Shown here: positions 1-64,000 of the stretch, one piece after another
Position numbering within the stretch: the first letter of the stretch is position 1
How the letters are laid out: each line of letters opens with the position of its first letter
NCBI RefSeq assembly: GCF_030286555.1
Contig: NZ_JASVWF010000008.1
Location: 124,001 to 188,000 of the forward strand
Direction: 5' to 3'
Origin: Actinomycetospora termitidis
GTDB lineage: Bacteria > Actinomycetota > Actinomycetes > Mycobacteriales > Pseudonocardiaceae
DNA: 64,000 bases
Program-made: the position numbers and the translations under genes
The notes under the pieces: generated by a model
The model's input: only the letters and a program-made list of their open reading frames with translations
Told to the model about the DNA's origin: nothing
Database searches by the model: none

Positions 1-2
1 GT

Positions 3-2237
3 CGGGTCGACGACGCCCTCGCCACGTACGGCCGGGCGCGCTCGTTGCTCATCGCCGAGCTCGGCACGGAGCCCACCGACGAACTCCGGGACCTGCACCG
101 CCGCATGCTGGACGCCGACCCGTCGTTGCGGTCGGTGACGCCGGTCCCCTCCCCGCGGCACGCACCGGAACCCGACCTGCCCCGCTTCCCGAGTCGGTTG
201 GTGGGGCGGGAGCGCGAACTCGAGCGGCTGACGTCGCTGGTCGGCCGGTCCGCACTCGTCACCGTGCTCGGCCCGGCCGGGGTGGGCAAGACCCGGCTCG
301 CGACCGAGGCCGCACGCCGGCTCACCGACGACTTCCCCGACGGCGTCTGGCTCGTCGACCTCACCGGGGCCCAGGACCGTGACCAGGTCCTCGACGCGAT
401 CACCACGGCCCTCTCGCTCGCCGCCCCGGCCACCGACTCGTCGTTGGACGCCCTGCACGCCTTCCTGGGCGACCGCCGCGGTCTGTTGCTGCTCGACGAC
501 TGCGAACACCTCCTGGCCGAGGTCGCCGCGCTCATCGAACCGCTGCACCGCAGCGCCCCGCGGCTCGGCGTGATCGTCACCAGCCGCGAGCGGCTCGATC
601 TGGCCGACGAACTCGTCGTGGACCTACCGCCCCTGGTGGTCGACGACGAGGACCACCCCGACGGGACGGCGCTCGACCTGTTCCTGGACCGCTGGGAGGC
701 GGCCGCCGGGCCCACGGACCCCGACGACCTCGAGGACGCGCGCCGGGTCTGCCGCGCCGTCGACGGCGTGCCGCTCGCCCTCGAGCTCGCGGCCGCCCGG
801 GCCGGGACCTTCACGCTCGCCGAGATCGCCGAGCAGACCGAGCAGGACCCGGGCGCCCTCTCCGCGCTCGGGCGCCGGCGGGCCGGGGCCCAGCCCACCG
901 TCTACGCCGCGGTGGAACGCACCCACCGGCTGCTCGACGACGAGACGCGGCGCCTGCACCGGCGACTCGCGGTCCTGCCCGGACCGTTCACCGCCGCCGC
1001 GGCGGCCGCGGTCGCCGGGGTCACGCCCGTCGTCGCCGCGGACCTGTTGGCCGACCTAACCCACCGGTCGCTGGTGGTCGCCCGGGGCCCGGCAGGCCCG
1101 GGACGCCCGTCGAGGTTCTCGCAGCTGACCATCGTCCGCGCGCACGCCGCCCGGGCCCTGGCCGACGTGGACGACCCCGAGGCGGCCCAGGACCGACGGG
1201 ACGCCTGGATCGAGCGCGTGGCGACCGGCGGCCGGCCCCGCCTGGGGACGCCCGAGGACCTCGCCCGCACCCGCGCACTCGGCGACGACGCCGCGGCGTT
1301 GCGGAGCACGTTGCAGCACACCCTGGTCGACAGCCCGTCACACCGCGGTGCGGCGATCATGGCTGGCCTCGGTGCGCTCTTCTGGTTCCAGCACGACGCG
1401 ACGCTCGAGGGCACGCGGTGGATCGAGACCGCCCAGGCGCTGTGCAGCACCCTCCCGACCGGGGTCGGCCCGGTGACGTCACTGCAGCTGTCGGTGGGCG
1501 CCGCGACGGCACGGGCGTTCGCCCGACGCGTCGAGGATGCCGCACCACTCTGCGACGGGGCGCTCCGGGACATCGGACGGATCGACGTCGGACCCGATGA
1601 GGAGCTGGTGGTCGGCGACGCCTTCGTCGTCCTCTCGACGTCCCTCGGCTTCTCGGGCGAGGCGGACCGGGCCGCGGCCGCCCTCGGGGCAGTCGGCGCG
1701 ATCGTGGCGCGCACCGCGGACCCCACGCTCACGCTGGTCCACCGGGTCCGCGCCCGGATGGCCGAGCTGGGCCACGGCGCCCCCGGCGCCGTCCTCGGCG
1801 GCCTCGCCGAGGTGTACCGCGAGGCCGCGACGGTCGACAACTGGTTCGGCGCCTGGGTCGCGAGCGTCATCGCACACATGGCCGCCCTGGCCGCCGGCGA
1901 CGCGGAGACGGCGTTGCAGTGGTCCGACGCGTGCCTGGCCGTCGTCGACCGCACGGGCCGGCGCCAGGCTCCGCTGCAGCTCGAACTACGCGCCAACACC
2001 CTGGCCCTGCTGGGTCGGTACGACGAGGCCCTGCGCGTCTACGGCGCCGCCCGGGCCCAGATCGACCGCGCCGGCCTGCCCTGGCCCACCGCGGTCGGCA
2101 CCGACGCCCTCCTCGAACGCACCCGTGCCGCGGTCGCGCCGGACGTGGCGGACCGTCTCGCTCGCGGCGCAGCGCGACTGACCGTCGCGGAGCTCCGGAG
2201 CCCGCTGGTCGCCGAGGGGCGGCCCGTCGGTCGGTGA
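3..2237 (+). CDS. AfsR/SARP-like transcriptional regulator, 5'-truncated
   Basis: The reading frame is open from the left edge, so the start and presumably a winged-helix DNA-binding domain lie outside the window. The first ~40 residues (GRVDDALATYGRAR, then DELRDLHRRML) look like the end of a bacterial transcriptional activator domain. An NB-ARC/AAA-type ATPase follows, with P-loop GPAGVGKT near nt 270-295 and Walker B-like LLLLDDCEH near nt 485-510. The C-terminal half is Ala-rich and helical, like the TPR arrays of AfsR relatives. Such proteins are ATP-dependent activators of secondary metabolism or catabolism. No target is evident here, because the next genes are separated by 114 bp and belong to another pathway. 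The family call is firm; the regulon is unknown. Confidence 0.85.
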   Translation, partial: RVDDALATYGRARSLLIAELGTEPTDELRDLHRRMLDADPSLRSVTPVPSPRHAPEPDLPRFPSRLVGRERELERLTSLVGRSALVTVLGPAGVGKTRLATEAARRLTDDFPDGVWLVDLTGAQDRDQVLDAITTALSLAAPATDSSLDALHAFLGDRRGLLLLDDCEHLLAEVAALIEPLHRSAPRLGVIVTSRERLDLADELVVDLPPLVVDDEDHPDGTALDLFLDRWEAAAGPTDPDDLEDARRVCRAVDGVPLALELAAARAGTFTLAEIAEQTEQDPGALSALGRRRAGAQPTVYAAVERTHRLLDDETRRLHRRLAVLPGPFTAAAAAAVAGVTPVVAADLLADLTHRSLVVARGPAGPGRPSRFSQLTIVRAHAARALADVDDPEAAQDRRDAWIERVATGGRPRLGTPEDLARTRALGDDAAALRSTLQHTLVDSPSHRGAAIMAGLGALFWFQHDATLEGTRWIETAQALCSTLPTGVGPVTSLQLSVGAATARAFARRVEDAAPLCDGALRDIGRIDVGPDEELVVGDAFVVLSTSLGFSGEADRAAAALGAVGAIVARTADPTLTLVHRVRARMAELGHGAPGAVLGGLAEVYREAATVDNWFGAWVASVIAHMAALAAGDAETALQWSDACLAVVDRTGRRQAPLQLELRANTLALLGRYDEALRVYGAARAQIDRAGLPWPTAVGTDALLERTRAAVAPDVADRLARGAARLTVAELRSPLVAEGRPVGR

Positions 2238-2351
2238 GGGTCGTTGGCCCGGTCTTGGAGCCGACGTGGAGTGCCGTTGGAGGTGCCCGGTCCATCGTCC
2301 TCGGTGTCGCGGACCCCGCTCCCGGGGACCGCCTCGAGGGAGGGATTCCCG

Positions 2352-2789
2352 ATGCCCGTCTACCAGGTCGTGACCAGCGGTGTGGATCTCACCGAGGAGC
2401 AGCGCACCGCGCTCGCCACCCGCTTCACCCACACCCACCACCACGTCACCGGCGCGCCCGACCCGTTCATCCGCGTCGTGTTCCAGCCGATGCCGCTGGG
2501 CCTGATGTACACCGCGGGGAGGATCGAGCCGTCGTTCATCCTCAACGCCGTATGTCGCGCGGGACGCTCCGAGCAGACCCGCCACGAGCTGATGGACAAG
2601 CTCTACGAGGTCATCCAGGACGTCGTCGACCTGCCGGCCGACCAGGTCGTCGTCGTCGTCAGCGACACCCCCAGCAGCTGGCTCATGGAGGCCGGGATGG
2701 TGCTGCCCGAGCCCGTCCACGAGGCCGAGGTGCAGTGGATGAGGAAGATCAACGAGCAGTTCCCCGGCAAGTACCAGCAGTACGTCTGA
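2352..2789 (+). CDS. cis-CaaD-type tautomerase family protein
   Basis: The 145-residue protein starts Met-Pro-Val-Tyr, so Met removal exposes the catalytic Pro1 of the tautomerase superfamily. It is about twice the length of 4-oxalocrotonate tautomerase and aligns with cis-3-chloroacrylic acid dehalogenase (about 149 aa). Pro1, His28, the two Arg of CRAGRS (positions 68 and 71, equivalent to Arg70 and Arg73) and the Glu of WLMEAG (equivalent to Glu114) are kept. The position of Tyr103 is Val, so the dehalogenase hydration machinery is incomplete and a tautomerase or hydratase on another unsaturated acid is likelier. A GAGGGAGG ribosome site lies just upstream of the ATG. It is 13 bp ahead of an Asp/Glu-racemase homologue, probably in one operon. 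Confidence 0.8.
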   Translation: MPVYQVVTSGVDLTEEQRTALATRFTHTHHHVTGAPDPFIRVVFQPMPLGLMYTAGRIEPSFILNAVCRAGRSEQTRHELMDKLYEVIQDVVDLPADQVVVVVSDTPSSWLMEAGMVLPEPVHEAEVQWMRKINEQFPGKYQQYV

Positions 2790-2802
2790 CCGAGGGGGAA
2801 CC

Positions 2803-3549
2803 GTGCCACACCTCGGCATCCTCGCCGCCAATCCCGACGGGGCCGCCCGGTGCTTCCTGCGCTACTGCCGCGCGGGGGCCGCGCAGCTGAGCGGCCACAC
2901 GTACCCCGACGTCAGCCTGGACTACATCGGGTTCGGCCATCACCTGCAGGCCTGGCGGAGGGGAGACCTCGGGGCGGTCGCGACCTCCCTCGCGAGGAGC
3001 GTCGACCGTCTGGCTGCGTCGGGCGCGGACTTCTTCGTCTGCCCCGACAACACGGTGCACCTCGTCCTCGACACGATGGGATCCGACCTGGCCCTGCCCG
3101 GGATCCACATCGTCCAGGCCGTCGCCGACGAGGCCCGCGCGGCCGGTCGGCGGCGGGTCGGCGTCCTCGGGACGGCCTTCACCACCGGGAGCGACCTCTA
3201 CCGGGACCGGCTCGGCGCCGCCGGGATCGAGGTCGAGACGCCCGCGCCCGAGGACGCGCAGCGGCTCGACGAGATCATCTTCGGCGAGCTGGTCGACGGC
3301 GCTGCGAGCGAGCCGTCCCGAGCCTGGGGCGTCGAGGTCGTGCGCGGTCTGGCCGACCGGGGGTGCGACGCGGTCGCCCTCGCGTCGACGGAGCTCCCGC
3401 TCCTCCTCGCACCCGAGGACAGCCCGCTCCCCGTCATCGACTCGACCACGGTGCTCGCCGACCGGGCCCTCGACGTGGCCCTGGCCGAGACTCCGCTGCC
3501 CACCTGGCGGGGAGGTCGGCACGCGGGTCTGCGGTCGGCCCCGACCTAG
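2803..3549 (+). CDS. Asp/Glu racemase superfamily protein (Cys-to-Ser variant)
   Basis: This 248-aa protein with a GTG start, GAGGGGGA upstream, belongs to the Asp/Glu/hydantoin racemase fold, which also includes maleate isomerase and arylmalonate decarboxylase. Evidence is the N-terminal GILAANPDG strand-loop, the CPDNTVH motif (Cys80) and the C-terminal half-motif ASTELPLLL. In two-base racemases the second motif is GCTE; here Ser195 replaces that Cys. One-base chemistry (isomerase, decarboxylase or lyase) is therefore more likely than amino-acid racemisation. The gene follows the cis-CaaD-like tautomerase by 13 bp, so the two probably act on one unsaturated or dicarboxylic acid. No transporter is adjacent. 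Confidence 0.75.
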   Translation: MPHLGILAANPDGAARCFLRYCRAGAAQLSGHTYPDVSLDYIGFGHHLQAWRRGDLGAVATSLARSVDRLAASGADFFVCPDNTVHLVLDTMGSDLALPGIHIVQAVADEARAAGRRRVGVLGTAFTTGSDLYRDRLGAAGIEVETPAPEDAQRLDEIIFGELVDGAASEPSRAWGVEVVRGLADRGCDAVALASTELPLLLAPEDSPLPVIDSTTVLADRALDVALAETPLPTWRGGRHAGLRSAPT

Positions 3550-3898
3550 AGCGCGATCCTCGCGGCGGCGCCGGTGGTGCATTGCGTCGCGCACACGGAG
3601 GGGGAGGTCGGCGTGCCGCCGGCGTGGCGTTGCGTCACGCAACGAGAGTGTCGGGGCGTGCGACCTGCTCGGACCGTGTGCGCGGCGCAACGGTGTCGCG
3701 GGCGTCGGCCGCGGGCGTGGTGGACGGCGGCGCCGAGATCGACGTGACGCACGTGCGCGGGCCCGACGACGGGTCTCACGTAGCGCTCGCGAACGGTCCA
3801 GCGGGTGCGCGTTGACGAGAAGCAGAGCGGGCACCTCGGACCGTCCCTCAGGGTGCGTGCTGTACCTCTCGAGCCTCCGCGCCCGGAGTGATGGATCG
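3550..3898. other. Intergenic gap with a palindrome, no convincing gene
   Basis: This 349-bp stretch lies between the 3' ends of the racemase homologue and the hydroxylase. Reading frames on either strand here have poor initiation sites and Arg/His-rich translations typical of G+C-rich non-coding DNA. The one clear structure is a perfect 17-bp palindrome at 3628-3644 (CGTTGCGT-C-ACGCAACG). A related half-site, TTGCGT, occurs about 50 bp earlier. It could be a weak bidirectional terminator or a dispersed repeat. Confidence 0.5.
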
Positions 3899-4786
3899 TC
3901 AGCGTCGCGGCAGGGTCGGCTCCGGCGCCGGTCCGCCCGACGGGGTCCAGCCGGGCGGGCCGAGGACGTACCCGAGCCGGTCGCGCCAGCGCTGTGCCGC
4001 CCGGACGTCGCGGGCGATGTCGGCGTAGTGGCCGTACTGCAGCGTCATGACGTTGTAGGTCTCGACGGGAGTGGTCAGCCCGTACGTCGGGCGCCGCCGC
4101 TCGGCGGCGAAGGTGCCGAACAGCCGGTCCCAGACGATGAGGATGCCGCCGTAATTGCGGTCGAGGTACTCGGGGTCGCGGCCGTGGTGCACGCGGTGGT
4201 GGGACGGCGTGTTGAACACGAACTCGACGGGCCGCGGCAGCTTGTCGACGAGCTCGGTGTGCACGAAGAACTGGAAGACCAGATTGACGCCGAACGCCGC
4301 ATAGAGCGTCCAGGGCGCGAAGCCGAGCAGCGGCAAGGGCAGCCAGAAGAAGAACTCGAACCACGGGTTCCACTTCTGGCGCAGCGCGGTGCCGAAGTTC
4401 ATGAACTCGCTGGAGTGGTGCGCCTGGTGCCCGGCCCAGGCGATCCGCACCCGGTGGCTGAACCGGTGGTGTCCGTAGTAGCCGAGGTCGACCCCCAGGA
4501 CGACCAGCACCCAGTACCACCACGTGTCCGTGGGCAGGTGGAACGGGGCGAGGTGGACGTACACGACGCTGAAGGCGAGGAACGTGACCACCTTGAACAG
4601 CGTCAGGAAGACCAGCGACACGACGCCCATGGAGATCGACGTCCGCGCGTCGCGCAGGGCGTAGCCGGTGACCGAGTCGTCGTGGTCGAGCCACCGCAGG
4701 GCGGCGAGCTCGACGAGGATCGCCAGCACGAAGAACGGGGCCGCGTAGGTGACCGGGTTCTGCATGGGGTCGAGCAGCGCGTCCAT
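3899..4786 (-). CDS. Sterol desaturase / fatty acid hydroxylase family membrane enzyme
   Basis: This 295-aa integral membrane di-iron enzyme has the eight-histidine signature of the family: HHRFSH (106-111), HQAHH (120-124), H176 and HHRVHH (196-201). Hydrophobic segments at about 14-32, 50-78 and 88-104, and a hairpin around 143-175, fit the usual four-helix membrane arrangement with cytosolic histidines. These enzymes use O2 and a ferredoxin or cytochrome to hydroxylate or desaturate lipids, sterols or carotenoids. The ATG at 4786 was chosen because AAGGAGGG lies 7 nt upstream. The gene is divergent from a TetR regulator, with a 37-bp operator-like palindrome between them. The substrate is unknown. 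Confidence 0.88.
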   Translation of the reverse strand: MDALLDPMQNPVTYAAPFFVLAILVELAALRWLDHDDSVTGYALRDARTSISMGVVSLVFLTLFKVVTFLAFSVVYVHLAPFHLPTDTWWYWVLVVLGVDLGYYGHHRFSHRVRIAWAGHQAHHSSEFMNFGTALRQKWNPWFEFFFWLPLPLLGFAPWTLYAAFGVNLVFQFFVHTELVDKLPRPVEFVFNTPSHHRVHHGRDPEYLDRNYGGILIVWDRLFGTFAAERRRPTYGLTTPVETYNVMTLQYGHYADIARDVRAAQRWRDRLGYVLGPPGWTPSGGPAPEPTLPRR

Positions 4787-4799
4787 CCGCCCCTCCTTC

Positions 4800-4836
4800 G
4801 ATATGACCGCTGGGTAAGTTACCTCGTGGTCATATC
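4800..4836. promoter_or_regulatory. Concentric double palindrome, candidate TetR operator
   Basis: Two perfect inverted repeats share the centre base 4818. The outer arms are GATATGACC (4800-4808) and GGTCATATC (4828-4836). The inner palindrome is GGTAAGTTACC (4813-4823). The site fills most of the 68-bp gap between the divergent hydroxylase and TetR genes and overlaps where both promoters must lie. This is the layout expected for autoregulation plus control of the hydroxylase; it has not been tested. Confidence 0.75.
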
Positions 4837-4854
4837 CGGCGCTAGGGTCTCGCC

Positions 4855-5481
4855 GTGGCCACCCGACCGAACGCCGGCACGAAGGGGGTCCCTCGCGCCG
4901 CGCGGGAGCAGGAGATCGTGCGGGTCGCGTCGATCGCCTTCGGCACCGACGGATTCGCGGGCACCGGCGTGGCGGACGTCGCGCGGGCGGCCGGCATCTC
5001 CAAGGCGCTCGTGTACAGCTACTTCGGCTCGAAGGAGGGCCTGCACGCTGCATGCCTCGCCGACGCGGGCGACCTGCTGGCCGGCGAGATCGAGCGGGTC
5101 GCGCGCGACGGGAGCACCGGCGTCGAGCGCGGGGTGCGCACGCTGGCGGCGATGTTCGCGGTGCTCGAGGACCGTCGCCACGTCTGGCGCCTCCTGCGTG
5201 ACCGCACCGCCCCGGCGGACGGCGCCGCGGCCGAGGTCGCCGGGCGCTACGCCGCGCGCATCGAGACCCTCGCCCACGAGGGGGTGCTCGAGCTGCTGGG
5301 CGACGCCGGGATCACCGACGACCTCGACGTCTCGGCGATGGTCCGGACGTGGCTGGGCATCGTCGACTCCCTCATGGACTGGTGGGTGGCCCATCCCGAC
5401 GAGGGCGCCGACGAGATGACGCAGCGGGTCACGCGACTGATCGGCGCGCTGGTGTCCGACCACGTCCGGCGTCGCGACTGA
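4855..5481 (+). CDS. TetR family transcriptional regulator
   Basis: The 208-aa protein carries an N-terminal helix-turn-helix at about residues 20-65 (GFAGTGVADVARAAGISKAL followed by VYSYFGSKEGL), the standard TetR signature, and an all-helical ligand-binding C-terminus. The GTG start at 4855 is the first in-frame initiator after the palindrome. It is transcribed away from the sterol desaturase-type hydroxylase, with a concentric palindrome between them. It is therefore most likely the repressor of that gene and of itself, released by a hydrophobic ligand. Confidence 0.9.
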   Translation: MATRPNAGTKGVPRAAREQEIVRVASIAFGTDGFAGTGVADVARAAGISKALVYSYFGSKEGLHAACLADAGDLLAGEIERVARDGSTGVERGVRTLAAMFAVLEDRRHVWRLLRDRTAPADGAAAEVAGRYAARIETLAHEGVLELLGDAGITDDLDVSAMVRTWLGIVDSLMDWWVAHPDEGADEMTQRVTRLIGALVSDHVRRRD

Positions 5482-5531
5482 CGCCCAATGGGCCCGTTCA
5501 TCGCACCCGGGTGCTCCCGTGACGTCGTGCG

Positions 5532-6386
5532 TCACCGGTCGAGCAGGTGGACCTCGCGCTCGAGGTCACCCATCTGATCCCGCTTGGTCGGCTCCGGCAG
5601 CGCCGACGGCGCGCCGGCACGACGGTCCCGCAGGCAGGTGGTGAGCCGGTCGACCCGGCGCAGGATGCCGCGGCGGAAGAGGAACCAGGCGAGGAAACGG
5701 GTGGCGAGCGCCGCCACCAGCGCGAGCGCGACCGAGACGTAGTCCCGCACCCGGATCGCGTTGATGTCCGAGAGCCGCTCGTCGAGCAGCGCCCGCTGCT
5801 CGGCCTGGAAGTCCCCCACCTCCGCGCGGATACGGTCCATCAGCCCCTTCCCGAACTCCAGGTGCCGCCGGATCTCCGGGTCGGCCGGACTCCCTCCGCC
5901 GACGACGAACTGCCGCTGGAACGACAGGTCCGCCATCTGCTGCCCGGTCAGGGTCCGCAGTGCCTGCAACCGTGCGGTCATCTCCTCGCGGGGGACCTCC
6001 CCCGGCTCCTCGGGCGTCAACGTCGCCAGCCGGCCGAAGGCCGACGGTAGCTCCCGGGAGGCCTGATCGAACGGCTCCAGGAACTCGTCCTGCCCCGTGA
6101 GCAGGTAGCCGCGGACGCCGGTCTCGGCGTTGACCATCAACGACGACAGGTCGCCCAGGGCGGCGGTCATCTCGAACTTGCGCTGGATGTCGGTCTCGAT
6201 GGCGACCCGGGCCAGGTTCCCGTTGAGCGCCAGGACCGCCGAGATCAGCACCGCCACCAACGGCAGGGCCACCGTGATCCGCCCCTGGACGCGGATCGGT
6301 ATCCGCTCCCACCAGCGCAGGGCCGGGGCGACGAGGGCGCCCAGCCTGTCGGCGAACCCCCGGGCCACCCTCGGACAGTACGACAT
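5532..6386 (-). CDS. CHASE3-domain membrane protein without output domain
   Basis: This 284-aa protein has a short Arg-rich cytoplasmic start, a transmembrane helix at about 38-58 and an extracellular CHASE3-like helical domain at about 60-205 (KFEMTAALGDLSSLM, ETGVRGYLLTGQDEFLEPF). A second transmembrane helix follows at about 213-235, then a ~45-residue cytoplasmic tail resembling the start of a HAMP segment. CHASE3 normally feeds a histidine kinase, cyclase or chemoreceptor; none is fused or adjacent here. The ATG at 6386 gives an intact first helix. The 3' end converges with the TetR gene; the 12-bp palindrome GCACCCGGGTGC (5503-5514) lies in that 50-bp gap. Confidence 0.75.
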   Translation of the reverse strand: MSYCPRVARGFADRLGALVAPALRWWERIPIRVQGRITVALPLVAVLISAVLALNGNLARVAIETDIQRKFEMTAALGDLSSLMVNAETGVRGYLLTGQDEFLEPFDQASRELPSAFGRLATLTPEEPGEVPREEMTARLQALRTLTGQQMADLSFQRQFVVGGGSPADPEIRRHLEFGKGLMDRIRAEVGDFQAEQRALLDERLSDINAIRVRDYVSVALALVAALATRFLAWFLFRRGILRRVDRLTTCLRDRRAGAPSALPEPTKRDQMGDLEREVHLLDR

Positions 6387-6461
6387 CGGCGCGCGCCCGG
6401 GCGCCGGGTCGGTCGTCCCCGACGTGGCCGCGACCGCGCGGGGAGTGCAGGATTCGGCGCC

Positions 6462-7226
6462 ATGACGGTGGTTCTGGTGCACGGCAACCCGGAGAGCACG
6501 GCGTTGTGGGACCCGCTGGTGGCCGAGCTGGCCCGCGCGGGCGTGGACGACGTCGTGCGGCTCGCCCCGCCCGGGTTCGGCGTGCCCCTGCCGGACGACT
6601 TCCCCGCGACCGTGACCGCCTACCGCGACTGGCTGATCGGCGAGCTCGAACGCCTCGCCCGGCCCGTCGACGTGCTGGGGCACGACTGGGGCGGAGGCCA
6701 CGTCGTGAACGCGCTCATGACGCGTCCGGAGCTGGTCCGGAGCTGGGCCAGTGACGCACTGAGCCTCTTCGAGCCGGACTACACCTGGCACGACCTCGCG
6801 CAGATCTGGCAGACCCCCGGCGACGGCGAGGCCAACCTCGACGAGATGTTCGGTGGGACCCCCGAGCAGCGGGCCGAACGGATGGAGGGCCTCGGCATCG
6901 GACACGCCGAGGCCCTGCAGATCGCGGGCATGCAGGGCGAGGAGATGAAGCGGGCGGTCCTCGCGCTCTACCGTTCCGCCGCCCAGCCGGCCATGGCGGA
7001 ACTCGGCAAGGGACTGCCGGCCCTCGCGGCGCGTCCGGGCCTCGGCATCATCGCGACGGCGGACCCCTTCGGCGGCACCGAGGAGCTCCGGCGGCGTGCC
7101 GCGGAGCGCGCGGGCGCGGAGGTGACGGTGCTCGACGGGCTGGGCCACTGGTGGATGGCCGAGGACCCGGCCCGCGCGGCGCGGGTGCTCACCGCCTTCT
7201 GGCGCGCCCGGGCCTGGAGCGCCTGA
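6462..7226 (+). CDS. Alpha/beta hydrolase, Asp-nucleophile (epoxide hydrolase / dehalogenase type)
   Basis: This 254-aa enzyme shows the oxyanion motif HGNPES near the N-terminus and a nucleophile elbow GHDWGG with Asp75 in place of Ser. That defines the epoxide hydrolase and haloalkane dehalogenase branch. The distal catalytic His is in GLGHWWM near residue 227. There is no signal peptide, so it is cytosolic. The ATG at 6462 follows a 75-bp gap to the divergent CHASE3 gene. It is convergent with the methyltransferase gene at 7242. Substrate could be an epoxide or haloalkane; the cap domain is too variable to say. Confidence 0.82.
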   Translation: MTVVLVHGNPESTALWDPLVAELARAGVDDVVRLAPPGFGVPLPDDFPATVTAYRDWLIGELERLARPVDVLGHDWGGGHVVNALMTRPELVRSWASDALSLFEPDYTWHDLAQIWQTPGDGEANLDEMFGGTPEQRAERMEGLGIGHAEALQIAGMQGEEMKRAVLALYRSAAQPAMAELGKGLPALAARPGLGIIATADPFGGTEELRRRAAERAGAEVTVLDGLGHWWMAEDPARAARVLTAFWRARAWSA

Positions 7227-7241
7227 GTCGGCGCGGGCCGC

Positions 7242-8270
7242 TCACCCCGGCTTCGCGACGACCAGCACGGCGAGCCGCCAGTCGAACCAGGGCCCCGGTG
7301 GAGCGGCCGCGATCGCCCGCGCGAGGTGGTCGTCGAACAGCGCGGTGGCGACGGCGGCGCGCCGGTCCGGGTCCAGACCCTGCAGCAGCGAGGGACCGAA
7401 CGACACCCGCAGCGCCGCGGCGACGGCGCCCGGGTAGTCCGCACCGGGCGTCTGCTGCCACAGCGGGTCGCCGAGGTCCACGAACCGCAACTCCTCGAGC
7501 ACGAGGTCTCCCCCGTCGGCGAACGGCGCCGCCCACTCGGCCTCGGTGCGGTACCACGCCGGGATCGTCATCGCGGCCCGCTCGGCCTCGGTGACCACGC
7601 CCCGGTCGACCAGCTCCCCCAGCCCCCGGGTGACCTCGTCCATGGCCCGCTCCGCCCCGGAGCGCCGCGTCCGGCCCTCGCCGTGGGCGGCCCCGACGAC
7701 GACCACGAGCCGCGCCCCGGGCAGCATCTCCTCGGCGCGCGCCGTCAGGAACGCGCTCCAGTCGTCCGCCCCGGCCTGCGCCCAGGCGCGGTACTCCTCG
7801 GCGGTCGCGGCGCTGGGCCACACGCCGTCGGCCAGCCCGGGCGCCGTCCGCAGCCAGTGCACGGCGATCGAGCTCCAGCCCAGGGACACCGAGGCGGCGG
7901 GGAGCACCTGCTCGTAGAACGACCGGCCGACCGCCGCGGTGTACACGCCGGGGCCGCGGTAGCTCCCCGGGTCGTCGGCCACGGTGGTGAACAGCGACGC
8001 GAAGTCGTTGTCGGGGAGATCGGTGTGGACCACCCAGATCGGCCGGTCCGCCCCATGGGCCTCGCGGACCGACGCCACCGCCGCGCTCATCGGCACGAGC
8101 GAGTTCCGCCCCTCCGAGGCGCCGTAGTCCGCGATCGTCACCCACCCACCCGGATCGACCGGCGCGCTCGTCGCGGCGGCGCGGACCTGGTCGAGACCGA
8201 AGGTCGCCGACGCCGCCTGCGCCGACGCGTGGGCGTTGTAGGCCCCGCCGCCCTCCATCGCCGTGGACAC
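7242..8270 (-). CDS. SABATH-like SAM-dependent carboxyl methyltransferase
   Basis: The 342-aa protein matches the plant salicylate/benzoate/jasmonate carboxyl methyltransferase family along its length. It has MEGGGAYNAHASAQ (SAM and substrate entry), ADYGASEGRNSL (like DLGCSSGPNT), DLPDNDFASLF (like LPxNDFNxLF), VGRSFYEQVLP, SSIAVHWL and FLTARAEEMLPGARLV. These enzymes methylate carboxylates of small acids to volatile esters. It is the last gene of an operon with FAH, MBL and MetE-like enzymes (31-bp gap). The start may be GTG 8270, or ATG 8258 just before the MEGGG motif; neither has a strong ribosome site. Homologues are mostly plant proteins but bacterial ones are known. Confidence 0.82.
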   Translation of the reverse strand: MSTAMEGGGAYNAHASAQAASATFGLDQVRAAATSAPVDPGGWVTIADYGASEGRNSLVPMSAAVASVREAHGADRPIWVVHTDLPDNDFASLFTTVADDPGSYRGPGVYTAAVGRSFYEQVLPAASVSLGWSSIAVHWLRTAPGLADGVWPSAATAEEYRAWAQAGADDWSAFLTARAEEMLPGARLVVVVGAAHGEGRTRRSGAERAMDEVTRGLGELVDRGVVTEAERAAMTIPAWYRTEAEWAAPFADGGDLVLEELRFVDLGDPLWQQTPGADYPGAVAAALRVSFGPSLLQGLDPDRRAAVATALFDDHLARAIAAAPPGPWFDWRLAVLVVAKPG

Positions 8271-8301
8271 CGCGTCAGGCTAGGACCCGGACCGAACGTG
8301 A

Positions 8302-9429
8302 TCACGACCCGACCAGGGCGGCGCCCTCCGCCATCGCCCGCAGCTTCATCTCGGCGACCTGCGCGCCGACGCGGCCGAAGCCGACGAAGGTGCCGAAGCC
8401 GCAGTCGGTGCTCGCGATGACGCGTTCGGGCCCGACGACCGCGGCGTAGCGCTCCAGGCGCTGGGCGATGAGCCGCGGGTGCTCGACGATGTTGTTCAGG
8501 GTGTCGACGACGCCGGGCATCAGGACCTTGTCGTCGGGGATCGCGAGCCCGTCGAGGTCGGCCCACTCGTGCTCGTGCCGGGGGTTGGCGCCCTCGAACG
8601 AGATCATGGTCGGACGGGCGGCGAGCACCGGCGGGAGCAGCTCGGCCAAGGGCGCGTCGAGGTGGTGCGGGCCCTCGTAGTTGCCCCAGCACATGTGCAG
8701 GCGCACCCGGGACGGGTCGATCCCCTCCAGCGCCCGGTCGATGGCGGCCACGTGCCGCTCCGCGAACGCCACCAGCCCCCGTCGTCGTACCTCGTCGCGG
8801 CACCAGAACGCGGTGTGGGCGGCCATCGGGATGTCCGGGCAGTCCAGCTGGAGCAGCAGACCGGCGTCGACGATCGCGCGGTACTCGACGGCCATCGCGT
8901 CGGCCAGGGCGTCGAGATAGCTGTCGTAGTCGGGATAGTGCAGGTTCGGGCTGCCGGTGGCGATGCAGCCCGGGGAGGCGGCCGGGACGAACGCGTCGCG
9001 GTGCCCGGTCTTGTCCAGCGCGAGCCGCAGGGTGTCCAGGTCGCGCTGGACGGCCGCGGCGCCGACGTAGCTCACCGGTCCCTCGCAGTTCGCGGGCATG
9101 ATGTGCGCCCCGGCCTGGCCGCCGTACTGCGCGATCGCCAGCTCGGGCGCGGCCTCGAGGTCGTCGATGCTCCACGACGGGGCCTGCCCGCCGAAGCCCG
9201 CGAGGCGCTCGCGCACGTAGTTGACGAACCCGGGCTTGCCCATCTCGCCGTCCGAGACGACGTCGATGCCCGCGCCGTGCTGCATCGCGACGACGTCGTG
9301 CACGGCATCGGCGACGGCGGCCTCGAGCTCGGCCTCGTCGCCCTTCCCCTCCTGGTGGAGGTACATCAGGCGGGTCAGTTCCCCGGGGCGCGGGAGACTG
9401 CCGACGTGGGTCGTGCGCACGCTGCTCAT
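8302..9429 (-). CDS. MetE-like cobalamin-independent methionine synthase family protein (zinc methyltransferase)
   Basis: The 375-aa protein matches the C-terminal catalytic half of MetE and stand-alone relatives, including epoxyalkane:coenzyme M transferase. It has THVGSLPRP at the N-terminus and all four zinc-ligand positions: His245 and Cys247 (HMC), Glu279 (SFEGANPR) and Cys343 (STDCGFG). Zinc activates a thiol for alkyl transfer. Full-length MetE is about 750 aa and has an N-terminal folate half that is absent here. Gaps to the MBL gene upstream (8 bp) and the methyltransferase downstream (31 bp) indicate one operon, so a catabolic alkyl transfer is more likely than methionine synthesis. 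Confidence 0.85.
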   Translation of the reverse strand: MSSVRTTHVGSLPRPGELTRLMYLHQEGKGDEAELEAAVADAVHDVVAMQHGAGIDVVSDGEMGKPGFVNYVRERLAGFGGQAPSWSIDDLEAAPELAIAQYGGQAGAHIMPANCEGPVSYVGAAAVQRDLDTLRLALDKTGHRDAFVPAASPGCIATGSPNLHYPDYDSYLDALADAMAVEYRAIVDAGLLLQLDCPDIPMAAHTAFWCRDEVRRRGLVAFAERHVAAIDRALEGIDPSRVRLHMCWGNYEGPHHLDAPLAELLPPVLAARPTMISFEGANPRHEHEWADLDGLAIPDDKVLMPGVVDTLNNIVEHPRLIAQRLERYAAVVGPERVIASTDCGFGTFVGFGRVGAQVAEMKLRAMAEGAALVGS

Positions 9430-9437
9430 GGGTGTCC

Positions 9438-10412
9438 TCAGGGAGTCGTGGCGTCGTCGAACGCCGCGGGGCTGAAGCCCTCGAGCGCGGCGATCTTCGT
9501 CAGGACGGTCAACCGGTCCGGGCGCGGGATCGTGGGGTCGAGCTGCTGGTAGACGTTGAGCACGTTCTGGGCGAGGCGGCCGTGCTCGGGCAGGTCGGCG
9601 AACCGCCCGAGGTCGATGGACGCGATGGCCTGGTCGACGTCGAGGCCGTCCTCGAACCGCTTCCGGGCCTGGGCCTCGACCGAGACCAGGTACTCCCGCA
9701 TCGTCGAGACCTCGCTCTTGCCGCTGACCGGACCGTGGCCCGGGACGATCGTCTCGACGTCCATGTCGAGGATCAGGTCCAGGGCTGCGATCCAGCGGTC
9801 GATCGGCCCGGCCCAGGCGATCGGGGTGCCGCCCACGAAGAGCACGTCGCCGGCGTAGAGCAGCCGGGCGTCCGGGACGTGCACGAGCGCGTCGCCCGGG
9901 GTGTGTGCGGGCCCGACCTGGATCAGCCGGACCTCGCGCCCGCCGACGTCGACGCTCTCCTCCCCGGAGAAGGTGCGGTCCGGGCCGGTCGCGGTGATCC
10001 CGTCCAGCTCGAACGGCCCGAAGATGTGCCGGGCGAACTCGCCGAGGGTGCCGTCGAGGTGCTTGACCCGCGCCACCGCGTCGAGGGCCTCCTGGGTCAT
10101 CAGCTCGGCCGCGGCGGCCGAGGCGACGATCTCGACGTCGGGCGCGGCGACCAGCTCGTTGCCGTTGACGTGGTCGGGGTCCGAGTGCGTGTTGACCAGG
10201 GTCCGCAGCGGGTGCTGGTCGAGGACCGGTGAGAGGCCGGCGAGCATCTCCCGGGTCAGGGGCAGGTCGAACAGCGTGTCGACCATGAGCGAGGTGCCGG
10301 ACCCGGTGATCAAGCCGGAGTTGCTCCACCCCCAGCTCCCGTCGGGCTGCAGCCACGCGTGGCAGCCCTGCCCGAGGTCGTGGTGTCCCTTGCGGTAGTC
10401 GAGGGTGCTCAT
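9438..10412 (-). CDS. MBL-fold metallo-hydrolase (HxDxDH variant)
   Basis: This 324-aa metallo-beta-lactamase-fold enzyme has the metal-site loop HSDPDH (His76, Asp78, Asp80, His81), His170 in GPAHTPGD, bridging Asp189 in YAGDV and His226 in PGHGP. The second His of the canonical HxHxDH motif is Asp. That substitution occurs in several MBL subfamilies and alters metal loading. There is no signal peptide. The gene lies 11 bp downstream of the FAH-family gene and 8 bp upstream of the MetE-like gene. A role as a thioester, lactone or ester hydrolase in the same pathway is inferred. Confidence 0.85.
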   Translation of the reverse strand: MSTLDYRKGHHDLGQGCHAWLQPDGSWGWSNSGLITGSGTSLMVDTLFDLPLTREMLAGLSPVLDQHPLRTLVNTHSDPDHVNGNELVAAPDVEIVASAAAAELMTQEALDAVARVKHLDGTLGEFARHIFGPFELDGITATGPDRTFSGEESVDVGGREVRLIQVGPAHTPGDALVHVPDARLLYAGDVLFVGGTPIAWAGPIDRWIAALDLILDMDVETIVPGHGPVSGKSEVSTMREYLVSVEAQARKRFEDGLDVDQAIASIDLGRFADLPEHGRLAQNVLNVYQQLDPTIPRPDRLTVLTKIAALEGFSPAAFDDATTP

Positions 10413-10423
10413 CGGGACCTTCC

Positions 10424-11362
10424 TCAGTAGCCGGTGCGCAGCGGGGTCATGGGTGCGGCCTCCCGCACCGTCTGGCGGGTCTCCCCCAGCACCTCGGACG
10501 ACAGGGAGACGACGTCGCCGGGCGCGAGCCAGCCCGTGAACGCGAAGGGGTCCGGGGTGTCGACGTGCTCGAGGAGGCAGCCTCCGGGGACGGTGCCCGA
10601 GCCGATGACGTCGCCGGGGCGCAGGTCGGTGCCGCGGGACATGTAGGCGAGCTGCTCGCCCCAGGTCCAGTCCATGCCGGCCAGCGAGCCCTTCGCGATC
10701 TCTCGTCCGTTGACCGTCGCCGCGACCTCGAACGCGTACCCATCCGGCCCGCGGTAGGCCTCGAGCTCGTCGACCGTGACCAGCGCCGGGCCGAGGGTGA
10801 TCGCCATGTCCTTCGCCTTGCCCATGCCGATGCCCTGGGCCATGTCCCGCATCTGGTGGTCGCGCGCGGTCCAGTCGTTGAAGAACGTGAACCCGACGAT
10901 GTGGTCGGCTGCCGTGTCCGGGTGCAGGTCGCGTCCGGGGCGTCCGACGACGGCGCCGACCTCCAGCTCGAGGTCGAACATGCGCGAGCCGGGCGCGATC
11001 GCGACGTCGTCGTGCGGCCCGACGACCGCGGCGGGGTTGCCGAAGTAGAACGCCGGCGCCTGCGACCACGCCGGGTGCAGCTCCGGCGGGCGCCCGAGGG
11101 CGCGGTAGCAGCCCCGCAGGTGGTCGAGGAAGGACAACCCGTCGCGGATCGACGGCGGGCGCGGGATCGGGGCGAGGAGCCGGACCTCGTCCGGGGCCCG
11201 GACCTCCTCCGGCTCCCGCCGCGCAGTCGCCGCGGCGTCGTCGAGGGCCCCGTCCTCCAGCAGCGACAGCACCGTGGTTCCGGGCGGGAGGCCGCGGATC
11301 CCGTCGTCGGTCAGCAGCCCGGCGCGCGGCCCGGACTCGGCCTCGTACGTCACCCACTTCAC
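10424..11362 (-). CDS. Fumarylacetoacetate hydrolase (FAH) family protein
   Basis: This 312-aa protein has the FAH catalytic fold motifs FDLELEVGAVVG (metal-binding Glu pair), FTFFNDWTARD and GSGTVPGGCL. The family cleaves C-C bonds of acylpyruvates or hydrates 2-hydroxy-dienoates in aromatic degradation and uses Mg2+ or Ca2+. GTG at 11362 was chosen because GGAGG lies 6 nt upstream; upstream in-frame codons have no such site. It heads a four-gene operon (FAH, MBL, MetE-like, carboxyl methyltransferase) divergent from a TetR regulator. The substrate cannot be told from sequence. Confidence 0.85.
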   Translation of the reverse strand: MKWVTYEAESGPRAGLLTDDGIRGLPPGTTVLSLLEDGALDDAAATARREPEEVRAPDEVRLLAPIPRPPSIRDGLSFLDHLRGCYRALGRPPELHPAWSQAPAFYFGNPAAVVGPHDDVAIAPGSRMFDLELEVGAVVGRPGRDLHPDTAADHIVGFTFFNDWTARDHQMRDMAQGIGMGKAKDMAITLGPALVTVDELEAYRGPDGYAFEVAATVNGREIAKGSLAGMDWTWGEQLAYMSRGTDLRPGDVIGSGTVPGGCLLEHVDTPDPFAFTGWLAPGDVVSLSSEVLGETRQTVREAAPMTPLRTGY

Positions 11363-11389
11363 GGCGGCCTCCACGCTGAATCCGCACCC

Positions 11390-11455
11390 GAGTACAGCTT
11401 CGAGAAGGAAGCTACGGCGAGGTGTGACCCGAATCAAGACTGGAGTACGGCTTCG
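11390..11455. promoter_or_regulatory. Divergent control region with direct and inverted repeats
   Basis: Two 13-bp direct repeats, GAGTACAGCTTCG (11390-11402) and GAGTACGGCTTCG (11443-11455), differ at one base and are 53 bp apart. The first overlaps a perfect inverted repeat AGCTTC-N6-GAAGCT (11396-11413). The region lies between the FAH operon start and the TetR gene. It is a plausible binding region for that TetR protein, although no full symmetric site spans both repeats. Confidence 0.5.
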
Positions 11456-11478
11456 TCACCTGTGCTTCACTGCTCGTG

Positions 11479-12117
11479 ATGGACCCGCGAGCAGCGACGG
11501 CGGGCGTGGTCGACCTCCCGGCGGTCAGCACCCGGACCCGCAAACGCCATGAGCGCCGGGACCGCGTCTACGCGGCCGCCATCGCCCTGTTCGTGGAACG
11601 GGGCTTCGACGAGACGTCGATGGACGACATCGCGGCCCGTGCCGGTCTGGCCCGCACGACGGTGTTCAACCACTTCTCCCGCAAGGCGCTGTTCCTCGAG
11701 GAGTGGGCCCGCCGCCGTCGGGAACGGGCCGCCCGCGCCCTGGAGGACGCCGCGCCGTCGACCCGTCCGCTGCGCGAGGTCCTCGGGAGCTACTTCTCCG
11801 GCCTCGCGGCGGTCAACGCCGGGACGCGGATCGAGACGACGGCGTTGATGTCGCTCTCGCTCAAGGCCAACGACGTGTTCCGCGGCCACACCCTGGGCCA
11901 CGACCTTGCGGAACTGATCACCGCGAGCGGCGAGCCGCTGCGCCCGGGCACCGACGCCGCCCAGGTCGGGCGACTGCTGGCGCTGGGCTACTACTCCGCG
12001 GTCGTGCGCTGGATCGAGGTCGAGCCGGCCCCGTTCGACCTCGACCGGGAGCTCGCCGCGGTGCTGGACACCGTGCTCGTCGGTGCGCTCGCCGGACCGA
12101 GCCCGGTGCCGAGGTAG
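11479..12117 (+). CDS. TetR family transcriptional regulator
   Basis: This 212-aa regulator has the helix-turn-helix at about residues 22-68 (ALFVERGFDETSMDDIAARA then GLARTTVFNHFSRKALFL), typical of TetR. ATG 11479 is preceded immediately by an in-frame GTG at 11476 and either may be used. Divergent transcription from the FAH/MBL/MetE-like/SABATH operon, with repeats between, makes it the likely local repressor. Its 3' end lies 3 bp from the end of the convergent second TetR gene. Confidence 0.9.
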   Translation: MDPRAATAGVVDLPAVSTRTRKRHERRDRVYAAAIALFVERGFDETSMDDIAARAGLARTTVFNHFSRKALFLEEWARRRRERAARALEDAAPSTRPLREVLGSYFSGLAAVNAGTRIETTALMSLSLKANDVFRGHTLGHDLAELITASGEPLRPGTDAAQVGRLLALGYYSAVVRWIEVEPAPFDLDRELAAVLDTVLVGALAGPSPVPR

Positions 12118-12120
12118 CGG

Positions 12121-12663
12121 TCAGCGCAGCAGCGCGGGGTGGGCGATCTCGTCGAATAGGCGGTCCGCCCGAGACGCGAGGACCGGCTGGTCACCGAGCC
12201 ACGCCAGGGCCGCGATGAGCGCGAAGAGGTCCGTGCCGTCCATCCCGGCCCGCGCCACGCCGGCCTCCTGGGCGCGGGCGAGCAGGCGGGCACCCGAGGA
12301 TCGCAGCGCCACGCACGAGGCGTGCAGGGCGGAGTCGGGCTCCTCGATCGCCGACACCATCACCTCGGTGACGCCCCGGTAGGTCGTGGTGAATCGGACG
12401 CAGTCCCGCACCCACGTCAGCAGCGCCTCACCCGGCTCCGCCGACTCCAGCTCGGCCGCCTGCGCGGTCATCTCGTCGAAGCTGCTCCGCAGCAGCGCCT
12501 CGAGCAGCGCCTCGCGGGTCGGGAAGTGCCGGTACAGGGTCCCCAGGCCGACCTCGGCGCGGCGGGCGACGTCGCGCAGCGACGCCTCGGCACCCTGCTC
12601 GGCCACCACGACCCCCGCGACGGCGACCAGGTGCTCGTAGTTCTTCCGCGCATCCGCCCGCAT
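12121..12663 (-). CDS. TetR family transcriptional regulator
   Basis: This 180-aa regulator begins MRADARKNYEHLVAVA, a common start of this TetR subgroup. Its helix-turn-helix reads ASLRDVARRAEVGLGTLYRH followed by FPTREALLEALL. ATG 12663 removes an unlikely N-terminal extension. It is divergent from a quinone-reductase-like dehydrogenase gene. The 96-bp gap contains a 26-bp near-palindrome, so this protein probably represses both itself and the dehydrogenase in response to an electrophile or similar compound (inference). Confidence 0.9.
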   Translation of the reverse strand: MRADARKNYEHLVAVAGVVVAEQGAEASLRDVARRAEVGLGTLYRHFPTREALLEALLRSSFDEMTAQAAELESAEPGEALLTWVRDCVRFTTTYRGVTEVMVSAIEEPDSALHASCVALRSSGARLLARAQEAGVARAGMDGTDLFALIAALAWLGDQPVLASRADRLFDEIAHPALLR

Positions 12664-12674
12664 AGCTCTCCACG

Positions 12675-12713
12675 TTGACAACCGGGTCACCGCTCCGCTT
12701 AAGTGGGGCGGTG
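12675..12713. promoter_or_regulatory. Promoter -35-like box plus 26-bp operator-like palindrome
   Basis: TTGACA at 12675-12680 is a consensus -35 hexamer in the direction of the dehydrogenase gene. A 26-bp near-perfect palindrome follows at 12688-12713, with outer arms CACCGC and GCGGTG and central CTTAAG (12698-12703). The two mismatched positions in each arm are G/T pairs. It would cover the expected -10 region, so a bound TetR dimer would block transcription. The octamer CTCCGCTT occurs in the left arm and again at 12714-12721. Confidence 0.7.
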
Positions 12714-12759
12714 CTCCGCTTCACGGTAGCGCACCACGACGAACAGCGAGGAGGACGCG

Positions 12760-13800
12760 ATGGCGCCGACGATGCGAGCGGTCCGGTTGTCCGAGTTCGG
12801 GGGCCCTGAGGTCCTGCACACCGACCGGGTGCCGGTGCCGTCGGCCGGCCGCGGGGAGGTGCTCGTGGCGGTGCACGCGGTCGGGCTCAACCCGCCGGAC
12901 TGGTACCTGCGCGAGGGGATGCCGGACGTCCCCGCCGATCTCCGTCCCCCGATGGACCTGCCGCTGATCCCCGGGACGGACGTCTCCGGCGTGGTCACGG
13001 CCCTGGGCGAGGGGGTCACCGATCTCGCCGTCGGTGACGAGGTCTTCGGGATGCTGCGCTTCCCCGAGCCGATGAACGCCGACGCCTACGCGGAGTACGT
13101 CGTCGCGCCCGTCGAGGACCTCGCCCGCAAGCCCGCGTCGCTCGACCACGCGCACGCGGCCGCACTGCCGATGGCGGGGCTGACCGCCTGGCAGTTCCTG
13201 ATCGACCTCGGTCACGACCACCCCTCCCCCTTCCAGGACGCCGCGCACCGGCCCGTCCCCCTGGGACCCGGCACCACCGTGCTGGTCAACGGCGCCGCGG
13301 GCGGGGTCGGGCACCTCGCCGTCCAGCTCGCGGTGTGGCAGGGCGCCCACGTGACCGCGGTCGCCTCGGGGCGCCACCGGAGGTTCCTGCTCGACCTCGG
13401 CGCCCAGGAGGTCATCGACTACACCGAGCAGCGGCCCGAGGAGGCCGTCGGCGAGGTCGACCTCGTCCTCGACGTCGTCGGGGGCCCGGAGAGCCGCCGC
13501 TTCCTGCCCGCGGTCCGGCGGGGCGGCTCGATCTTCCCGGTCTACCTCGCGCGGTACGACACCGACGAGGTCGCGGCCCGCGGGATCACCGCGACCGCCA
13601 CCCAGGTCCGCGCGAACGGCGCGCAGCTGGCGCAGCTCGCCGGCCTGGTGGACGCCGGGACGGTGCGCCCGGCGATCGACGCCTCCTTCGAGCTCGCCGA
13701 CGCCGCCGAGGCCCACGCACGGGCGGCGCAGGGCCACATCCAGGGCAAGATCGTGCTCACCGTCGCGGACGGGACCTCGACGTCGTCCCCTTCGACCTGA
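12760..13800 (+). CDS. NADP-dependent quinone oxidoreductase-like MDR dehydrogenase
   Basis: The 346-aa protein is a zinc-free medium-chain dehydrogenase. It has the N-terminal MRAVRLSEFGGPEVL, the GroES-like segment ending PGTDVSGVV, and the cofactor-binding VNGAAGGVGHLAVQLA (about 173-188). The catalytic zinc Cys/His of alcohol dehydrogenases are absent. Members reduce quinones, enones or other electrophiles with NADPH. GAGGAGG lies 6 nt before ATG 12760. The position opposite a TetR gene across a palindrome suggests inducible detoxification. The last 44 bp overlap the convergent DUF3995-like gene. Confidence 0.88.
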   Translation: MAPTMRAVRLSEFGGPEVLHTDRVPVPSAGRGEVLVAVHAVGLNPPDWYLREGMPDVPADLRPPMDLPLIPGTDVSGVVTALGEGVTDLAVGDEVFGMLRFPEPMNADAYAEYVVAPVEDLARKPASLDHAHAAALPMAGLTAWQFLIDLGHDHPSPFQDAAHRPVPLGPGTTVLVNGAAGGVGHLAVQLAVWQGAHVTAVASGRHRRFLLDLGAQEVIDYTEQRPEEAVGEVDLVLDVVGGPESRRFLPAVRRGGSIFPVYLARYDTDEVAARGITATATQVRANGAQLAQLAGLVDAGTVRPAIDASFELADAAEAHARAAQGHIQGKIVLTVADGTSTSSPST

Positions 13801-14278
13801 TGCTCCCCCTCGACCGCCGGATCGCCCGCGCGAGCCCGGCGCAGGCCACGCCGCCGAGGACGAACCACGGTTCGATGGCCACGAGCACGGGCGGGGACGT
13901 GATACCGGAGCCGAGGAGATCGATCACGAGGCCGGTCAGACCGACCAGCCCGCGGAGGACGAGCAGCACCGCGACGCCCAGGAGCACGCGCGGCCACCAC
14001 CTCGGGGCGAGGTGTCGACCGGCTGGTCCGAGGGCCGTCGCGAGCCCGACGACCACGCCGGCCAGGGCGAGCACGGCCGTCACCGCGTTGTAGGTCGCGA
14101 ACCAGCCCGTCGACAGGGCCGCGTCGGCGGCGGCCGTCTCCCCTCCGAGACCGGCTCGGCTCCCGAGCGCCCAGGCGACATGCGGCACGGCGAACACGAG
14201 GCACCACACCGCGAGCGCCACACCCCACGCCCGCACGTCCACGGGCCGGCGTTCTCGACGGCGCTGCTGCACGGCCAC
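13757..14278 (-). CDS. DUF3995-like membrane protein
   Basis: This protein of about 173 aa has four hydrophobic helices. The first segment, VWCLVFAVPHVAWALGS, fits the DUF3995 pattern of small actinobacterial membrane proteins. GTG 14278 is preferred over ATG 14284 because GGAGGAGG directly abuts the ATG and would sit about 6 nt before the GTG. The C-terminal tail is basic and overlaps the end of the convergent dehydrogenase gene by 44 bp. Function is unknown; no partner is evident. Confidence 0.65.
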   Translation of the reverse strand: MAVQQRRRERRPVDVRAWGVALAVWCLVFAVPHVAWALGSRAGLGGETAAADAALSTGWFATYNAVTAVLALAGVVVGLATALGPAGRHLAPRWWPRVLLGVAVLLVLRGLVGLTGLVIDLLGSGITSPPVLVAIEPWFVLGGVACAGLARAIRRSRGSIRSKGTTSRSRPRR

Positions 14279-14319
14279 GAGCATCCTCCTCCGGCCCGCG
14301 AGGACGTCACCTCCGGACG

Positions 14320-14844
14320 TCAGGCGCTCGACCGGTACCGGGCCCGCGCGGCGCGCACGAGGTCCCGGGCCGGACCGCTCGCGTGGTCCACGTTGAGGGG
14401 CGGACGCAGGAGCCGGATGACCTCCGCCTCGACCGCCCCCGGCTCCGGGTGCGTGCACCACGTGACGCGGAGGTGTTCGGTCATCCACGCGGACAGCCGC
14501 ACCTCGTCCTCGTCGACGAGGACCACCCGGTCCGTCCGACGGGTGCGGAACCCGTGCTCGTCGAGCAGCAGGCCCGCCAGCGTGCGACGCAGGGTCGACG
14601 TGCCACTCCGGCGCATGTGGTTGCCGTGCAGTCGCGACCGCAGGTTCGTCGCCAGGCCGACGTAGAGCAGCCGGAGGTCCGGCTCGGACGCATGGGCTGC
14701 TCCGTCGAATCCGGACAGCACCGAGGGAGAGGCCCACCACGCGTACAGACCGGGCCCGCGCGGCACCTGCTCGGCGAGCACGCCCGGCGTCACGGGGGTG
14801 TTCCCCAGAAGCGTCTCGGCCACGGGCGAAGGTGGATCGGCCAC
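14320..14844 (-). CDS. GIY-YIG nuclease family protein
   Basis: This protein of about 174 aa has the GIY-YIG core as GPGLYAWWA and LLYVGLATNLRSRLHGNHMR, followed by a conserved STLRRTLAGLL helix. The two strand motifs with the YVG tripeptide and following Arg are the catalytic-fold hallmarks. Stand-alone GIY-YIG proteins of this type are common in actinobacteria and poorly characterised; DNA cleavage is inferred from the fold only. The GTG start at 14844 is uncertain because the ribosome site is weak. It lies 35 bp downstream of the MHS transporter on the same strand. Confidence 0.75.
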   Translation of the reverse strand: MADPPSPVAETLLGNTPVTPGVLAEQVPRGPGLYAWWASPSVLSGFDGAAHASEPDLRLLYVGLATNLRSRLHGNHMRRSGTSTLRRTLAGLLLDEHGFRTRRTDRVVLVDEDEVRLSAWMTEHLRVTWCTHPEPGAVEAEVIRLLRPPLNVDHASGPARDLVRAARARYRSSA

Positions 14845-14879
14845 CCCGGCAGCCTGCCCTACCGGTCGTCCCGCCTCCG

Positions 14880-16214
14880 TCAGCGTGCCACGGCCACCGG
14901 CGTGCTCGGCTGCTTCAGCGACTCCCGGTACGGGTCGGGCGACAGGAACGCCGTCACGATCGTGATCAGCACCATCGCGGACATGTAGACCGCGATCCAG
15001 TCGAAGCCGCCGGTCGCGTCGAGCAGGGCGGTCGCGATCACCGGCGCCAGCCCGCCGGCGAACACGCTCGCGCCCTGCGCGCCGATGGAGGCCCCGCTGT
15101 ACCGGACCTCGGGCTCGAACAGCTCCGAGAAGTAGGCGGGCTGCGGGGCGTAGACCGCGGAGTTCCCGACGTTCACCGCGATCACCGTCGCGAGCACGAT
15201 CAGCGGGAGGGAGCGCGTGTCCAGCGCCCAGAAGTACGGCCAGCTCATCGCGAGCAGCACGAACGAGCCCCACAGCACGACCCGGCGTCGTCCGAAGCGG
15301 TCGGCGGCCCAGCCGTAGAACGGGATCGTCGCGAGCCCGATCGCGGAGGACACGATGACCGCGATCAGCAGGTCGCCGCGCGCCATCCCCAGCACGACGG
15401 TGCCGTAGGTCAGGACGAAGGTGGTGTGGATGTAGAACGTGCTGTTCTCCGCGAAGCGCAGGCCGGCGGCCCGCAGCACGTTCAACGGTTGCCGGCGCAA
15501 CACCGCGAGCACCGGCTGGCGCTCGATGCGCCCCTCCTGCTTCGCCGCCTCGAACACCGGCGACTCGGCGACCCTGAGCCGGATGACGATGCCGACGACC
15601 ACCAGCACGATCGAGGCCAGGAACGGGACCCGCCAGCCCCAGGAGATGAAGGCGGACTCGGGCACGAGGGCCGACATCGCGAGCAGCGACACGTTCGCGA
15701 CCAGCATCCCCGCCGGCACCCCGATCTGCGGGAAGCTGCCGAAGAAGCCACGCCGGTGCGGCGGCGCGTACTCGACCGCCATGACCGCGGCCGCACCCCA
15801 CTCCCCACCGAGCCCGATGCCCTGGACGATCCGCAGCACCACCAGCAGGATCGGGGCCGCGAGGCCGATGGCCTCGTAGGTGGGCAGCAGACCGACGAGG
15901 AACGTGCCGCCGCCCATCATCAGCACCGACAGCACCAGCATCGACTTGCGGCCGATCCGGTCGCCGAAGTGCGCGAAGATCACCCCGCCGAAGGGGCGGG
16001 CGACGAAGCCGACCCCGAACGTCGAGAGTGCGAGCAACGTCCCCGTGAGCGGGTTCGCCGTCGGGAAGAAGACCTTGTTGAACACGAGGGCGGCGGCCGC
16101 GCCGTAGACGAAGAAGTCGAACCACTCGATCGACGTGCCGATCAGCGTCGCTGCGGCGACGCGGCGCGTCTCCCGGGCCGTCGGTGCGGGTGGAGAGCTC
16201 GGGGCAGGGTGCAT
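14880..16214 (-). CDS. MFS transporter, metabolite:H+ symporter (MHS) family
   Basis: The 444-aa protein has 12 predicted helices and MHS family signatures: IGTSIEWFDFFVYG near the first helix, GFVARPFGGVIFAHFGDRIGR in the loop after helix 2-3, and RIVQGIGLGGEWGAAAVMAVEY. Relatives import shikimate, proline/betaine, alpha-ketoglutarate or citrate by proton symport. ATG 16214 puts a 20-residue cytoplasmic tail before the first helix. No catabolic gene is directly coupled to it, so the substrate is open. Confidence 0.9.
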   Translation of the reverse strand: MHPAPSSPPAPTARETRRVAAATLIGTSIEWFDFFVYGAAAALVFNKVFFPTANPLTGTLLALSTFGVGFVARPFGGVIFAHFGDRIGRKSMLVLSVLMMGGGTFLVGLLPTYEAIGLAAPILLVVLRIVQGIGLGGEWGAAAVMAVEYAPPHRRGFFGSFPQIGVPAGMLVANVSLLAMSALVPESAFISWGWRVPFLASIVLVVVGIVIRLRVAESPVFEAAKQEGRIERQPVLAVLRRQPLNVLRAAGLRFAENSTFYIHTTFVLTYGTVVLGMARGDLLIAVIVSSAIGLATIPFYGWAADRFGRRRVVLWGSFVLLAMSWPYFWALDTRSLPLIVLATVIAVNVGNSAVYAPQPAYFSELFEPEVRYSGASIGAQGASVFAGGLAPVIATALLDATGGFDWIAVYMSAMVLITIVTAFLSPDPYRESLKQPSTPVAVAR

Positions 16215-16319
16215 CGACGAACTCCTGACCGGTGGCGACTCGGCGTGATGTGACGCGCACCATAGGCAAGGGTCGCCCGAGATCGCCAGATTCGTCCCGT
16301 TGAGCGAGAGGTGGGCCGC

Positions 16320-16472
16320 TCAGCCCCCGGTCCGGCCCGTTCCCTTCCTGCGCTCGTCCCTCCCGTTCTCCACCGCGCCCCACGCGAGGACGGCGGCGAC
16401 CGGCGCGAGGACCAGCGTGGCGAACCGGACGACCGGTCCGAGCGCTCTCCGGGCGAGACCGAGGATGATCAT
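16320..16472 (-). CDS. Small single-helix membrane protein
   Basis: A 50-codon frame with AGGAG 8 nt before ATG 16472 encodes one hydrophobic helix (about residues 12-32, VVRFATLVLAPVAAVLAW) and a basic, polar tail ending in GRTGG. The clear ribosome site and the amphipathic start (MIILGLARRALGP) support a real gene, but no family is recognised. It stands alone, 105 bp upstream of the MHS transporter start on the same strand and divergent from malate synthase G. Confidence 0.5.
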   Translation of the reverse strand: MIILGLARRALGPVVRFATLVLAPVAAVLAWGAVENGRDERRKGTGRTGG

Positions 16473-16619
16473 GGCGGGCTCCTGGGATCGGTAGGGTTCG
16501 GGAAGATACCCGGTCCGCGACGTCGGCGCGCCGATCGTGCCCGTGCACGTCAGGATCGGACGGGGTACGACCCTCCCCGGCCCGTACAGGGTCCCCGAGG
16601 CGAGAGAGGCGGTCCGTCA

Positions 16620-18782
16620 GTGTCCGAGACGTCCGAACGATCCGGGTTGCAGGTCGACGAGCATCTGCGGGTGTTCGTCGAAGACGAGCTGCTCGCGCAG
16701 GTCGACCTCACCCCCGAGGACTTCTGGTCGACCCTGGCCCGGCTGCAGGAGCGGTTCGCGCCGCGGATCGCGACGGCGCTGGCCGAGCGCGACGATCTCC
16801 AGGGGAAGATCGACTCGTGGCACGCCGAGCACGGTGCGGGCTCCCGGGACGACTACGAGAAGCTGCTGACCGACCTCGGCTACCTGGCGCCGGAACCGAC
16901 GAGCGTCCCGACGATCGACGTCGACCGGGTCGACCCCGAGATCGCCGAGATCCCCGGCCCGCAGCTGGTGGTGCCGTCGACGAACGCGCGGTTCGCGCTG
17001 AACGCCGCGAACGCCCGCTGGGGTTCGCTGTTCGACGCGTTCTACGGCACCGACGCGCTCCCCCAGGACCACGAGCTCGCGAAGGGGTACGACGAGCGCC
17101 GCGGCGCCCAGGTGATCGCGGCCGCGGACGAGCTGCTCGACGAGCTGTTCCCGCTCGAGCGCGGCAGCCACGCCGACGTCACGGCCTACCGCCCCTCCAC
17201 CGACGGATTCGCCGCCGACACGGCCGACGGCACCGTCGGGCTGGCTCGGCGCGACCAGTTCGCCGGCTTCACCGCCCCGGACGGCGACGGCCGGGGCACC
17301 GTCCTGCTCGTGCGCAACGGCCTGCACGTCGACCTCGTGATCGACCCGTCCACCCAGGTGGGCCGCCAGCACCACGCGGACGTCAGCGACGTCGTGCTCG
17401 AGTCGGCGGTGACCACGATCGTCGACCTCGAGGACTCGGTCGCGACGGTCGACGGCGAGGACAAGGCCCTGGCCTACCGCACGTGGCTCGGGCTGATGAC
17501 CGGCGACCTCGTCGCGGAGTTCGCCAAGGGCGGCGAGACCGTCACCCGGCGGGTCAACCCGGACCGCGAGTACACCGGGGCCGACGGTTCATCGCTCGCG
17601 CTGCCCGGCCGCTCGCTCATGCTCGTGCGTACCTGCGGGCACCACATGACGACGAACGCGGTGCTCACCGCGGACGGCGCCGAGGTCAACGAGGGTGTCC
17701 TCGACGCGCTCGTGTGCGCCGTCGCCGGTCTGTACGACCTGCGCGGGCTCGGACCGCACACCAACTCCCGCGCCGGCAGCGTCTACGTCGTCAAGCCCAA
17801 GCAGCACGGGCCCGACGAGGTCGCGCTGACCGTCGAGCTGTTCGCGGCGGTCGAGGAGGCCCTCGGTCTCGACGCGAACACGCTCAAGATCGGCATCATG
17901 GACGAGGAGAAGCGGACGACGGTGAACCTGTCGGCCTGCATCGGCGCGGCGGCCGACCGCGTCATCTTCGTCAACACCGGCTTCCTCGACCGGACCGGCG
18001 ACGAGATCCACACCTGCTTCGCCGCCGGGCCGGTGCTGCGCAAGGGCGACATGAAGTCGACGACCTGGTTGCAGACCTACGAGGACCGCAACGTCGACGT
18101 CGCGCTCGCGGCCGGCTTCGAGCACCACGCGCAGGTCGGCAAGGGGATGTGGGCCAAGCCCGCGGCAATGGCCGAGATGCTGGAGCAGAAGATCGGGCAC
18201 CCGAAGGCCGGCGCGAACACCGCCTGGGTGCCCTCGCCGACCGCCGCGACGCTGCACGCCCTGCACTACCTCCGCACCGATGTGCACGCCGTCCAGGAGG
18301 AGATCGCGAAGCGGGACACGGCCGACCGCCGTCACCTGCTGGAACTGCCGCTCTCCGACCCGGGCACCCTGTCCGACGACGACGTGCGCCGGGAGCTGGA
18401 GACCAACGCGCAGTCGATCCTCGGCTACGTCGTGCGCTGGGTCGGGATGGGCATCGGCTGCTCCACGGTGCCCGACCTCGACGGGGTCGGGCTGATGGAG
18501 GACCGCGCGACGCTGCGCATCTCCAGCCAGCTCATCGCGAACTGGCTCGAGCACGGCGTCGTCGACGCCGACACCGTGCGGGAGACCTTCGCGCGCATGG
18601 CCGCCCTGGTCGACGAGCAGAACGAGGGCCAGGACGGCTACCCGCCGATGGCGCCCGACCTCGAGAACAGCGAGTCCTTCCAGGCTGCCCTCGAGCTGGT
18701 GTTCACCGGCGGCACCGAGCCCAACGGCTACACCGAGCGCGCCCTCACCCAGTGGCGTCGCCAGGCCAAGGCCCACGCCTGA
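16620..18782 (+). CDS. glcB: Malate synthase G
   Basis: The 720-aa protein is the monomeric G isoform, which condenses glyoxylate with acetyl-CoA to malate; typical length is about 720-740 aa. Visible signatures are NAANARWGSLFDAFYGTDA, TTIVDLEDSVATVDGEDK with the Mg-binding acids, GHHMTTNAVL, and MDEEKRTTVNLSACIGAA. The GTG at 16620 gives a normal N-terminus. It is a single-gene unit ended by a perfect 26-bp palindrome. Its presence suggests growth on C2 units or compounds degraded to glyoxylate and acetyl-CoA. Confidence 0.97.
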   Translation: MSETSERSGLQVDEHLRVFVEDELLAQVDLTPEDFWSTLARLQERFAPRIATALAERDDLQGKIDSWHAEHGAGSRDDYEKLLTDLGYLAPEPTSVPTIDVDRVDPEIAEIPGPQLVVPSTNARFALNAANARWGSLFDAFYGTDALPQDHELAKGYDERRGAQVIAAADELLDELFPLERGSHADVTAYRPSTDGFAADTADGTVGLARRDQFAGFTAPDGDGRGTVLLVRNGLHVDLVIDPSTQVGRQHHADVSDVVLESAVTTIVDLEDSVATVDGEDKALAYRTWLGLMTGDLVAEFAKGGETVTRRVNPDREYTGADGSSLALPGRSLMLVRTCGHHMTTNAVLTADGAEVNEGVLDALVCAVAGLYDLRGLGPHTNSRAGSVYVVKPKQHGPDEVALTVELFAAVEEALGLDANTLKIGIMDEEKRTTVNLSACIGAAADRVIFVNTGFLDRTGDEIHTCFAAGPVLRKGDMKSTTWLQTYEDRNVDVALAAGFEHHAQVGKGMWAKPAAMAEMLEQKIGHPKAGANTAWVPSPTAATLHALHYLRTDVHAVQEEIAKRDTADRRHLLELPLSDPGTLSDDDVRRELETNAQSILGYVVRWVGMGIGCSTVPDLDGVGLMEDRATLRISSQLIANWLEHGVVDADTVRETFARMAALVDEQNEGQDGYPPMAPDLENSESFQAALELVFTGGTEPNGYTERALTQWRRQAKAHA

Positions 18783-18790
18783 CGACGGGT

Positions 18791-18816
18791 CGCGCCCCGT
18801 CCGCGGACGGGGCGCG
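18791..18816. terminator. Bidirectional palindromic terminator
   Basis: A perfect 26-bp palindrome, 13-bp arms with no spacer (CGCGCCCCGTCCG and its complement), lies 8 bp after the malate synthase stop codon and 14 bp from the stop of the convergent monooxygenase gene. There is no U-tract, as is usual in actinobacteria. Position between two converging genes supports a two-way terminator. Confidence 0.75.
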
Positions 18817-18830
18817 GCCTCCGGTGCCGA

Positions 18831-20027
18831 TCAGGCCTGCGCGGTGGCCTCGTCCTTCTGCTCGGCCGCGTACTTGTCGGTCCACGCCTGGATGGCCGCG
18901 CCGTTCTTCGCGTCCAGCTCGCCGTGCCGGCTGCGGGCCCACTCCTCGGCGGCGAGCAGCCGGCGCTGGGAGGGCTGGAAGGCCGGGATGACGTGGCGGG
19001 CGAACAGCTCGTAGTGCCGCTGCGTCGCCTCCCAGTTCGCCCAGTCATGCTGCATCATCATGTAGCAGCCGAAACCGCCGTCGCTCTGGTCCATGAGCCG
19101 CTGGATCTGCGCGATCGCCTGGTCCGGAGTCCCGATGACGCCCAGCCCGGTCTCGTTGATCCAGGCCACGCGCTCCTCGAACGTCTCGCCCTCCGCCCGG
19201 AAGGTCGGCAGCGCGAGAGTGCGCTGGGTGTAGTCGCAGAAGGTGTCGAAGCCGTACCGGACGTCCTCGACCGCCTGCTCCTGCGTCTCGGCGATGTGCA
19301 TCGGGCCGACGAGCCGCCACGACGCGCGGTTCGTCGTCCGACCCGCCTTGGCGGCCTCGGCCTCCACCACGTTCCAGTGGTGGGCGAGCACGTCGAATCC
19401 CTCGCGGGTGGTGGCGCCGAGCGAGAGCAGGCCGAGCCCGTGCTTCCCGGCCAGGATCGGGCCGGCGGGCGAGACGGTCGCCGCGACGGCGATGTCGAAC
19501 ACCGGGTCCGAGTAGGGCGCGAGCTGGGTGGCGGCCTCGACGAGGTCGTAGCGATCCGTGTGGTGGGTGACCCGGCCGTCGCCGTGGAGGAGCCGGAGCA
19601 GCACCTCGAGGTCCTCGCCGAGGGCGGGTCGGAGCGCGCTGGGCTCCAGTCCGATCATCGCGGCGTCGGTGGGGAGCGACCCCGGCCCGACGCCGAGCAT
19701 CAGCCGCCCGCGCAGCAGGTGGTCGACGAGGATCGCGCGGTCCGCGGTCCACAGCGGGTGGTGGTAGGGCAGCGAGACGACGCCCGTGCCGAGCTTGATG
19801 TTCCGGGTCACCGCCCCGACGTGCGAGATGAAGGTCAGCGGGTCCGCGATGATCTCGGTGCCCGCGCTGTGGTGCTCGCCGACCCAGGCCTCGTCGTAGC
19901 CGAGCCGGTCCATCAGCTGGATCGTCTCGATGTTGCGCTGCAACGACGTCGTCGGGTTCTGCGTCGGCGGGGAGTTGAACGGTGGCATGAAGATGCCGAA
20001 GCGCAGCTTGTTGACGGGGTTGGACAC
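18831..20027 (-). CDS. LLM-class flavin-dependent monooxygenase (limonene monooxygenase-like)
   Basis: The 398-aa protein is a bacterial-luciferase-like TIM barrel. Family signs are RFGIFMPPF at strand 1, LGYDEAWVGEHHSAG, ADPLTFISHVGAVT and GRLMLGVGPGSLPTDAAMIG. Length and order resemble limonene 1,2-monooxygenase (LimB, about 390 aa) and long-chain alkanal monooxygenases, which use FMNH2 from a separate reductase. The GTG start at 20027 has GGAGGAG 6 nt before it. The GAF-Fis regulator is 43 bp upstream on the same strand, so it may be in one transcript or regulated locally. No flavin reductase is adjacent. Confidence 0.85.
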   Translation of the reverse strand: MSNPVNKLRFGIFMPPFNSPPTQNPTTSLQRNIETIQLMDRLGYDEAWVGEHHSAGTEIIADPLTFISHVGAVTRNIKLGTGVVSLPYHHPLWTADRAILVDHLLRGRLMLGVGPGSLPTDAAMIGLEPSALRPALGEDLEVLLRLLHGDGRVTHHTDRYDLVEAATQLAPYSDPVFDIAVAATVSPAGPILAGKHGLGLLSLGATTREGFDVLAHHWNVVEAEAAKAGRTTNRASWRLVGPMHIAETQEQAVEDVRYGFDTFCDYTQRTLALPTFRAEGETFEERVAWINETGLGVIGTPDQAIAQIQRLMDQSDGGFGCYMMMQHDWANWEATQRHYELFARHVIPAFQPSQRRLLAAEEWARSRHGELDAKNGAAIQAWTDKYAAEQKDEATAQA

Positions 20028-20070
20028 GGTTCTCCTCCGGACGGGTGTGTCGGGGTGCGGGACGGGATCG

Positions 20071-21117
20071 TCAGAGGGCGCGGGAGGTGTCCGGCGCCCA
20101 GGAGATCCGGTAGCGGCGGAGCTTCTGGTAGAGCGTGGCCCGCGAGATCCCGAGCGTGGCCGCGGCGACGGACTTGTTGCCGCGGCACTCCGCGAGGGTC
20201 CGCGCGATCACGTCGGCCTCGGCGGCCTCCAGCGGGCTGGACTCGGGGGTCGGCGGTACCGCGGCCGACGTCGGGTCCGGGTGCAGGGTCAGCAGGGCAC
20301 CGTCGATCCCGACCAGCGGGTGCACGCGCGCGCGGAGGCCGTCGCGCACCACGACGTCCGCGGCGGGGCCCGCGTGACGCACCAGCTCCCAGACGGTGCG
20401 GTGCTCGAGCCCCCAGGCACCGGCGACGTCGTCCGTGAACATCAGGCTGCTGGTCACGGCCACGACGGGCGCGGTGGTGCGGACCCGGCCCGACACGAAC
20501 GCGTCGAGCAGCGCCCGCTCCTCCCGCGACCCGTGCTCGGCGATGCGGCTCGACACGGTGTCGGCCAGGGACCGGGTCAGGGCGCGCAGGAACTGGTTGG
20601 CGTCCTCGGCGAAGCAGGTGACGTTGACGGCGCCATGCACCCGGCCGGTGACCGGGTGCACCACCGGCGCGGCCACGCAGGCCCAGCGGTGGAACGCCTC
20701 GACGTAGTGGTCGGGGCCGAACACGGTCGCGAGCTCACGGCTCTCCAGCGACGTCCCGATGCCGTTGGTGCCGACCCGCTGCTCGGCGAAGAACGAGCCG
20801 TGCTGCATCCCCTGCGCGTCGAGCGCCCGCCCGATGGCCGGCTCGGAGACCCACCGCCACACGACGTGGCCGTGCGCGTCGGCGAGAGCGAGGCAGGCCG
20901 GGCCACCGGTCAGCGAGTCCGCCGCCCGCAGCACCACCGGCGAGGCGATCCGCACGAACTCGCTGTCGGTGTCCACGTCGACGATCGGGATCTCCGTGCG
21001 CCCCGGGTCGACACCGCTCCACCGCGAGCGCCGCCATGAGGTCAGCACCTGGCCGGAGACTCCGACGGGCTCGTGGCCCGACTGGAACGCCTCCCACGCA
21101 CGCCGTGACCGCCTCAT
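20071..21117 (-). CDS. GAF-Fis transcriptional regulator (AcoR-like without AAA+ domain)
   Basis: The 348-aa protein begins MRRSRRAWEAFQSG and has the ligand-sensing GAF-type region of AcoR-like activators (FFAEQRVGTNGIGTSLE, CVAAPVVHPVTGRVHGAVNV). It ends in a Fis-type helix-turn-helix, CRGNKSVAAATLGISRATLY. The sigma54-interacting AAA+ module found in AcoR itself is absent, as in many actinobacterial relatives. ATG 21117 has GGAGG 6 nt upstream. It is divergent from an amino acid permease and 43 bp upstream of the LLM monooxygenase, so both are candidate targets. Confidence 0.85.
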   Translation of the reverse strand: MRRSRRAWEAFQSGHEPVGVSGQVLTSWRRSRWSGVDPGRTEIPIVDVDTDSEFVRIASPVVLRAADSLTGGPACLALADAHGHVVWRWVSEPAIGRALDAQGMQHGSFFAEQRVGTNGIGTSLESRELATVFGPDHYVEAFHRWACVAAPVVHPVTGRVHGAVNVTCFAEDANQFLRALTRSLADTVSSRIAEHGSREERALLDAFVSGRVRTTAPVVAVTSSLMFTDDVAGAWGLEHRTVWELVRHAGPAADVVVRDGLRARVHPLVGIDGALLTLHPDPTSAAVPPTPESSPLEAAEADVIARTLAECRGNKSVAAATLGISRATLYQKLRRYRISWAPDTSRAL

Positions 21118-21185
21118 CGTCACCTCCCGCCGGGCCCCTGTGACCGCTGACACGGCGAGTATGCAAGCCGACGTCGGCCCGCGGA

Positions 21186-21204
21186 CTGTTCAGTTCCTGA
21201 ACAG
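21186..21204. promoter_or_regulatory. Inverted repeat, candidate operator of the GAF-Fis regulator
   Basis: CTGTTCAG and CTGAACAG form a perfect 8-bp inverted repeat around TTC. The site is 69 bp upstream of the regulator start and about 150 bp upstream of the divergent permease start. It is the clearest symmetric sequence in the 240-bp gap and fits a Fis-type dimer. This is inference from position. Confidence 0.65.
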
Positions 21205-21357
21205 CGCCCCCGGCCACGCACTTCACACCGTCTTGGCGCGGGACGTCCGGTTGTCGATACTTGTCCGCGCCCGAGCGTCCTCTCGGGTGAGGCACCCACC
21301 CGGACGCGTCGCTCGTGCAGCGGTGCGGCCGGGCGGGATCGTGTCGGGGAGTGATCG

Positions 21358-22908
21358 ATGAGCGTTCCGGAGAAGGCCCATCCGCAGACCAACGCGTCCG
21401 ACTCCTCGGACGTCGACGAGTTCGGGTACAAGCCGACCCTGGTCCGTTCCCTCGGCAGCTTCCACACCTTCGCGGCCGGGATCAGCTACATCTCGATCCT
21501 GACCGGCACGTTCCAGCTGTTCTACTTCGGCCTGGGGTCCGGCGGCCCGGCCTACTGGTGGTCGTGGCCCATGGTCTTCGTCGGCCAGCTGATGGTCGCG
21601 TTGTGCTTCTGCGAGCTCGCGGCCCGTTTCCCGGTGGCCGGCTCGATCTACAACTGGACCAAGCGACTGACCAGCCCGCACGTGTCGTGGCTGGCCGGTT
21701 GGACGATGCTGACCGCATCGATCGTCTCGATCGCCGCCGTCGCGCTGGCCCTGCAGGCGACGCTGCCCGAGCTGTGGTCGGGCTTCCAGTTCATCCCGAT
21801 GGCGGGCGACGACGACACCGGGGCGCAGGCGCTCAACGGCGTCATCCTGGCCGCGCTGCTGATCGTGTTCACCACCGCGATCAACGCGTTCGGCACCAAG
21901 CTCATGGCCCAGATCAACGCCGCGGGCGTGTTCATCGAGCTGATCGCGGCGGTGCTGCTGATCGTCCTGCTCGCGATCAACATCGTGCGCGGCCCGCAGA
22001 TCGTGCTCGACACCGGCGGCATCGACGCGTCCGACCGGCCGCTCGGGTACGCAGGTGCCTTCCTCGTCGCGATGTTCGCCTCGCTCTACGTCATGTACGG
22101 GTTCGACACCGCGTCGTCGCTGGCCGAGGAGTCGCACGACCCGCGCCGCAACGCCCCGAAGGCGATCCTGCGGGCCCTGTTCTTCTCGTTCCTGCTCGGC
22201 GGGCTCATCCTGCTGTTCGCGCTGATGTCGGCGCCCGATCTGGCCGACCCGGCGTTCAGCTCGCTCGGCGGTCTGCAGGCGCTCATCCTCGCCGTGCTCG
22301 GCCCGGTCGGCGGCTCGGTCATCCTCGTCGCCGTCGTCATCGCCGTGGTGGTCTGCGCCCTCGCGGTGCACGCCGCCGCGATCCGCCTCGCCTTCGCGAT
22401 GAGCCGGGACAACAACCTGCCGGCCGGTGCCAAGCTGTGCTCGATCAGTCCGCGGTTCGGCACGCCGGTGACCGCGTCGGTGGTGATCGGCGTGCTGGCG
22501 ATCGTCCTGCTGTTCGTCACGTTCAGCCCGCAGATCTACACCGTGGTCACCTCGATCGCGATCATCATGATCTACACGGCGTACCTGCTCGTGACGGTCC
22601 CCTTGCTGCTCAAGCGCCTGCGCGGCGACTGGCAGCCGCGCGAGGGCGCGTTCTCGCTGGGCCGCTGGGGCATCCCGGTCAACGTCCTCGCCGTGCTCTG
22701 GGGCGGGTTCATGACGGTCAACCTCGCCTGGCCGCGCAACGAGGTCTACAACGCCACCGAGCCCTTCCACTGGTACCTGCAGTGGGGCGGGGTGCTGCTG
22801 CCCGGCCTCATCCTCGGCGTCGGCTTCGCGTACTACTGGACCGTCCAGCGGCACAAGACCGGCGTCGTGGCCGAGCACGCCCGCGCCGACGTCGGCGGAC
22901 CGGCCTGA
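21358..22908 (+). CDS. APC-family amino acid permease
   Basis: The 516-aa protein has about 12 transmembrane helices. Its N-terminal half carries the amino acid/polyamine/organocation motifs: FGYKPTLVRSLGSFHTFAAG, the CELAARFPVAGSIYNWTKR segment, and DTASSLAEESHDPRRNAPKA in the loop after helix 6. Relatives import amino acids, GABA or ethanolamine. ATG 21358 is preceded by GGGGA. It is divergent from the GAF-Fis regulator, suggesting substrate-induced uptake, and converges with the SDR gene 3 bp away. Confidence 0.9.
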   Translation: MSVPEKAHPQTNASDSSDVDEFGYKPTLVRSLGSFHTFAAGISYISILTGTFQLFYFGLGSGGPAYWWSWPMVFVGQLMVALCFCELAARFPVAGSIYNWTKRLTSPHVSWLAGWTMLTASIVSIAAVALALQATLPELWSGFQFIPMAGDDDTGAQALNGVILAALLIVFTTAINAFGTKLMAQINAAGVFIELIAAVLLIVLLAINIVRGPQIVLDTGGIDASDRPLGYAGAFLVAMFASLYVMYGFDTASSLAEESHDPRRNAPKAILRALFFSFLLGGLILLFALMSAPDLADPAFSSLGGLQALILAVLGPVGGSVILVAVVIAVVVCALAVHAAAIRLAFAMSRDNNLPAGAKLCSISPRFGTPVTASVVIGVLAIVLLFVTFSPQIYTVVTSIAIIMIYTAYLLVTVPLLLKRLRGDWQPREGAFSLGRWGIPVNVLAVLWGGFMTVNLAWPRNEVYNATEPFHWYLQWGGVLLPGLILGVGFAYYWTVQRHKTGVVAEHARADVGGPA

Positions 22909-22911
22909 CCC

Positions 22912-23604
22912 TCACCAGGGGATCGGTCGCCCGTCGCGTGTGAAGGTGCCGGTCGGGCCGTCGGCGGGGAGGTCGACGGCGTACAGCACGCTCGCGGCAC
23001 CGTCGGCGACGGGCCGTCCGCCGGCGCCGCCCATGTCGGTGGCGACCCAGCCGGGACACACCGCGTTGACCAGGACGCCCCGGGGACGCAGGTCCGCCGC
23101 GAGCTTGACGGTGAGCATGTCCAGGGCGGCCTTCGACACCGAGTACGCCGGGACTCCCCCGCCGCCCGCGGTCTCCCCGAACGACCCGGCTCCGCTCGAG
23201 ACGTTCACGACCCGTGCACCCGGGCGCAACAGGTCCTCGAAGGCCACCACCATCCGCCAGGCGCCGAGGAGGTTCACCTGCATCGCCTCGGCGACGACCT
23301 CGAGGTCGGCGTGGGCGGCGTCCTGCCAGGTGTCGTAGTGGATGCCGGCGTTGTTGACCAGGACGTCGACGCCGCCGTGTTCCGCGCGCACCCGGTCGGC
23401 CAGCGCCTGCACCGAGCCCGCGTCGGCCACGTCGAGCTCGCGGGGCTCCACCCCGTCGAGTCCCCGTGCGGCCTCCTCGCCGCGCCGCAGGTCGCGGGAC
23501 CCGAGGATCACCGTCCCGCCGCGCCCGGCCAGGCGGCGGACCACCTCCAGCCCGATCCCCCGGTTCGCGCCGGTCACCACCGCGACCGTGCCCGCTCCGC
23601 TCAC
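22912..23604 (-). CDS. Short-chain dehydrogenase/reductase
   Basis: The 230-aa protein is a classical SDR with cofactor motif TGANRGIG (about 11-18), NNAGIH near residue 90, a catalytic Ser in VVNVSSGAGS and the active-site YSVSK. The closest type is the carbonyl reductase-like group. The GTG start at 23604 is 10 bp downstream of the receiver gene stop, so it is the last gene of the signalling operon or reads through from it. Its substrate and any link to signalling are unknown. Confidence 0.88.
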   Translation of the reverse strand: MSGAGTVAVVTGANRGIGLEVVRRLAGRGGTVILGSRDLRRGEEAARGLDGVEPRELDVADAGSVQALADRVRAEHGGVDVLVNNAGIHYDTWQDAAHADLEVVAEAMQVNLLGAWRMVVAFEDLLRPGARVVNVSSGAGSFGETAGGGGVPAYSVSKAALDMLTVKLAADLRPRGVLVNAVCPGWVATDMGGAGGRPVADGAASVLYAVDLPADGPTGTFTRDGRPIPW

Positions 23605-23614
23605 GACGGCTCGC

Positions 23615-24052
23615 TCAGCGCGGCAGCTTGACGACCGTCACGAAGAAGTCGTCGATCTGCCGGATGATGTCGATGAACCGCTCGAAGTCGACGGGCTTCG
23701 CGACGTACGCGTTGGCGTGCAGGTTGTAGCTGCGCAGGATGTCCTCCTCGGCCTGCGAGGTGGTCAGCACGACGACGGGGATGGCCCGCAGGACCTCGTC
23801 GGACTTGATCTCCTCGAGGACCTGCCGGCCGTCCTTCCGCGGCAGGTTGAGGTCCAGCAGGATCAGGCCGGGGCGGGGGGCGTCGGCGTAGGTGCCCTCG
23901 CGGCGCAGGAACTGCAGCGCCTCCACGCCGTCCGGGACCACGTGCAGGGTGTTGCGCAGCTTGTGGTGCTCGAACGCCTCGCGGGTCATGAGGACGTCGC
24001 CCTCGTCGTCCTCGACCAGCAGCACGTCGATCTCGTCAGGCGGGGTCGTCAC
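23615..24052 (-). CDS. Single-domain response regulator (Rcp1-like receiver)
   Basis: The 145-aa protein is a stand-alone CheY-like receiver. It shows the acidic pair in [12 protein letters not shown], the phospho-acceptor Asp in [13 protein letters not shown], the switch Thr in VVVLTTSQ and Lys in AYVAKPVD. Proteins of this type partner with phytochrome-class kinases (Rcp1). GTG 24052 overlaps the end of the histidine kinase gene by 17 bp, indicating translational coupling. No output domain is present, so it is likely a phosphate shuttle or a regulator of the upstream PP2C phosphatase. Confidence 0.9.
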
Positions 24053-25301
24053 GATGGTCCTCCACGGGGCCGGGAACGAGGGCGGGGACGGGCTCGGCGA
24101 GCGCCGGCAGGGCGACGACGAAGGTGCTCCCGGTGCCCGTGGTCTCCTCCAGCCAGATCGTCCCACCGTGGTGCTCGACGATCTTGCGGCACATCGCCAG
24201 GCCGATTCCGGTGCCCGGGTAGCTCGACTTGCCGTGCAGGCGCTGGAAGATGACGAAGATCTGCTCGGCGTACTCCGGCTCGATGCCGATGCCGTTGTCG
24301 GTGAACCGGAGGAGCCATCGGTCGTCGTCCCGGTCGACCGAGACGTGGACCCGGGGCGGTTCTTCGCCACGGAACTTGAGCGCGTTGCCGAGCAGGTTCT
24401 GGAAGACGGTGGCGAGCAGGGCCGGCTCGGCGTGCACCCGCGGCAGCTCGTCCCGGGTGACCCCGCCGCCGGACTCCTCCAGGGCGCCGGCGAGGTTGCG
24501 GACCGCGCGGTCGAGCAGCTCACCGCTGTCGACCTCCTCGACGGGACCGTCCGCGCGCCCGACCCGGGAGAAGGCCAACAGGTCGTTGATCAGGAACTGC
24601 ATCCGCTTGGCGCCGTCGACGGCGAACTCGATGTACTGGTCGGCCCGCTCGTCGAGCTGCCCGCCGTAGCGACGCTGCAGGAGCTGGCAGAAGCTGGTGA
24701 CCTTGCGCAGCGGCTCCTGCAGGTCGTGCGACGCGACGTAGGCGAACTGCTCCAGGTCGGAGTTCGACCGCTCCAGCTCGCGGCCGCGCTCGTCGAGCTC
24801 GGCCCGGGCCTCCTCGATGGCGTCCATCTCCGTGAGCAGGGAGCGGCGCATGGCGTCGACGTCGCGGCTCAACGAGGTGATCTCGCGGGGGCCACGGACG
24901 CCGATCCGACGCTGGAGGTTCCCGGAGGTGACGTCACGGGCCTCCGCGGCGAGCTGCTCGGTCGGTCGGACGACCGCCCGACGGAGCCACATCAGCAGCC
25001 CGACGAGCCCGGCCGCGAGCACCACCAGCGAGGCGAGCCCGACCAGGTCCACCGTCCGTGCGGCGGCGTTCGCCCGCTCCAACGCGACCGGCCCGAGCTG
25101 GGGCAGGAGCGCTCGGCGCTCCCGCGCGAGCGCCGCGAGGGCCAGCCCGACGACGAGGCCCACCACCACGAGCAGGACGCCGCCGGCGATCCCCGCGGTG
25201 ATCAGCAGACGGTGCAGCGAGCGGCGGGCCAGCGGATCGCGCTCCGCCGAGGTCTCCGGCGAGGTCTCCGCCGAGGTCTCCACCGCACTCTCCCCACTCA
25301 C
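24036..25301 (-). CDS. Sensor histidine kinase
   Basis: The 421-aa protein has transmembrane helices at about 32-58 and 86-106 with only a short external loop. A HAMP region follows (about 106-160), then a coiled segment, HisKA with phospho-acceptor His192 in [10 protein letters not shown], and an HATPase with [17 protein letters not shown] and GTGIGLAM. The kinase core resembles the phytochrome-type light or redox kinases. The N-terminus carries a short Glu/Thr/Ser repeat encoded by three 12-bp units. The GTG start overlaps the PP2C stop by 4 bp (GTGA), so kinase and phosphatase are co-translated. Confidence 0.92.
25249..25284. repeat. 12-bp tandem repeat inside the kinase gene
   Basis: Three consecutive 12-bp units (GAGGTCTCCGGC, GAGGTCTCCGCC, GAGGTCTCCACC) lie in the 5' end of the kinase gene and encode the repeated Ser/Glu/Thr tail before the first helix. 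Copy-number change would stay in frame, altering the tail by four residues. Confidence 0.7.
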
Positions 25302-26506
25302 CGGCCCGACACCACCAGGACCGCCGCGACGTCGTCGGTCCGTTCGTCGGTCAGCGCCCGCACCTGCGACATCACCCGGTCCAGCATCCGCTCCGAGGAG
25401 AACCCGTCCTCCGCCTCCTCGCGCAGGCACCGCTCGAGGACCGCGAGCAGCCCGTCCGTGCCGAGGACGTCGTCGCCCTCGGACACCGCCGACGGCACGG
25501 GGCGGCCCTCCACCAGGCCGTCGGTGTACAGCAGCATCGCCCAGCCCTCCGGCAACGGGATCTCCAGGTCCTCCCACCGGTCGTCGGGGACGATCCCGAT
25601 CGGCCGCCCGAGCCGCGTGACCGGCAGGGGGGCGGCTCCCCCGGCCAGCGGCATCAGGACGGGCGGCGGATGACCGGCGAGCCGCAGGCGGGCCCGGCGT
25701 CGGTCGGGGTCCACGGTCAGCACGGCGAGGGTCGCGAAGATCCCCGTTCGGGCCCGTTCGTGCACGAGCAGCCGCCCGAGCGTCGGCAGCATCTGGGTGT
25801 CCGACGTCTCGGCGAGCACGACGGTCCGCCAGGCGATGCGGAGGTTCACCCCGAGGGCGGCCTCGTCCGGGCCGTGGCCGCAGACGTCGCCGATCACCAC
25901 GTGCAGCGTGCCGTCCGGCCCCTCCACCGCGTCGTAGAAGTCCCCGCCCAGCAGGCGCCGTCCACCGCCGGGCTCGTAGCGCACGGCGATCGCGATGTCG
26001 GGGTCGGTGACCAGCGGGGTCGGCAGCAGGCCCCGTTCCAGGCGGACGTTCTCCTCGGCGCGGGCGTGGGCGTCCCAGAGCTGCTGGCGGACCCGCTCGC
26101 CGCGCACCCGCTCCACCGCGTAGCGCAGGGCCCGGGACAACGAGGGGCCGTCGACGTGGTGCTTGAGCAGGTAGTCCTGGGCCCCCGCAGCGACCGCCCG
26201 GGCGCCCAGCTCGTGGTCGTGCCGTCCGGTCAGGACGACGACGGCCGGTCCGCCGCGTTCGCGCAGGACGCGCCGGAGGGCGTCGAGCCCCTCGGCGTCG
26301 GGCAGGGCCAGGTCGAGCAGGACGCACTCCACGTCGTCCACCTGCCGCTCGGCGTCGGCGACGGTGTGGGCCCGGTGCAGCATCACGCGGAACCCGCCCG
26401 CGACCTCGGCGTCGGCGAGGTGCTCGGCGACCAGCATCGCGTCCCCGTCGTCGTCCTCGACCAGGAGCACCGCGAGCGGGGCGGAGCCGTCGAGGGTGCC
26501 GGACAC
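25298..26506 (-). CDS. Receiver-PP2C (SpoIIE/RsbU-type) phosphatase
   Basis: The 402-aa protein joins an N-terminal receiver (VLLVEDDDGDAML, VLLDLALPDAEG with the acceptor Asp, VVVLTGR) to a SpoIIE-type PP2C phosphatase (LLGGDFYDAV, VIGDVCGHGPDEAALG, MLLYTDGLVEGR). These RsbU-like enzymes dephosphorylate anti-sigma antagonists in response to phosphorylation. GTG 26506 was selected because GGAGGAGGG lies about 6 nt upstream. It heads an operon with the kinase, the single receiver and an SDR. The presumed partner anti-sigma system is not in the window. Confidence 0.92.
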   Translation of the reverse strand: MSGTLDGSAPLAVLLVEDDDGDAMLVAEHLADAEVAGGFRVMLHRAHTVADAERQVDDVECVLLDLALPDAEGLDALRRVLRERGGPAVVVLTGRHDHELGARAVAAGAQDYLLKHHVDGPSLSRALRYAVERVRGERVRQQLWDAHARAEENVRLERGLLPTPLVTDPDIAIAVRYEPGGGRRLLGGDFYDAVEGPDGTLHVVIGDVCGHGPDEAALGVNLRIAWRTVVLAETSDTQMLPTLGRLLVHERARTGIFATLAVLTVDPDRRRARLRLAGHPPPVLMPLAGGAAPLPVTRLGRPIGIVPDDRWEDLEIPLPEGWAMLLYTDGLVEGRPVPSAVSEGDDVLGTDGLLAVLERCLREEAEDGFSSERMLDRVMSQVRALTDERTDDVAAVLVVSGR

Positions 26507-26570
26507 CGCACCCTCCTCCCACAGCACGGCCGACGCGCCACGGGCTCGGCGCGCTCGCCTGCGGGAAAGC

Positions 26571-27578
26571 CTAGATGTCGGCCATCCGGGGCGAGCAGGC
26601 CGCCCGGGTGCTGCGCGGGTCGAGCCCGGAGAGCCCGTGGCCGGTGCTCGTCGTCCCGCCCACGTCCCGGGCGTCCCGCCAGCTCAGCGCGGCGTCCACG
26701 AAGTGACGCACCGCGGGCGCGGTGTTCCCCCGCCGCCACGCCACCTGCAGCGCGACCTCGGGCGCGGGCACCGCGAGCGACCGGAACGTGACGCCGACCG
26801 GCCGCAGGTTCGCGTAGAACGACGGCTGCAGCGAGACCCCGACGCCGGCCGCGACCAGGCTGAGCTGGGTCTCGATGTCCGGCCCCTCGGCCACGATGTG
26901 CGGGCTGAAGCCGTGCTCACGGCAGTAGCCGGTGATGGTGTCGAAGAAGGCGGCCCCGAGCGGGCGGGGCCAGAGCACGAACGGCTGGTCGGCCAGGTCC
27001 CGCGGGTGCACGTGCTCCGCGGCGGCGAGGGGGTGGTCGTCGGGGAGGGCGACGAGCAGGGGTTCCGCCGTCAGGTGCTCCACCTGGATCTGCCGGCTCT
27101 CCTCGACCGCCCGCACCAGCCCGACGTCGAGGGTGCGGTCGGCGATCGCGAGGAGCTGGGCCGCGGTGTCGTACTGGGCCAGCTCCAGGTGCAGGTCGGG
27201 GTAGCGCGCCCGCATCGTCCGCAGCAGCGGAGGTGCGATGGACGCCAGCGCGGTGCCCACCGAGCCGATCATCAACCGACCGGCGGCACCGGCCGCGGCC
27301 TCCGCGACGAGATCGACGGTCTTGTCGGCCTCGCGCAGCACCCGCGGAGCCGCGTCGAGCAGCACCCGGCCGGCCGGCGTCAGGACGGTGACCCGGCTGG
27401 TCCGCTCGAACAACGGGGTCCCGAGCTGCCGCTCCAGCCCGCGCACCTGCTGGGAGAGCGCCGACTGACTGATGTGCAGCCGCTCGGCGGCCCGACTGAA
27501 GTGCAGTTCCTGCGCGAGCACGAGGAACACCCGGAGGTGACGCAGGTCCAGGGTCACGTCCGTCTCCACGCCCACCAT
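26571..27578 (-). CDS. LysR family transcriptional regulator
   Basis: The 335-aa protein has the LysR winged helix-turn-helix at about residues 9-66 (LRHLRVFLVLAQELHFSRAA, LHISQSALSQQVRGLERQLG) and a periplasmic-binding-like effector domain (LMIGSVGTALA, VGLVRAVEES). ATG 27578 gives the standard spacing to the helix-turn-helix. It is divergent from the flavin oxidase/Rieske pair. The 178-bp gap holds CCGCT-N9-AGCGG (27621-27639), a possible LysR-type box. It probably activates the pair in response to a quaternary amine or N-methyl amino acid (inference). Confidence 0.9.
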   Translation of the reverse strand: MVGVETDVTLDLRHLRVFLVLAQELHFSRAAERLHISQSALSQQVRGLERQLGTPLFERTSRVTVLTPAGRVLLDAAPRVLREADKTVDLVAEAAAGAAGRLMIGSVGTALASIAPPLLRTMRARYPDLHLELAQYDTAAQLLAIADRTLDVGLVRAVEESRQIQVEHLTAEPLLVALPDDHPLAAAEHVHPRDLADQPFVLWPRPLGAAFFDTITGYCREHGFSPHIVAEGPDIETQLSLVAAGVGVSLQPSFYANLRPVGVTFRSLAVPAPEVALQVAWRRGNTAPAVRHFVDAALSWRDARDVGGTTSTGHGLSGLDPRSTRAACSPRMADI

Positions 27579-27620
27579 CCTGCGCCCGCGATCGACCCCC
27601 GGACGGATCGATCGTCGTTC

Positions 27621-27639
27621 CCGCTGCACGGATAAGCGG
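27621..27639. promoter_or_regulatory. Possible LysR-box
   Basis: CCGCT (27621-27625) and AGCGG (27635-27639) form a short inverted repeat with a 9-bp spacer in the gap between LysR and the divergent oxidase gene. It matches the general architecture of LysR recognition sites rather than a strict T-N11-A sequence, so confidence is low. Confidence 0.35.
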
Positions 27640-27756
27640 CGCCGATGGATGAGTCCGCACTTCTGGGACGTCCGCCGGTCCGCATCGTCGGAATCTTTTC
27701 CCGACGGTGCCCGCGGCGCCACGGTGGGAACGTCACCGACGCAGGGAGTTCTCGGC

Positions 27757-28941
27757 GTGAACACCGATCATCAGGTCGTCGTCATCGGGTGCGGGGGCCT
27801 CGGATCCGCGGCCCTCTACTGGCTGGCCCGCGAACGGGGGCCGGCCGTCCTCGGGCTGGAGCGGCACGAACTCGGCCACTCCCGCGGCGCGAGCCAGGAC
27901 CACAGCCGCATCATCCGCTACGCCCAGCACCAGGACGCCTACGCCGACCTCGCGCCCGCGGCCTACGCCACGTGGCGCGCGGTCGAGGAGGCCTCGGACC
28001 AACGCCTGGTCACCGAGACCGGCGGCCTCGTCGTCGAGGACGTCGAGGCCCGCCGCGGCCTGGCCACCGGCACCCGCACCATCGACGGATACGCCGAGGT
28101 CGCGCGCCGTCACGACGTGCCGGTCGAGGTGCTCGACGCCGCCGAGGTCATGGCGCGCTGGCCGCAGTTCCGGCTCGCCGGCAGCGAGCGGGCCCTCTAC
28201 CAGCGGCGATCGGGGATCGTCGACGCCGCCCGCGCGAACGCGACGCACATCGCCCTCGCCCGCGGTCTCGGCGCCCAGGTGCGGGAGCACTCCCCGGTGC
28301 GGGCGCTGCACCCCGTGTCCGGCGGGGTCGAGGTCGTCACCGACGACGAGACCTACCGGGCCGACCACGTCGTCGTGACGGCGGACGCGCGGACCAACGA
28401 GGTCCTCGGCGGCCTGGTCCGGCTCCCCCTGACGGTCACCCAGGAGCAGGTGACCTACTACGCGACCCCGCACCTGCGGACGTTCTCCCCGGCGCACTTC
28501 CCGGTGTTCATGTGGCACGGCGCGGAGAACTACTACGGATTCCCCGTGTACGGAGAGGTGGCGACCAAACTCGGACAGCACATGGGCGGCCACGAGGTCA
28601 CGGCCGATTCCCGCACCTTCGAGCCCGATCCGCTCCGCCGGAAACGGCAGCAGGAATTCCTCGCCGAGCACCTGCCCGAATTCGGCGGGCCGGAGCTGTA
28701 CACGAAGACGTGCCTCTACACGATTCCGCCGGATCAGCACTTCGTCCTCGACCGCGTCCCGGACGCCCCCGCCATCACGGTCGGTGTCGGCGCCGGGCAC
28801 GCCTTCAAGTTCGCGTCGCTTCTCGGCCGGCTGCTGGGCGAGCTCAGCCTGCACGGCCGGACCAGCCTCCCCGTCGACACCTTCTCCCTGACCCGCCGGG
28901 CACTCGTCGACCCGACCTTCGAACGGACCTTCCATGTCTGA
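27757..28941 (+). CDS. Monomeric sarcosine oxidase / N-methyl amino acid oxidase family flavoenzyme
   Basis: The 394-aa protein has the FAD motif VVVIGCGGLGSAAL and the family segment SRGASQDHSRIIRYA. Cys319 in TKTCLYTIPPDQHF corresponds to the Cys that covalently carries FAD in monomeric sarcosine oxidase and N-methyltryptophan oxidase. The reaction is oxidative N-demethylation giving formaldehyde and H2O2. GTG 27757 has AGGGAG 9 nt before it. It overlaps the Rieske oxygenase gene by 8 bp, so the two are coupled. The exact amine is unknown. Confidence 0.88.
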   Translation: MNTDHQVVVIGCGGLGSAALYWLARERGPAVLGLERHELGHSRGASQDHSRIIRYAQHQDAYADLAPAAYATWRAVEEASDQRLVTETGGLVVEDVEARRGLATGTRTIDGYAEVARRHDVPVEVLDAAEVMARWPQFRLAGSERALYQRRSGIVDAARANATHIALARGLGAQVREHSPVRALHPVSGGVEVVTDDETYRADHVVVTADARTNEVLGGLVRLPLTVTQEQVTYYATPHLRTFSPAHFPVFMWHGAENYYGFPVYGEVATKLGQHMGGHEVTADSRTFEPDPLRRKRQQEFLAEHLPEFGGPELYTKTCLYTIPPDQHFVLDRVPDAPAITVGVGAGHAFKFASLLGRLLGELSLHGRTSLPVDTFSLTRRALVDPTFERTFHV

Positions 28942-30190
28942 GACGGACCTGCGTCCGCCGTTCCTGCCCGCCGACGACGACCCGGCCTGGGAGGTCGTGC
29001 GCGAACCGGGCCTCTCGCTGCCGCAGGCCGCCTACACCGACCCCGAGGTGTACCGCGCCGACCTCGAGCGGATCTTCCACGCCGGGTGGCTCTTCGCGAC
29101 GCACTCCTGCGAGGTCCGCGACCCCGGGCAGTACGTCACCGTGACGGTCGGTCGCGAGTCCGTGATCGTCGTGCGCGACCGCTCCGGCGAGCTCCGGGCG
29201 CACCACAACGTCTGCGCCCACCGCGGCTCGCGGATCACGACCGACGAGCGCGGCTGCGCGAAGCTGCTCGTCTGCCCGTACCACCAGTGGACCTACGACC
29301 TGGACGGCCGGCTGCGCAGCGCGCGCCTCATGGGCGAGGACTTCGCGCGCGCCGAGCACCGGCTCGTCCCCGTCGCCGTCCGCGAGGTCGCCGGGCTGGT
29401 GTTCCTCTGCCTCGCGGACGACCCGCCGCCGATCGACCGCTTCGTCGCGGACCTCGTGCCCCAGCTCGGCCCGCACCGGCTCGACGCGACCCGCGTCCTC
29501 GCCCGCGACCACTACCGGGTGCGGGCGAACTGGAAGACGCTCGTGGAGAACAACCGCGAGTGCTACCACTGCCGCGGCAACCACCCCGAGTTCTCGCTGT
29601 CGAACTTCGAGTACGGGACCCATGGCGACGTGCGCGTCGATCCCCGGTACGACGCGGCCGTCGACGCGGCCCACCGGCGCTGGGAGTCTCTCGGCCTCGC
29701 GCCGCGGGAGGTCAGCTTCCCCGGCGGCTCGTGGTACCGCATCAGCCGGTTGCCGCTGCGGCCCGGCTTCGTCACCGAGAGCCTCGACGGCCGACCGGTG
29801 GCGCCGTTGCTGGGCGACCTGACCGACCCCGACGTCGGGAGCCTGCGTCTGGTCGGGCTGCCCAACCTGTGGGCGCACGCCAACGGCGACTACGCCATGA
29901 CGACCCGCCTCACCCCCGTCGACGCCGCGACCACGGACGTCGAGGTCACGTTCCTGGTCCGCGACGACGCTCCCGCGGACCTCGACCCCGACGCCGTCGC
30001 GGCGGTGTGGCGGGCGACCTCGGAGCAGGACTGGGAGCTCTGCGAGAACAACGCGGCCGGCATCGCCTCCCGCGGCTACCGTCCGGGCCCGCTGTCGACC
30101 GTCATCGAAGGGTCCGTCGGGGCCTTCCTGGACTGGTACGTCGAGGCGATGTTCCGGCCGGGCGGGCGTTCCCGACGACGGGCCGGGTGA
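28934..30190 (+). CDS. Rieske non-heme iron oxygenase, alpha subunit (betaine demethylase-like)
   Basis: The 418-aa protein has a Rieske [2Fe-2S] site (Cys94-His96 in VCAHRG, Cys114-His117 in CPYHQW) and a mononuclear iron site with His212 and His217 in NNRECYHCRGNHPEF. That iron signature is shared with glycine betaine and stachydrine demethylases rather than benzoate dioxygenases. Together with the upstream N-methyl oxidase it suggests stepwise demethylation of a quaternary ammonium compound. No reductase is encoded nearby, so electrons must come from elsewhere. The ATG at 28934 overlaps the oxidase stop by 8 bp. Confidence 0.88.
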   Translation: MSETDLRPPFLPADDDPAWEVVREPGLSLPQAAYTDPEVYRADLERIFHAGWLFATHSCEVRDPGQYVTVTVGRESVIVVRDRSGELRAHHNVCAHRGSRITTDERGCAKLLVCPYHQWTYDLDGRLRSARLMGEDFARAEHRLVPVAVREVAGLVFLCLADDPPPIDRFVADLVPQLGPHRLDATRVLARDHYRVRANWKTLVENNRECYHCRGNHPEFSLSNFEYGTHGDVRVDPRYDAAVDAAHRRWESLGLAPREVSFPGGSWYRISRLPLRPGFVTESLDGRPVAPLLGDLTDPDVGSLRLVGLPNLWAHANGDYAMTTRLTPVDAATTDVEVTFLVRDDAPADLDPDAVAAVWRATSEQDWELCENNAAGIASRGYRPGPLSTVIEGSVGAFLDWYVEAMFRPGGRSRRRAG

Positions 30191-30223
30191 CGAGCCGCTG
30201 GACGGCGCACGTCACGGCGCAGG

Positions 30224-32989
30224 ATGCTCCACGGGGTGACCACCAGCCCGGACCGGGACCTCGTCGGACGCGACGAGGAGCTGCGGTCCCTGGTGGGGCG
30301 GCTGGACGCCGTCCACGAGGGCGGCGTGGTCCTCGGGCTGGTGGGCGAACCCGGCGTCGGGAAGAGCGCGCTGCTGACCGCTCTTGCCGAGCACGCGCGG
30401 GCGTCGGGGTTCCGGGTCCTCACGGCGCGGGGTGCGCCGTCCGAGGCGCACCTGCCCTACGCGGCCCTGCACCAGCTCCTGCGGCCCCTGCTCTCCCGCG
30501 CGGACCGGCTGCCCGAGCGCCAGCGGGAGTCGCTCCTCGCGGGCTTCGCGATGGCCGACCCGGGCGCGGTCAACCCGTTCTTCACCGCGCTCGCGGTCCT
30601 CGAGCTCCTCGTCGACGCGGCCGCCGACGCACCGGTGCTCGTCGGACTCGACGACGTCCACCGGATGGATCCGCCGTCGGTCGACGCGCTCGCCTTCGTC
30701 GCGCGGCGCATCGGCACGGAGCGGATCGCCCTGGTGCGGACCGCCCGTCCCGGGTCCCTGTCCGCCGACGACGAGACCGGGACCTGGATCGAGGTCCGGG
30801 GGCTGGACGAGGACGCGTCGAGGACGCTGCTCGCCACGCGCGCCCCGGACCTGGCGCCGGCGATCCGCGACCGCATCGTGCGGCATGCGGACGGCAACCC
30901 CCTCGCGCTGCTCGAGCTGGCCGTCGCGCTCGAGCACGGACGGCCTGCCGATCCCGACGACGACCTGCCGATGACCGCGCGCCTGGAACGGACGTTCGTG
31001 GCGCGGGCGGACGAGCTCGACGGGGCCGCGCGGGTGGTCCTGGACATGGCGGTCCTGCACGACGGCGACGACCTCGACGAGGTCCTCGCGGCGGCCGCGA
31101 TCGTGCTGCCCGCGGCCGGACACGCGACCGCCGCACGGCCGGCGTCCGACCTCGGTCTGCTGACCGTGCACGGCGGGACCTACCAGGTCGCCCACCCCCT
31201 GATCGGGTCCGCGCTGCGTCGGGCCATGCCCGCCGACGCCCGCCGGAGCGCGCACCTCGCCCTGGCCCGCGTCGTGGCCGCCGACCCCGACCGCGCCGTC
31301 CTCCACCGGGCCGCCGCGGCTCCCGGCCCCGACGAGACGCTCGCGGTCGAGCTCGAACGGACGGCCGGCCACGCCCACCGGCGCGGCGCGGTGTCCACCG
31401 CCCTCGACCGCCTCCAGCGGGCGGCCGCCCTGAGCGAGGACCCGGGTCGGCGGGCCGCGCGGCTGATCGGCGCGGCCGAGCTCGGGTACGAGCTCGGGCG
31501 CTTCGCGCAGGTCGAGCAGATCACGGCACAGGTCGCCCGCTCGGGCCTCGCGGTCCGGGAGCGGTCCCGGCTCGCCCGCCTCGAGGGGGTCTTCCACGAC
31601 GGGTCCAGGAGCGAGCCCGCGGACATCCGGCACCTGGTCGGGCTGGCCCGGCGCGCGACGACCGACGACGACGTCGATCTGGCACTGCAGTTGCTCTTCG
31701 GGGCGGCCCGGCGGGTGTGGTGGCGCGACCCCGGCCCGGCCGTCCGGGACGACATCCTCCGCGCCGCCCACGAGGTGACGCTGCCGGCCGACGACCCTCG
31801 TGTCCTCGCGGTGCTCGGGCTCTCGGAGTCCCTCACGGTCGCGCCGGCGGTCGTGCACGGCCTGGAGCAGTGGCCCGCGGACGCGCACGGCCGCCCCGAC
31901 CTCGCCGCGCTCCTCGGTGTCGCCGCGTTCTGCGTCGGGGACTTCGGCCGGGCCGACACCTTCCTCTCCGCCGCGGTCGGGGAGCTCCGCGAGCAGGGCC
32001 GGCTGGGTCTGCTGGCCGAGACGCTCGCCCTGCGCTCCTGGGCCGAGATCAACACGGGTGTCTTCGACGTGTCCCGGTCCGCCGACGAGGCCCGACGCCT
32101 CGCCGAGGAGACCGGGCAGGCGGTGTGGGCCGCGACCGCCGGCGTCGCCGTCGCCGTGGTCGAGGCGCTGGGCGGCGGTTGGGACGTCCACCACCCCCTG
32201 CTGGGCGAGGCCGAGGACACGGCGTCGCGCACCCCGAACGCGAGCTCGTCGCTGCTCGCGGGCGCGCAGCTCGCGCGGGGTGTCGCCGCCCTCGGCGCGG
32301 AGCGCCCCGAGCCGGCCTACGGCGAGCTGCACCGGGTCTTCGTCCACGCCGACCCGTCCTGTCATCGGGTGCAGCAGCTGTGGACGATCAGCTACCTCGC
32401 CGACGCCGCCGTCCACGCCGGCCGCCGCGAGGAGGCCACGGCCCTGCTGCGCTCGTCCGAACGGCTCGCCGGCGACTCCCCCGCGGTCGGGTCGTCGGTC
32501 GCGCTGGAGTACTCCCGGGCGGTGCTGGCCGACCCGACGTCGGCCGAGGACCTCTTCGCGACGGCGCTGGACGGTGCCGGTCGGGCGTACCCGTGGCACC
32601 ACGCCCGCCTCCAGCTCGCCCACGGGTCGTGGCTGCGGCGGCAACGGCGCACCGCCGAGTCGCGGGCGCCGCTGCGCGCGGCCCGCGCCCACTTCGACGC
32701 GTCCGGGATCCACACCTGGGCGCGGCGGGCCGACCGCGAGCTCCGGGCCACCGGTGAGCGGGGGTGGCGGCCGGCGACCCGACCCCGCGAACGGCTCTCC
32801 CCGCAGGAGGCGCAGATCGCCGAGCTGGCGGCCCGGGGGCTGTCGAACCGGGAGATCGGCCAGCGCCTGTTCCTGTCCCACCGGACGGTCGGCTCGCACC
32901 TCTACCGGGTGTTCCCCAAGCTCGGGATCACCGGCCGCGGCCAGCTCGCGGCAGCACTGGAGCCGCAGGCGTTGAGTCGTCGCGACTGA
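30224..32989 (+). CDS. Large ATP-binding LuxR-family regulator (LAL)
   Basis: The 921-aa protein has an N-terminal AAA/NACHT-type ATPase (P-loop GLVGEPGVGKSALL near residue 40, PVLVGLDDVHRMD Walker B), a long Ala-rich helical repeat region, and a C-terminal LuxR helix-turn-helix (LSPQEAQIAELAARGLSNRE, then IGQRLFLSHRTVGSHLYRVF). LAL regulators are ATP-dependent activators of catabolic or antibiotic genes. ATG 30224 or GTG 30236 may start it. It lies 33 bp downstream of the Rieske gene and may belong to that transcript or control the hydrolase/SDR pair that follows. Confidence 0.9.
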   Translation: MLHGVTTSPDRDLVGRDEELRSLVGRLDAVHEGGVVLGLVGEPGVGKSALLTALAEHARASGFRVLTARGAPSEAHLPYAALHQLLRPLLSRADRLPERQRESLLAGFAMADPGAVNPFFTALAVLELLVDAAADAPVLVGLDDVHRMDPPSVDALAFVARRIGTERIALVRTARPGSLSADDETGTWIEVRGLDEDASRTLLATRAPDLAPAIRDRIVRHADGNPLALLELAVALEHGRPADPDDDLPMTARLERTFVARADELDGAARVVLDMAVLHDGDDLDEVLAAAAIVLPAAGHATAARPASDLGLLTVHGGTYQVAHPLIGSALRRAMPADARRSAHLALARVVAADPDRAVLHRAAAAPGPDETLAVELERTAGHAHRRGAVSTALDRLQRAAALSEDPGRRAARLIGAAELGYELGRFAQVEQITAQVARSGLAVRERSRLARLEGVFHDGSRSEPADIRHLVGLARRATTDDDVDLALQLLFGAARRVWWRDPGPAVRDDILRAAHEVTLPADDPRVLAVLGLSESLTVAPAVVHGLEQWPADAHGRPDLAALLGVAAFCVGDFGRADTFLSAAVGELREQGRLGLLAETLALRSWAEINTGVFDVSRSADEARRLAEETGQAVWAATAGVAVAVVEALGGGWDVHHPLLGEAEDTASRTPNASSSLLAGAQLARGVAALGAERPEPAYGELHRVFVHADPSCHRVQQLWTISYLADAAVHAGRREEATALLRSSERLAGDSPAVGSSVALEYSRAVLADPTSAEDLFATALDGAGRAYPWHHARLQLAHGSWLRRQRRTAESRAPLRAARAHFDASGIHTWARRADRELRATGERGWRPATRPRERLSPQEAQIAELAARGLSNREIGQRLFLSHRTVGSHLYRVFPKLGITGRGQLAAALEPQALSRRD

Positions 32990-33077
32990 AGCCGCCCGGA
33001 CCTCCGTCGTCCTACGTTCGGTGCCTCAGCGGTGCACCGGCGAGCAGGGCCGGAACCGCCCGGCGAAGGAGACGACG

Positions 33078-33869
33078 GTGGCGACACCCGTGCTCTTCAT
33101 CCATGGTCTGTGGCTGCACGCGACGTCGTGGGGGCCGTGGATCGAGACCTTCCGTGAGGCGGGCTACGACCCGCAGGCCCCGGGGTGGCCCGGCGACCAC
33201 GACACCGTCGAGGAGTCCCGGCGCGACCCGGACGCGATCGCGGACCACGGCATCGACGCCGTGGTGGACCACTTCGCGGCGATCGTCGACACGCTCCCCT
33301 CCGCCCCGATCCTCGTCGGGCACTCCTTCGGTGGCCTCATCGCCCAGAAGCTCCTGGGGCAGGACCGCGCCCGCGCCGCCGTCGCGATCGACGCGGCGCA
33401 GATCAAGGGCGTGCTCCCGGTCCCGCTCTCGGCACTGCGCGCGACCCTGCCGGTCTTCCGGAACCCGGCCAACCGGCACCGCTCCGTGTCGCTGACCGCC
33501 GAGCAGTTCCGCTACGCGTTCGCGAATGCGGTGTCGGAGGAGGAATCCGATCGGCTCCACGAGCGCTGGACGATCCCGGCCCCGGGGCGCCCCCTGTTCG
33601 AGGCGGCGTCGGCGAACTTCGACCCGCACTCCCCGGCGAAGGTCGACACCGGGAACGAGGGCCGCGGGCCGCTCCTGCTGATCGCCAGCGGGAAGGACCA
33701 CACCGTCCCCGAGTCCGTGACGCGCTCGACCCTCAAGCAGTACCGGCACTCCTCCGCCGTCACCGACATCCAGACCCTCCCCGACCGCGGCCACTCGCTG
33801 ATCATCGACTCCGGATGGCCCGCGGTCGCCGAGCTCTGCCTGACCTGGCTGAAGGAACACGAGCTGTGA
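33078..33869 (+). CDS. Alpha/beta hydrolase (Ser nucleophile)
   Basis: This 263-aa hydrolase has FIHGLWLHATSW as the oxyanion loop, GHSFGG with nucleophile Ser83, and a catalytic His in PDRGHSL near the C-terminus. Thus it is a serine esterase or lactonase rather than an epoxide hydrolase. GTG 33078 is favoured because GAAGGAG is 7-13 nt upstream; an upstream ATG at 33021 lacks a ribosome site. It overlaps the next SDR gene by 4 bp (GTGA), so they are a coupled pair. Confidence 0.85.
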   Translation: MATPVLFIHGLWLHATSWGPWIETFREAGYDPQAPGWPGDHDTVEESRRDPDAIADHGIDAVVDHFAAIVDTLPSAPILVGHSFGGLIAQKLLGQDRARAAVAIDAAQIKGVLPVPLSALRATLPVFRNPANRHRSVSLTAEQFRYAFANAVSEEESDRLHERWTIPAPGRPLFEAASANFDPHSPAKVDTGNEGRGPLLLIASGKDHTVPESVTRSTLKQYRHSSAVTDIQTLPDRGHSLIIDSGWPAVAELCLTWLKEHEL

Positions 33870-34654
33870 AGCTCGACCTCGCCGGGCGGACCGCGGTGGT
33901 GACGGGCGCGAGCCGGGGCATCGGGCTGGAGGTCACGCGGGCGCTCGTCCGCGAAGGCGTCCGGATCGCGGCCGGTGCCCGGCACGCCTCGGCGGAGCTG
34001 ACCGCCCTCTCCGACGACGGCGACGTGCTCGTCGTCCTCGACGACCTGACCTCCTCCGACGGCAGCCGCGCCCTCGTCGAGCAGGCCGTCGAGCGCTTCG
34101 GCGGCGTCGACCTGCTGATCAACAACGTCGGGGGTGTCCGCCCCCGCACCGCCGGATTCGTCGAGGTGGGCGACGCCGACTGGCAGTGGGCGCTGGAGGT
34201 GAACCTGCTGTCCGCCGTCCGCGCGACCCGCGCGGCCGTGCCCCACCTCGTCCGCCGGGCGCCGTCGGCGATCGTCACCGTCTGCTCGGTCAACGCGACG
34301 CTGCCCGACCCCGGGGTGATCGACTACAGCGCGGCCAAGGCCGCCCTGCGGAGCTTCTGCAAGTCGCTGTCGAAGGAGCTCGGGCCGTCGGGGGTCCGCG
34401 TCAACACGGTGAGCCCGGGCCCCGTCGAGACCGATCTCTGGCTCGGGGCCGGTGGGGTGGCCGAGACGATCGGGCAGGCCCAGGGGGCCGACCCCGCGAG
34501 CATCCGGGCGGCCGCGGTCGCCGGGACCCCGACGGGTCGGTTCTCCCGCCCGTCGGAGGTCGCGCAGGTCGTGCTGCTCCTCGCCTCCGAGACCGCCGGC
34601 AACGTCACGGGCACGGACGTCGTCATCGACGGCGGGATGGTGACCACCGTCTGA
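33866..34654 (+). CDS. Short-chain dehydrogenase/reductase
   Basis: The 262-aa protein carries TGASRGIG (cofactor), LINNVGG, catalytic Ser in VTVCSVNATL and YSAAK. The C-terminus GNVTGTDVVIDGGM is typical of FabG-like SDRs. The GTG start overlaps the hydrolase stop in GTGA. A joint ester/alcohol or lactone/ketone pathway with the hydrolase is inferred; the substrate is unknown. Confidence 0.88.
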   Translation: MKLDLAGRTAVVTGASRGIGLEVTRALVREGVRIAAGARHASAELTALSDDGDVLVVLDDLTSSDGSRALVEQAVERFGGVDLLINNVGGVRPRTAGFVEVGDADWQWALEVNLLSAVRATRAAVPHLVRRAPSAIVTVCSVNATLPDPGVIDYSAAKAALRSFCKSLSKELGPSGVRVNTVSPGPVETDLWLGAGGVAETIGQAQGADPASIRAAAVAGTPTGRFSRPSEVAQVVLLLASETAGNVTGTDVVIDGGMVTTV

Positions 34655-34706
34655 CCAGCCTCAGGGCCTGTTGATCACACCAGGTGGGTCGGCGCGGCGG
34701 GCCCGG

Positions 34707-35657
34707 TCAGAGTCGTCCGGCGGGCACGGGCTCGACGAACGCGGTGTCGGCGAAGGGGTCGAGCACGGTCATGCCCTCCTCGACGCGCGGCACGAACGCG
34801 GTCTCGGCGAGCGACGGGTCGATGGGCGCCGCTGCGAAGCGTGTGACGTCCTCCGCGTGCTGCGCCGCCGGCACGACGGCGGGTGCGGGCGGCGCCGGGA
34901 CCGGTGCCGGCGCGGGCTGCGCGTCGGTCATCCGGCGGTGCAGCATCCGGTACCGGATCGCCGCGGCCGCGGCCGCTCCGACCCCGAGGGCACCGAGCAC
35001 CAGCGGGACGTCCGAGGGGGCGTCGCCGGTGTCCGGGCGGCCGTCCGCCGCCCGGGTCACCGCGGCCGACGGGTCGCCGACGACGGGCGGGAGCACCGCG
35101 CCGGGCGCCGGTGCCGGAGCGACGCCGGGAGCCATCGTGGGCAGGGACCCGAGGGCCGCCCCGGGCGCGGCGGCCGGGACACCCCCCGGGGTGAGCAGGG
35201 CGCGCTGGCCGGCCGAGGGCGCGGCGGCGGGGGCGGTCCGGAGCGCGGGGGCGGGAGCGACGGGCGCCACCGGCGCGGTCGGCGGCAGCGCGCCCGCCGC
35301 CGGCACCGTGCCGGCGGCCGGGGCCAGGGGCACGACCGCTGCCGGAGCGGCCGCGGCGACCGGACGCTGCACGACGTTCACGCGCACCTCGCACAGCACG
35401 CCGGCGCGCCAGACCTGCGAGGAGGGCGACTTCGCGGTCACGGGGACGTCGTACGGCTTGCCCGTCCGCGACGAGATGCGGACCGTGTCCCCCGGGCTGG
35501 CCGTGACGGCGTCCCCGCACGAGGCGGGAATCGTCTGCCCGGCGACCGGCGCGGGGGCGGGCGCGGCGAGGGCCGCTGCACCCGTGCCGAGCAGGCCCGC
35601 CGCCACGGAACCGGCGAGGACGAGGTGGCGGGCGATCCCGCGGGTCGGGACGGACAT
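34707..35657 (-). CDS. Secreted, single-pass membrane Ala/Pro-rich protein
   Basis: The 316-aa protein has a signal peptide (MSVPTRGIARHLVLAGSVAA, Ala-rich cleavage region near 30). A short extracellular globular part with one Cys pair (about residues 47 and 89) follows, then a long Pro/Ala linker, a transmembrane helix near 221-240 (VPLVLGALGVGAAAAAAI) and a cytoplasmic tail rich in acidic and hydrophobic residues. The domain is not recognised. Such architecture is typical of actinobacterial envelope proteins. The ATG at 35657 has AGGAGAGGGGG upstream. Confidence 0.7.
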   Translation of the reverse strand: MSVPTRGIARHLVLAGSVAAGLLGTGAAALAAPAPAPVAGQTIPASCGDAVTASPGDTVRISSRTGKPYDVPVTAKSPSSQVWRAGVLCEVRVNVVQRPVAAAAPAAVVPLAPAAGTVPAAGALPPTAPVAPVAPAPALRTAPAAAPSAGQRALLTPGGVPAAAPGAALGSLPTMAPGVAPAPAPGAVLPPVVGDPSAAVTRAADGRPDTGDAPSDVPLVLGALGVGAAAAAAIRYRMLHRRMTDAQPAPAPVPAPPAPAVVPAAQHAEDVTRFAAAPIDPSLAETAFVPRVEEGMTVLDPFADTAFVEPVPAGRL

Positions 35658-35675
35658 GGCCGTGCCCCCTCTCCT

Positions 35676-35695
35676 GCGACGACGGGGGTCGTCGC
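35676..35695. terminator. Hairpin between MarR and envelope-protein genes
   Basis: GCGACGAC and GTCGTCGC form a perfect 8-bp stem around a GGGG tetraloop. It lies 54 bp after the MarR stop (minus strand) and just upstream of the ribosome site of the next gene. It may terminate the MarR transcript or attenuate the downstream gene. Confidence 0.5.
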
Positions 35696-35749
35696 GGACG
35701 TCGTTGCCCGGTGAACGACGGGACACGCACGAGGGTGACGCCTCGACGC

Positions 35750-36184
35750 TCAGACCCCGGGCGCCCGCATCAGCGCGAGCAGGGCCTGCGTCACCGCAGT
35801 GGCGGCCTCGTCGGGGAGCTGCTCCGCGATCCGGTCGTCGATCGCCGCGAGGATTCCGCGCCCGACGCCCCGCAGGCGCTCGCCCTCGTCGGTGACGTGC
35901 AGTTCGGCCCTCCGACCCCGGCCCGGATGGGTGACCCGCACGACGGCGCCGCGTGCCTCGAGGGCGTTCAGCGTCGCCTGCATGCTCTGCGGGGTCACGC
36001 CCGCCCGCCGGGCCAGCTCGCTGTAGGAGAGCCCCGGCCCGGAGGCGAGATGACCGAGCGCGGACAGGTGGCGCAGCGACATGGCCTCCGCCCGCAGGCC
36101 CGCCTCGACCTCGTCCCGGACGCGACGACCGAGGGTCATCAGCAGGAACGCGGCGCTGACGGGAGGGCCGTCCTCACGCGCCAC
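35750..36184 (-). CDS. MarR family transcriptional regulator
   Basis: The 144-aa protein has the MarR winged helix: LSYSELARRAGVTPQSMQAT followed by LNALEARGAVVRV and a wing with GRGRRAELHVT. GTG 36184 is preferred because GGAAGGGGGAG precedes it and because the longer start at 36235 lies inside the operator-like palindrome. It is divergent from the DJ-1 family gene and probably represses it. Confidence 0.88.
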   Translation of the reverse strand: MAREDGPPVSAAFLLMTLGRRVRDEVEAGLRAEAMSLRHLSALGHLASGPGLSYSELARRAGVTPQSMQATLNALEARGAVVRVTHPGRGRRAELHVTDEGERLRGVGRGILAAIDDRIAEQLPDEAATAVTQALLALMRAPGV

Positions 36185-36224
36185 GAGCTCCCCCTTCCGC
36201 CGGGTTGCAGTCCGACTGTACGTT

Positions 36225-36243
36225 GTTTCAGTCACACTGAAAC
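36225..36243. promoter_or_regulatory. MarR operator-like palindrome
   Basis: A perfect inverted repeat GTTTCAGT-CAC-ACTGAAAC sits between the MarR gene and the divergent DJ-1 gene, 15 bp upstream of the latter's ATG and next to its ribosome site. An 11-bp palindrome CAGTCCGACTG lies about 10 bp further towards MarR. The pair resembles a MarR dimer site covering both promoters. Confidence 0.75.
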
Positions 36244-36258
36244 CGAGGAGGGACGACC

Positions 36259-36900
36259 ATGCGCGTGCAGATCGTGCTGTTCGACGGCTTCGACCCCCTG
36301 GACGTACTCGGGCCCTACGAGGTCCTCACGGTCGGGGGCGGGATGAGCGGCGGCGGGGTGACCGTCGAGTTCGCGGGCGTCGACGGGCCGCGCCTCGTCC
36401 CGAGCGGCCTGCCGGCGATCTCGTTGGCGGCGACCGCGACGTTGGACCCCGCCGTCGACGTCGTCGTGGTGCCGGGGGTGGCGGGCTCGCTGTCCCTGGA
36501 CCCGCAGGAGGAGGGGAGCGTCGGAGCCCTCCTCACCCGCGCGATCGGCCCCCTGGCCGGGCCCCTGCGCGCGGCCCTCGACCACGACGGGACGACCGTC
36601 GCCACGGTATGCGGCGGGTCGCTGCTGGTGGCCTGGAGCGGGCTCGCGGACGGGCGGCCGCTGGTCACCCACGAGCGCGGGGCGGATCTGACGGGGACGG
36701 CCCCGGTCCCGGTGGACGCCCGCGTCGTCGACGACGGCGACCTCGTGAGCGCCGGCAACGTGACGTGCGGGATCGACCTCGCGCTGCACCTCCTCGAGCG
36801 GGAGGTCGGGCCGCAGGTCGCGCACGCGGTCGAGCGGGTCATCCGCTTCGAGCGCCGCGGCACGGTGTGGCGGGCGAGCGGGACGCCGGTCCGGGCGTGA
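36259..36900 (+). CDS. DJ-1/PfpI family protein (GATase1-like)
   Basis: This 213-aa protein has a DJ-1 fold with LFDGFDPLDVLGPYE at the N-terminus, typical of isonitrile hydratase-like and ThiJ members, and the nucleophile elbow Cys118 in TVCGGSLLVA. The acidic partner is near residue 17-21. It could hydrate isonitriles or act on methylglyoxal-like carbonyls. GAGGAGGGA precedes ATG 36259. It is controlled by a MarR-type palindrome and coupled by GTGA to a small membrane protein. Confidence 0.85.
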   Translation: MRVQIVLFDGFDPLDVLGPYEVLTVGGGMSGGGVTVEFAGVDGPRLVPSGLPAISLAATATLDPAVDVVVVPGVAGSLSLDPQEEGSVGALLTRAIGPLAGPLRAALDHDGTTVATVCGGSLLVAWSGLADGRPLVTHERGADLTGTAPVPVDARVVDDGDLVSAGNVTCGIDLALHLLEREVGPQVAHAVERVIRFERRGTVWRASGTPVRA

Positions 36901-37358
36901 ACGCGGTCCTGCTCTCGGTCCACGTCCTGGCCGCGATCGTGGCCGTCGGTCCGGTGTGCGTCGCGGCGAGCATGTTCCCGCCGGAGGCGCGGCGGGCGCT
37001 CGCTGACCCGCAGGAGGTCGGCCGGCTGGCGGTCCTCGCCCGCGTCTGCCGGACCTACGCCCTCGTCGGAATCGCCGTGCCGGTGTTCGGCCTGGCCACC
37101 GCGTCGTCGATGGGGGTGCTCACCGAGGCGTGGGTGCTGGTGTCGATCGTGCTGACCCTCGCCGCCGTCGTCGTGCTGGCCGTCGGGGTCCTCCCGCGGC
37201 AACGCACCCTGCTCGGCGCCGTCACCGGCGAGGTACCGCACCCCTCCCCCGCCACGCTCGTCGGCGGTCTCGCCGGCACGACGGGCGTGTTCAACCTGCT
37301 GTGGGCGACGGTCACGGTGCTGATGATCCTGCGGCCCGGCTCGACGACCGGAGTGTGA
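36897..37358 (+). CDS. Small four-helix membrane protein
   Basis: This 153-aa protein has four hydrophobic helices (about 3-24, 48-68, 77-97, 122-145), with a short cytoplasmic loop rich in Arg and Ala after the first. It resembles DUF2269-type proteins but family assignment is weak. The GTG start overlaps the DJ-1 gene stop in GTGA, so it is co-translated and probably MarR-controlled. A role as transporter or stress-related membrane protein is speculation. Confidence 0.6.
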   Translation: MNAVLLSVHVLAAIVAVGPVCVAASMFPPEARRALADPQEVGRLAVLARVCRTYALVGIAVPVFGLATASSMGVLTEAWVLVSIVLTLAAVVVLAVGVLPRQRTLLGAVTGEVPHPSPATLVGGLAGTTGVFNLLWATVTVLMILRPGSTTGV

Positions 37359-37382
37359 CCTCGGTGCGGCACCATCGCTTCC

Positions 37383-37652
37383 ATGTGCCGCAACATCCGG
37401 GTCCTGCACAACTTCGAGCCGCCGGCGACCGAGCACGAGGTGCACGACGCCGCCCTGCAGTACGTCCGCAAGATCAGCGGTGCGGCGAAGCCGTCGAAGG
37501 CCAACGAGGAGGCCTTCGCCCGGGCGGTCGCCGAGATCACGGCGACCACCCGCACCCTGCTCGACGAGCTGGTGACGACCGCTCCCCCGAAGGACCGCGA
37601 GGTCGAGGCGTTCAAGGCGCGGGAGCGGGCCCGCGAGCGCTACGCCCGCTGA
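37383..37652 (+). CDS. DUF2277-family small protein
   Basis: This 89-aa protein starts MCRNIRVLHNFEPPAT and continues VHDAALQYVRKISGAAKPSK, the conserved core of DUF2277. It is soluble and basic. Function is unknown in the family. It follows the small membrane protein by 24 bp and converges on the DUF6131-like gene. Confidence 0.85.
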   Translation: MCRNIRVLHNFEPPATEHEVHDAALQYVRKISGAAKPSKANEEAFARAVAEITATTRTLLDELVTTAPPKDREVEAFKARERARERYAR

Positions 37653-37668
37653 CCCGCCCCGCGGTCGA

Positions 37669-37827
37669 TCAGAAGTACGTCTTGCGCCCGCCGACGCCCC
37701 GGCCGACCGCGCCGAGCACGGTGAGGACCAGGCCGACCACCAGCAGGATCCAGCCGATGGTGGCGACGAACGCGGGGACGGGGGCCAGGTAGCCCAGGAC
37801 GATGAGGATGATGCCGAGGATGATCAC
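37669..37827 (-). CDS. DUF6131-like two-helix membrane peptide
   Basis: This 52-aa protein with a GTG start, GGAGG 8 nt upstream, has two hydrophobic helices (VIILGIILIVLGYLA and ATIGWILLVVGLVLTVLG) and ends in the basic GRGVGGRKTYF tail of DUF6131-like actinobacterial proteins. Function is unknown. About 200 bp separate it from the aminotransferase gene upstream on the same strand. Confidence 0.7.
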   Translation of the reverse strand: MIILGIILIVLGYLAPVPAFVATIGWILLVVGLVLTVLGAVGRGVGGRKTYF

Positions 37828-38026
37828 GAGTTTGCCTCCGAGGTGGGGAGCTTCCGGACGCCGGTGAGGTTCCCGTGAGATGTCCTCGCCGACAGCCGGG
37901 ACAACGACCCCCGGACGAACCACGGTTCTCCCGCAGGACCGATCGGGGCGAAGTTGCGCCGCTCGCGTTCCATTCCATCGCGTCCGGCCCAGCGCCGTCC
38001 TCCCCGTCCTCGGCGAACGGTCGCAC

Positions 38027-39280
38027 TCAGGCCGCCGACACGGCGGCTGCGTCGTCCCCCTCGGCACGCGCGAGGTCGAGGACCGCACCGAGCCGACGGA
38101 CCGCCTCCGCGATCCTCTCCGGCGGGCACGCCGAGAAGCTCAGCCGCACCGTGTCCCGGGGCGGGTCGCCGACGTGGAAGCCGGCTCCGGGGACGAAGGC
38201 GACGGGGCCGCCGTCACGCGGGGCGAGCGCCTCGTGGAGGAGCCGAGCGGTGTCGAGACCGCCGGTCGTCAGCCAGACGAAGAAGCCCCCGCCGGGCACC
38301 CGGAGGCACGCCGCCTCCCCCAGCCGGGTCGCGCAGGCGGCGACCATCGCGTCGCGCCGCGCACGGTAGACGTCCCGGACGCGCTCGAGGTGTCCGGCGA
38401 GGAAGCCCGGTTCGCGCAGGAGGTCGGCGACCGCGAGCTGCGCCGCCCCGGCGCTCGCGAGATCCGAGCGTTCCTTCAGGTGGTGGAGGGGGCGTACCAG
38501 CTCGGGAGCGGCTGCGATCCATCCCAGCCGCAGCCCGGGCGCGAGCATCTTCGAGAACGTGCCGAGGTGGATCACCAGGCCACTGGTGTCCAGCGCGGCG
38601 AACGTCTCGGCGTCCCCGGCGCCGTCCACGTCGTCGTAGCGCAGCGAGCCGTACGCGTCGTCCTCGACGATGGGCAGCCGGTGGCGCTCGCACACCTCGA
38701 GGATCTCGAGACGCCGTCGGCGGCTCGTCACGGCGCCGGTCGGGTTCGCGAAGGTCGGCACGAGGTAGAGCATCCGGAGGCGGTTCGGTCCCCCCGGTCC
38801 GCGGTCCCGGCGCAGGGCCTCGGACAGGGCGGCGGGCAGGAGGCCCTCGGCGTCCGAGGCGAGCGGGTACACGCGCGGCTGGTACTGCCGGAAGGTCTCC
38901 AGCGCGCCGAGGTAGGACGGGTTCTCGACGACGACCCCCGCGCCCGGGTCGAGCAGCAACCGGGCCACGAGATCCAGGCCCTGCTGCGATCCGTTCGTGA
39001 CGAGGAGTCGGTCGGGTCCTGCGGCCGCGCGCGGGATCAGCTCGGCGATCGCCGTCCGCAGCTCCACGCATCCCTCGGTGGAGCCATAGGCCAGCGCGTC
39101 GACGGGCGTGTCGGTGAGACGGCGGTGCAGCGCTGCGCGGTACTCGTCGACCGGGAAGGTCTCGGGAGCGGGCAGGCCTCCGGCCAGCGAGATCGTGTCC
39201 GCGCGCAGGGGGCGGTCCAGGGCGCGGCGGATGGCGGTCGTCGTCATGCCGTGCATGCGCGTCGCGAGCGGGATCGTCAT
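38027..39280 (-). CDS. PLP-dependent aminotransferase (class I, MocR-like fold without helix-turn-helix)
   Basis: The 417-aa enzyme has ISLAGGLPAPETFP, GSTEGCVELRTAI, NPTGAV, the AYGSLRYD segment after the PLP-binding Asp, and Lys in TFSKMLAPGLRLGW as the Schiff-base site. It resembles 2-aminoadipate/aromatic aminotransferases (LysN/KAT). ATG 39280 overlaps the cupin stop by 4 bp (ATGA), so the cupin is translated first. The pair likely processes a 2-oxo acid or amino acid; the direction is unclear. Confidence 0.88.
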   Translation of the reverse strand: MTIPLATRMHGMTTTAIRRALDRPLRADTISLAGGLPAPETFPVDEYRAALHRRLTDTPVDALAYGSTEGCVELRTAIAELIPRAAAGPDRLLVTNGSQQGLDLVARLLLDPGAGVVVENPSYLGALETFRQYQPRVYPLASDAEGLLPAALSEALRRDRGPGGPNRLRMLYLVPTFANPTGAVTSRRRRLEILEVCERHRLPIVEDDAYGSLRYDDVDGAGDAETFAALDTSGLVIHLGTFSKMLAPGLRLGWIAAAPELVRPLHHLKERSDLASAGAAQLAVADLLREPGFLAGHLERVRDVYRARRDAMVAACATRLGEAACLRVPGGGFFVWLTTGGLDTARLLHEALAPRDGGPVAFVPGAGFHVGDPPRDTVRLSFSACPPERIAEAVRRLGAVLDLARAEGDDAAAVSAA

Positions 39281-39702
39281 GCCGGGCCTGCCGGGTGGGC
39301 GTGGTCCAGGTGCGGCAGGAGGACGACGCTCTCCTGCTCGTTGGGGTCGGTGCGCGCCAGGACGGCGCGGACCGGACGCTCCGTCGATCGGTTGACCGGG
39401 CGGTGCGGCACGTTGGCGGGGATGTAGAGGAACTGACCCGCGCGGACGGTCACGCACTCGGCGAGGTCCGGTCCGAACCAGGTGTCGGCCTCGCCCTCGA
39501 GCACGAACAGGGCGGTCTCGTGCGCGTCGTGGCGGTGCGCGTCCCCCGCCGCTCCCGGCGGGATGGTCACGAGGTGCATGCACAGACCGCGGGACCCGAC
39601 CGTGCCGGCCGCGACCCCCTCGAACAGCTGGGCGCGCTGCTTGCCCTCCGCCATGTCACCCGCATCGACGACACGGCATCGCGGCGTCTCGGTCGTGGTC
39701 AC
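39277..39702 (-). CDS. Cupin-domain protein
   Basis: The 141-aa protein has a single cupin barrel with metal motif 1 GDAHRHDAHETALFVLEGE and motif 2 RAGQFLYIPANVPHRPVN, both with His and Glu ligands. Small cupins of this kind act as dioxygenases, isomerases or binding proteins. GTG 39702 fits a GGGGGA ribosome site. It is coupled by ATGA to the aminotransferase. The 390-bp upstream gap holds the promoter. Confidence 0.82.
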   Translation of the reverse strand: MTTTETPRCRVVDAGDMAEGKQRAQLFEGVAAGTVGSRGLCMHLVTIPPGAAGDAHRHDAHETALFVLEGEADTWFGPDLAECVTVRAGQFLYIPANVPHRPVNRSTERPVRAVLARTDPNEQESVVLLPHLDHAHPAGPA

Positions 39703-40092
39703 GGTGTCCCCCAAGATCGGTGGCTCGAACTCGAGCCCGTTCACCTGTCCGGGCCACTCTGGCGAGGATCTTGTCACGCTGCGAAGTCGTATTGGGCACA
39801 ATCACTCCGCTGGCGCCTCCGGACCACTCGTCCGTCGCATCCCGGGCAGCGGCGGTCGCCACCCGGGTGAACGGGCGGCGCGATGCAGGTCCCGGACCGA
39901 TCCAGGACGGTCGGCCGTGTTTCGAGTGCTCGGGCCGGGGCCACTCCCCGCGCACGGAGTTCGGGACGGCGTTCGGGGACGGCGTCACGGGTTCCGCACC
40001 GAAGGAGGGTCCCGCTCCCGCCGCTGGGGAGCGGGCGGGAGCGGGACCCCGTCCTCGACATCGGCGACCACATCCTGGTCTGATCACCGGAC
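39703..40092. other. Long divergent intergenic region
   Basis: The 390-bp gap between the cupin gene and the EamA exporter gene has no convincing gene. It holds a short inverted repeat, GCTCGA-AC-TCGAGC (39723-39736), 21 bp upstream of the cupin start, and a strong 16-bp hairpin at 40007-40049. A promoter for each divergent unit is expected here, but no unambiguous -35/-10 pair is visible. Confidence 0.5.
40007..40049 (+). terminator. Strong 16-bp hairpin in the exporter leader
   Basis: GGGTCCCGCTCCCGCC (40007-40022) pairs perfectly with its complement at 40034-40049 around an 11-nt loop. The stem ends 43 nt before the GTG of the EamA exporter, so it lies in the likely 5' leader. No gene precedes it on this strand, which argues against a plain terminator and for an attenuator or a leader-RNA structure. 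There is no U-tract. Confidence 0.5.
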
Positions 40093-41064
40093 GTGAGCCC
40101 ACCCGCCGTCGAGACCCCCCGGGGCGGACGGACGTCCGGCGGCCTGGCGATCGCGCTGCTGTCCGGGTTCTCGTTCGGCCTCGCCGGTCCGTTCGCCGCC
40201 TCGCTGCTCGCCGTCGGGTGGTCCCCGATCGCGGTCGTGCTGGGCCGGCTCGGGGGCACTGCACTCCTGCTCGCCGTGCCCCTGGTGGTCGTCGTGGCCC
40301 GCGGGTTCCGGCCGGCGGCGCGCGATCTGCGCGCCGTCGCCGTCTACGGCGTGGTCCCCCTCGCCGGGGCACAGGTCTGCTACTTCAGCGCCGTCGACCG
40401 GCTGTCGGTGGGCGTCGCCCTGCTCATCGAGTACACCGCCCCGGTCCTGTTGCTGGCGTGGACATGGACCCGGAACGCCGAGCGACCGCGCCCGGCCACC
40501 CTGGGCGGCGCGGCCCTCGCGATCGCGGGCCTCGTGCTCGTCCTGGAGGTGTGGCGGGCCGCGGAGGTCGACGTCGTCGGGGTGCTCTGGGGTCTCGGTG
40601 CCGCGGTCTGCCTGGCGGCCTACTTCCGTCTCTCGGCTGCGGCCGGGGAGGCGGACGGACCACCCGCCCTCGTCCTGACCGCCGGCGGGGCGGTGGTGGG
40701 CAGCGTCGTCGTCGTGCTCGTGGGGCTCGTGGGTCTCCTGCCGCTGACGGCGACGACGGCGTCGATCGACCTGGCGGGTTCGACCGCGCCGTGGTGGGTC
40801 GGGGTCGTGCTCGTGGCGGCGTTCTCGACGACGCTGGCCTACCTGGCGGGGATCGCGGCGGTCGCGCGCCTGGGGTCGCGGCTCGCGTCGTTCGTCGGCC
40901 TGAGCGAGGTGCTGTTCGCGGTGCTCGGCGCATGGTGGCTCGTCTCCCAGCGACCGACGGCACCGCAGATCGCCGGGGGCGTGCTCATCGTCGCGGCGAT
41001 CGCCCTGATCCGGTGGGCCGAACCGCCCGGGGTCGATGATCGTCCGGCGGGCCCGGAGAGCTAG
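40093..41064 (+). CDS. EamA/DMT-family exporter
   Basis: The 323-aa protein has about ten transmembrane helices in two EamA halves. The first half contains GFSFGLAGPFAASLLAVGW and GVALLIEYTAPVLLLAW; the second contains ASFVGLSEVLFAVLGAW. Such exporters move amino acids or other metabolites outward. GTG 40093 is poorly supported by a ribosome site (ACGTG after CACCGG). The leader carries a long hairpin, hinting at regulated expression. Confidence 0.85.
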   Translation: MSPPAVETPRGGRTSGGLAIALLSGFSFGLAGPFAASLLAVGWSPIAVVLGRLGGTALLLAVPLVVVVARGFRPAARDLRAVAVYGVVPLAGAQVCYFSAVDRLSVGVALLIEYTAPVLLLAWTWTRNAERPRPATLGGAALAIAGLVLVLEVWRAAEVDVVGVLWGLGAAVCLAAYFRLSAAAGEADGPPALVLTAGGAVVGSVVVVLVGLVGLLPLTATTASIDLAGSTAPWWVGVVLVAAFSTTLAYLAGIAAVARLGSRLASFVGLSEVLFAVLGAWWLVSQRPTAPQIAGGVLIVAAIALIRWAEPPGVDDRPAGPES

Positions 41065-41092
41065 CCGTACCGTCCGGGCGGGGGTGGTTCCG

Positions 41093-41662
41093 GTGCCGCA
41101 GCTCGATCCTGCTCCGCTGTTCGACCTGGTCACGGGCTTCCCGCCGGACGACGCGATCGACGTGACGATCCCGATGCCGCTCTCGCTGGCGATCTACATG
41201 ACGATGCTGGAGTCCACCGGCCACGCGTCCGAGGTCGCGGCGCTGCGCAAGGTCTACATCGACGAGGCCCGCGAGACGGCGCGTGCCCTGCAGTCCGGGT
41301 CGGACCGGCTGCGGATCACGCACATCGTCGAGGAGCGGGTCCGCCGCATCAACGGGCTCCGGCCGCACGTGCACTTCTTCGTCGGCACGACCGTCCGGGA
41401 CGCGGACGGTGCGCAACGCCCGGTCGACGTCGAGTCGCTGGAGAACCGGGCGTCGGAGGAGGTCCTCCCCGACCACCGCGACCGCCTCGTCGCCGCCACC
41501 ACGCACGGGTGCGGGCTGACCTGGGGGCCGACCTCGTGGTCGTCCGCCGAGGTCCTCGAGCCCCCGTGGCTGGTGGACCGCGCGTCGGAGGCGCGGGAGG
41601 AACCGCCGTGCCCGGGTCCGTGGCCGCGCCGTCAGATCCTCGTCGGCCGGGCCTCGTCGTGA
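41093..41662 (+). CDS. Hypothetical protein
   Basis: This 189-aa protein has no family I recognise. It has a compact middle with an HVHFFVGTTV strand, an RITHIVEERVRRINGLRPH helix and a Trp-rich C-terminal WGPTSWSS. It lacks signal or transmembrane segments. GTG 41093 has a GGGGGTGG ribosome site. It overlaps the following gene by GTGA and lies 28 bp after the exporter, so it could be part of the exporter operon. Confidence 0.55.
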   Translation: MPQLDPAPLFDLVTGFPPDDAIDVTIPMPLSLAIYMTMLESTGHASEVAALRKVYIDEARETARALQSGSDRLRITHIVEERVRRINGLRPHVHFFVGTTVRDADGAQRPVDVESLENRASEEVLPDHRDRLVAATTHGCGLTWGPTSWSSAEVLEPPWLVDRASEAREEPPCPGPWPRRQILVGRASS

Positions 41663-42051
41663 CGGCCTTCTTCGTTCCGGGCACCGACCCCGACACGGCC
41701 GAGTCCCGCTATGCCGAGCTCGCGGAGCTCGCCGGGGCCGCGGTGGGCCACCCGGCCGACCGGGTGCGCTCGGTCCGGTTCGTCCGCGGTGCCGAGGAGT
41801 GGACGGCCGCGGTCGGCGAGCACCTCTCGGGCCGGCTCGCGGCGCGGACCGACCGCCGGACCGCCCGAGGCTCCGCGCCCACCCGCCGCGTCTCCGATCC
41901 CGCGACCGTGCAGGCCGTCTTCCACACCGGCCACGGGTACGTGCTGGTGATCGACACCCCGCCGGTCGGGACCGTCGACGACTCGGTGTGGGACAACCCG
42001 GTCACGATCGCCGAGCACGACGCTCGCGACGTCGTCCTCTTCGACGGCTGA
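41659..42051 (+). CDS. Hypothetical protein
   Basis: This 130-aa protein is coupled by GTGA to the previous unknown gene. It has two predicted alpha/beta segments (VTAFFVPGTDPDTAESRYAE and VQAVFHTGHGYVLVIDTPP) and no recognised domain. The last residues VTIAEHDARDVVLFDG end near the next gene. The overlap suggests the two proteins work together, and no function can be named. Confidence 0.55.
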   Translation: MTAFFVPGTDPDTAESRYAELAELAGAAVGHPADRVRSVRFVRGAEEWTAAVGEHLSGRLAARTDRRTARGSAPTRRVSDPATVQAVFHTGHGYVLVIDTPPVGTVDDSVWDNPVTIAEHDARDVVLFDG

Positions 42052-42061
42052 CCGGGCCCCG

Positions 42062-42847
42062 TCAGGGGACGACGAGCTCGGTGTCGTGGCCGTCGGTGAT
42101 CGCCATGTGGCCGGGCGCGTGGCAGATCGCCAGGGGCGGACGGCTCGCCATCACCGCGGCCTGCGGGGTGACCCCGCAGGCCCAGAAGACCGGGAGCTCG
42201 CCGTCGGGAATCTCGACCGGGTCGCCGAAGTCGGGCCGGTCGAGGTCGTCGATGCCCAGGGCGGACGGGTCGCCGACGTGCACCGGGGCGCCGTGGACCG
42301 CGGGGTAGCGCGAGGTGACGCGCACCGCCGTCGCGACGAGGTCGGGAGCGACGGGGCGCATCGACACCACGAGGGGCCCGGCGAGGTCGCCCGCACTCCG
42401 GCAGGCGCGGTCCGTCCGGTACATCGGGACGTTGCGGCCCTGCTCGACGTGGCGGATCGGGACCCCGGCCGCGGCCAGGGCGTCCTCGAACGTGAACGAG
42501 CAGCCGATCAGGAAGGCGACCAGGTCGTCGCGCCAGTGCTCGCGGACGTCGTCGACCTCGTCGGCGTACTTCCCGTCCACGTAGACGCGATAGGCGGGCA
42601 GGTCGGTGCGCAGGTCGCCGTCGAAGACCGTCGTCGACGTCGCGCCGGGCTCGGAGACGTCGAGGACGGGACACGGCTTCGGGTTGCGCTGCGCGAACAG
42701 CAGCACCTCGTAGGCGTAGTCGCGCGGGACGGCGATCAGGTTCGCCTGGGTCCTGCCCGTGCACCATCCCGCGGTCGGCGTGCGGAGCCCGTCGCGGAAC
42801 AGGGCGCGGGCCTCGTGCGGGCTGTAGGCCCCAGGGCTGCCGTCCAT
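42062..42847 (-). CDS. D-glutamate cyclase / DUF1445 family protein (putative hydro-lyase)
   Basis: This 261-aa protein has the DUF1445 signature: [15 protein letters not shown], a [10 protein letters not shown] segment, NVPMYRT, and [18 protein letters not shown] at the C-terminus. Mammalian relatives (DGLUCY) cyclise D-glutamate to 5-oxoproline; bacterial ones are labelled putative hydro-lyases. ATG 42847 is the natural start. It converges with the hypothetical pair and follows, after a hairpin, the LuxR-SBP fusion gene. Confidence 0.8.
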
Positions 42848-42925
42848 GGCCCGACCCTACCCCGAAGATTGCCGGATCGTTGAACGATTCTCGTAGCGGG
42901 AGCTCGGCCCGGACGACCAGCCCAC

Positions 42926-42981
42926 CGAGTGCGACACGACGCAGGATTCGAGGCGACAGAACCTGCCCGACGTCGCACTCG
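42926..42981. terminator. Extended hairpin after the LuxR-SBP gene
   Basis: CGAGTGCGAC (42926-42935) and GTCGCACTCG (42972-42981) form a perfect 10-bp outer stem. A 5-by-5 internal loop (ACGAC opposite CCGAC) is followed by an inner GCAGG/CCTGC stem and a 16-nt loop. It lies 16 bp beyond the stop of the LuxR-SBP gene and before the DUF1445 start, so it probably terminates the former. It may also be a dispersed intergenic repeat. Confidence 0.6.
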
Positions 42982-42996
42982 CCGGCCGACCACCTG

Positions 42997-44715
42997 TCAG
43001 GTGAGCGGCGGCAGGACGAGGGCACCGTCGGCGTAGGTCGCGGGGCCGACCACCCGCTGGTGGCCGTCCTGGATCTGGTGCACGAGGTGCGCCTGGGCCA
43101 GCGACGGGTCGCCCGCGCCCTCTCCGGACCACGTGCGTGCCGTCTGCCCCGGGGCGTCGAAGCTGTACGCCCCGTTGACCCCGCGGTAGACCGAGGCGCG
43201 GAGGTGGTCGGCGACCGCGGAGAAGTCGCGGAAGTCCGCGGCGGCCCAGGCCCCGGCGACCAGGCGCACGCGGTCGTAGGCGATCCCGGCGTGCGAGCGT
43301 CCGGGGACGACGCCGAAGCGCCGCGCGTAGCGGGCCGCGAACGAGCGGCCGAGACGGTCCGGGTAGGTGCCGGTGGTCGTGGCCCAGAGGATGCCGTCCG
43401 CGCGGTCGCCGAGGCGGAGCCGGAACTCCGGCACCGACGGGGCGTAGATCCCGTAGAGCAGTCCCGCTCCCCCGGCGTCGCGGAATCCCTCGACGAACGC
43501 CACGTGGTCGTCGACGAGATAGCTGCCGATCATGACGGCGGCCGGGTCGTCCCCCGCGGCGCGGGCGCCGGCCTCCCGCCACCCGCCCGCCCTCGGGGCC
43601 TCGACGGTCAGCGCCCACCCGCGCCGTTCCGCGTGGTCGGCGGCCGCCGAGAGACCGAGGTCGACGAGGTCCCACGCGGGCTGGCGGACGGCCAGGAGGC
43701 GACGGGACCCCGGACGCCAGGTGCCGCGGTCGCGCAGGCCACTGACGACGTCCACGAAGTGCGGCCCGTAGTGGACGTCGCTCGGGCAGACCTGGAACAC
43801 GCGCGAGAACCGTCCGGGGTCCTCCGCGGCGCGCTGCTCCATCAGCCCGGAGGTCGCCGCGTGCAGGTACGGCACGCCGGCGGCGGCCGCCAGGTCGTGC
43901 GCGAGGTCCTGGCGGGCGAGGTAGCCGGAGGTGAGGACGTCGACGTCCGCGGCGAGCAACCCCTCGAAGCCGGCCGCGACGGTGGTCGCGTCCTGCGGAT
44001 CCACGTCGGCAACGCGCAGCTCGAGCCGCCGGCCGGCCACCCCGCCGGCCGCGTTCAGCTCCTCGATCGCGAGTCGTGCGCCCTGCTCCATCTCGCGGGC
44101 GTCCGCGGCCGCCACCCCGGTGAGCGGGAGGAGCGCCCCCACCCGCAGCGGCCGGCGATGCACGGGACGGGGGCTCGCTCCGCGGCGGGCCGGCGTCCGG
44201 TCCGCGGCGGCCATCGCCCGGCCGAGTCGGAGCTGCTCGAAGCCGACCGGGCCGCCGGGTGGCGGCACCACGACCAGGCCCTCGTCGAGCGCCCGGGCCG
44301 CCGCGGCTCCGCGCGAGGCGACGTCGAGCTTGCTCAGCACCCGGTCCACGTGGGTCGCGACCGTGCGGGCCCCGATCGCCAGCCGGGTCGCGACGGCCGC
44401 ATTGGTCAATCCGGCGACCAGCAGGGTCAGCACCTCGAGCTCGCGGCGGCTCAGCCCGTGCGGGAGGGCCTCGAGCGGTTCGACGGCAACCACGGCCGTC
44501 GCGTCCTCCACCTGCACCAGCACCGCGAGCGGCACCGGCCCGAGCCGGACCACCCGCAGCTCGCCGACGTCCGCCGCCACCGCCCCGGCCGCGAGTCGAC
44601 GCAGGTCGGAGGGCACGTCGTCGGCACGGCCGTCCTCGACGACCCGGACCTCCGCGGCGGCGTCGACCCGCACCGCGGCCCGCCCCGGCGTCCCCTGCGA
44701 CGTCCTCAGGTCCAT
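42997..44715 (-). CDS. LuxR-type helix-turn-helix fused to periplasmic-binding ligand domain
   Basis: The 572-aa protein has a LuxR/GerE helix-turn-helix at about residues 86-145 (LSRRELEVLTLLVAGLTNAA, then VATRLAIGARTVATHVDRVL). From about 188 to 565 it has a type-I periplasmic-binding domain of the leucine/amide-binding class (RVGALLPLTGVAAADAREME, GVAGRRLELRVADVDPQD). There is no signal peptide, so the ligand domain acts in the cytosol, as AmiC does in amide sensing. The gene is divergent from a RutA-type monooxygenase/acylase pair, which it probably controls. ATG 44715 has GGGAG upstream. Confidence 0.85.
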   Translation of the reverse strand: MDLRTSQGTPGRAAVRVDAAAEVRVVEDGRADDVPSDLRRLAAGAVAADVGELRVVRLGPVPLAVLVQVEDATAVVAVEPLEALPHGLSRRELEVLTLLVAGLTNAAVATRLAIGARTVATHVDRVLSKLDVASRGAAAARALDEGLVVVPPPGGPVGFEQLRLGRAMAAADRTPARRGASPRPVHRRPLRVGALLPLTGVAAADAREMEQGARLAIEELNAAGGVAGRRLELRVADVDPQDATTVAAGFEGLLAADVDVLTSGYLARQDLAHDLAAAAGVPYLHAATSGLMEQRAAEDPGRFSRVFQVCPSDVHYGPHFVDVVSGLRDRGTWRPGSRRLLAVRQPAWDLVDLGLSAAADHAERRGWALTVEAPRAGGWREAGARAAGDDPAAVMIGSYLVDDHVAFVEGFRDAGGAGLLYGIYAPSVPEFRLRLGDRADGILWATTTGTYPDRLGRSFAARYARRFGVVPGRSHAGIAYDRVRLVAGAWAAADFRDFSAVADHLRASVYRGVNGAYSFDAPGQTARTWSGEGAGDPSLAQAHLVHQIQDGHQRVVGPATYADGALVLPPLT

Positions 44716-44742
44716 GGCCGCCCGTCTCCCACGCGCCGTCGT

Positions 44743-44819
44743 CGGGACCCTAACCCCGCGAGGCCCCGACGGGACCCCTCGTGACGTGATGGCTCCACGC
44801 CGGAAACACGGGGTCCGTC
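44743..44819. promoter_or_regulatory. Repeat-containing divergent promoter region
   Basis: The 180-bp gap between the LuxR-SBP gene and the monooxygenase gene contains CGGGACCC twice in direct orientation (44743-44750 and 44769-44776). An inverted GGGGTCCGTC lies at 44810-44819, complementary to the second copy except for one bulged base. These repeats are candidates for the LuxR-type site. No conventional promoter hexamers were identified with confidence. Confidence 0.4.
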
Positions 44820-44895
44820 GTTCTACCGATCCGCCGCGGCCGACGTCGTCCTAGCGTCCCGGCATTCCCCGATCCCCGAATCCGTGGAGGGCCCC

Positions 44896-45948
44896 GTGCG
44901 TCTCGGAATCTTCGCCCCGACCCTGTCCGGCGGCTGGGTCATCTCGACCGAGGCGCCCTGGTGGAAGCCCGACTGGTTCCTCATGCAGGAGACCGCGTTG
45001 AAGGCCGAGCACTACGGCTTCGACTTCCTCCTCGCCCCGAACAAGTACAAGGGCATGGACGGCGAGATCCACTTCTGGAACTACGCCCTGGACTCCTTCA
45101 CGACGATGGCTGCGCTCGCGGCGGTGACGCGCAAGGTCATGCTGATCCCGTCGATCTCCCTGCTCTCGGTGCCACCGGTCTACGCCGCCAAGCAGTGCAA
45201 GACGATCGCCGACATCGCGGGCCCCGGCCGGTTCGGCGTCAACATCATCTCGGGGTGGGAGAAGCCGGAGTGGGAGTCGATGGGCCTGTGGCCCGGCGAC
45301 GAGTACTTCGGCTACCGCTACGACTACGCGGCGGAGTACATGACCGTCATGCGCGAGCTCTGGGAGACCGGACAGACCGACTTCGACGGGCAGTTCTTCC
45401 ACATGAAGGATGCGCGCCTGGAGCCCTGGTTCGACGACGGGAACATGCCGAAGGTCGTCTGCGCGGGGCAGTCGGACCGCGGCATGCAGTTCACCGCCGA
45501 GCACGCCGACTACCAGTTCATGGGTGGCAAGCTCGACATCGGCGAGCTGACCGAGCAGATGGGTCGGGTCAACGCCGCGTCACAGAAGGCCGGCCGGCCG
45601 ATGGAGGCGTTCCCGCTCTACCAGTGCGTGGTGCGCGACAGCCTCGCCGAATGCGACGACGTCATCGGCCGGTGGCGCGAGAGCCAGGAGCTGGAGGTCG
45701 TCAAGACGATGACCGGGCACGCGTCGATGAACTCCGAGGCCGACGAGAACTCGCTGCACGCGACCCTGCTCGGCAACGACAACTTCATGCTCTGGGAGAT
45801 CATCAAGGGCGACCCGAAGAGCGTCGCCGAGCAGCTGCGCGCGATCTCCGACGTCGACGGCGTCAGCGGCGTGATGTTCACCTTCCAGGACTACCTGACC
45901 GACATCGACCGCTTCGGTGCTCAGGTCATGCCGTTGCTGGCGGACTGA
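44896..45948 (+). CDS. RutA-type flavin-dependent monooxygenase
   Basis: The 350-aa protein aligns with RutA (pyrimidine oxygenase) across most of its length: RLGIFAPTLSGGWVISTEAP, AEHYGFDFLLAP, GRFGVNIISGWEKPE, GLWPGDEYFGYRYDYAAEY and VCAGQSDRGMQF. RutA and relatives (DszA) use flavin-N5-oxide or peroxide to cleave C-N or C-S bonds. The Asn and Trp of the RutA catalytic region (VNIISGW) are kept. GTG 44896 has GGAGGG 5 nt upstream. It is coupled through TGATG to the penicillin-acylase-type gene, so an amide-like substrate is plausible. A flavin reductase is not adjacent. Confidence 0.88.
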   Translation: MRLGIFAPTLSGGWVISTEAPWWKPDWFLMQETALKAEHYGFDFLLAPNKYKGMDGEIHFWNYALDSFTTMAALAAVTRKVMLIPSISLLSVPPVYAAKQCKTIADIAGPGRFGVNIISGWEKPEWESMGLWPGDEYFGYRYDYAAEYMTVMRELWETGQTDFDGQFFHMKDARLEPWFDDGNMPKVVCAGQSDRGMQFTAEHADYQFMGGKLDIGELTEQMGRVNAASQKAGRPMEAFPLYQCVVRDSLAECDDVIGRWRESQELEVVKTMTGHASMNSEADENSLHATLLGNDNFMLWEIIKGDPKSVAEQLRAISDVDGVSGVMFTFQDYLTDIDRFGAQVMPLLAD

Positions 45949-48209
45949 TGCCCCTGCCCGGTGAGGTCGTCGTCGACGGACTCCACGACGACGTCGAGGT
46001 GCTCGTCGACCGCTGGGGGGTGCCGCACGTCTACGCCGCCCACCGGCGCGACGCCTTCGTCGCGCAGGGCTTCCAGGCGGCGCGGGACCGGCTCTTCCAG
46101 ATCGATCTCTGGCGGCGACGCGGGCTCGGGCGGCTCGCCGAGGTGTTCGGCGCCCGGCACCTGGAGGAGGACCGGGCGCGTCGGCTGTTCCTGTTCCGTG
46201 GGGACATGGAGCGGGAGTGGGCCGCGTACCCCGAGGGCACGCAGGAGGTCGTCACCGCGTTCGTCGCCGGGGTGAACGCCTACGTCGGCTGGGCGCTGGA
46301 GGCCCCGGAGGAGCGCCTGCCGCCGGAGTTCGCGTCGCTCGGTCACCTCCCGGCGCGATGGGCCCCCGAGGACGTCGTGCGCATCCGGACGCACGGTCTC
46401 TTCTACAACGCGGAACAGGAGCTCGCCCGGGCCCTGACGGTGCGCGACCTCGGGACGGAGGCCGAGGAGCTGCGGGCCGTGCGGGAGCCGGGCGGCCCAC
46501 TCGACGTGCCCGGGCCCGACGTCCTGCGCGGGCTCGGCGACGAGGTCCTCGACGTCCACCGGCTCGCGTGCGGCCCGGTCGGGTTCGCGGCGGCGGGGAG
46601 CAACAACTGGGTCGTGTCCGGCGCGCGGTCCGGCACCGGCCGACCCGTCGTCGCGAACGACCCGCACCGGGCCGTCACGGTGCCGTCGCTGCGCTACCTC
46701 GCCCACCTCGAGGCGCCGGGGCTCTCCGTGATCGGGGCGGGCGAGCCGCACCTGCCCGGCATCTCCATCGGCCACAACGGCCGGGTCGCCTTCGGCCTCA
46801 CGATCTGGCCGATCGACCACGAGGACCTCTCCGTCCACGAGCTCCACCCGACCGACGACGGGCGTTACGCGTACGACGGCGGGTGGGCGGCGTTCGAGGT
46901 CGTCGAGGAGCGGATCGCGGTGGCCGGGGCCGACGACGCCGTCGTGCGCCTGGCCTTCTCCCGCCACGGACCGGTCGTGCACGTCGATCCCCGGACGCGG
47001 ACGGCCGTCGCGGTGCGGGCAGCCTGGCTGGAGCCGGGGATGGCTCCCTACCTCGCGAGCCTGGGCTACCAGGACGCGGCCGACGCCGCCGGGTTCCGGG
47101 ACGCCCTCGCCCACTGGGGTGCACCCGGCGTCAACCAGGTGTTCGCGTCGGTCGACGGGACGATCGGGGTGCAGGCGTGCGGGCGGGTGCCGCGACGCAC
47201 CGGCTGGAACGGGGCGCTGCCGGTGCCCGGCGACGGACGCTTCGAGTGGGACGGGACGCTGCCGTTCGAGGAGCTCCCCGGCCGGCTGGACCCGCCGTCG
47301 GGATGGGCCACGACGTCCAACCAGTACCTGCCGTCCGAGGCGGGCGTCGTCACCACGGACTGGTACTCGGGCGCCCGGCACGAGCGCCTGGCGGCGTGGC
47401 TCGCGGACGACGACGCCGTCGACGTGGACGTGGACGTGGACGTGGACGCGAGCCTGGCGATGCAGGCCGACGTGGTGAACACGCACGCCCGGCGACTGCT
47501 CGAGCGGCTCGCGGACCTCGACGTGCCGGCCGAGGTCGACCCCTGGTGGCAGGAGCTGCAGGCCTGGGACGGCGTCGAGGACGCCGGGTCCCGCGCCGCG
47601 CTGATCGCGCAGATCTGGCTGCGCCGGCACCTGCGGCCGTGGCTGGTCGACCGGTGTCTGGAGCGGCTCGGGGCCTCGGCGGACCCGGCGGCGCGCGGCC
47701 GGCTCGTCCGGGAGGACACGCTGTTCTCCGACCTGCGCCCGGACCTGCGGATGGTCGACCTGCTCGACGACGATCCCGCGCTCCTGGCCGACGGGGTCGG
47801 GGTGACGCTGCGCGCCGCCGTCGCCGAGATCGAGGACCGGCTCGGCCCGGACCGGGCGACGTGGACGTGGGGGGCGCTGCACCGCACCGAGCTCCGGCAC
47901 CCCGTGCTGGGCGCCGCGGGTTCCCTGCCCGCGGTGCCGCGCCCGGGCAGTGGCGACACCGTCGGTCTGTCCGGACACGACGCGGAGTTCAACGCCGTCA
48001 TGGGCAGCAGCTTCCGCATGGTCGTCGACGTCGGGGACTGGGACCGCTCGCGCGTCGTCAACTCCCCCGGTCAGTCCGGCGACCCGCGCTCCCAGCACTA
48101 CGCCGACCTGCTCGAGGTGTGGGCCGACGACGGGTCGTTCCCCCTGCTCTACAGCCGGGCCGCGGTCGAGGAGGCCACCACCGACCGGCTCGTCCTGCGG
48201 CCCCGCTGA
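45948..48209 (+). CDS. Penicillin acylase-family (S45) Ntn hydrolase, cytoplasmic
   Basis: The 753-aa protein has the alpha-chain region VDRWGVPHVYA and the autocatalytic nucleophile Ser218 in GSNNWVV, followed by a beta chain with HNGRVAFGLTIWPIDHEDL. Penicillin G acylases and AHL acylases share this fold, but they are secreted; this one lacks a signal peptide. TGATG links its ATG to the upstream monooxygenase. A four-copy GACGTG repeat encodes DVDVDVDV near residue 494. It probably cleaves an amide made available in the cytosol; the acyl group is unknown. Confidence 0.88.
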   Translation: MPLPGEVVVDGLHDDVEVLVDRWGVPHVYAAHRRDAFVAQGFQAARDRLFQIDLWRRRGLGRLAEVFGARHLEEDRARRLFLFRGDMEREWAAYPEGTQEVVTAFVAGVNAYVGWALEAPEERLPPEFASLGHLPARWAPEDVVRIRTHGLFYNAEQELARALTVRDLGTEAEELRAVREPGGPLDVPGPDVLRGLGDEVLDVHRLACGPVGFAAAGSNNWVVSGARSGTGRPVVANDPHRAVTVPSLRYLAHLEAPGLSVIGAGEPHLPGISIGHNGRVAFGLTIWPIDHEDLSVHELHPTDDGRYAYDGGWAAFEVVEERIAVAGADDAVVRLAFSRHGPVVHVDPRTRTAVAVRAAWLEPGMAPYLASLGYQDAADAAGFRDALAHWGAPGVNQVFASVDGTIGVQACGRVPRRTGWNGALPVPGDGRFEWDGTLPFEELPGRLDPPSGWATTSNQYLPSEAGVVTTDWYSGARHERLAAWLADDDAVDVDVDVDVDASLAMQADVVNTHARRLLERLADLDVPAEVDPWWQELQAWDGVEDAGSRAALIAQIWLRRHLRPWLVDRCLERLGASADPAARGRLVREDTLFSDLRPDLRMVDLLDDDPALLADGVGVTLRAAVAEIEDRLGPDRATWTWGALHRTELRHPVLGAAGSLPAVPRPGSGDTVGLSGHDAEFNAVMGSSFRMVVDVGDWDRSRVVNSPGQSGDPRSQHYADLLEVWADDGSFPLLYSRAAVEEATTDRLVLRPR
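47421..47444. repeat. GACGTG hexanucleotide tandem repeat in acylase gene
   Basis: Four consecutive GACGTG units encode alternating Asp-Val residues in the beta chain of the acylase. Slippage would change the protein by two residues per unit while keeping frame. Confidence 0.75.
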
Positions 48210-48222
48210 GAGCCGTCGGAAT

Positions 48223-48341
48223 GCGCAGGAACTCGACAGGATTCCTTCACCGCGGGGCGGTGGCGGCGTCTACCGTCGCCGGACGCCCCTTCACCACGGG
48301 GGAGGCCGCGCTGTATCGTGCGAGGAAATCCAGGTTCCTCG
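48223..48341. promoter_or_regulatory. AraC upstream region with inverted repeats
   Basis: The 173-bp gap upstream of the AraC gene has a perfect CGAGGAA-N7-TTCCTCG repeat at 48321-48341. Near the acylase end, GCGCAGGAAC (48223-48232) and CAGGATTC (48237-48244) match the two halves of the reverse complement of the 37-bp repeats at 58951 and 59097, with a different spacing. It could hold the AraC autoregulatory site. Confidence 0.4.
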
Positions 48342-48382
48342 GAAGACACAGAGCGGGACGTCTTCTGCGATCGGGAGGTCCG

Positions 48383-49342
48383 ATGACGGCGCTGAACCCC
48401 CTCGAGTTCCGGATCGCCCCGGGCGACCTGGTGGCCGAGCTCAAGTCGCGGACGCCCAAGATTGGGATGAACGAGGGCCTCTGGCCCGGGCTGACGATGT
48501 ACCGCTACGACGCGCCGGCCGTCCCGCTGTGGGAGGAGGTTCGCGAACTGCACCTGTGCGTGATCGCGCAGGGCCGCAAGTGCGTCACCGCGAACGGCGT
48601 CAAGTGTTTCTACGACCCGCTCACCTACTTCGCGATCAACGACAACGCGCCGTTCCGGACGGAGATCGTCGAGGCCAGCCCCGCGAAGCCGTTCCTCTCG
48701 TTCGGTCTCCAGCTCGACCACGAACTCGTGCGTCAGGTGTCGTCGGACATCCTGCTCGAACGCGAGACCGCGGCGTTCACGAGCACGCGGGCACCCAGGT
48801 CGGAGAACCACTCCTTCGTCTCCGCGCTGGACCGCGAGATGATGGACGCGATCCTGCGGTTCCTACGCGCGCTCTCGAACGGCGCGGACCGTCGCGTCCT
48901 GGCTCCCGTGTACCTCAAGGAGATCGTGTACCGGGCGCTGCAGGCCGAGCAGTACAGCCGTCTGATCGAACGGGCGGCGAGCGAGAGCGAGAGCAACCCG
49001 GTCAGCGCGATCATCGCCTACGTCCACGAGAACCTGGCCGAACCGCTGAGCGTCAGCGATCTCGCCGAGCGGGCCTTCATGAGCCCGTCCGCGTTCTCGC
49101 ACCTGTTCCGCGACGTGGCCGGGCGGTCGCCGTACCAGTTCATCAAGGAGATGCGGCTGACGAAGGCGCGGGAACTGCTGATCGAGAACGAGGCCAGCAT
49201 CACGCAGATCTCGAAGTCCGTCGGCTACCGCAGCACGTCGCACTTCATCAACGAGTTCCGCGACCGGTACGGGATGACCCCGCGCGCGTGCAGCGACGCG
49301 CTGGCCGGCCGCGACCAGGGGCCCCAGGCGGAGCAGGCCTGA
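48383..49342 (+). CDS. AraC family transcriptional regulator
   Basis: The 319-aa protein has an N-terminal cupin-like sensor of the PF06719 type (VIAQGRKCVTANGVKCFYDP, TYFAINDNAPF) and the two C-terminal helix-turn-helix motifs (PLSVSDLAERAFMSPSAFSH and ASITQISKSVGYRSTSHFIN). GGGAGGT lies 3 nt before ATG 48383. It is convergent with the diiron monooxygenase/aldehyde dehydrogenase operon. Alcohol and hydrocarbon oxidation operons often have AraC activators nearby, so it is a candidate activator of that operon or of the acylase pair. Confidence 0.88.
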   Translation: MTALNPLEFRIAPGDLVAELKSRTPKIGMNEGLWPGLTMYRYDAPAVPLWEEVRELHLCVIAQGRKCVTANGVKCFYDPLTYFAINDNAPFRTEIVEASPAKPFLSFGLQLDHELVRQVSSDILLERETAAFTSTRAPRSENHSFVSALDREMMDAILRFLRALSNGADRRVLAPVYLKEIVYRALQAEQYSRLIERAASESESNPVSAIIAYVHENLAEPLSVSDLAERAFMSPSAFSHLFRDVAGRSPYQFIKEMRLTKARELLIENEASITQISKSVGYRSTSHFINEFRDRYGMTPRACSDALAGRDQGPQAEQA

Positions 49343-49345
49343 GCC

Positions 49346-49373
49346 GAGGGGGCCGGGACGTCCCGGCCCCCTC
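49346..49373. terminator. Perfect 28-bp bidirectional terminator
   Basis: GAGGGGGCCGGGAC (49346-49359) is followed without a spacer by its exact complement (49360-49373). It lies 3 bp after the AraC stop codon and 5 bp from the stop of the convergent aldehyde dehydrogenase gene. It is therefore a strong two-way terminator candidate for both transcripts. Confidence 0.8.
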
Positions 49374-49378
49374 CGGCA

Positions 49379-50824
49379 TCACCAGGCGACGGCGAGGTAG
49401 CTGACCTCGAGGTATTCGTGGATGCCCTCGAAGCCGCCCTCGCGGCCGAGCCCGGACTGCTTCATGCCGCCGAACGGGGCGGCCGGGTCGGAGATCGCGC
49501 CCCGGTTCACACCGACCATCCCCGCCTGCAGCCGCTCGCCCACCGACAGGGCGCGTCCCAGGTCGCGGGAGTACACGTACGCAGCGAGCCCGAACTCGGT
49601 GTCGGTCGCGAGCGCGACCGCGTCGTCGTCGCTCTCGACCTCGATGATCGGGGCGATCGGCCCGAAGGTCTCCTCGACCGACAGGACGCTCTCCCGGCCG
49701 ACGCCGCTCAGCACGGTGGCCGGGTAGAAGAAGCCGGGACGCTCGAGGGGTTCCCCGCCGGTGTGGACCTTCGCGCCGGCGCCGACCGCGCCGTCGACGC
49801 GGGCCGCGAGGTCGCGCTGCCGCTTCGCGTTGACCATCGGGCCCAGCTCGGTCGCCTCGTCGGTGCCCGGCCCCACCCGGAGCGCGGCCATCCGCCCGGT
49901 CAGTCGCTCGGCGAAGTCGTCGACCACGGCCGAGTGCACGAGGAACCGGTTCGCCGAGGTGCAGGCCTGGCCGCCGTTGCGCATCTTGGCGTACATCGCG
50001 CCCTCGACGGCGTCGTCGAGGTCCGCGTCCTCGAGCACCAGGAACGGCGCGTTCCCGCCCAGTTCGAGCGAGGTGTTGACGACGCGGTCGGCGGTCTGGC
50101 GGAGCAGCGACCGGCCGACCGGGGTGGAACCGGTGAACGACACCTTCCGCACCCGGGCGTCCGCCAGGGCCCACTCGACGAGCTCCGCCGGACGGTCCGT
50201 CGTCAGGACGTGCACGACGCCGTCGGGCACGCCGGCCCGCGACAGGAGATCGCCGAGGTAGACCGCGGTCAGCGGAGTGTCCTCGGCCGGCTTGAGCAGG
50301 GCCGTGCAGCCCGCCGCGAGCGCCGGGGCGAGCTTGCGCGTGGCCATCGCCGCGGGAAAGTTCCACGGCGTCAGCAGCAGGGCGACCCCGACGGGCCGGT
50401 GGACGGTGGCGATGCGATTCGCCCCGCCGGGCGCGGTGCGCAACTCGCCCCCGATGCGCACCGCCTCCTCGGCGAACCACCGGAAGAACTCCGCGGCGTA
50501 GCGGACCTCCGCCCGGGCGTCCGCTCGCGTCTTGCCCATCTCCAGACTCATCAGCAGCGCCAGCGGTTCGAGCTCGGCGAGCATCAGCGCGTGGGCGGCG
50601 TGCAGGATCTCGGAGCGCCGCCGCGGGGCGGTCGCCGACCATGCCGGGAGGGCGTCGGCGGCCGCATCGACCGCCGCGTCGACCTCGGCGGCCCCGACCC
50701 GGGCGACCTCCGCGATCGGCTCGCCGGTCGACGGGTCGAGGACGCTGAAGGTGTCGTGCGACGTGGGCGGGGCGAGGCGGGCCAGGAGGCCGTGGACGTG
50801 AGTGAGCGTGGGGTCGACGCTCAC
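49379..50824 (-). CDS. NAD(P)-dependent aldehyde dehydrogenase (succinate-semialdehyde-type)
   Basis: The 481-aa enzyme has the oxyanion Asn156 in PWNFP, KPAEDTPLTA, SFTGSTPVGRSL, general base Glu254 in LELGGNAP and nucleophile Cys288 in GGQACTSANR. Its pattern fits the succinate-semialdehyde dehydrogenase group but the substrate may be another aldehyde. GTG 50824 overlaps the NTF2-like gene by GTGA. It is the last gene of the monooxygenase-linked transcript, so it may oxidise the aldehyde produced after hydroxylation. Confidence 0.88.
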   Translation of the reverse strand: MSVDPTLTHVHGLLARLAPPTSHDTFSVLDPSTGEPIAEVARVGAAEVDAAVDAAADALPAWSATAPRRRSEILHAAHALMLAELEPLALLMSLEMGKTRADARAEVRYAAEFFRWFAEEAVRIGGELRTAPGGANRIATVHRPVGVALLLTPWNFPAAMATRKLAPALAAGCTALLKPAEDTPLTAVYLGDLLSRAGVPDGVVHVLTTDRPAELVEWALADARVRKVSFTGSTPVGRSLLRQTADRVVNTSLELGGNAPFLVLEDADLDDAVEGAMYAKMRNGGQACTSANRFLVHSAVVDDFAERLTGRMAALRVGPGTDEATELGPMVNAKRQRDLAARVDGAVGAGAKVHTGGEPLERPGFFYPATVLSGVGRESVLSVEETFGPIAPIIEVESDDDAVALATDTEFGLAAYVYSRDLGRALSVGERLQAGMVGVNRGAISDPAAPFGGMKQSGLGREGGFEGIHEYLEVSYLAVAW

Positions 50825-51207
50825 CCGACGATCTTCCAGTAGGAGTCCTTGCGGGCGATCAGCCCGTCGCGGAACTCCCAGTGGTCGCAGCCGCGCGCCC
50901 TGACGGTGGCGCCGGTGGTCGTCGTCCCGTGGACGAGCCACTCGGAGACCCCGAGGTCGCCGCAGATCCAGTGCCGGTCGGCGTCGTACTGCACGTCCAG
51001 GACGCCCTCGAACCGGGCGGCCAGGGCAGCGCGCACCGCGGCCTTGCCGGTGGAGCGCGCACCCCAGGGGTCGGGTCCCTTCGAGGCGTCGAAGACGCAG
51101 TCGTCGGTGAAGTACTCCATGATCGCGTCGAGGTCGTGCGCGTTGAACGCCTTCATCAGCGCTTCCAGCGTCTCGACCGTCACGTTCTGGGCGTGCGTCA
51201 TCGCCAT
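50821..51207 (-). CDS. NTF2-fold (SnoaL-like) protein
   Basis: The 128-aa protein has the SnoaL/NTF2 pattern LMKAFNAHDLDAIMEYFTDD and DHWEFRDGLIARKDSYW. NTF2-fold enzymes include limonene epoxide hydrolase, steroid isomerase and polyketide cyclases; the catalytic Asp/Arg pattern cannot be fixed here. ATG 51207 has GAGGGAG 5 nt upstream. It precedes the aldehyde dehydrogenase by GTGA and follows a gap with 53-bp repeats after the DUF59 gene. Confidence 0.78.
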   Translation of the reverse strand: MAMTHAQNVTVETLEALMKAFNAHDLDAIMEYFTDDCVFDASKGPDPWGARSTGKAAVRAALAARFEGVLDVQYDADRHWICGDLGVSEWLVHGTTTTGATVRARGCDHWEFRDGLIARKDSYWKIVG

Positions 51208-51263
51208 GTCTCCCTCTGTGTCGTGGGTAAGGGCGCGGTCCACCTGGGGTGGGCGCCGGTGTG

Positions 51264-51390
51264 CTGGCGAGGGGCGCCCACGGCCCGTCTATCCGAGCGA
51301 AGGTGCCCTTCGGTCAACGTGGGGTTGGGGGCAGGGACTGGCGAGGGGCGCCCACGGCCCGTCTATCCGACCGAAGGTGCCCTTCGCTCA
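51264..51390. repeat. Two 53-bp direct repeats with internal hairpins
   Basis: Copies at 51264-51316 and 51338-51390 have a 74-bp period and differ at two bases. Each contains the hairpin CGAAGG-TGC-CCTTCG. The two differences flank that hairpin on both sides (G/C swapped). The array occupies most of the 209-bp gap between the DUF59 gene and the NTF2-like gene, and may act as a terminator or be a REP-like element. Confidence 0.75.
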
Positions 51391-51416
51391 GCCTGGAACG
51401 GGGGCGAACCGCGTCG

Positions 51417-52154
51417 TCAGAACGCGGAGAAACCGATCGCGCGGAGCTGCTCGCGCCCGTCGTCGGTGATGTCGGCCGGCCGCCACGTCGGCAGCCACTC
51501 CCACTCGACCCGGAACTCCGTGTCGATGGCGGACATCTCGTGGCCGACCTGGACCTCCATGACCTCGGTCAGCGGGCAGGCCGCGGACGTCAGCGTCATC
51601 GTGATCGTCGCGACGCCGGCGTCGTCCAGCCGGATCCGGCGGATGAAGCCGAGGTCCACGACGTTGACGCCGAGGTCGGGGTCGATGACGTCGTAGAGCG
51701 CCTCGCGGACGGCGAGCTCGGCCTCGGTCTCCGGCCGGTCGTCGCGGGGCTGCGGCACGGCGGGCGGCGCGGGGGCCGGAGGGAGCGACTCGGCCGCCAC
51801 GACCCCCTTCGGCCGGAGCACGATCGTGACGTCGCTGGTCTTGCTGCTGATCCAGTCCGCGACGCCGTGGGCCTTGCGCCGCACCCGCACGATGTCCTCG
51901 GCGGCCACGGCCTGCCCGGCACTCAGCACGAGCACGTCGGGGTCAAGGCCGGACTCCTGGGCCCGGACCAGCGCCTCGTCCAGGACCCGCGCGAGCTGCT
52001 CGCACGTGGGCCCCGGCCCGAACCGCAGCCGGGCCCGCGCCGGGACGGCGGGTTCCCCCGCCACCCGGGCCAGGGCCGCGGTCGCGTCGGGCTCGGCGAT
52101 CCGGACCTGCTCCTTCCGGACGACGATCTCGGTGGATTCGGCCAGCGTCGTCAT
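51417..52154 (-). CDS. DUF59/PaaD-type iron-sulfur assembly protein with unique N-terminus
   Basis: The 245-aa protein has a C-terminal DUF59 (MIP18/PaaD) domain at about 148-240: VIDPDLGVNVVDLGFIRRIR and SAACPLTEVMEVQVG with the conserved Cys. The N-terminal ~110 residues are not part of that family. DUF59 proteins help load Fe-S or other metal clusters. ATG 52154 overlaps the reductase stop (ATGA) and has GGAGGC upstream. It is the last tightly coupled gene of the diiron monooxygenase operon, so it probably helps mature its Rieske protein or diiron site. Confidence 0.8.
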   Translation of the reverse strand: MTTLAESTEIVVRKEQVRIAEPDATAALARVAGEPAVPARARLRFGPGPTCEQLARVLDEALVRAQESGLDPDVLVLSAGQAVAAEDIVRVRRKAHGVADWISSKTSDVTIVLRPKGVVAAESLPPAPAPPAVPQPRDDRPETEAELAVREALYDVIDPDLGVNVVDLGFIRRIRLDDAGVATITMTLTSAACPLTEVMEVQVGHEMSAIDTEFRVEWEWLPTWRPADITDDGREQLRAIGFSAF

Positions 52155-53392
52155 CTCCGCGCCTCCGATCGGCGTGCGCCTGCCTTCGGCAGCAGGCTCT
52201 TGAGCGGGAAGTCGTCGTCCGCGAGCTGATCGGCCGTCACCCGGTGCGGCACGGCCATGACCTTGCGCGTCGCCAGCAGGTCCCGCGGGCGGTCCAGCGC
52301 GACCATCCCCGCGATCCGGCCGTCGACGAGCGAGAACCGCGTGAAGGACCGGTCCTCGACCGACCCGCGGATCACCGTCTCGCCCTCGCCGTCGATCCGC
52401 CCCAAGGACTGGATCATGTGGTCGTACTGGGACGACCAGAAGAAGTGCTGCTCGGTGAACGGTTCTGCGTGCCCGAGCAGGACCCGGGCGGTGTGGCGAC
52501 CGTGCTTCACCGCGGTGTCGTGGTGCTCGACCCGGACCGGTCCGCCGTGCTCCGGGTGGTGCCGCACGGCGACGTCCCCGATCGCGTGGACGTCCGGGGC
52601 AGAGGTGCGCCCGAACTCGTCGGTCAGGATGCCCCGGTCGACCTCGAGGCCGGCCGCCGCCGCGAGCTCGGCGTTCGGCACCGAACCGACCCCGACGAGC
52701 AGCTCGTCGCATTCCACGACCCCGCCGTCGCGCGTGGTCAGCGCCAGCCCGGAGGAGGTCTCGGTCATCGCCGTGACGACCTGACCGGTCCGGAACTCGA
52801 CCCCCTGCTCGGCGTGGATGTCGACGACGGCGCGGCCGAACTCCGCGCCCAGCACGCGACCGAGCGGGAGGGGCTCCGGCTCGAACACCGTCACCCGCAC
52901 CCCCCGCCCCGCCGCGACCGCGGCCACCTCGCACCCGATGAACCCTCCCCCGAGGATCACGAGGTGCCTGCCGGCGGTCAGCCTCCCCCGGAGGCGTTCG
53001 GAGTCGGCGAGCGTGCGCAGCGCGTGCACCCGCTCCCCGGAGAACCCGTCCAGCGTCCGCGCCCGGACGCCGGTGCCGAGCACGAGCGCGTCGTAGCCCA
53101 GCGACCGGCCGTCCGAGAGCCGGACCCGGTGCTCGGCGGGTACGAGCTCGTCGACCCGGGTCCCGAGCACGAGCTCGACGTCGTGGTCGGCGTACCAGGC
53201 CTCCGGGTTCGCCCGGAAGCTCGGCCGGTCGACCGTGCCGGCCAGGTACTCCTTGGACAGCGGCGGGCGCTCGTACGGGAGGTGGGGCTCGGCGGCGACG
53301 AGCACGATCCCGCCGTCGAACCCCTCCTCCCGCAGGCCGGTGGCGGTGGCCGCCGTGGCGACCCCGCCACCGACCAGGACGAACCTGCTCAT
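52151..53392 (-). CDS. FAD-dependent ferredoxin reductase (dioxygenase-reductase type)
   Basis: The 413-aa protein has the FAD motif VLVGGGVATAATATGL, a second dinucleotide motif VILGGGFIGCEVAAVA for NAD(P)H, and the reductase C-terminal EQHFFWSSQYDHMIQSLG. It is the BphA4/TodA class without a plant-type [2Fe-2S] domain, unlike TmoF-type reductases of toluene monooxygenases. It would pass electrons to the adjacent Rieske ferredoxin. ATGA links it to both neighbours. Confidence 0.9.
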   Translation of the reverse strand: MSRFVLVGGGVATAATATGLREEGFDGGIVLVAAEPHLPYERPPLSKEYLAGTVDRPSFRANPEAWYADHDVELVLGTRVDELVPAEHRVRLSDGRSLGYDALVLGTGVRARTLDGFSGERVHALRTLADSERLRGRLTAGRHLVILGGGFIGCEVAAVAAGRGVRVTVFEPEPLPLGRVLGAEFGRAVVDIHAEQGVEFRTGQVVTAMTETSSGLALTTRDGGVVECDELLVGVGSVPNAELAAAAGLEVDRGILTDEFGRTSAPDVHAIGDVAVRHHPEHGGPVRVEHHDTAVKHGRHTARVLLGHAEPFTEQHFFWSSQYDHMIQSLGRIDGEGETVIRGSVEDRSFTRFSLVDGRIAGMVALDRPRDLLATRKVMAVPHRVTADQLADDDFPLKSLLPKAGARRSEARR

Positions 53393-53715
53393 CCCAGGTT
53401 CACCAGGATGGTGCCGTCGTCGTCGACCCGGCACTGGTACCCGATCAGCGCGCAGTTGGCCGGGTTGAGCCCCTTGCCCGTGGTCACGTCGAACACCCAC
53501 AGGTGGTTGGCGCAGGTGAGCTCCTTCTCGTCGAGATCACCGTCGTTCAGCGGCCACTCCTGGTGCGGGCACCGGTTCTTGTACGCGAAGACGTCGCCGT
53601 CGTGGTTGACGAGGAGGACCGAGGTGCCCTCCACGTCGACGGCCTCCATCTCGCCCTCCCAGAGATCGTCGGCCGCCATGACCGCGTGCCACTGCTGCGT
53701 CGCCGTGTCACCCAT
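53389..53715 (-). CDS. Rieske [2Fe-2S] ferredoxin of the monooxygenase (TmoC-like)
   Basis: The 108-aa protein has the Rieske site CPHQEW (Cys and His) and CANHLW. It resembles TmoC-type ferredoxins that carry electrons from the reductase to the diiron hydroxylase. ATG 53715 is 6 bp downstream of the beta subunit stop; its stop overlaps the reductase start by ATGA. It sits after the beta subunit, rather than between the gamma and coupling genes as in tmoABCDEF. Confidence 0.92.
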   Translation of the reverse strand: MGDTATQQWHAVMAADDLWEGEMEAVDVEGTSVLLVNHDGDVFAYKNRCPHQEWPLNDGDLDEKELTCANHLWVFDVTTGKGLNPANCALIGYQCRVDDDGTILVNLG

Positions 53716-53721
53716 CGCCGA

Positions 53722-54747
53722 TCACCCCGCCGCCGCGGCCGCGTCGGCCGTGGAGAAGATGCCGGCGTGGAGCTTCTCCCGCGCCGCGCGGGCCTCGGCC
53801 ACGACCTCGCCGGCCGGCTTGCCGAGCAGCGGGGCGAGACCCTCCGCCGCGGCGTCGGCGAGCGGCGACCAGCGGTCGATCCACTTGTGCAGCGGCTTCT
53901 CGTTCTCCGCGCGCTGCTGCACGCAGAACCGGGCCAACCCGCCACACCAGCGGTCGCGCCGCTTCGCGTCCTTGCCGAGGACGTTGCCGAGATGCCACTC
54001 CAGCTCGTCGCCCGCGGCCTTGCTCACCTGGCCGAGCTGCCGGAGCAGCACGTCGTCGAGCGTCGGCGCCAGCACCAGGTTGAGCGCGGTGAACGCCTCG
54101 CCGAAGTCGTAGGCGACGAGCATCCGCTCGACGGCCTCGCGCGCCGGCTGCCAGGCCGCGTCGGACTCCCAGCGCTTCCGCTCCTCGGTCCCGATCCCGG
54201 AGTCCGGGTGGGCCATCTGCAGCTCGCGGGTGCGGTAGCCGACGATCGTGACGCGGCGCAGCAGGTCCGCGTTGGCGTAGCCGGCCGCGCTCGTGATGTA
54301 CGAGCTGTGGCCGAGGTAGCCGATGTAGGCCTGCACCTGCTGGAAGCCGTGCACCAGGTAGCGCGACGGCGTGAACAGCGCCCCGAGCCGCGCGACCTGC
54401 TCCGCGGGGAACTCCGCGTCGGCCCCGGCCTCGTTGTAGCTGTCCAGCAGCCCGTCGAGCTTGGTCTGCTCCTCGGCCTGCATGTTCACGTAGGAGCGGT
54501 AGGCGACCTTGTCCGGGTCGTGCCAGCCGTCCCAGTCGTCGACCTGCAGCGGGGAGTTCTCCCGGTAGGTCAGGAACCACAGGTTGATCGGCGACGACGG
54601 GTTCTGCTCGAACGTCGACATCCGCCCGTCGCGGGTGTTCCAGTTCTGCGCGTGCGTGACGATCTCGTACTCGCTCGGCATCTTGCGGACGTCGCCGAAC
54701 GCCGAGAACGTGCGCTGCTTGCGTGGCTTGCGGGCCGGGGTGCTCAT
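53722..54747 (-). CDS. Diiron monooxygenase beta subunit (TmoE-like)
   Basis: The 341-aa protein matches the TmoE/TbuA2-type beta subunit: QRTFSAFGDVRKMPSEYEIV, NPSSPINLWFLTYRENSPLQ, QVQAYIGYLGHSSYIT and ANADLLRRVTIVGYRTREL. It is the helical hydroxylase subunit without the metal site. ATGA joins it to the coupling protein upstream. It is highly conserved with toluene monooxygenases, supporting a full hydroxylase. Confidence 0.93.
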   Translation of the reverse strand: MSTPARKPRKQRTFSAFGDVRKMPSEYEIVTHAQNWNTRDGRMSTFEQNPSSPINLWFLTYRENSPLQVDDWDGWHDPDKVAYRSYVNMQAEEQTKLDGLLDSYNEAGADAEFPAEQVARLGALFTPSRYLVHGFQQVQAYIGYLGHSSYITSAAGYANADLLRRVTIVGYRTRELQMAHPDSGIGTEERKRWESDAAWQPAREAVERMLVAYDFGEAFTALNLVLAPTLDDVLLRQLGQVSKAAGDELEWHLGNVLGKDAKRRDRWCGGLARFCVQQRAENEKPLHKWIDRWSPLADAAAEGLAPLLGKPAGEVVAEARAAREKLHAGIFSTADAAAAAG

Positions 54748-55031
54748 GCGCTCGCTCCCTTGCGCTGCCAGGTGATCTTGTCGCTGGCGGTGATGGCCCG
54801 GCCGGTGAAGGAGGACATCAGGTTCTCCAGCGAGCGGATCCGGTAGTCCGAGCCGAGGTAGGACTGCAGCGTCGCCTCGGTGAGCACCAGTCGGTCCTCG
54901 CCCTGGATGCGCACGTAGGAGCCGCGGTCGATGATCTCGATCTCGGTGTTCGGGTTGTCGTCCTCGATCGCCGCGATGATCTGGTCGGTCTCGTCGCCGA
55001 GCGACAGGATCGGGCCCACGGGGTTCTTCAT
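54744..55031 (-). CDS. Monooxygenase coupling/effector protein (TmoD/MmoB-like)
   Basis: The 95-aa protein has the MmoB/DmpM-family pattern NPVGPILSLGDETDQIIAAI and LVLTEATLQSYLGSDYRI. Coupling proteins bind the hydroxylase and tune regiospecificity and rate. ATGA links it to the gamma subunit upstream and to the beta subunit downstream. Confidence 0.9.
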   Translation of the reverse strand: MKNPVGPILSLGDETDQIIAAIEDDNPNTEIEIIDRGSYVRIQGEDRLVLTEATLQSYLGSDYRIRSLENLMSSFTGRAITASDKITWQRKGASA

Positions 55032-55315
55032 GCCGGCACCTCCAGGTCGTACTCGACGGCGACGTGGTCCAGCGGGGCGAACCCCGCCTCGGCGACCGTC
55101 ATCTCGCCCGGGAGCTTCCGCCCCCGGTGGACGACGACCTTGCGGAACGGCTGCGCCCGGACGCGCTTGCCCTCGACGTGGTCGGCGACCGCGGCCGCGA
55201 CCTCGTCCATCGTGTTCGCCGTGGTGACCGGCACGAGGATCTCCACGAAGTCGGTGGAGAAGATCGCGTTGAGCGGCACCAGCTGCGGCGGCGCGTCCAT
55301 CACCTCGGCGCTCAT
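55028..55315 (-). CDS. Diiron monooxygenase gamma subunit (TmoB-like)
   Basis: The 95-aa protein resembles TmoB: LVPLNAIFSTDFVEILVPV, TMDEVAAAVADHV and RKLPGEMTVAEAGFAPLDHV. It is the small ubiquitin-like hydroxylase subunit. ATGA links it to the alpha subunit (stop 55312) and to the coupling protein. Its match to the family is moderate but its position after the alpha subunit is canonical. Confidence 0.85.
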   Translation of the reverse strand: MSAEVMDAPPQLVPLNAIFSTDFVEILVPVTTANTMDEVAAAVADHVEGKRVRAQPFRKVVVHRGRKLPGEMTVAEAGFAPLDHVAVEYDLEVPA

Positions 55316-56838
55316 GCCTGCGCTCCCGCGGGGACGGCGAGCCCGGTGGCCGGGCGGCCCACGTAGTCCTTGGTCCAGGCCTCGTAGTCCGCGTCGTCCC
55401 CCATGACGTCCGGCGTCATGCTCATGTAGTTGAGCAGCCCGCCCACGTCCATCGGCTGGATCTGGCCCGCGAGGAAGCGGTCGACCAGCGTCTCGTGGTT
55501 GACGTTGTCGCGGTCCTTCCACCAGATCTGGCGGCAGCCGTTCGAGCAGAAGTGGTAGGTCTTGCCGTCGTAGCTCAGCGGCTTGTTGCGCACGCGCCAG
55601 CTGCCGTCCCGCGACTGCGTCGGGTTGCAGCACGGCAGGTGGCAGAGGCTGCACAGGTAGGGCAGCGTCGCGGGGAGCGTGGCCTCGACGTTGTTCGCGT
55701 TGACGTTGTCGATGATCACGTCCCACTTGTCGCCGTAGGTCTGCTCCCAGTTCGGGTACTTCTCCCGCAGCCAGTCGCGCTCGTCCTTGCTGACGCCGGC
55801 CTTCGGGCGCCACCAGATGGTCGGGCGCCAGAACCAGAGACCCATGTGAAGGCTGTGGTGCCAGGTGTCCAGGCCGCGCATGAACTCGTCCCAGAACCAC
55901 GGCTTCTTCAGGCCGTAGTCCTCGATCGTGCGCACGAACTGGTCGACGATCCACTCCTCCATGAACTCCCGGTAGGACTGCTTCCGGTGCTCGAGGGGCG
56001 TGTAGTAGTCCATCGCCGGGCCGGTCAGGGCGGAGAAGGCACGAGCCGATCCCCAGAACGCCTTGTCGATGACCCACTGCGCGCGCGTCGGGTCGTGCTC
56101 GGCGAGGATCTGCAGCGTCGCGACGCCCTGCTGGGAGTGCCGGGCCTCGTCGGTCTGGATCGACGAGATCATGTTGGCGAAGTTGATGTCACCGGACTGC
56201 AGGGCGTCCGCGGACAGCGCGACGAACTGCAGGTTGGTGAACCCGGTCTCGAACGCCAGCGGCACCTGCAGCGCGCAGTCGACCACGTTCGACGTCGTCA
56301 TGATCCCGTCGAACAGGGTGCGCAGGGAGATCGGCACCCAGTCGTTCGTGGTGTAGGTCTTCTGCGTCCAGTCGTACTGCGGGTCCTTCACGACGAGCTC
56401 GTGGCCGAAGTACGTGGTGAGCGCGTTGTGCCGCAGTTCGTCGAGCTGACCGAACGTGGCCATGTTGCGCCATGCGCCGTTCAGGCCGAACCGCGCCATC
56501 TTCAGCTCGGCGAGCGTGGCCGTGTACTCGACCTGGGCGACGCCGCCGAAGTGCATCTTCGTGGCGGACTTCCAGCCCTCGTCGAGGTGGTCGAAGGTGT
56601 CCGAGCGCGACAGGGCGGCCTTGACCGCGTACGTCGACGCCTCCTTCTCCTTCTGCGTGTAGACGTACTCCTGGTAGGAGACCTTGTAGTCCTCCTCCCA
56701 GGCCAGCCACGCCTCGCGGGGCACCTTGCCGGTGCCGGAGAACCATTCCGGGTAGACCGCTTCGTCGTCGACGTAGGTGAGCGTCCAGTCGACGTCGCGG
56801 ACGAAGTCCTGCCATTCCTCGCGCTTGAGGAGCGCCAT
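55312..56838 (-). CDS. Soluble diiron monooxygenase alpha subunit (TmoA-like)
   Basis: The 508-aa protein is the catalytic hydroxylase subunit. Its diiron ligands align at toluene-4-monooxygenase numbering without gaps: Glu104, Glu134, His137 (DELRH), Glu197 (ETGFTN), Glu231 and His234 (DEARH). The gating Thr201 is kept. Pocket residues are Val100, Val103, Ala107, Thr141, Phe176, Phe196, Phe205 and Gln228; three differ from T4MO (Ile100, Gly103, Gln141). The C-terminus has a Cys-rich YHS-like module (CSLCHLPCCN, YHFCSNGCRQIWW). O2-dependent hydroxylation or epoxidation is expected; the substrate is not determined. Confidence 0.95.
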   Translation of the reverse strand: MALLKREEWQDFVRDVDWTLTYVDDEAVYPEWFSGTGKVPREAWLAWEEDYKVSYQEYVYTQKEKEASTYAVKAALSRSDTFDHLDEGWKSATKMHFGGVAQVEYTATLAELKMARFGLNGAWRNMATFGQLDELRHNALTTYFGHELVVKDPQYDWTQKTYTTNDWVPISLRTLFDGIMTTSNVVDCALQVPLAFETGFTNLQFVALSADALQSGDINFANMISSIQTDEARHSQQGVATLQILAEHDPTRAQWVIDKAFWGSARAFSALTGPAMDYYTPLEHRKQSYREFMEEWIVDQFVRTIEDYGLKKPWFWDEFMRGLDTWHHSLHMGLWFWRPTIWWRPKAGVSKDERDWLREKYPNWEQTYGDKWDVIIDNVNANNVEATLPATLPYLCSLCHLPCCNPTQSRDGSWRVRNKPLSYDGKTYHFCSNGCRQIWWKDRDNVNHETLVDRFLAGQIQPMDVGGLLNYMSMTPDVMGDDADYEAWTKDYVGRPATGLAVPAGAQA

Positions 56839-56867
56839 GATCGTGGTGTCCTTCCGTGTGTTCGTCG

Positions 56868-57359
56868 CTAGTCGACTTCGAGGTGGCCGAGGTCGCGGCA
56901 GACCTGGGCGTTGTCCCAGTAGGCGCGAATGCTGTCGATCAGCCCGTCGGGGTTCACGTGCAGGAGGAACAGGTGCGGCGCGACGATGGAGCCGCCGGCG
57001 GGCCGGATGAACGCCCACGCGATCTGCTGCGTCCCGGTGATGTCGCAGGCGACGGCCACGTCGCCGTTGTCGTTTGCATCGACGTGGTGGACGACGTTGC
57101 CGAGGTTCGGGAACGAATTGATCAGCCCGCTCCAGATCACCTTCCCGACGGTGCGGACCTTGCCGTCACCGCGGAAGACGCGCTGCTTGGCCCACACCTC
57201 GAACGGGATGTAGGAGAAGTCCGCGTTGTCCGTGCAGAGGTCGGTCATCCCCTCCACGTCCTGGCGGCGGTACCGGTCGAAGAACTCGGTCGCGACCGCG
57301 GCCGCCTTCTCGGAACCGGTGGTCGGGGCGGTCGGTGGCGCTGCGGCCAGTTCGGTCAT
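56868..57359 (-). CDS. NTF2-fold (SnoaL-like) protein
   Basis: The 163-aa protein has the NTF2-fold pattern AVATEFFDRYRRQDVEGMTD and LFLLHVNPDGLIDSIRAYWD. It lies directly upstream of the monooxygenase alpha gene (29 bp) and 17 bp after another NTF2-like gene. NTF2-fold enzymes include epoxide hydrolases and isomerases, so hydrolysis of an epoxide made by the oxygenase is plausible but unproven. ATG 57359 is used; the ribosome site is weak. Confidence 0.75.
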   Translation of the reverse strand: MTELAAAPPTAPTTGSEKAAAVATEFFDRYRRQDVEGMTDLCTDNADFSYIPFEVWAKQRVFRGDGKVRTVGKVIWSGLINSFPNLGNVVHHVDANDNGDVAVACDITGTQQIAWAFIRPAGGSIVAPHLFLLHVNPDGLIDSIRAYWDNAQVCRDLGHLEVD

Positions 57360-57376
57360 GGTCGTGTCACCCTCTC

Positions 57377-57871
57377 TCAGACGATCGCGATCTGGTCGGT
57401 GCGCTTGACGGCCAGGCGACGCAGGAGCTGGTTCTGGCACCAGTACACGTCGATCCCGGTGATCTGTTCGCCCGCGACGGTGAAGCGCCACGCGCTGTCG
57501 ACGTCGAGGTGCTTCTCCTGGTTCACGACGCCCAGGAAGTCGGCGGCCTGCGTGCCCTCGATCTTGATCTCGGCGACGACGACCTGCCCGAGCTCGAGCA
57601 CACTGCGCACGGTCAGGAGCAGGTCGGGCAGCGACCGCGCGATGTCCTGCAGCAGGGTCGCGAGCTCGTCGCGGCCGCCGTCGACGATCTGCAGCGGGTG
57701 GATCGTCACCCCGGCGTCGCCGGAGAGGGTGGACAGGGCGGCGTCGACGTCCAGGTGACGGAATCCGGTCAGGAAGGCCTCGACGGTCTGGCGCGGACTG
57801 GTGGGCACGGCCGGCTCCTCTTCGACGGGGTGCCGGCGCAGACGGCCGAGCACGCGGGACAGCGGGTTCAC
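57377..57871 (-). CDS. NTF2-fold (SnoaL-like) protein
   Basis: The 164-aa protein has a short basic N-terminal extension, then PRQTVEAFLTGFRHLDVDAA and VDSAWRFTVAGEQITGIDVYW as the NTF2-type barrel. The GTG start at 57871 overlaps the DJ-1 stop by GTGA. Together with the next NTF2-like gene it forms part of the operon leader. Its specific role is unknown. Confidence 0.75.
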   Translation of the reverse strand: MNPLSRVLGRLRRHPVEEEPAVPTSPRQTVEAFLTGFRHLDVDAALSTLSGDAGVTIHPLQIVDGGRDELATLLQDIARSLPDLLLTVRSVLELGQVVVAEIKIEGTQAADFLGVVNQEKHLDVDSAWRFTVAGEQITGIDVYWCQNQLLRRLAVKRTDQIAIV

Positions 57872-58884
57872 AGGTGCAGGGCCTTCAGGACGGCGTCGGC
57901 GGTCGCCTCGGTGGAGTTCGGGTTCTGGCCGGTGATCAGGTTTCGGTCGACGACGACGTGCGAGGCCCAGGCGAACGGGGCGTCGTCGAAGATGCCGCCG
58001 GCGTTCTTCAGCGCGGCGTCGAGGTACCAGGGCATGCCGAGCATGCCGATCCGGTTCTGGTCCTCCTCCTCGTCGGTGTACGCGGTGAGCCGGAAGCCCT
58101 CGAAGAGCCACTGGCCGTCCCAGCGCTCCGGCGCGGCCAGCAGCACGGCGGGCCCGTGGCACAGCGAGGCGACGATCGCGCCCTTCTCGTGCAGGATCTC
58201 GAGCAACCGGCCCGCCTTCGGGCTGACCGCGAGGTCCACCATCGGCCCGTGCCCGCCGGGCGCGAACACCGCGTCGAAGCCGGCCATCTGCTCGTCGGAG
58301 AGGTCCGCCAGGGAGACCGGCGCGTTGAAGCCCTCGATGGCCTCGAGCCGGGCCTGGCGCTCTGCCGCCAGGGCCGCCGCGTCCGCCTCCAGGTCCGCGA
58401 CCGCCTCGCGGAGGACCTGCTCGGAGAGGCCGCCGTCGAGTCCCTCGTCGAGCATCACGTCGACCAGCAGACGGTCCTGCTGCCAGGCGATCTTCGCCGC
58501 CCGGCTGACGATCTCGTGCGCCTCGGGCGGGGTCCTCCCGGCGTCCACCAGCCGGTAGACGATTCGGCGGGCGGCCACGAGCTGCTGCTCGGTGGAGTGG
58601 TGCAGGGTGATCCGGATGTCGTCCGGGTCTCGATGGAAGGTGCGGTAGACCGAGGCGAAGTAGTCCCGGTCGGCGTCCGGGTAGTGGAACTGGGGCTCCA
58701 GGCTGTACGGGTCGGCCACCGGGGCCTTCCCGTCCGGCGTCATCACGACCACCTCGGCGCCGGCCGCAGCCAGCCGCTCGTAGGCCTTCAGTGCCTCCTC
58801 GGCCCAGTAGCCGGTCGGGTGAGCGGGACTGTCGCGGAGGTCGATCTCGTGTGCGCTGGACACGAGATAGGCGATACGAGGCAT
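57868..58884 (-). CDS. DJ-1/PfpI superfamily enzyme with large inserted helical region
   Basis: The 338-aa protein has the DJ-1 fold: RIAYLVSSAHEIDL, a GYWAEEALKAYERLAAAGAE helix, FAPGGHGPMVDL and nucleophile Cys242 in SLCHGPAVLL. It resembles Hsp31-type chaperone/glyoxalase III members, which are usually 230-290 aa. A ~115-residue helical stretch (about 66-183) is inserted ahead of the nucleophile region. GGGAG precedes ATG 58884. It is the first gene of the monooxygenase operon and could handle reactive carbonyl products. Confidence 0.85.
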   Translation of the reverse strand: MPRIAYLVSSAHEIDLRDSPAHPTGYWAEEALKAYERLAAAGAEVVVMTPDGKAPVADPYSLEPQFHYPDADRDYFASVYRTFHRDPDDIRITLHHSTEQQLVAARRIVYRLVDAGRTPPEAHEIVSRAAKIAWQQDRLLVDVMLDEGLDGGLSEQVLREAVADLEADAAALAAERQARLEAIEGFNAPVSLADLSDEQMAGFDAVFAPGGHGPMVDLAVSPKAGRLLEILHEKGAIVASLCHGPAVLLAAPERWDGQWLFEGFRLTAYTDEEEDQNRIGMLGMPWYLDAALKNAGGIFDDAPFAWASHVVVDRNLITGQNPNSTEATADAVLKALHL

Positions 58885-58950
58885 GAAGTCTCCCGGGGGC
58901 GGGTAATGACGGCTGGCAGGACGGTATGAGCCCTGTGATCCGGATCGCAT

Positions 58951-58987
58951 CGCAGAATCCTGCTGCGATGTTGTGGGTTCCTGCGCG
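58951..58987. repeat. 37-bp repeat, copy 1
   Basis: CGCAGAATCCTGCTGCGA starts a 37-bp element that is 33/37 identical to the copy at 59097. Its two ends (GCAGAATCC and GGTTCCTGC) form an imperfect inverted repeat. It lies 67 bp upstream of the DJ-1 start codon, a suitable position for a regulator of the monooxygenase operon. Confidence 0.75.
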
Positions 58988-59096
58988 CCATCGGGCAGGT
59001 GCTGCGGCGGTGGCCGGACGGCGGGGCCGAGGTGTCGGGCCATCGTCCTCGTGGTGGCGGTGAGACGAACGTAGCGAGGCGCCGCGAGCCCTGGAA

Positions 59097-59133
59097 CGCA
59101 GAATCCTGCTGCGAAGTTGCGGGATTCTGCGCG
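59097..59133. repeat. 37-bp repeat, copy 2 (perfect inverted ends)
   Basis: The second copy ends in GGGATTCTGCGCG. Its GCAGAATCC and GGATTCTGC ends are a perfect 9-bp inverted repeat around 16 bp. It is 146 bp from copy 1 and 182 bp upstream of the flavin amine oxidase gene. The pair may be a two-site operator or a dispersed intergenic repeat. Confidence 0.75.
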
Positions 59134-59315
59134 GCAGGGTGACGGACGCCGTGGTTCCGACACATCGTCCGAACCGGCCGTGCGTCTTTCCCGACCTCGT
59201 CGGAAGCCGGGGTGGTCCGCCCGGTGACAGGGTCGACGTCGACGCACCACAGGGCCGTGAGCAGCGGGAACGGCACCGGGGCGTCGCTGGGACACCTCGA
59301 CGACCGGAGCTCACC

Positions 59316-60689
59316 ATGAAGGACGCGATCATCGTCGGCGGCGGCCTCGCCGGTCTCTCGGCGGCCTGGCGTCTCCGCCACCACGACGTCGCAGTGCTCG
59401 AGGCCGCCGACCGGGTCGGCGGCCGGGTGCGCTCCGAGCGGCGCGGCGCCCACTGGCTGAACTGGGGCGGACACGTCTATGCCGGCGGGGACTCGGCGAC
59501 CGCGTGGCTGCTCGACGACACCGGCGTGGACTCCGCCGAGGTCCCCGGCTCGCTGGCCGGGCTGTCGATGAACGGCACGCTGCTGACGAGCGGGCGCGTC
59601 GAGACCTTCCCCTTCCGCGTACCGATATCCTGGCGCGACCGCGCGCAAATGCTGCGGGCCGGCATCAAGGTCCGGCTCGCGGTGGCCCGCTACGCCCAGG
59701 TGGTGGCCCGGCGCGCAGGCGAGAGCGACGCACAGCGCCAGCAGCGGGTGTACGACTTCATGAACGACCGCTCCTTCGCGGACTTCGTCGGCGACCTGCC
59801 GCCGGACGCGGAGGCGCTGTTCGCCCCCACCGTGACCCGCTCGTCGGCGAACCTCGACCAGATCTCGGCAGGGGCGGGCATCGGCTACTTCAGCCTCGTC
59901 TGGAACATCGGCGCTGGACTGAACCGAAACGTCGTCGGCGGGCCCTCGACGCTGACGGAGTCGATCGCGGCGGCGCTGGGACCGCGCGTCGAACTGGGTG
60001 CGACGGTGCACGAGGTCGTGCAGCGACCGTCGTCGGTGGTCGTCCGCTACCGGCGGGGCGAGGAGGACCTCGAGGTCGAGGCCCGGTCGGTCGTGCTCGC
60101 GACCCAGGCCCACGTCACCCACCGGATCGCGCCCGACCTCGACCCGGACGTCCGCGACGCGCTCGCCCGCATCGAGTACGGCCCCTTCGTCAGCGCCGCC
60201 TTCCTGACGGACGAGACCTCGCCGCGGGTCTGGGACGACACCTACGCGATCGCGACGCCGAAACGGTCCTTCACCGTCGTCCTCAACATGTCCAACGTCG
60301 TGCACGGGCTCGCCCCGGAGCGCGTCCCCGGCGGCAGCCTGATGACGTTCGCCCCTGCCGACCAGGCCCGGCGCCTGCTCGAGCTCGACGACGCCACGGT
60401 TCTCGAGCGGATGCAGAACGACCTGGACGACATCCTCCCCGGCTTCCACGGGACCGTCGCCGAGGCCGAGGTCCACCGGTGGCCCGCCGGGTCGCCGTAC
60501 TGCTTCCCCGGCCGGGGCGCGCTCCAGCCGACGCTGACCCGGCGCGGCAACGGCCGCGTGTTCCTCGCCGGCGACTACCTCGGGACGCTCTACACCGAGA
60601 CCGCCGCGCGCACCGGACTCACCGCCGCGCAGGACGTCCGCGCGCTGCTCACCACCACGAACCGGGCCGTCGCGCCCACCCACGCCTGA
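59316..60689 (+). CDS. FAD-dependent amine oxidase / phytoene-desaturase-like flavoprotein
   Basis: The 457-aa protein has the FAD motif AIIVGGGLAGLSAAWRL, an ADRVGGRVRSERRG loop and a C-terminal RVFLAGDYLGTLYTETAARTG flavin-binding segment. It belongs to the flavin-containing amine oxidase/protoporphyrinogen oxidase superfamily. ATG 59316 lies after the 37-bp repeats and diverges from the monooxygenase operon. Its partners are a DapA-like aldolase and an MFS transporter, suggesting a separate amine or alkenyl oxidation pathway. Confidence 0.85.
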   Translation: MKDAIIVGGGLAGLSAAWRLRHHDVAVLEAADRVGGRVRSERRGAHWLNWGGHVYAGGDSATAWLLDDTGVDSAEVPGSLAGLSMNGTLLTSGRVETFPFRVPISWRDRAQMLRAGIKVRLAVARYAQVVARRAGESDAQRQQRVYDFMNDRSFADFVGDLPPDAEALFAPTVTRSSANLDQISAGAGIGYFSLVWNIGAGLNRNVVGGPSTLTESIAAALGPRVELGATVHEVVQRPSSVVVRYRRGEEDLEVEARSVVLATQAHVTHRIAPDLDPDVRDALARIEYGPFVSAAFLTDETSPRVWDDTYAIATPKRSFTVVLNMSNVVHGLAPERVPGGSLMTFAPADQARRLLELDDATVLERMQNDLDDILPGFHGTVAEAEVHRWPAGSPYCFPGRGALQPTLTRRGNGRVFLAGDYLGTLYTETAARTGLTAAQDVRALLTTTNRAVAPTHA

Positions 60690-60700
60690 GAGGAACCGCC

Positions 60701-61594
60701 ATGACCGAGCTCCGGGGCGTCCTGACCGCCCTCGTCACCCCGTTCGCCGCCGACGGCGAGATCGACGAGCCGACCCTGCGCGCTGTCGTCGACCACAGCG
60801 TCGACGCCGGTGTCGGCGGCGTCGTCGCCTGCGGTTCCACCGGCGAATTCACCGCGCTGACCGCCGACGAACGCCGGTTCGTCGTCGAGACCGTCGTCGA
60901 CCAGGCCGCGGGTCGCGTGCCCGTCGTCGCGCAGACCGGCGCCCTGACCGCCCGCGAGGCCATCGCCCACTCCCGCCACGCCCAGGCCGTGGGCGCGGAC
61001 GTGCTCATGCTGGTCACGCCGTTCTACGAGGCGCTGACCCTGGACCAGACCCTGCGCTACCTGCGGACGGTCGCCGGCGCCGTGGAGATCCCGGTGATGC
61101 TCTACAACCTGCCGCCCGCCACCGGCGTCAACCTGGACCCCGACACGGTCGGCGCCCTCGCCCGCGAGATCGGCACCATCCGCTACGTCAAGGAAACCAG
61201 CGCGGACATGTCGCAGGCCGCCCGGCTGATCCACCACCACGGCGACGTCGTCTCCACGATCGTCGGGTGGGACGCGCTGGCCCTGTCCGCGCTGTGCGAG
61301 GGGGCCGCCGGCGTCATGTGCGGCTCGGCGAACGCGATCGCCCCCGAGCTGGTCGCGGTCGCCCGTGCCGCGGCGGCGGGCGACCTCGACCGCGCGCGCG
61401 CCGAATGGGCGCGCGTGTACCCGCTGATCGACGCCCTGCTCACGACGGACTTCATCCCGGGCGTCAAGGCCGCCACCTCGGCCCGCGGGCTCGCGGTCGG
61501 TGATCCGCGGGAGCCGCTGACGCCGCTCGACGGTGCCGCGCGGGCGCGGGTCGAGGCGCTCGTCGCGGCGCTCCCGGAGCCCGTCCCCGCCTGA
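60701..61594 (+). CDS. DapA-like (dihydrodipicolinate synthase/N-acetylneuraminate lyase family) aldolase
   Basis: The 297-aa protein has ACGSTGEFTAL, Tyr in LYNLPPATG, and the Schiff-base Lys in RYVKETSAD. The Arg that binds the substrate carboxylate in DHDPS (SRTG) is Ala (PATG), so it is not DapA. A promiscuous class-I aldolase or hydratase is more likely. It follows the flavin oxidase by 11 bp with a GAGAGGA ribosome site and is ended by a strong hairpin. Confidence 0.88.
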   Translation: MTELRGVLTALVTPFAADGEIDEPTLRAVVDHSVDAGVGGVVACGSTGEFTALTADERRFVVETVVDQAAGRVPVVAQTGALTAREAIAHSRHAQAVGADVLMLVTPFYEALTLDQTLRYLRTVAGAVEIPVMLYNLPPATGVNLDPDTVGALAREIGTIRYVKETSADMSQAARLIHHHGDVVSTIVGWDALALSALCEGAAGVMCGSANAIAPELVAVARAAAAGDLDRARAEWARVYPLIDALLTTDFIPGVKAATSARGLAVGDPREPLTPLDGAARARVEALVAALPEPVPA

Positions 61595-61617
61595 TCCCCT
61601 GCTCTTCCCGCGCCCCT

Positions 61618-61652
61618 CCGCGCCGGGTCCACGCACCGTGGGCCCGGCGCGG
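61618..61652 (+). terminator. 15-bp hairpin terminator after the DapA-like gene
   Basis: CCGCGCCGGGTCCAC (61618-61632) pairs with GTGGGCCCGGCGCGG (61638-61652) around a 5-nt loop, with one G-T pair. It lies 23 bp after the aldolase stop and separates it from the MFS gene, which probably has its own promoter. Confidence 0.75.
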
Positions 61653-61848
61653 TCGTGTCTGCACGGCCCCGCGGCCGCGGACCCGGTCGCGGGCTCCGAC
61701 GATGTGTCGGACGGCGGGCCCGGACTTTCGTGTCCGTGTCGGAGGTGACCATCACATCGGAACTGTCACCGTAGTCACGGCCGGCCGCACCGAGGCGGTC
61801 CCCGCCGATTCCGGCGGCGCCGAATCCCCGTCGCGAGGACGAATCCCC

Positions 61849-63210
61849 ATGCCCGTGAACCACCTGGAAGACGCGCCCCTGTCGCGGTTCCACAAGAAAC
61901 TCGCCCTGTTCTCCTCGGGCGGACCGTTCCTGGACGGATTCGTCCTGTCGATCATCGGGATCGCGCTGGTCCAGGCCTCACCCGCCCTCGGCCTGAGCTC
62001 ATCGGCCGAAGGCCTGGTGGGTGCCGCGGCCCTGATCGGAATCTTCCTCGGGGGCTTCCTCGGTGGATGGCTCACCGACATCTTCGGGCGACACCACCTG
62101 TTCACGATCGACCTGATCGCGATCATCGGACTGTCGGCCGCGCAATTCTTCGTCACCGAGGCGTGGCAATTGATCGTGTTGCGTCTGCTCATCGGTGTCG
62201 CGGTCGGGGCGGACTACCCGATCGCCACGTCGCTGCTCGCCGAGTTCTCGCCCCGGAAGTACCGTGGACCGCTGCTCGGCGCCTTCGTCACGATGTGGTT
62301 CGTCGGCGCGGCCGCGGCCTACCTCGTCGGCGAGGCCCTGCTCTCGGTCGACGGCGGGTGGCGCTGGATGCTCGCGAGCGCCGCCCTGCCCGGTCTGATC
62401 ATCGTGGTGTGCCGCATCGGTACCCCGGAGTCACCGCGCTGGCTGGTGCAGAAGGGCCGCCTGGACGAGGCCGCCGCCGTCATGCGGAAGGTGTTCGGGC
62501 CGCAGGCCACGCTGGACGACATCGAGCCCGATACCGAGGGCACCGTCGGGCTGGGCGCCCTGCTGCGCTCGGGCTACGGGAAGCGGATGGCCTTCATCAC
62601 GCTGTTCTGGACGGCCTCGATCGTGCCGCTGTTCGCCATCTACGCCTTCGGCCCCAAGATCCTGGGCGCGCTCAGCCTGGGCGACAGCGCGGACACCGTC
62701 GGCGCGGCCGTCATCTCCGTGATGTTCCTGGTCGGCTGCGTGCTCTCGCTGCTGCTGGTCAACCGGATCGGGCGGCGTCCCCTGATCCTGCACAGCTTCG
62801 TGTGGGCGGGGCTGGCGATGCTGGCGCTCGGTCTGTTCCCGGACGCCCCGGTCGCGGTGGTGATGGGACTGTTCGTCGCCTACGCGATCTTCATCGGCGG
62901 GTCGCAGATCCTGCAGTGGATCTACCCGAACGAACTCTTCCCGACCGAGATCCGCGGGTCCGCCGTGGGCCTGGCGTCGTCACTGTCCCGCATCGGGGCC
63001 GCCGTCGGCACCTACCTCGTCCCGCTCTCGCTCGCCGGGCTGGGGATCGGCCCGACGATGGTCATCGGGGCGGTGATCACCCTGCTCGGCTTCGTCGTCT
63101 CGTGGGCGTGGGCACCCGAGACGCGAAACCTGAGCCTGTCGCAGGCGTCGGGGCTCACCGCGGCCCCGACGACCGCCACCACCGCCGACCGCGGAGGCGT
63201 CGCGGCCTGA
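61849..63210 (+). CDS. MFS transporter (sugar-porter-like)
   Basis: The 453-aa protein has 12 helices. It shows GGWLTDIFGRHHL between helices 2 and 3, LLIGVAVGADYPIATSLLAEF, PESPRWLVQKGR after helix 6 and YPNELFPTEIRGSAVG near helix 10, which are sugar-porter signatures, though aromatic-acid carriers are similar. ATG 61849 was chosen from GCGAGGA upstream. A GGTGAC-N15-GTCACC repeat at 61744-61770 precedes it. The following PucR-type gene could regulate it. Confidence 0.88.
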   Translation: MPVNHLEDAPLSRFHKKLALFSSGGPFLDGFVLSIIGIALVQASPALGLSSSAEGLVGAAALIGIFLGGFLGGWLTDIFGRHHLFTIDLIAIIGLSAAQFFVTEAWQLIVLRLLIGVAVGADYPIATSLLAEFSPRKYRGPLLGAFVTMWFVGAAAAYLVGEALLSVDGGWRWMLASAALPGLIIVVCRIGTPESPRWLVQKGRLDEAAAVMRKVFGPQATLDDIEPDTEGTVGLGALLRSGYGKRMAFITLFWTASIVPLFAIYAFGPKILGALSLGDSADTVGAAVISVMFLVGCVLSLLLVNRIGRRPLILHSFVWAGLAMLALGLFPDAPVAVVMGLFVAYAIFIGGSQILQWIYPNELFPTEIRGSAVGLASSLSRIGAAVGTYLVPLSLAGLGIGPTMVIGAVITLLGFVVSWAWAPETRNLSLSQASGLTAAPTTATTADRGGVAA

Positions 63211-63225
63211 CCGCGTCCACCGCTC

Positions 63226-63278
63226 CCGACCGACCCCGTCCCCCGGTTACCGTGCTCCGGTCGGGCCGGGTCGGTCGG
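63226..63278. terminator. Long-loop inverted repeat between MFS and PucR genes
   Basis: CCGACCGACCC (63226-63236) and GGGTCGGTCGG (63268-63278) form 11-bp arms with a 31-bp loop, 16 bp after the MFS stop. It could terminate the MFS transcript or be an operator for the downstream regulator gene, whose start is 31 bp beyond it. Confidence 0.55.
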
Positions 63279-63308
63279 TGGACGAGCACGAGCGGGGGTG
63301 AGGGCACC

Positions 63309-64000
63309 GTGACCCACGCGGACGTCGCCTCCGTCGACGGGCTGCAGCAGGCGGTCGACGGGCTGGCCGCCCGGCTCGGACGGTCGGTGGCCGTGGACGA
63401 CAGCCAGGGCCGGCTCGTGGTCGCGAGCAGGCACTTCGGCGACGAGGACCCCCTGCGCACCTACGCGGTGATGCAGCGGGACAGCGACCCGCGCGTGATG
63501 GCGCACTTCGGCGCCCACGACATCTACCGGTGGACCGTTCCCGGCCGCATCCCCGCGAACCCCGAGCTGGGCTTCAAGGCCCGGGTCTGCTGTCCGATCC
63601 GCGCCCACGGCATCCCGTTCGGTCACCTGTTCCTCATCGACGACGGGATCGGGGCGGACGAGATCGAGCTCGCCGCCGCGGTGGCCGACGACCTCGGCCG
63701 GTTGCTGCACCGACGGCTGGTCCTGCACGACCGCGACCACGGCCGGCGCGCGGAGGTCGCCCGCGACCTCGTCGGCGACGACCCCGTGACCCGGGCCGCC
63801 GCACGCCGCCGGCTGTCCGACGAGCAGCTGGTCGAGACCTCCGATCCCGTCGTCGCACTGTCGGTCCTCCTGACGGCCGACGAAGCACCCGACACGACGC
63901 TGCGGATCGCCCTGGAGCGCCTCGAGCGCAGCCCCCGTGGCGCGCACGCACTGACGACCGTGACGGGCCGACAGGCGACGGTCCTGGTCTTCGGGGACCG
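63309..64000 (+). CDS. PucR/CdaR-family regulator, 3'-truncated
   Basis: A frame with GTG at 63309 runs off the right edge (230 complete codons). The visible part starts MTHADVASVDGLQQAVDGLA and has VAVDDSQGRLVVASRHFGDE and GIPFGHLFLIDDGI, the sensor region of PucR/CdaR regulators whose helix-turn-helix is C-terminal and outside the window. It lies downstream of the MFS/aldolase/flavin-oxidase set, so it may be the local activator. Confidence 0.75.
   Translation, partial: MTHADVASVDGLQQAVDGLAARLGRSVAVDDSQGRLVVASRHFGDEDPLRTYAVMQRDSDPRVMAHFGAHDIYRWTVPGRIPANPELGFKARVCCPIRAHGIPFGHLFLIDDGIGADEIELAAAVADDLGRLLHRRLVLHDRDHGRRAEVARDLVGDDPVTRAAARRRLSDEQLVETSDPVVALSVLLTADEAPDTTLRIALERLERSPRGAHALTTVTGRQATVLVFGD

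Follow-up and report, generated by a model that had tools for sequence, protein, structure and literature searches.

A probable one-component regulator joining an internal LuxR-type helix-turn-helix to a solute-binding-protein sensor

Regulators of the LacI/GalR family and of the AraR type are one-component proteins in which a helix-turn-helix (HTH) is followed by a type I periplasmic-binding-protein sensor, and they act on palindromic operators. SgrR joins an N-terminal DNA-binding domain, with an HTH family of its own, to a type II solute-binding domain (SBP_bac_5). AmiR is an ANTAR RNA-binding antiterminator. In LuxR-family proteins, the HTH usually lies at the C-terminus, as laid out in a census of actinobacterial LuxR architectures, in whose main text the word ‘periplasmic’ does not occur (PMC3466318). 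MSMEI_1050 of Mycobacterium smegmatis, a LuxR-type regulator of the isoniazid-induced amidase PzaA, sits in an amidase gene cluster and is reported to be required for the response to a hydrazide (PMC10199920). In the literature that we searched, largely without subscription journals, we recognized no description of a regulator uniting a LuxR HTH with a HAAT-type binding domain, nor of its operon. Here, we analyze such a protein from a 64,000-nucleotide stretch of Actinomycetospora termitidis DNA (henceforth termed the window) together with its relatives. We consider it likely that this protein acts in the cytoplasm as a one-component transcription regulator, with a sensor that was once a solute-binding protein and a LuxR-type HTH that switches an operon for a RutA-like monooxygenase and an acylase. 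Its relatives probably constitute a little-noticed family of amide-type nutrient sensors.

Architecture of the fusion protein

The regulator gene and the parts that it encodes are as follows:

42997..44715, minus strand: LuxR-HTH/type I solute-binding fusion regulator gene (ATG start, 572 aa, uninterrupted open reading frame)
44476..44685, minus strand: PAS-like domain, about aa 11–80 (AlphaFold models, predicted fold bb-a-bbb)
44296..44454, minus strand: LuxR/GerE helix-turn-helix, aa 88–140 (Pfam PF00196, 54.0 bits, cut-off 23.5)
44152..44271, minus strand: linker, aa 149–188, with one predicted helix at 163–172 (AlphaFold)
43006..44151, minus strand: type I periplasmic-binding-protein (HAAT) sensor, aa 189–570 (Pfam PF13458 over aa 189–525; end near 570 by fold)

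An earlier note on this DNA had described a LuxR-type DNA-binding domain fused to a binding-protein domain and had named a frameshift joining two separate genes as one of two findings that would speak against it. We looked for such a frameshift and saw none. GC3 holds steady at 0.92–0.96 across all six 100-codon blocks of 42997–44715 (the last block being shorter), and this block-by-block uniformity shows no sign of a frame break inside the gene. The same note had called for a survey of the architecture in other genomes; our scan of named genomes returned 70 loci, and in 65 of them, kept as intact fusions, the HTH and the binding domain share one frame. Left out of the fusion counts are L075 (also L038), an Actinomycetospora copy split over two frames; L079, with HTH and binding domain in separate frames; L106, truncated by a contig edge; and L117 and L124, both without an in-frame HTH. 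Even GC3 and the single-frame loci together rule out a frameshift artefact and confirm that 42997–44715 is a single gene with two fused domains and no joining error. Both GerE and Peripla_BP_6 score above their cut-offs in the 572-aa product, for which an AlphaFold model with 30 aligned family members reached a mean pLDDT of 89.9.

By its HTH, the protein belongs to the LuxR/NarL superfamily: its GerE domain exceeds the curated cut-off and superimposes on the DNA-binding domain of LiaR with an rmsd of 1.0 over 64 aa (VIA, Z 13.7). The DNA-binding part had previously been placed at the N-terminal side, which needs revision, as the HTH is internal (aa 88–140 of 572) with about 80 PAS-like residues ahead of it, unlike the usual C-terminal LuxR placement. 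Pfam searches of the 572-aa protein up to E 0.1 found no autoinducer-binding domain, no Response_reg (receiver) match, no ANTAR, no LacI-type HTH and neither an SgrR HTH nor SBP_bac_5, and an NCBIfam scan returned no model at its cut-off. The combination of an internal HTH with a C-terminal HAAT sensor lies outside every LuxR/NarL subfamily tested.

The residues ahead of the HTH are modelled with high confidence as bb-a-bbb, and a Foldseek search with aa 1–186 puts VqmA, a PAS-LuxR quorum receptor, in the top rows (E 4.3e-5, TM 0.33–0.40). This resemblance would suit a protein in which the PAS-like N-terminus is the true sensor, as in VqmA, while the binding domain merely dimerizes or recruits a partner. 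However, the Foldseek match is weak, with TM at most 0.40 and an rmsd of about 8, and the VIA superposition of the N-terminal part on VqmA (Z about 12 over 126–133 residues, rmsd 6.5–7.2) is partly owed to the HTH. Moreover, the N-terminal region varies strongly from one family member to another, whereas the binding domain retains positions common to transporter-type binding proteins. We regard sensing by the N-terminus as unlikely and treat the C-terminal domain as the sensor in what follows.

Sensor relatives, distribution and probable location

The C-terminal domain has the two-lobed HAAT/Peripla_BP_6 fold, with PF13458 scoring 81.6 bits against a cut-off of 31.7 and aligning over profile positions 1–328 of 343. 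Its closest solved relative by sequence, the putative branched-chain amino-acid binding protein 3h5l (E 8.9e-46), is also first by fold (VIA, Z 44.9 over 382 aa, 30% identity), followed by SAR11_0655 with bound L-pyroglutamate (8wch; Z 38.8, 18% identity). Fold ranks 3–50 (Z 31.8–36.0) include amino-acid, aromatic, amide and urea binding proteins; AmiC (1qnl; Z 34.0, 17% identity, a fold-level match only) is not singled out among them because many others lie at a similar distance. The idea that AmiC and AmiR are here combined in one protein, put forward in the earlier note, holds for the shared sensor fold. Its AmiR half fails because the output domain is GerE and not ANTAR.

Several fusions have a close companion without an HTH. 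Three f16 genomes have, divergent from the fusion, a paralogue that consists of the binding protein only and is followed by ABC-transporter genes; these paralogues are 34–35% identical to the window sensor, and by inspection their start resembles a twin-arginine (RR-type) signal. Genus g47, presumably Mycobacterium, provides six genomes in which a binding-protein-only paralogue (35–38%) comes directly after the fusion. Across 66 fusions and eight binding proteins, seven of which adjoin a fusion, 45 near-invariant positions are shared, including F307, Q308, Y316, W444, T446, G449, Y480 and D481. Many of these may be structural, and their sharing would be consistent with a common ligand of fusions and binding proteins. 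These relationships suggest that a binding protein was taken over for sensing inside the cell, at some loci right next to a transporter-type paralogue.

The window's own genome holds one full-length match, 13 other places (E 1e-5 or better) aligning to the HTH part, and the gene is present in 4 of 18 Actinomycetospora genomes. Since three to four candidates per genome were scored, the following tallies are lower bounds: at least 15 of 297 genomes in the family sample at 1e-20 (13 fusions, one of them split, and two with a binding domain only, by coordinates); at least 11 of 394 in the class sample at 1e-30, four beyond the window's own with the HTH included; at least 7 of 396 in the phylum sample at 1e-20, with fusions in the own genome and three others; and, in genus g47, at least nine places in at least 7 of 297 genomes at E below 1e-70, HTH included. 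In the named-genome scan, fusions span Actinomycetota (many), Alphaproteobacteria (several) and Pasteurellaceae. In a tree of 80 binding domains, the 66 fusions group in a single clade (100/99) that excludes the 14 rows with a binding protein only. This makes one fusion event likely, short of proof because the root is a midpoint used for drawing only and several long branches are flagged.

In two public plasmid records, from Agrobacterium and Paenarthrobacter, family members bear the name ‘ABC transporter substrate-binding protein’, and such regulators are therefore easily missed. Taken at face value, these names would fit a membrane-anchored or exported protein in which an external binding domain signals to the HTH in the manner of CadC or ToxR, or a transporter's binding protein in which the HTH is a vestige. 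Hydropathy leaves room for this reading, as it fails to separate fusions from binding-protein-only paralogues: maxima are 1.57 for the window protein's first 91 residues, 1.39–1.57 for the three paralogues from f16 and 1.39–3.16 for eight controls. Because twin-arginine-type paralogues overlap the fusions in this way, hydropathy alone is weak evidence on location. Against export, the interval between HTH and sensor contains no 19-residue stretch above 1.62 (Kyte-Doolittle) in 66 of the 70 scanned loci, with a maximum of 0.61 in the window, and inspection and hydropathy revealed no export signal or membrane segment in the 572-aa protein, membrane export being the other finding that the earlier note had named. 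Inspection also showed no lipoprotein anchor. The stronger argument comes from the order of parts: the HTH precedes the sensor, the N-terminus folds PAS-like, and the RR-type start of the f16 paralogues is missing from the window protein by inspection. Export or anchoring thus strikes us as quite unlikely. The binding domain is probably cytoplasmic, as the earlier note had it, a view that draws mainly on this order of parts and gains little from hydropathy.

Amidase operons and candidate operators

The features on the divergent side of the regulator gene are:

44884..45948, plus strand: RutA-like flavin-dependent monooxygenase, likely target gene (start perhaps GTG at 44896; Bac_luciferase, 137.2 bits)
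45948..48209, plus strand: penicillin-acylase-family amidase, likely target gene (Penicil_amidase, 619.8 bits)
44805..44829, no strand assigned: conserved intergenic footprint (alignment of four Actinomycetospora intergenic regions)
44814–44829, no strand assigned: putative operator dyad TCCGTCGTTCTACCGA, an imperfect variant of the family palindrome (dyad search)

The product of 44884–45948 matches RutA structures at E 1e-78; it is RutA-like rather than RutA because its TIGR03612 (RutA) score of 303.2 bits falls under the equivalog cut-off of 498.3. With this qualification, the divergent RutA-type/acylase pair reported earlier is real, and it is kept in all four Actinomycetospora loci, from the 4 of 18 genomes of the genus that have the gene. 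In the three Actinomycetospora loci other than that of the window, the neighbouring stretches 42062–42847, 48383–49342 and 49379–50824 were not seen near the gene.

The acylase bears on a further alternative, in which a LuxR protein senses N-acyl homoserine lactones (AHLs) and controls an AHL acylase in quorum quenching. A LuxR-type HTH beside a penicillin-acylase-family enzyme invites this reading. However, the closest solved relative of the acylase is D-succinylase (7eby, E 2e-164), whereas PvdQ, an AHL acylase, matches much more weakly (best E 3.5e-10; 45 bits with the NCBIfam PvdQ model, whose cut-off is 950); the Pfam search found no autoinducer-binding domain, and nitrilase-like or C45 enzymes replace the acylase in other loci. 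Quorum quenching therefore has a very slim chance of being the correct explanation, and AHLs are not favoured as the signal.

A recurrent gene set surrounds the wider family. A PuuE-like polysaccharide-deacetylase gene lies near 54 of the 65 intact fusions (fetched flanks of up to 10 kb), compared with about 0.03 genes of its Pfam family expected per 21-kb locus from the 8 Polysacc_deac_1 genes in the 6.56 Mb of the window's own genome. Exactly one of three unrelated amidase kinds accompanies it in 51 of these 54 loci: C45 in 21, nitrilase-like in 19 and penicillin-acylase-like in 11. The exceptions are L060 and L087, which lie on contigs ending within a few kb and have no amidase, and L128, which has two kinds; L116 carries two matches of its single kind. 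An ethanolamine ammonia-lyase gene is also present in 12 of the 54. The 11 loci without a PuuE-like gene belong to Actinomycetospora (L059), Agrococcus (L090), three Streptosporangiaceae (L092–L094) and six Pasteurellaceae, five of the latter having a TorA-like reductase gene. In Actinomycetospora, the RutA-like monooxygenase and the D-succinylase-like acylase take the place of this gene set. Within the actinobacterial branch of the tree, as within the proteobacterial one, the amidase kind switches, and related loci are not independent. Cluster representatives were scanned with Pfam and NCBIfam to obtain the family names. The counts come from six-frame searches, whose profiles were made from clusters of these very loci, in place of gene calls, which were poor at L037, L041, L043, L048–L050 and L056–L058. 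Among the enzymes, one nitrilase-like group has NIT2 as closest solved relative and the other has no match at 1e-10, the C45 enzyme has AAT/C45 acyltransferase relatives, and the PuuE-like hydrolase matches peptidoglycan deacetylase 3qbu first, with PuuE allantoinase among more distant relatives. The regulator is the common thread of operons with three unrelated amidase kinds.

In part of the family, a 7-2-7 palindrome, TCSGTCANNTGACSGA, occurs near operon starts. The block conserved in four Actinomycetospora genomes carries the dyad TCCGTCG-TT-CKACGGA, of which the window copy is imperfect; this variant occurs once in each of the four gene-bearing genomes and in 0 of the 14 others, the pattern having been derived from those four. 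Upstream of 66 fusions, the Actinomycetospora half-site pattern was found eight times with at most one mismatch, six of them outside Actinomycetospora sources, against 0.06 in mononucleotide shuffles. Of 67 upstream regions, nine contain an exact copy of TNNGTCANNTGACNNA, a pattern picked from those upstream matches; 40 control sets average 0.375 and never exceed 1. Over 80 whole loci, T..GTCA..TGAC..A has 36 occurrences, spread over 32 of them, where composition would predict 0.42, and the 23 other half-site orderings reach at most four occurrences each; the 80 loci include the near-duplicates L063/L064, L111/L163 and L092/L167. Among 13 loci fetched once the pattern was fixed, the core pattern is present in ten, seven of them from genus g47, and a test of the same 13 restricted to the region upstream of the fusion gave 1 of 13 at up to one mismatch (control mean 0.61).

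Enumeration of perfect 7-2-7 palindromes in the 80 loci, without a preset half-site, ranks TCCGTCA first (15 loci) and TCGGTCA second (10 loci), the next best reaching four; with 6-base arms, CCGTCA (15 loci) is level with GC-rich half-sites (16 and 15 loci). When gapped palindromes upstream of fusions were counted in general, no gap class stood out. In the whole-locus scan, palindromes turned up ahead of target genes. Mapping gave 27 sites: 20 fall between genes, six run 1–12 bases into the end of a called gene and one is located inside a short called frame. For 26 of them, a called gene start follows within 250 bp, and for the exception, L107, at 748 bp; the genes that follow mostly encode a binding protein, nitrilase, PuuE-like protein, SDR, MFS or the fusion. 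In genus g47, TCCGTCANNTGACGGA is found in 13 of 294 genomes, compared with three for a reversed control pattern; five of the 13 have a fusion adjoining the site, one has a fusion and the site elsewhere, and seven have no fusion match. A different palindrome, GCCAG-NN-CTGGC, entertained as an idea for the window's clade, is present in 10 of the 80 loci.

In the window's own clade of 33 loci, the exact palindrome is absent, and one mismatch yields one locus against none for scrambled half-sites. Two mismatches yield 12 of 33 loci against 5–11 for five scrambled half-sites, which is no signal; palindromes with 7-base arms, enumerated in 28 loci of this clade, recur in at most three loci. The window operator accordingly relies on the four-genome footprint and the imperfect dyad. 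Family-wide, the conserved palindromes are putative operators of a one-component regulator. Their position as palindromic DNA upstream of gene starts also bears on whether one chain could unite AmiC and AmiR, with an amide-receptor half restraining an antiterminator half that acts on leader RNA. The AmiC fold match and the amidase neighbours would suit such a protein; the effector half, however, is GerE, Pfam finds no ANTAR, and the conserved sites are of the DNA kind just described. We consider antitermination exceedingly improbable and retain transcriptional control through the HTH.

Proposed function and relation to known regulators

In the mechanism that we propose, the C-terminal domain would descend from the solute-binding protein of an ABC transporter; having shed the export signal, it would now sense a small molecule taken up by the cell. 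The internal LuxR-type HTH, probably dimeric, would bind the dyad within the 44716–44895 intergenic region, and ligand-induced closure of the two-lobed sensor would alter HTH spacing or oligomeric state. This switch would act on the divergent RutA-like monooxygenase/acylase operon and probably on the regulator's own gene. We infer that the signal is most likely an amide-type nutrient degraded by the operon, or an intermediate of its breakdown.

A more specific version, our leading guess at the ligand yet tentative and open to considerable doubt, is that the family responds to a cyclic imide (e.g., a succinimide or glutarimide with an N-substituent) or to the corresponding half-amide, and that it controls a modular imide-to-dicarboxylate pathway. 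It is motivated by the enzyme relatives (D-succinylase, NIT2, AAT/C45, RutA and PuuE) and by the pyroglutamate-bound sensor neighbour 8wch; omega-amidase, AAT and RutA act on bonds of the imide or half-amide kind. Ring opening by the PuuE-like hydrolase, or oxidatively by the RutA-like flavoenzyme in Actinomycetospora, would give a half-amide, which a D-succinylase-like acylase, an omega-amidase/NIT2-like nitrilase or a C45 enzyme might split into a dicarboxylate and an amine. The amine could be an amino alcohol in loci that have ethanolamine ammonia-lyase. Knowing a single ligand would indicate what many unannotated catabolic operons act on, and would provide a new inducible switch for actinomycetes.

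The described systems each share part of this design. Like MSMEI_1050, the window protein is a LuxR-type regulator beside amidase genes, a likeness of cluster and regulator type. VqmA has the same succession of PAS domain and LuxR HTH, but its HTH is C-terminal, whereas that of the window protein is internal and followed by a binding-protein domain. AmiC/AmiR, which controls amidase genes in Pseudomonas aeruginosa, has the same sensor fold and the amidase connection in common with the window locus; it consists of two proteins, however, in place of one chain, and the sensor described here is nearer to 3h5l than to AmiC. LacI-type and SgrR regulators are the closer working analogues. SgrR likewise joins a DNA-binding domain to a solute-binding-protein domain, yet the window protein contains neither SBP_bac_5 nor the SgrR HTH. 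With LacI/GalR and AraR-type regulators it shares the order of HTH and type I sensor, and it differs from them in having a LuxR/GerE HTH rather than a LacI or GntR HTH, a Peripla_BP_6/HAAT (amino-acid, amide, urea) sensor and an additional PAS-like domain in front. Set beside these systems, the family represents a widespread one-component architecture in which a LuxR HTH lies mid-protein and a transporter-type sensor forms the C-terminal part, and it comes with a candidate operator and with linked operons.

Other genes of the window and an apparently divided regulator in Actinomycetospora

Two further features of the window are these:

42062-42847, regulator's strand, downstream of the regulator: D-glutamate-cyclase/PRK05463 hydro-lyase-like gene
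53722-57018: genes of the soluble di-iron monooxygenase type, of which two encode subunits of the Phenol_Hydrox family (Pfam)

The hydro-lyase-like gene was not observed next to the regulator in the three other Actinomycetospora loci. More small and reductase-like genes were seen by eye near the Phenol_Hydrox subunits. In Actinomycetospora genome G235, the regulator (L038, 8028-9712; L075, 9785-11703) is read as two overlapping frames that break near residue 287, where the stop codon overlaps the restart, which may reflect either a sequencing error or a genuine split.

Paired and plasmid-borne fusions

Two fusion-type regulators occur within one genome in Nocardioides carbamazepini (loci L072 and L102) and in Kaistia (L084, 2787-4892 and 11999-14038), the latter pair flanking a single operon. 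Plasmids also carry members of the family. On Paracoccus pantotrophus pPAN2, a fragmentary relative (L057, 7459-8447), annotated in the record as hypothetical proteins, neighbours hydantoinase A/B, FAD oxidoreductase, PucR and gabD genes, and a similar gene set surrounds an intact fusion on an Agrobacterium plasmid (L054). Plasmid pYJND-2 of Paenarthrobacter sp. YJN-D, typed as conjugative, combines the fusion with nitrilase and polysaccharide-deacetylase genes (L055, 9836-13415) and bears the family palindrome, a candidate operator, at 11599.

Fusion loci in Pasteurellaceae

At five Pasteurellaceae loci (L101, L108, L112, L119 and L127), the fusion regulator is adjoined not by amidases but by a TorA-like S/N-oxide reductase gene and, as judged by eye, a cytochrome-like gene. 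Upstream dyads of the FNR-like form TTGAT-N4-ATCAA are present at L119 and L127.
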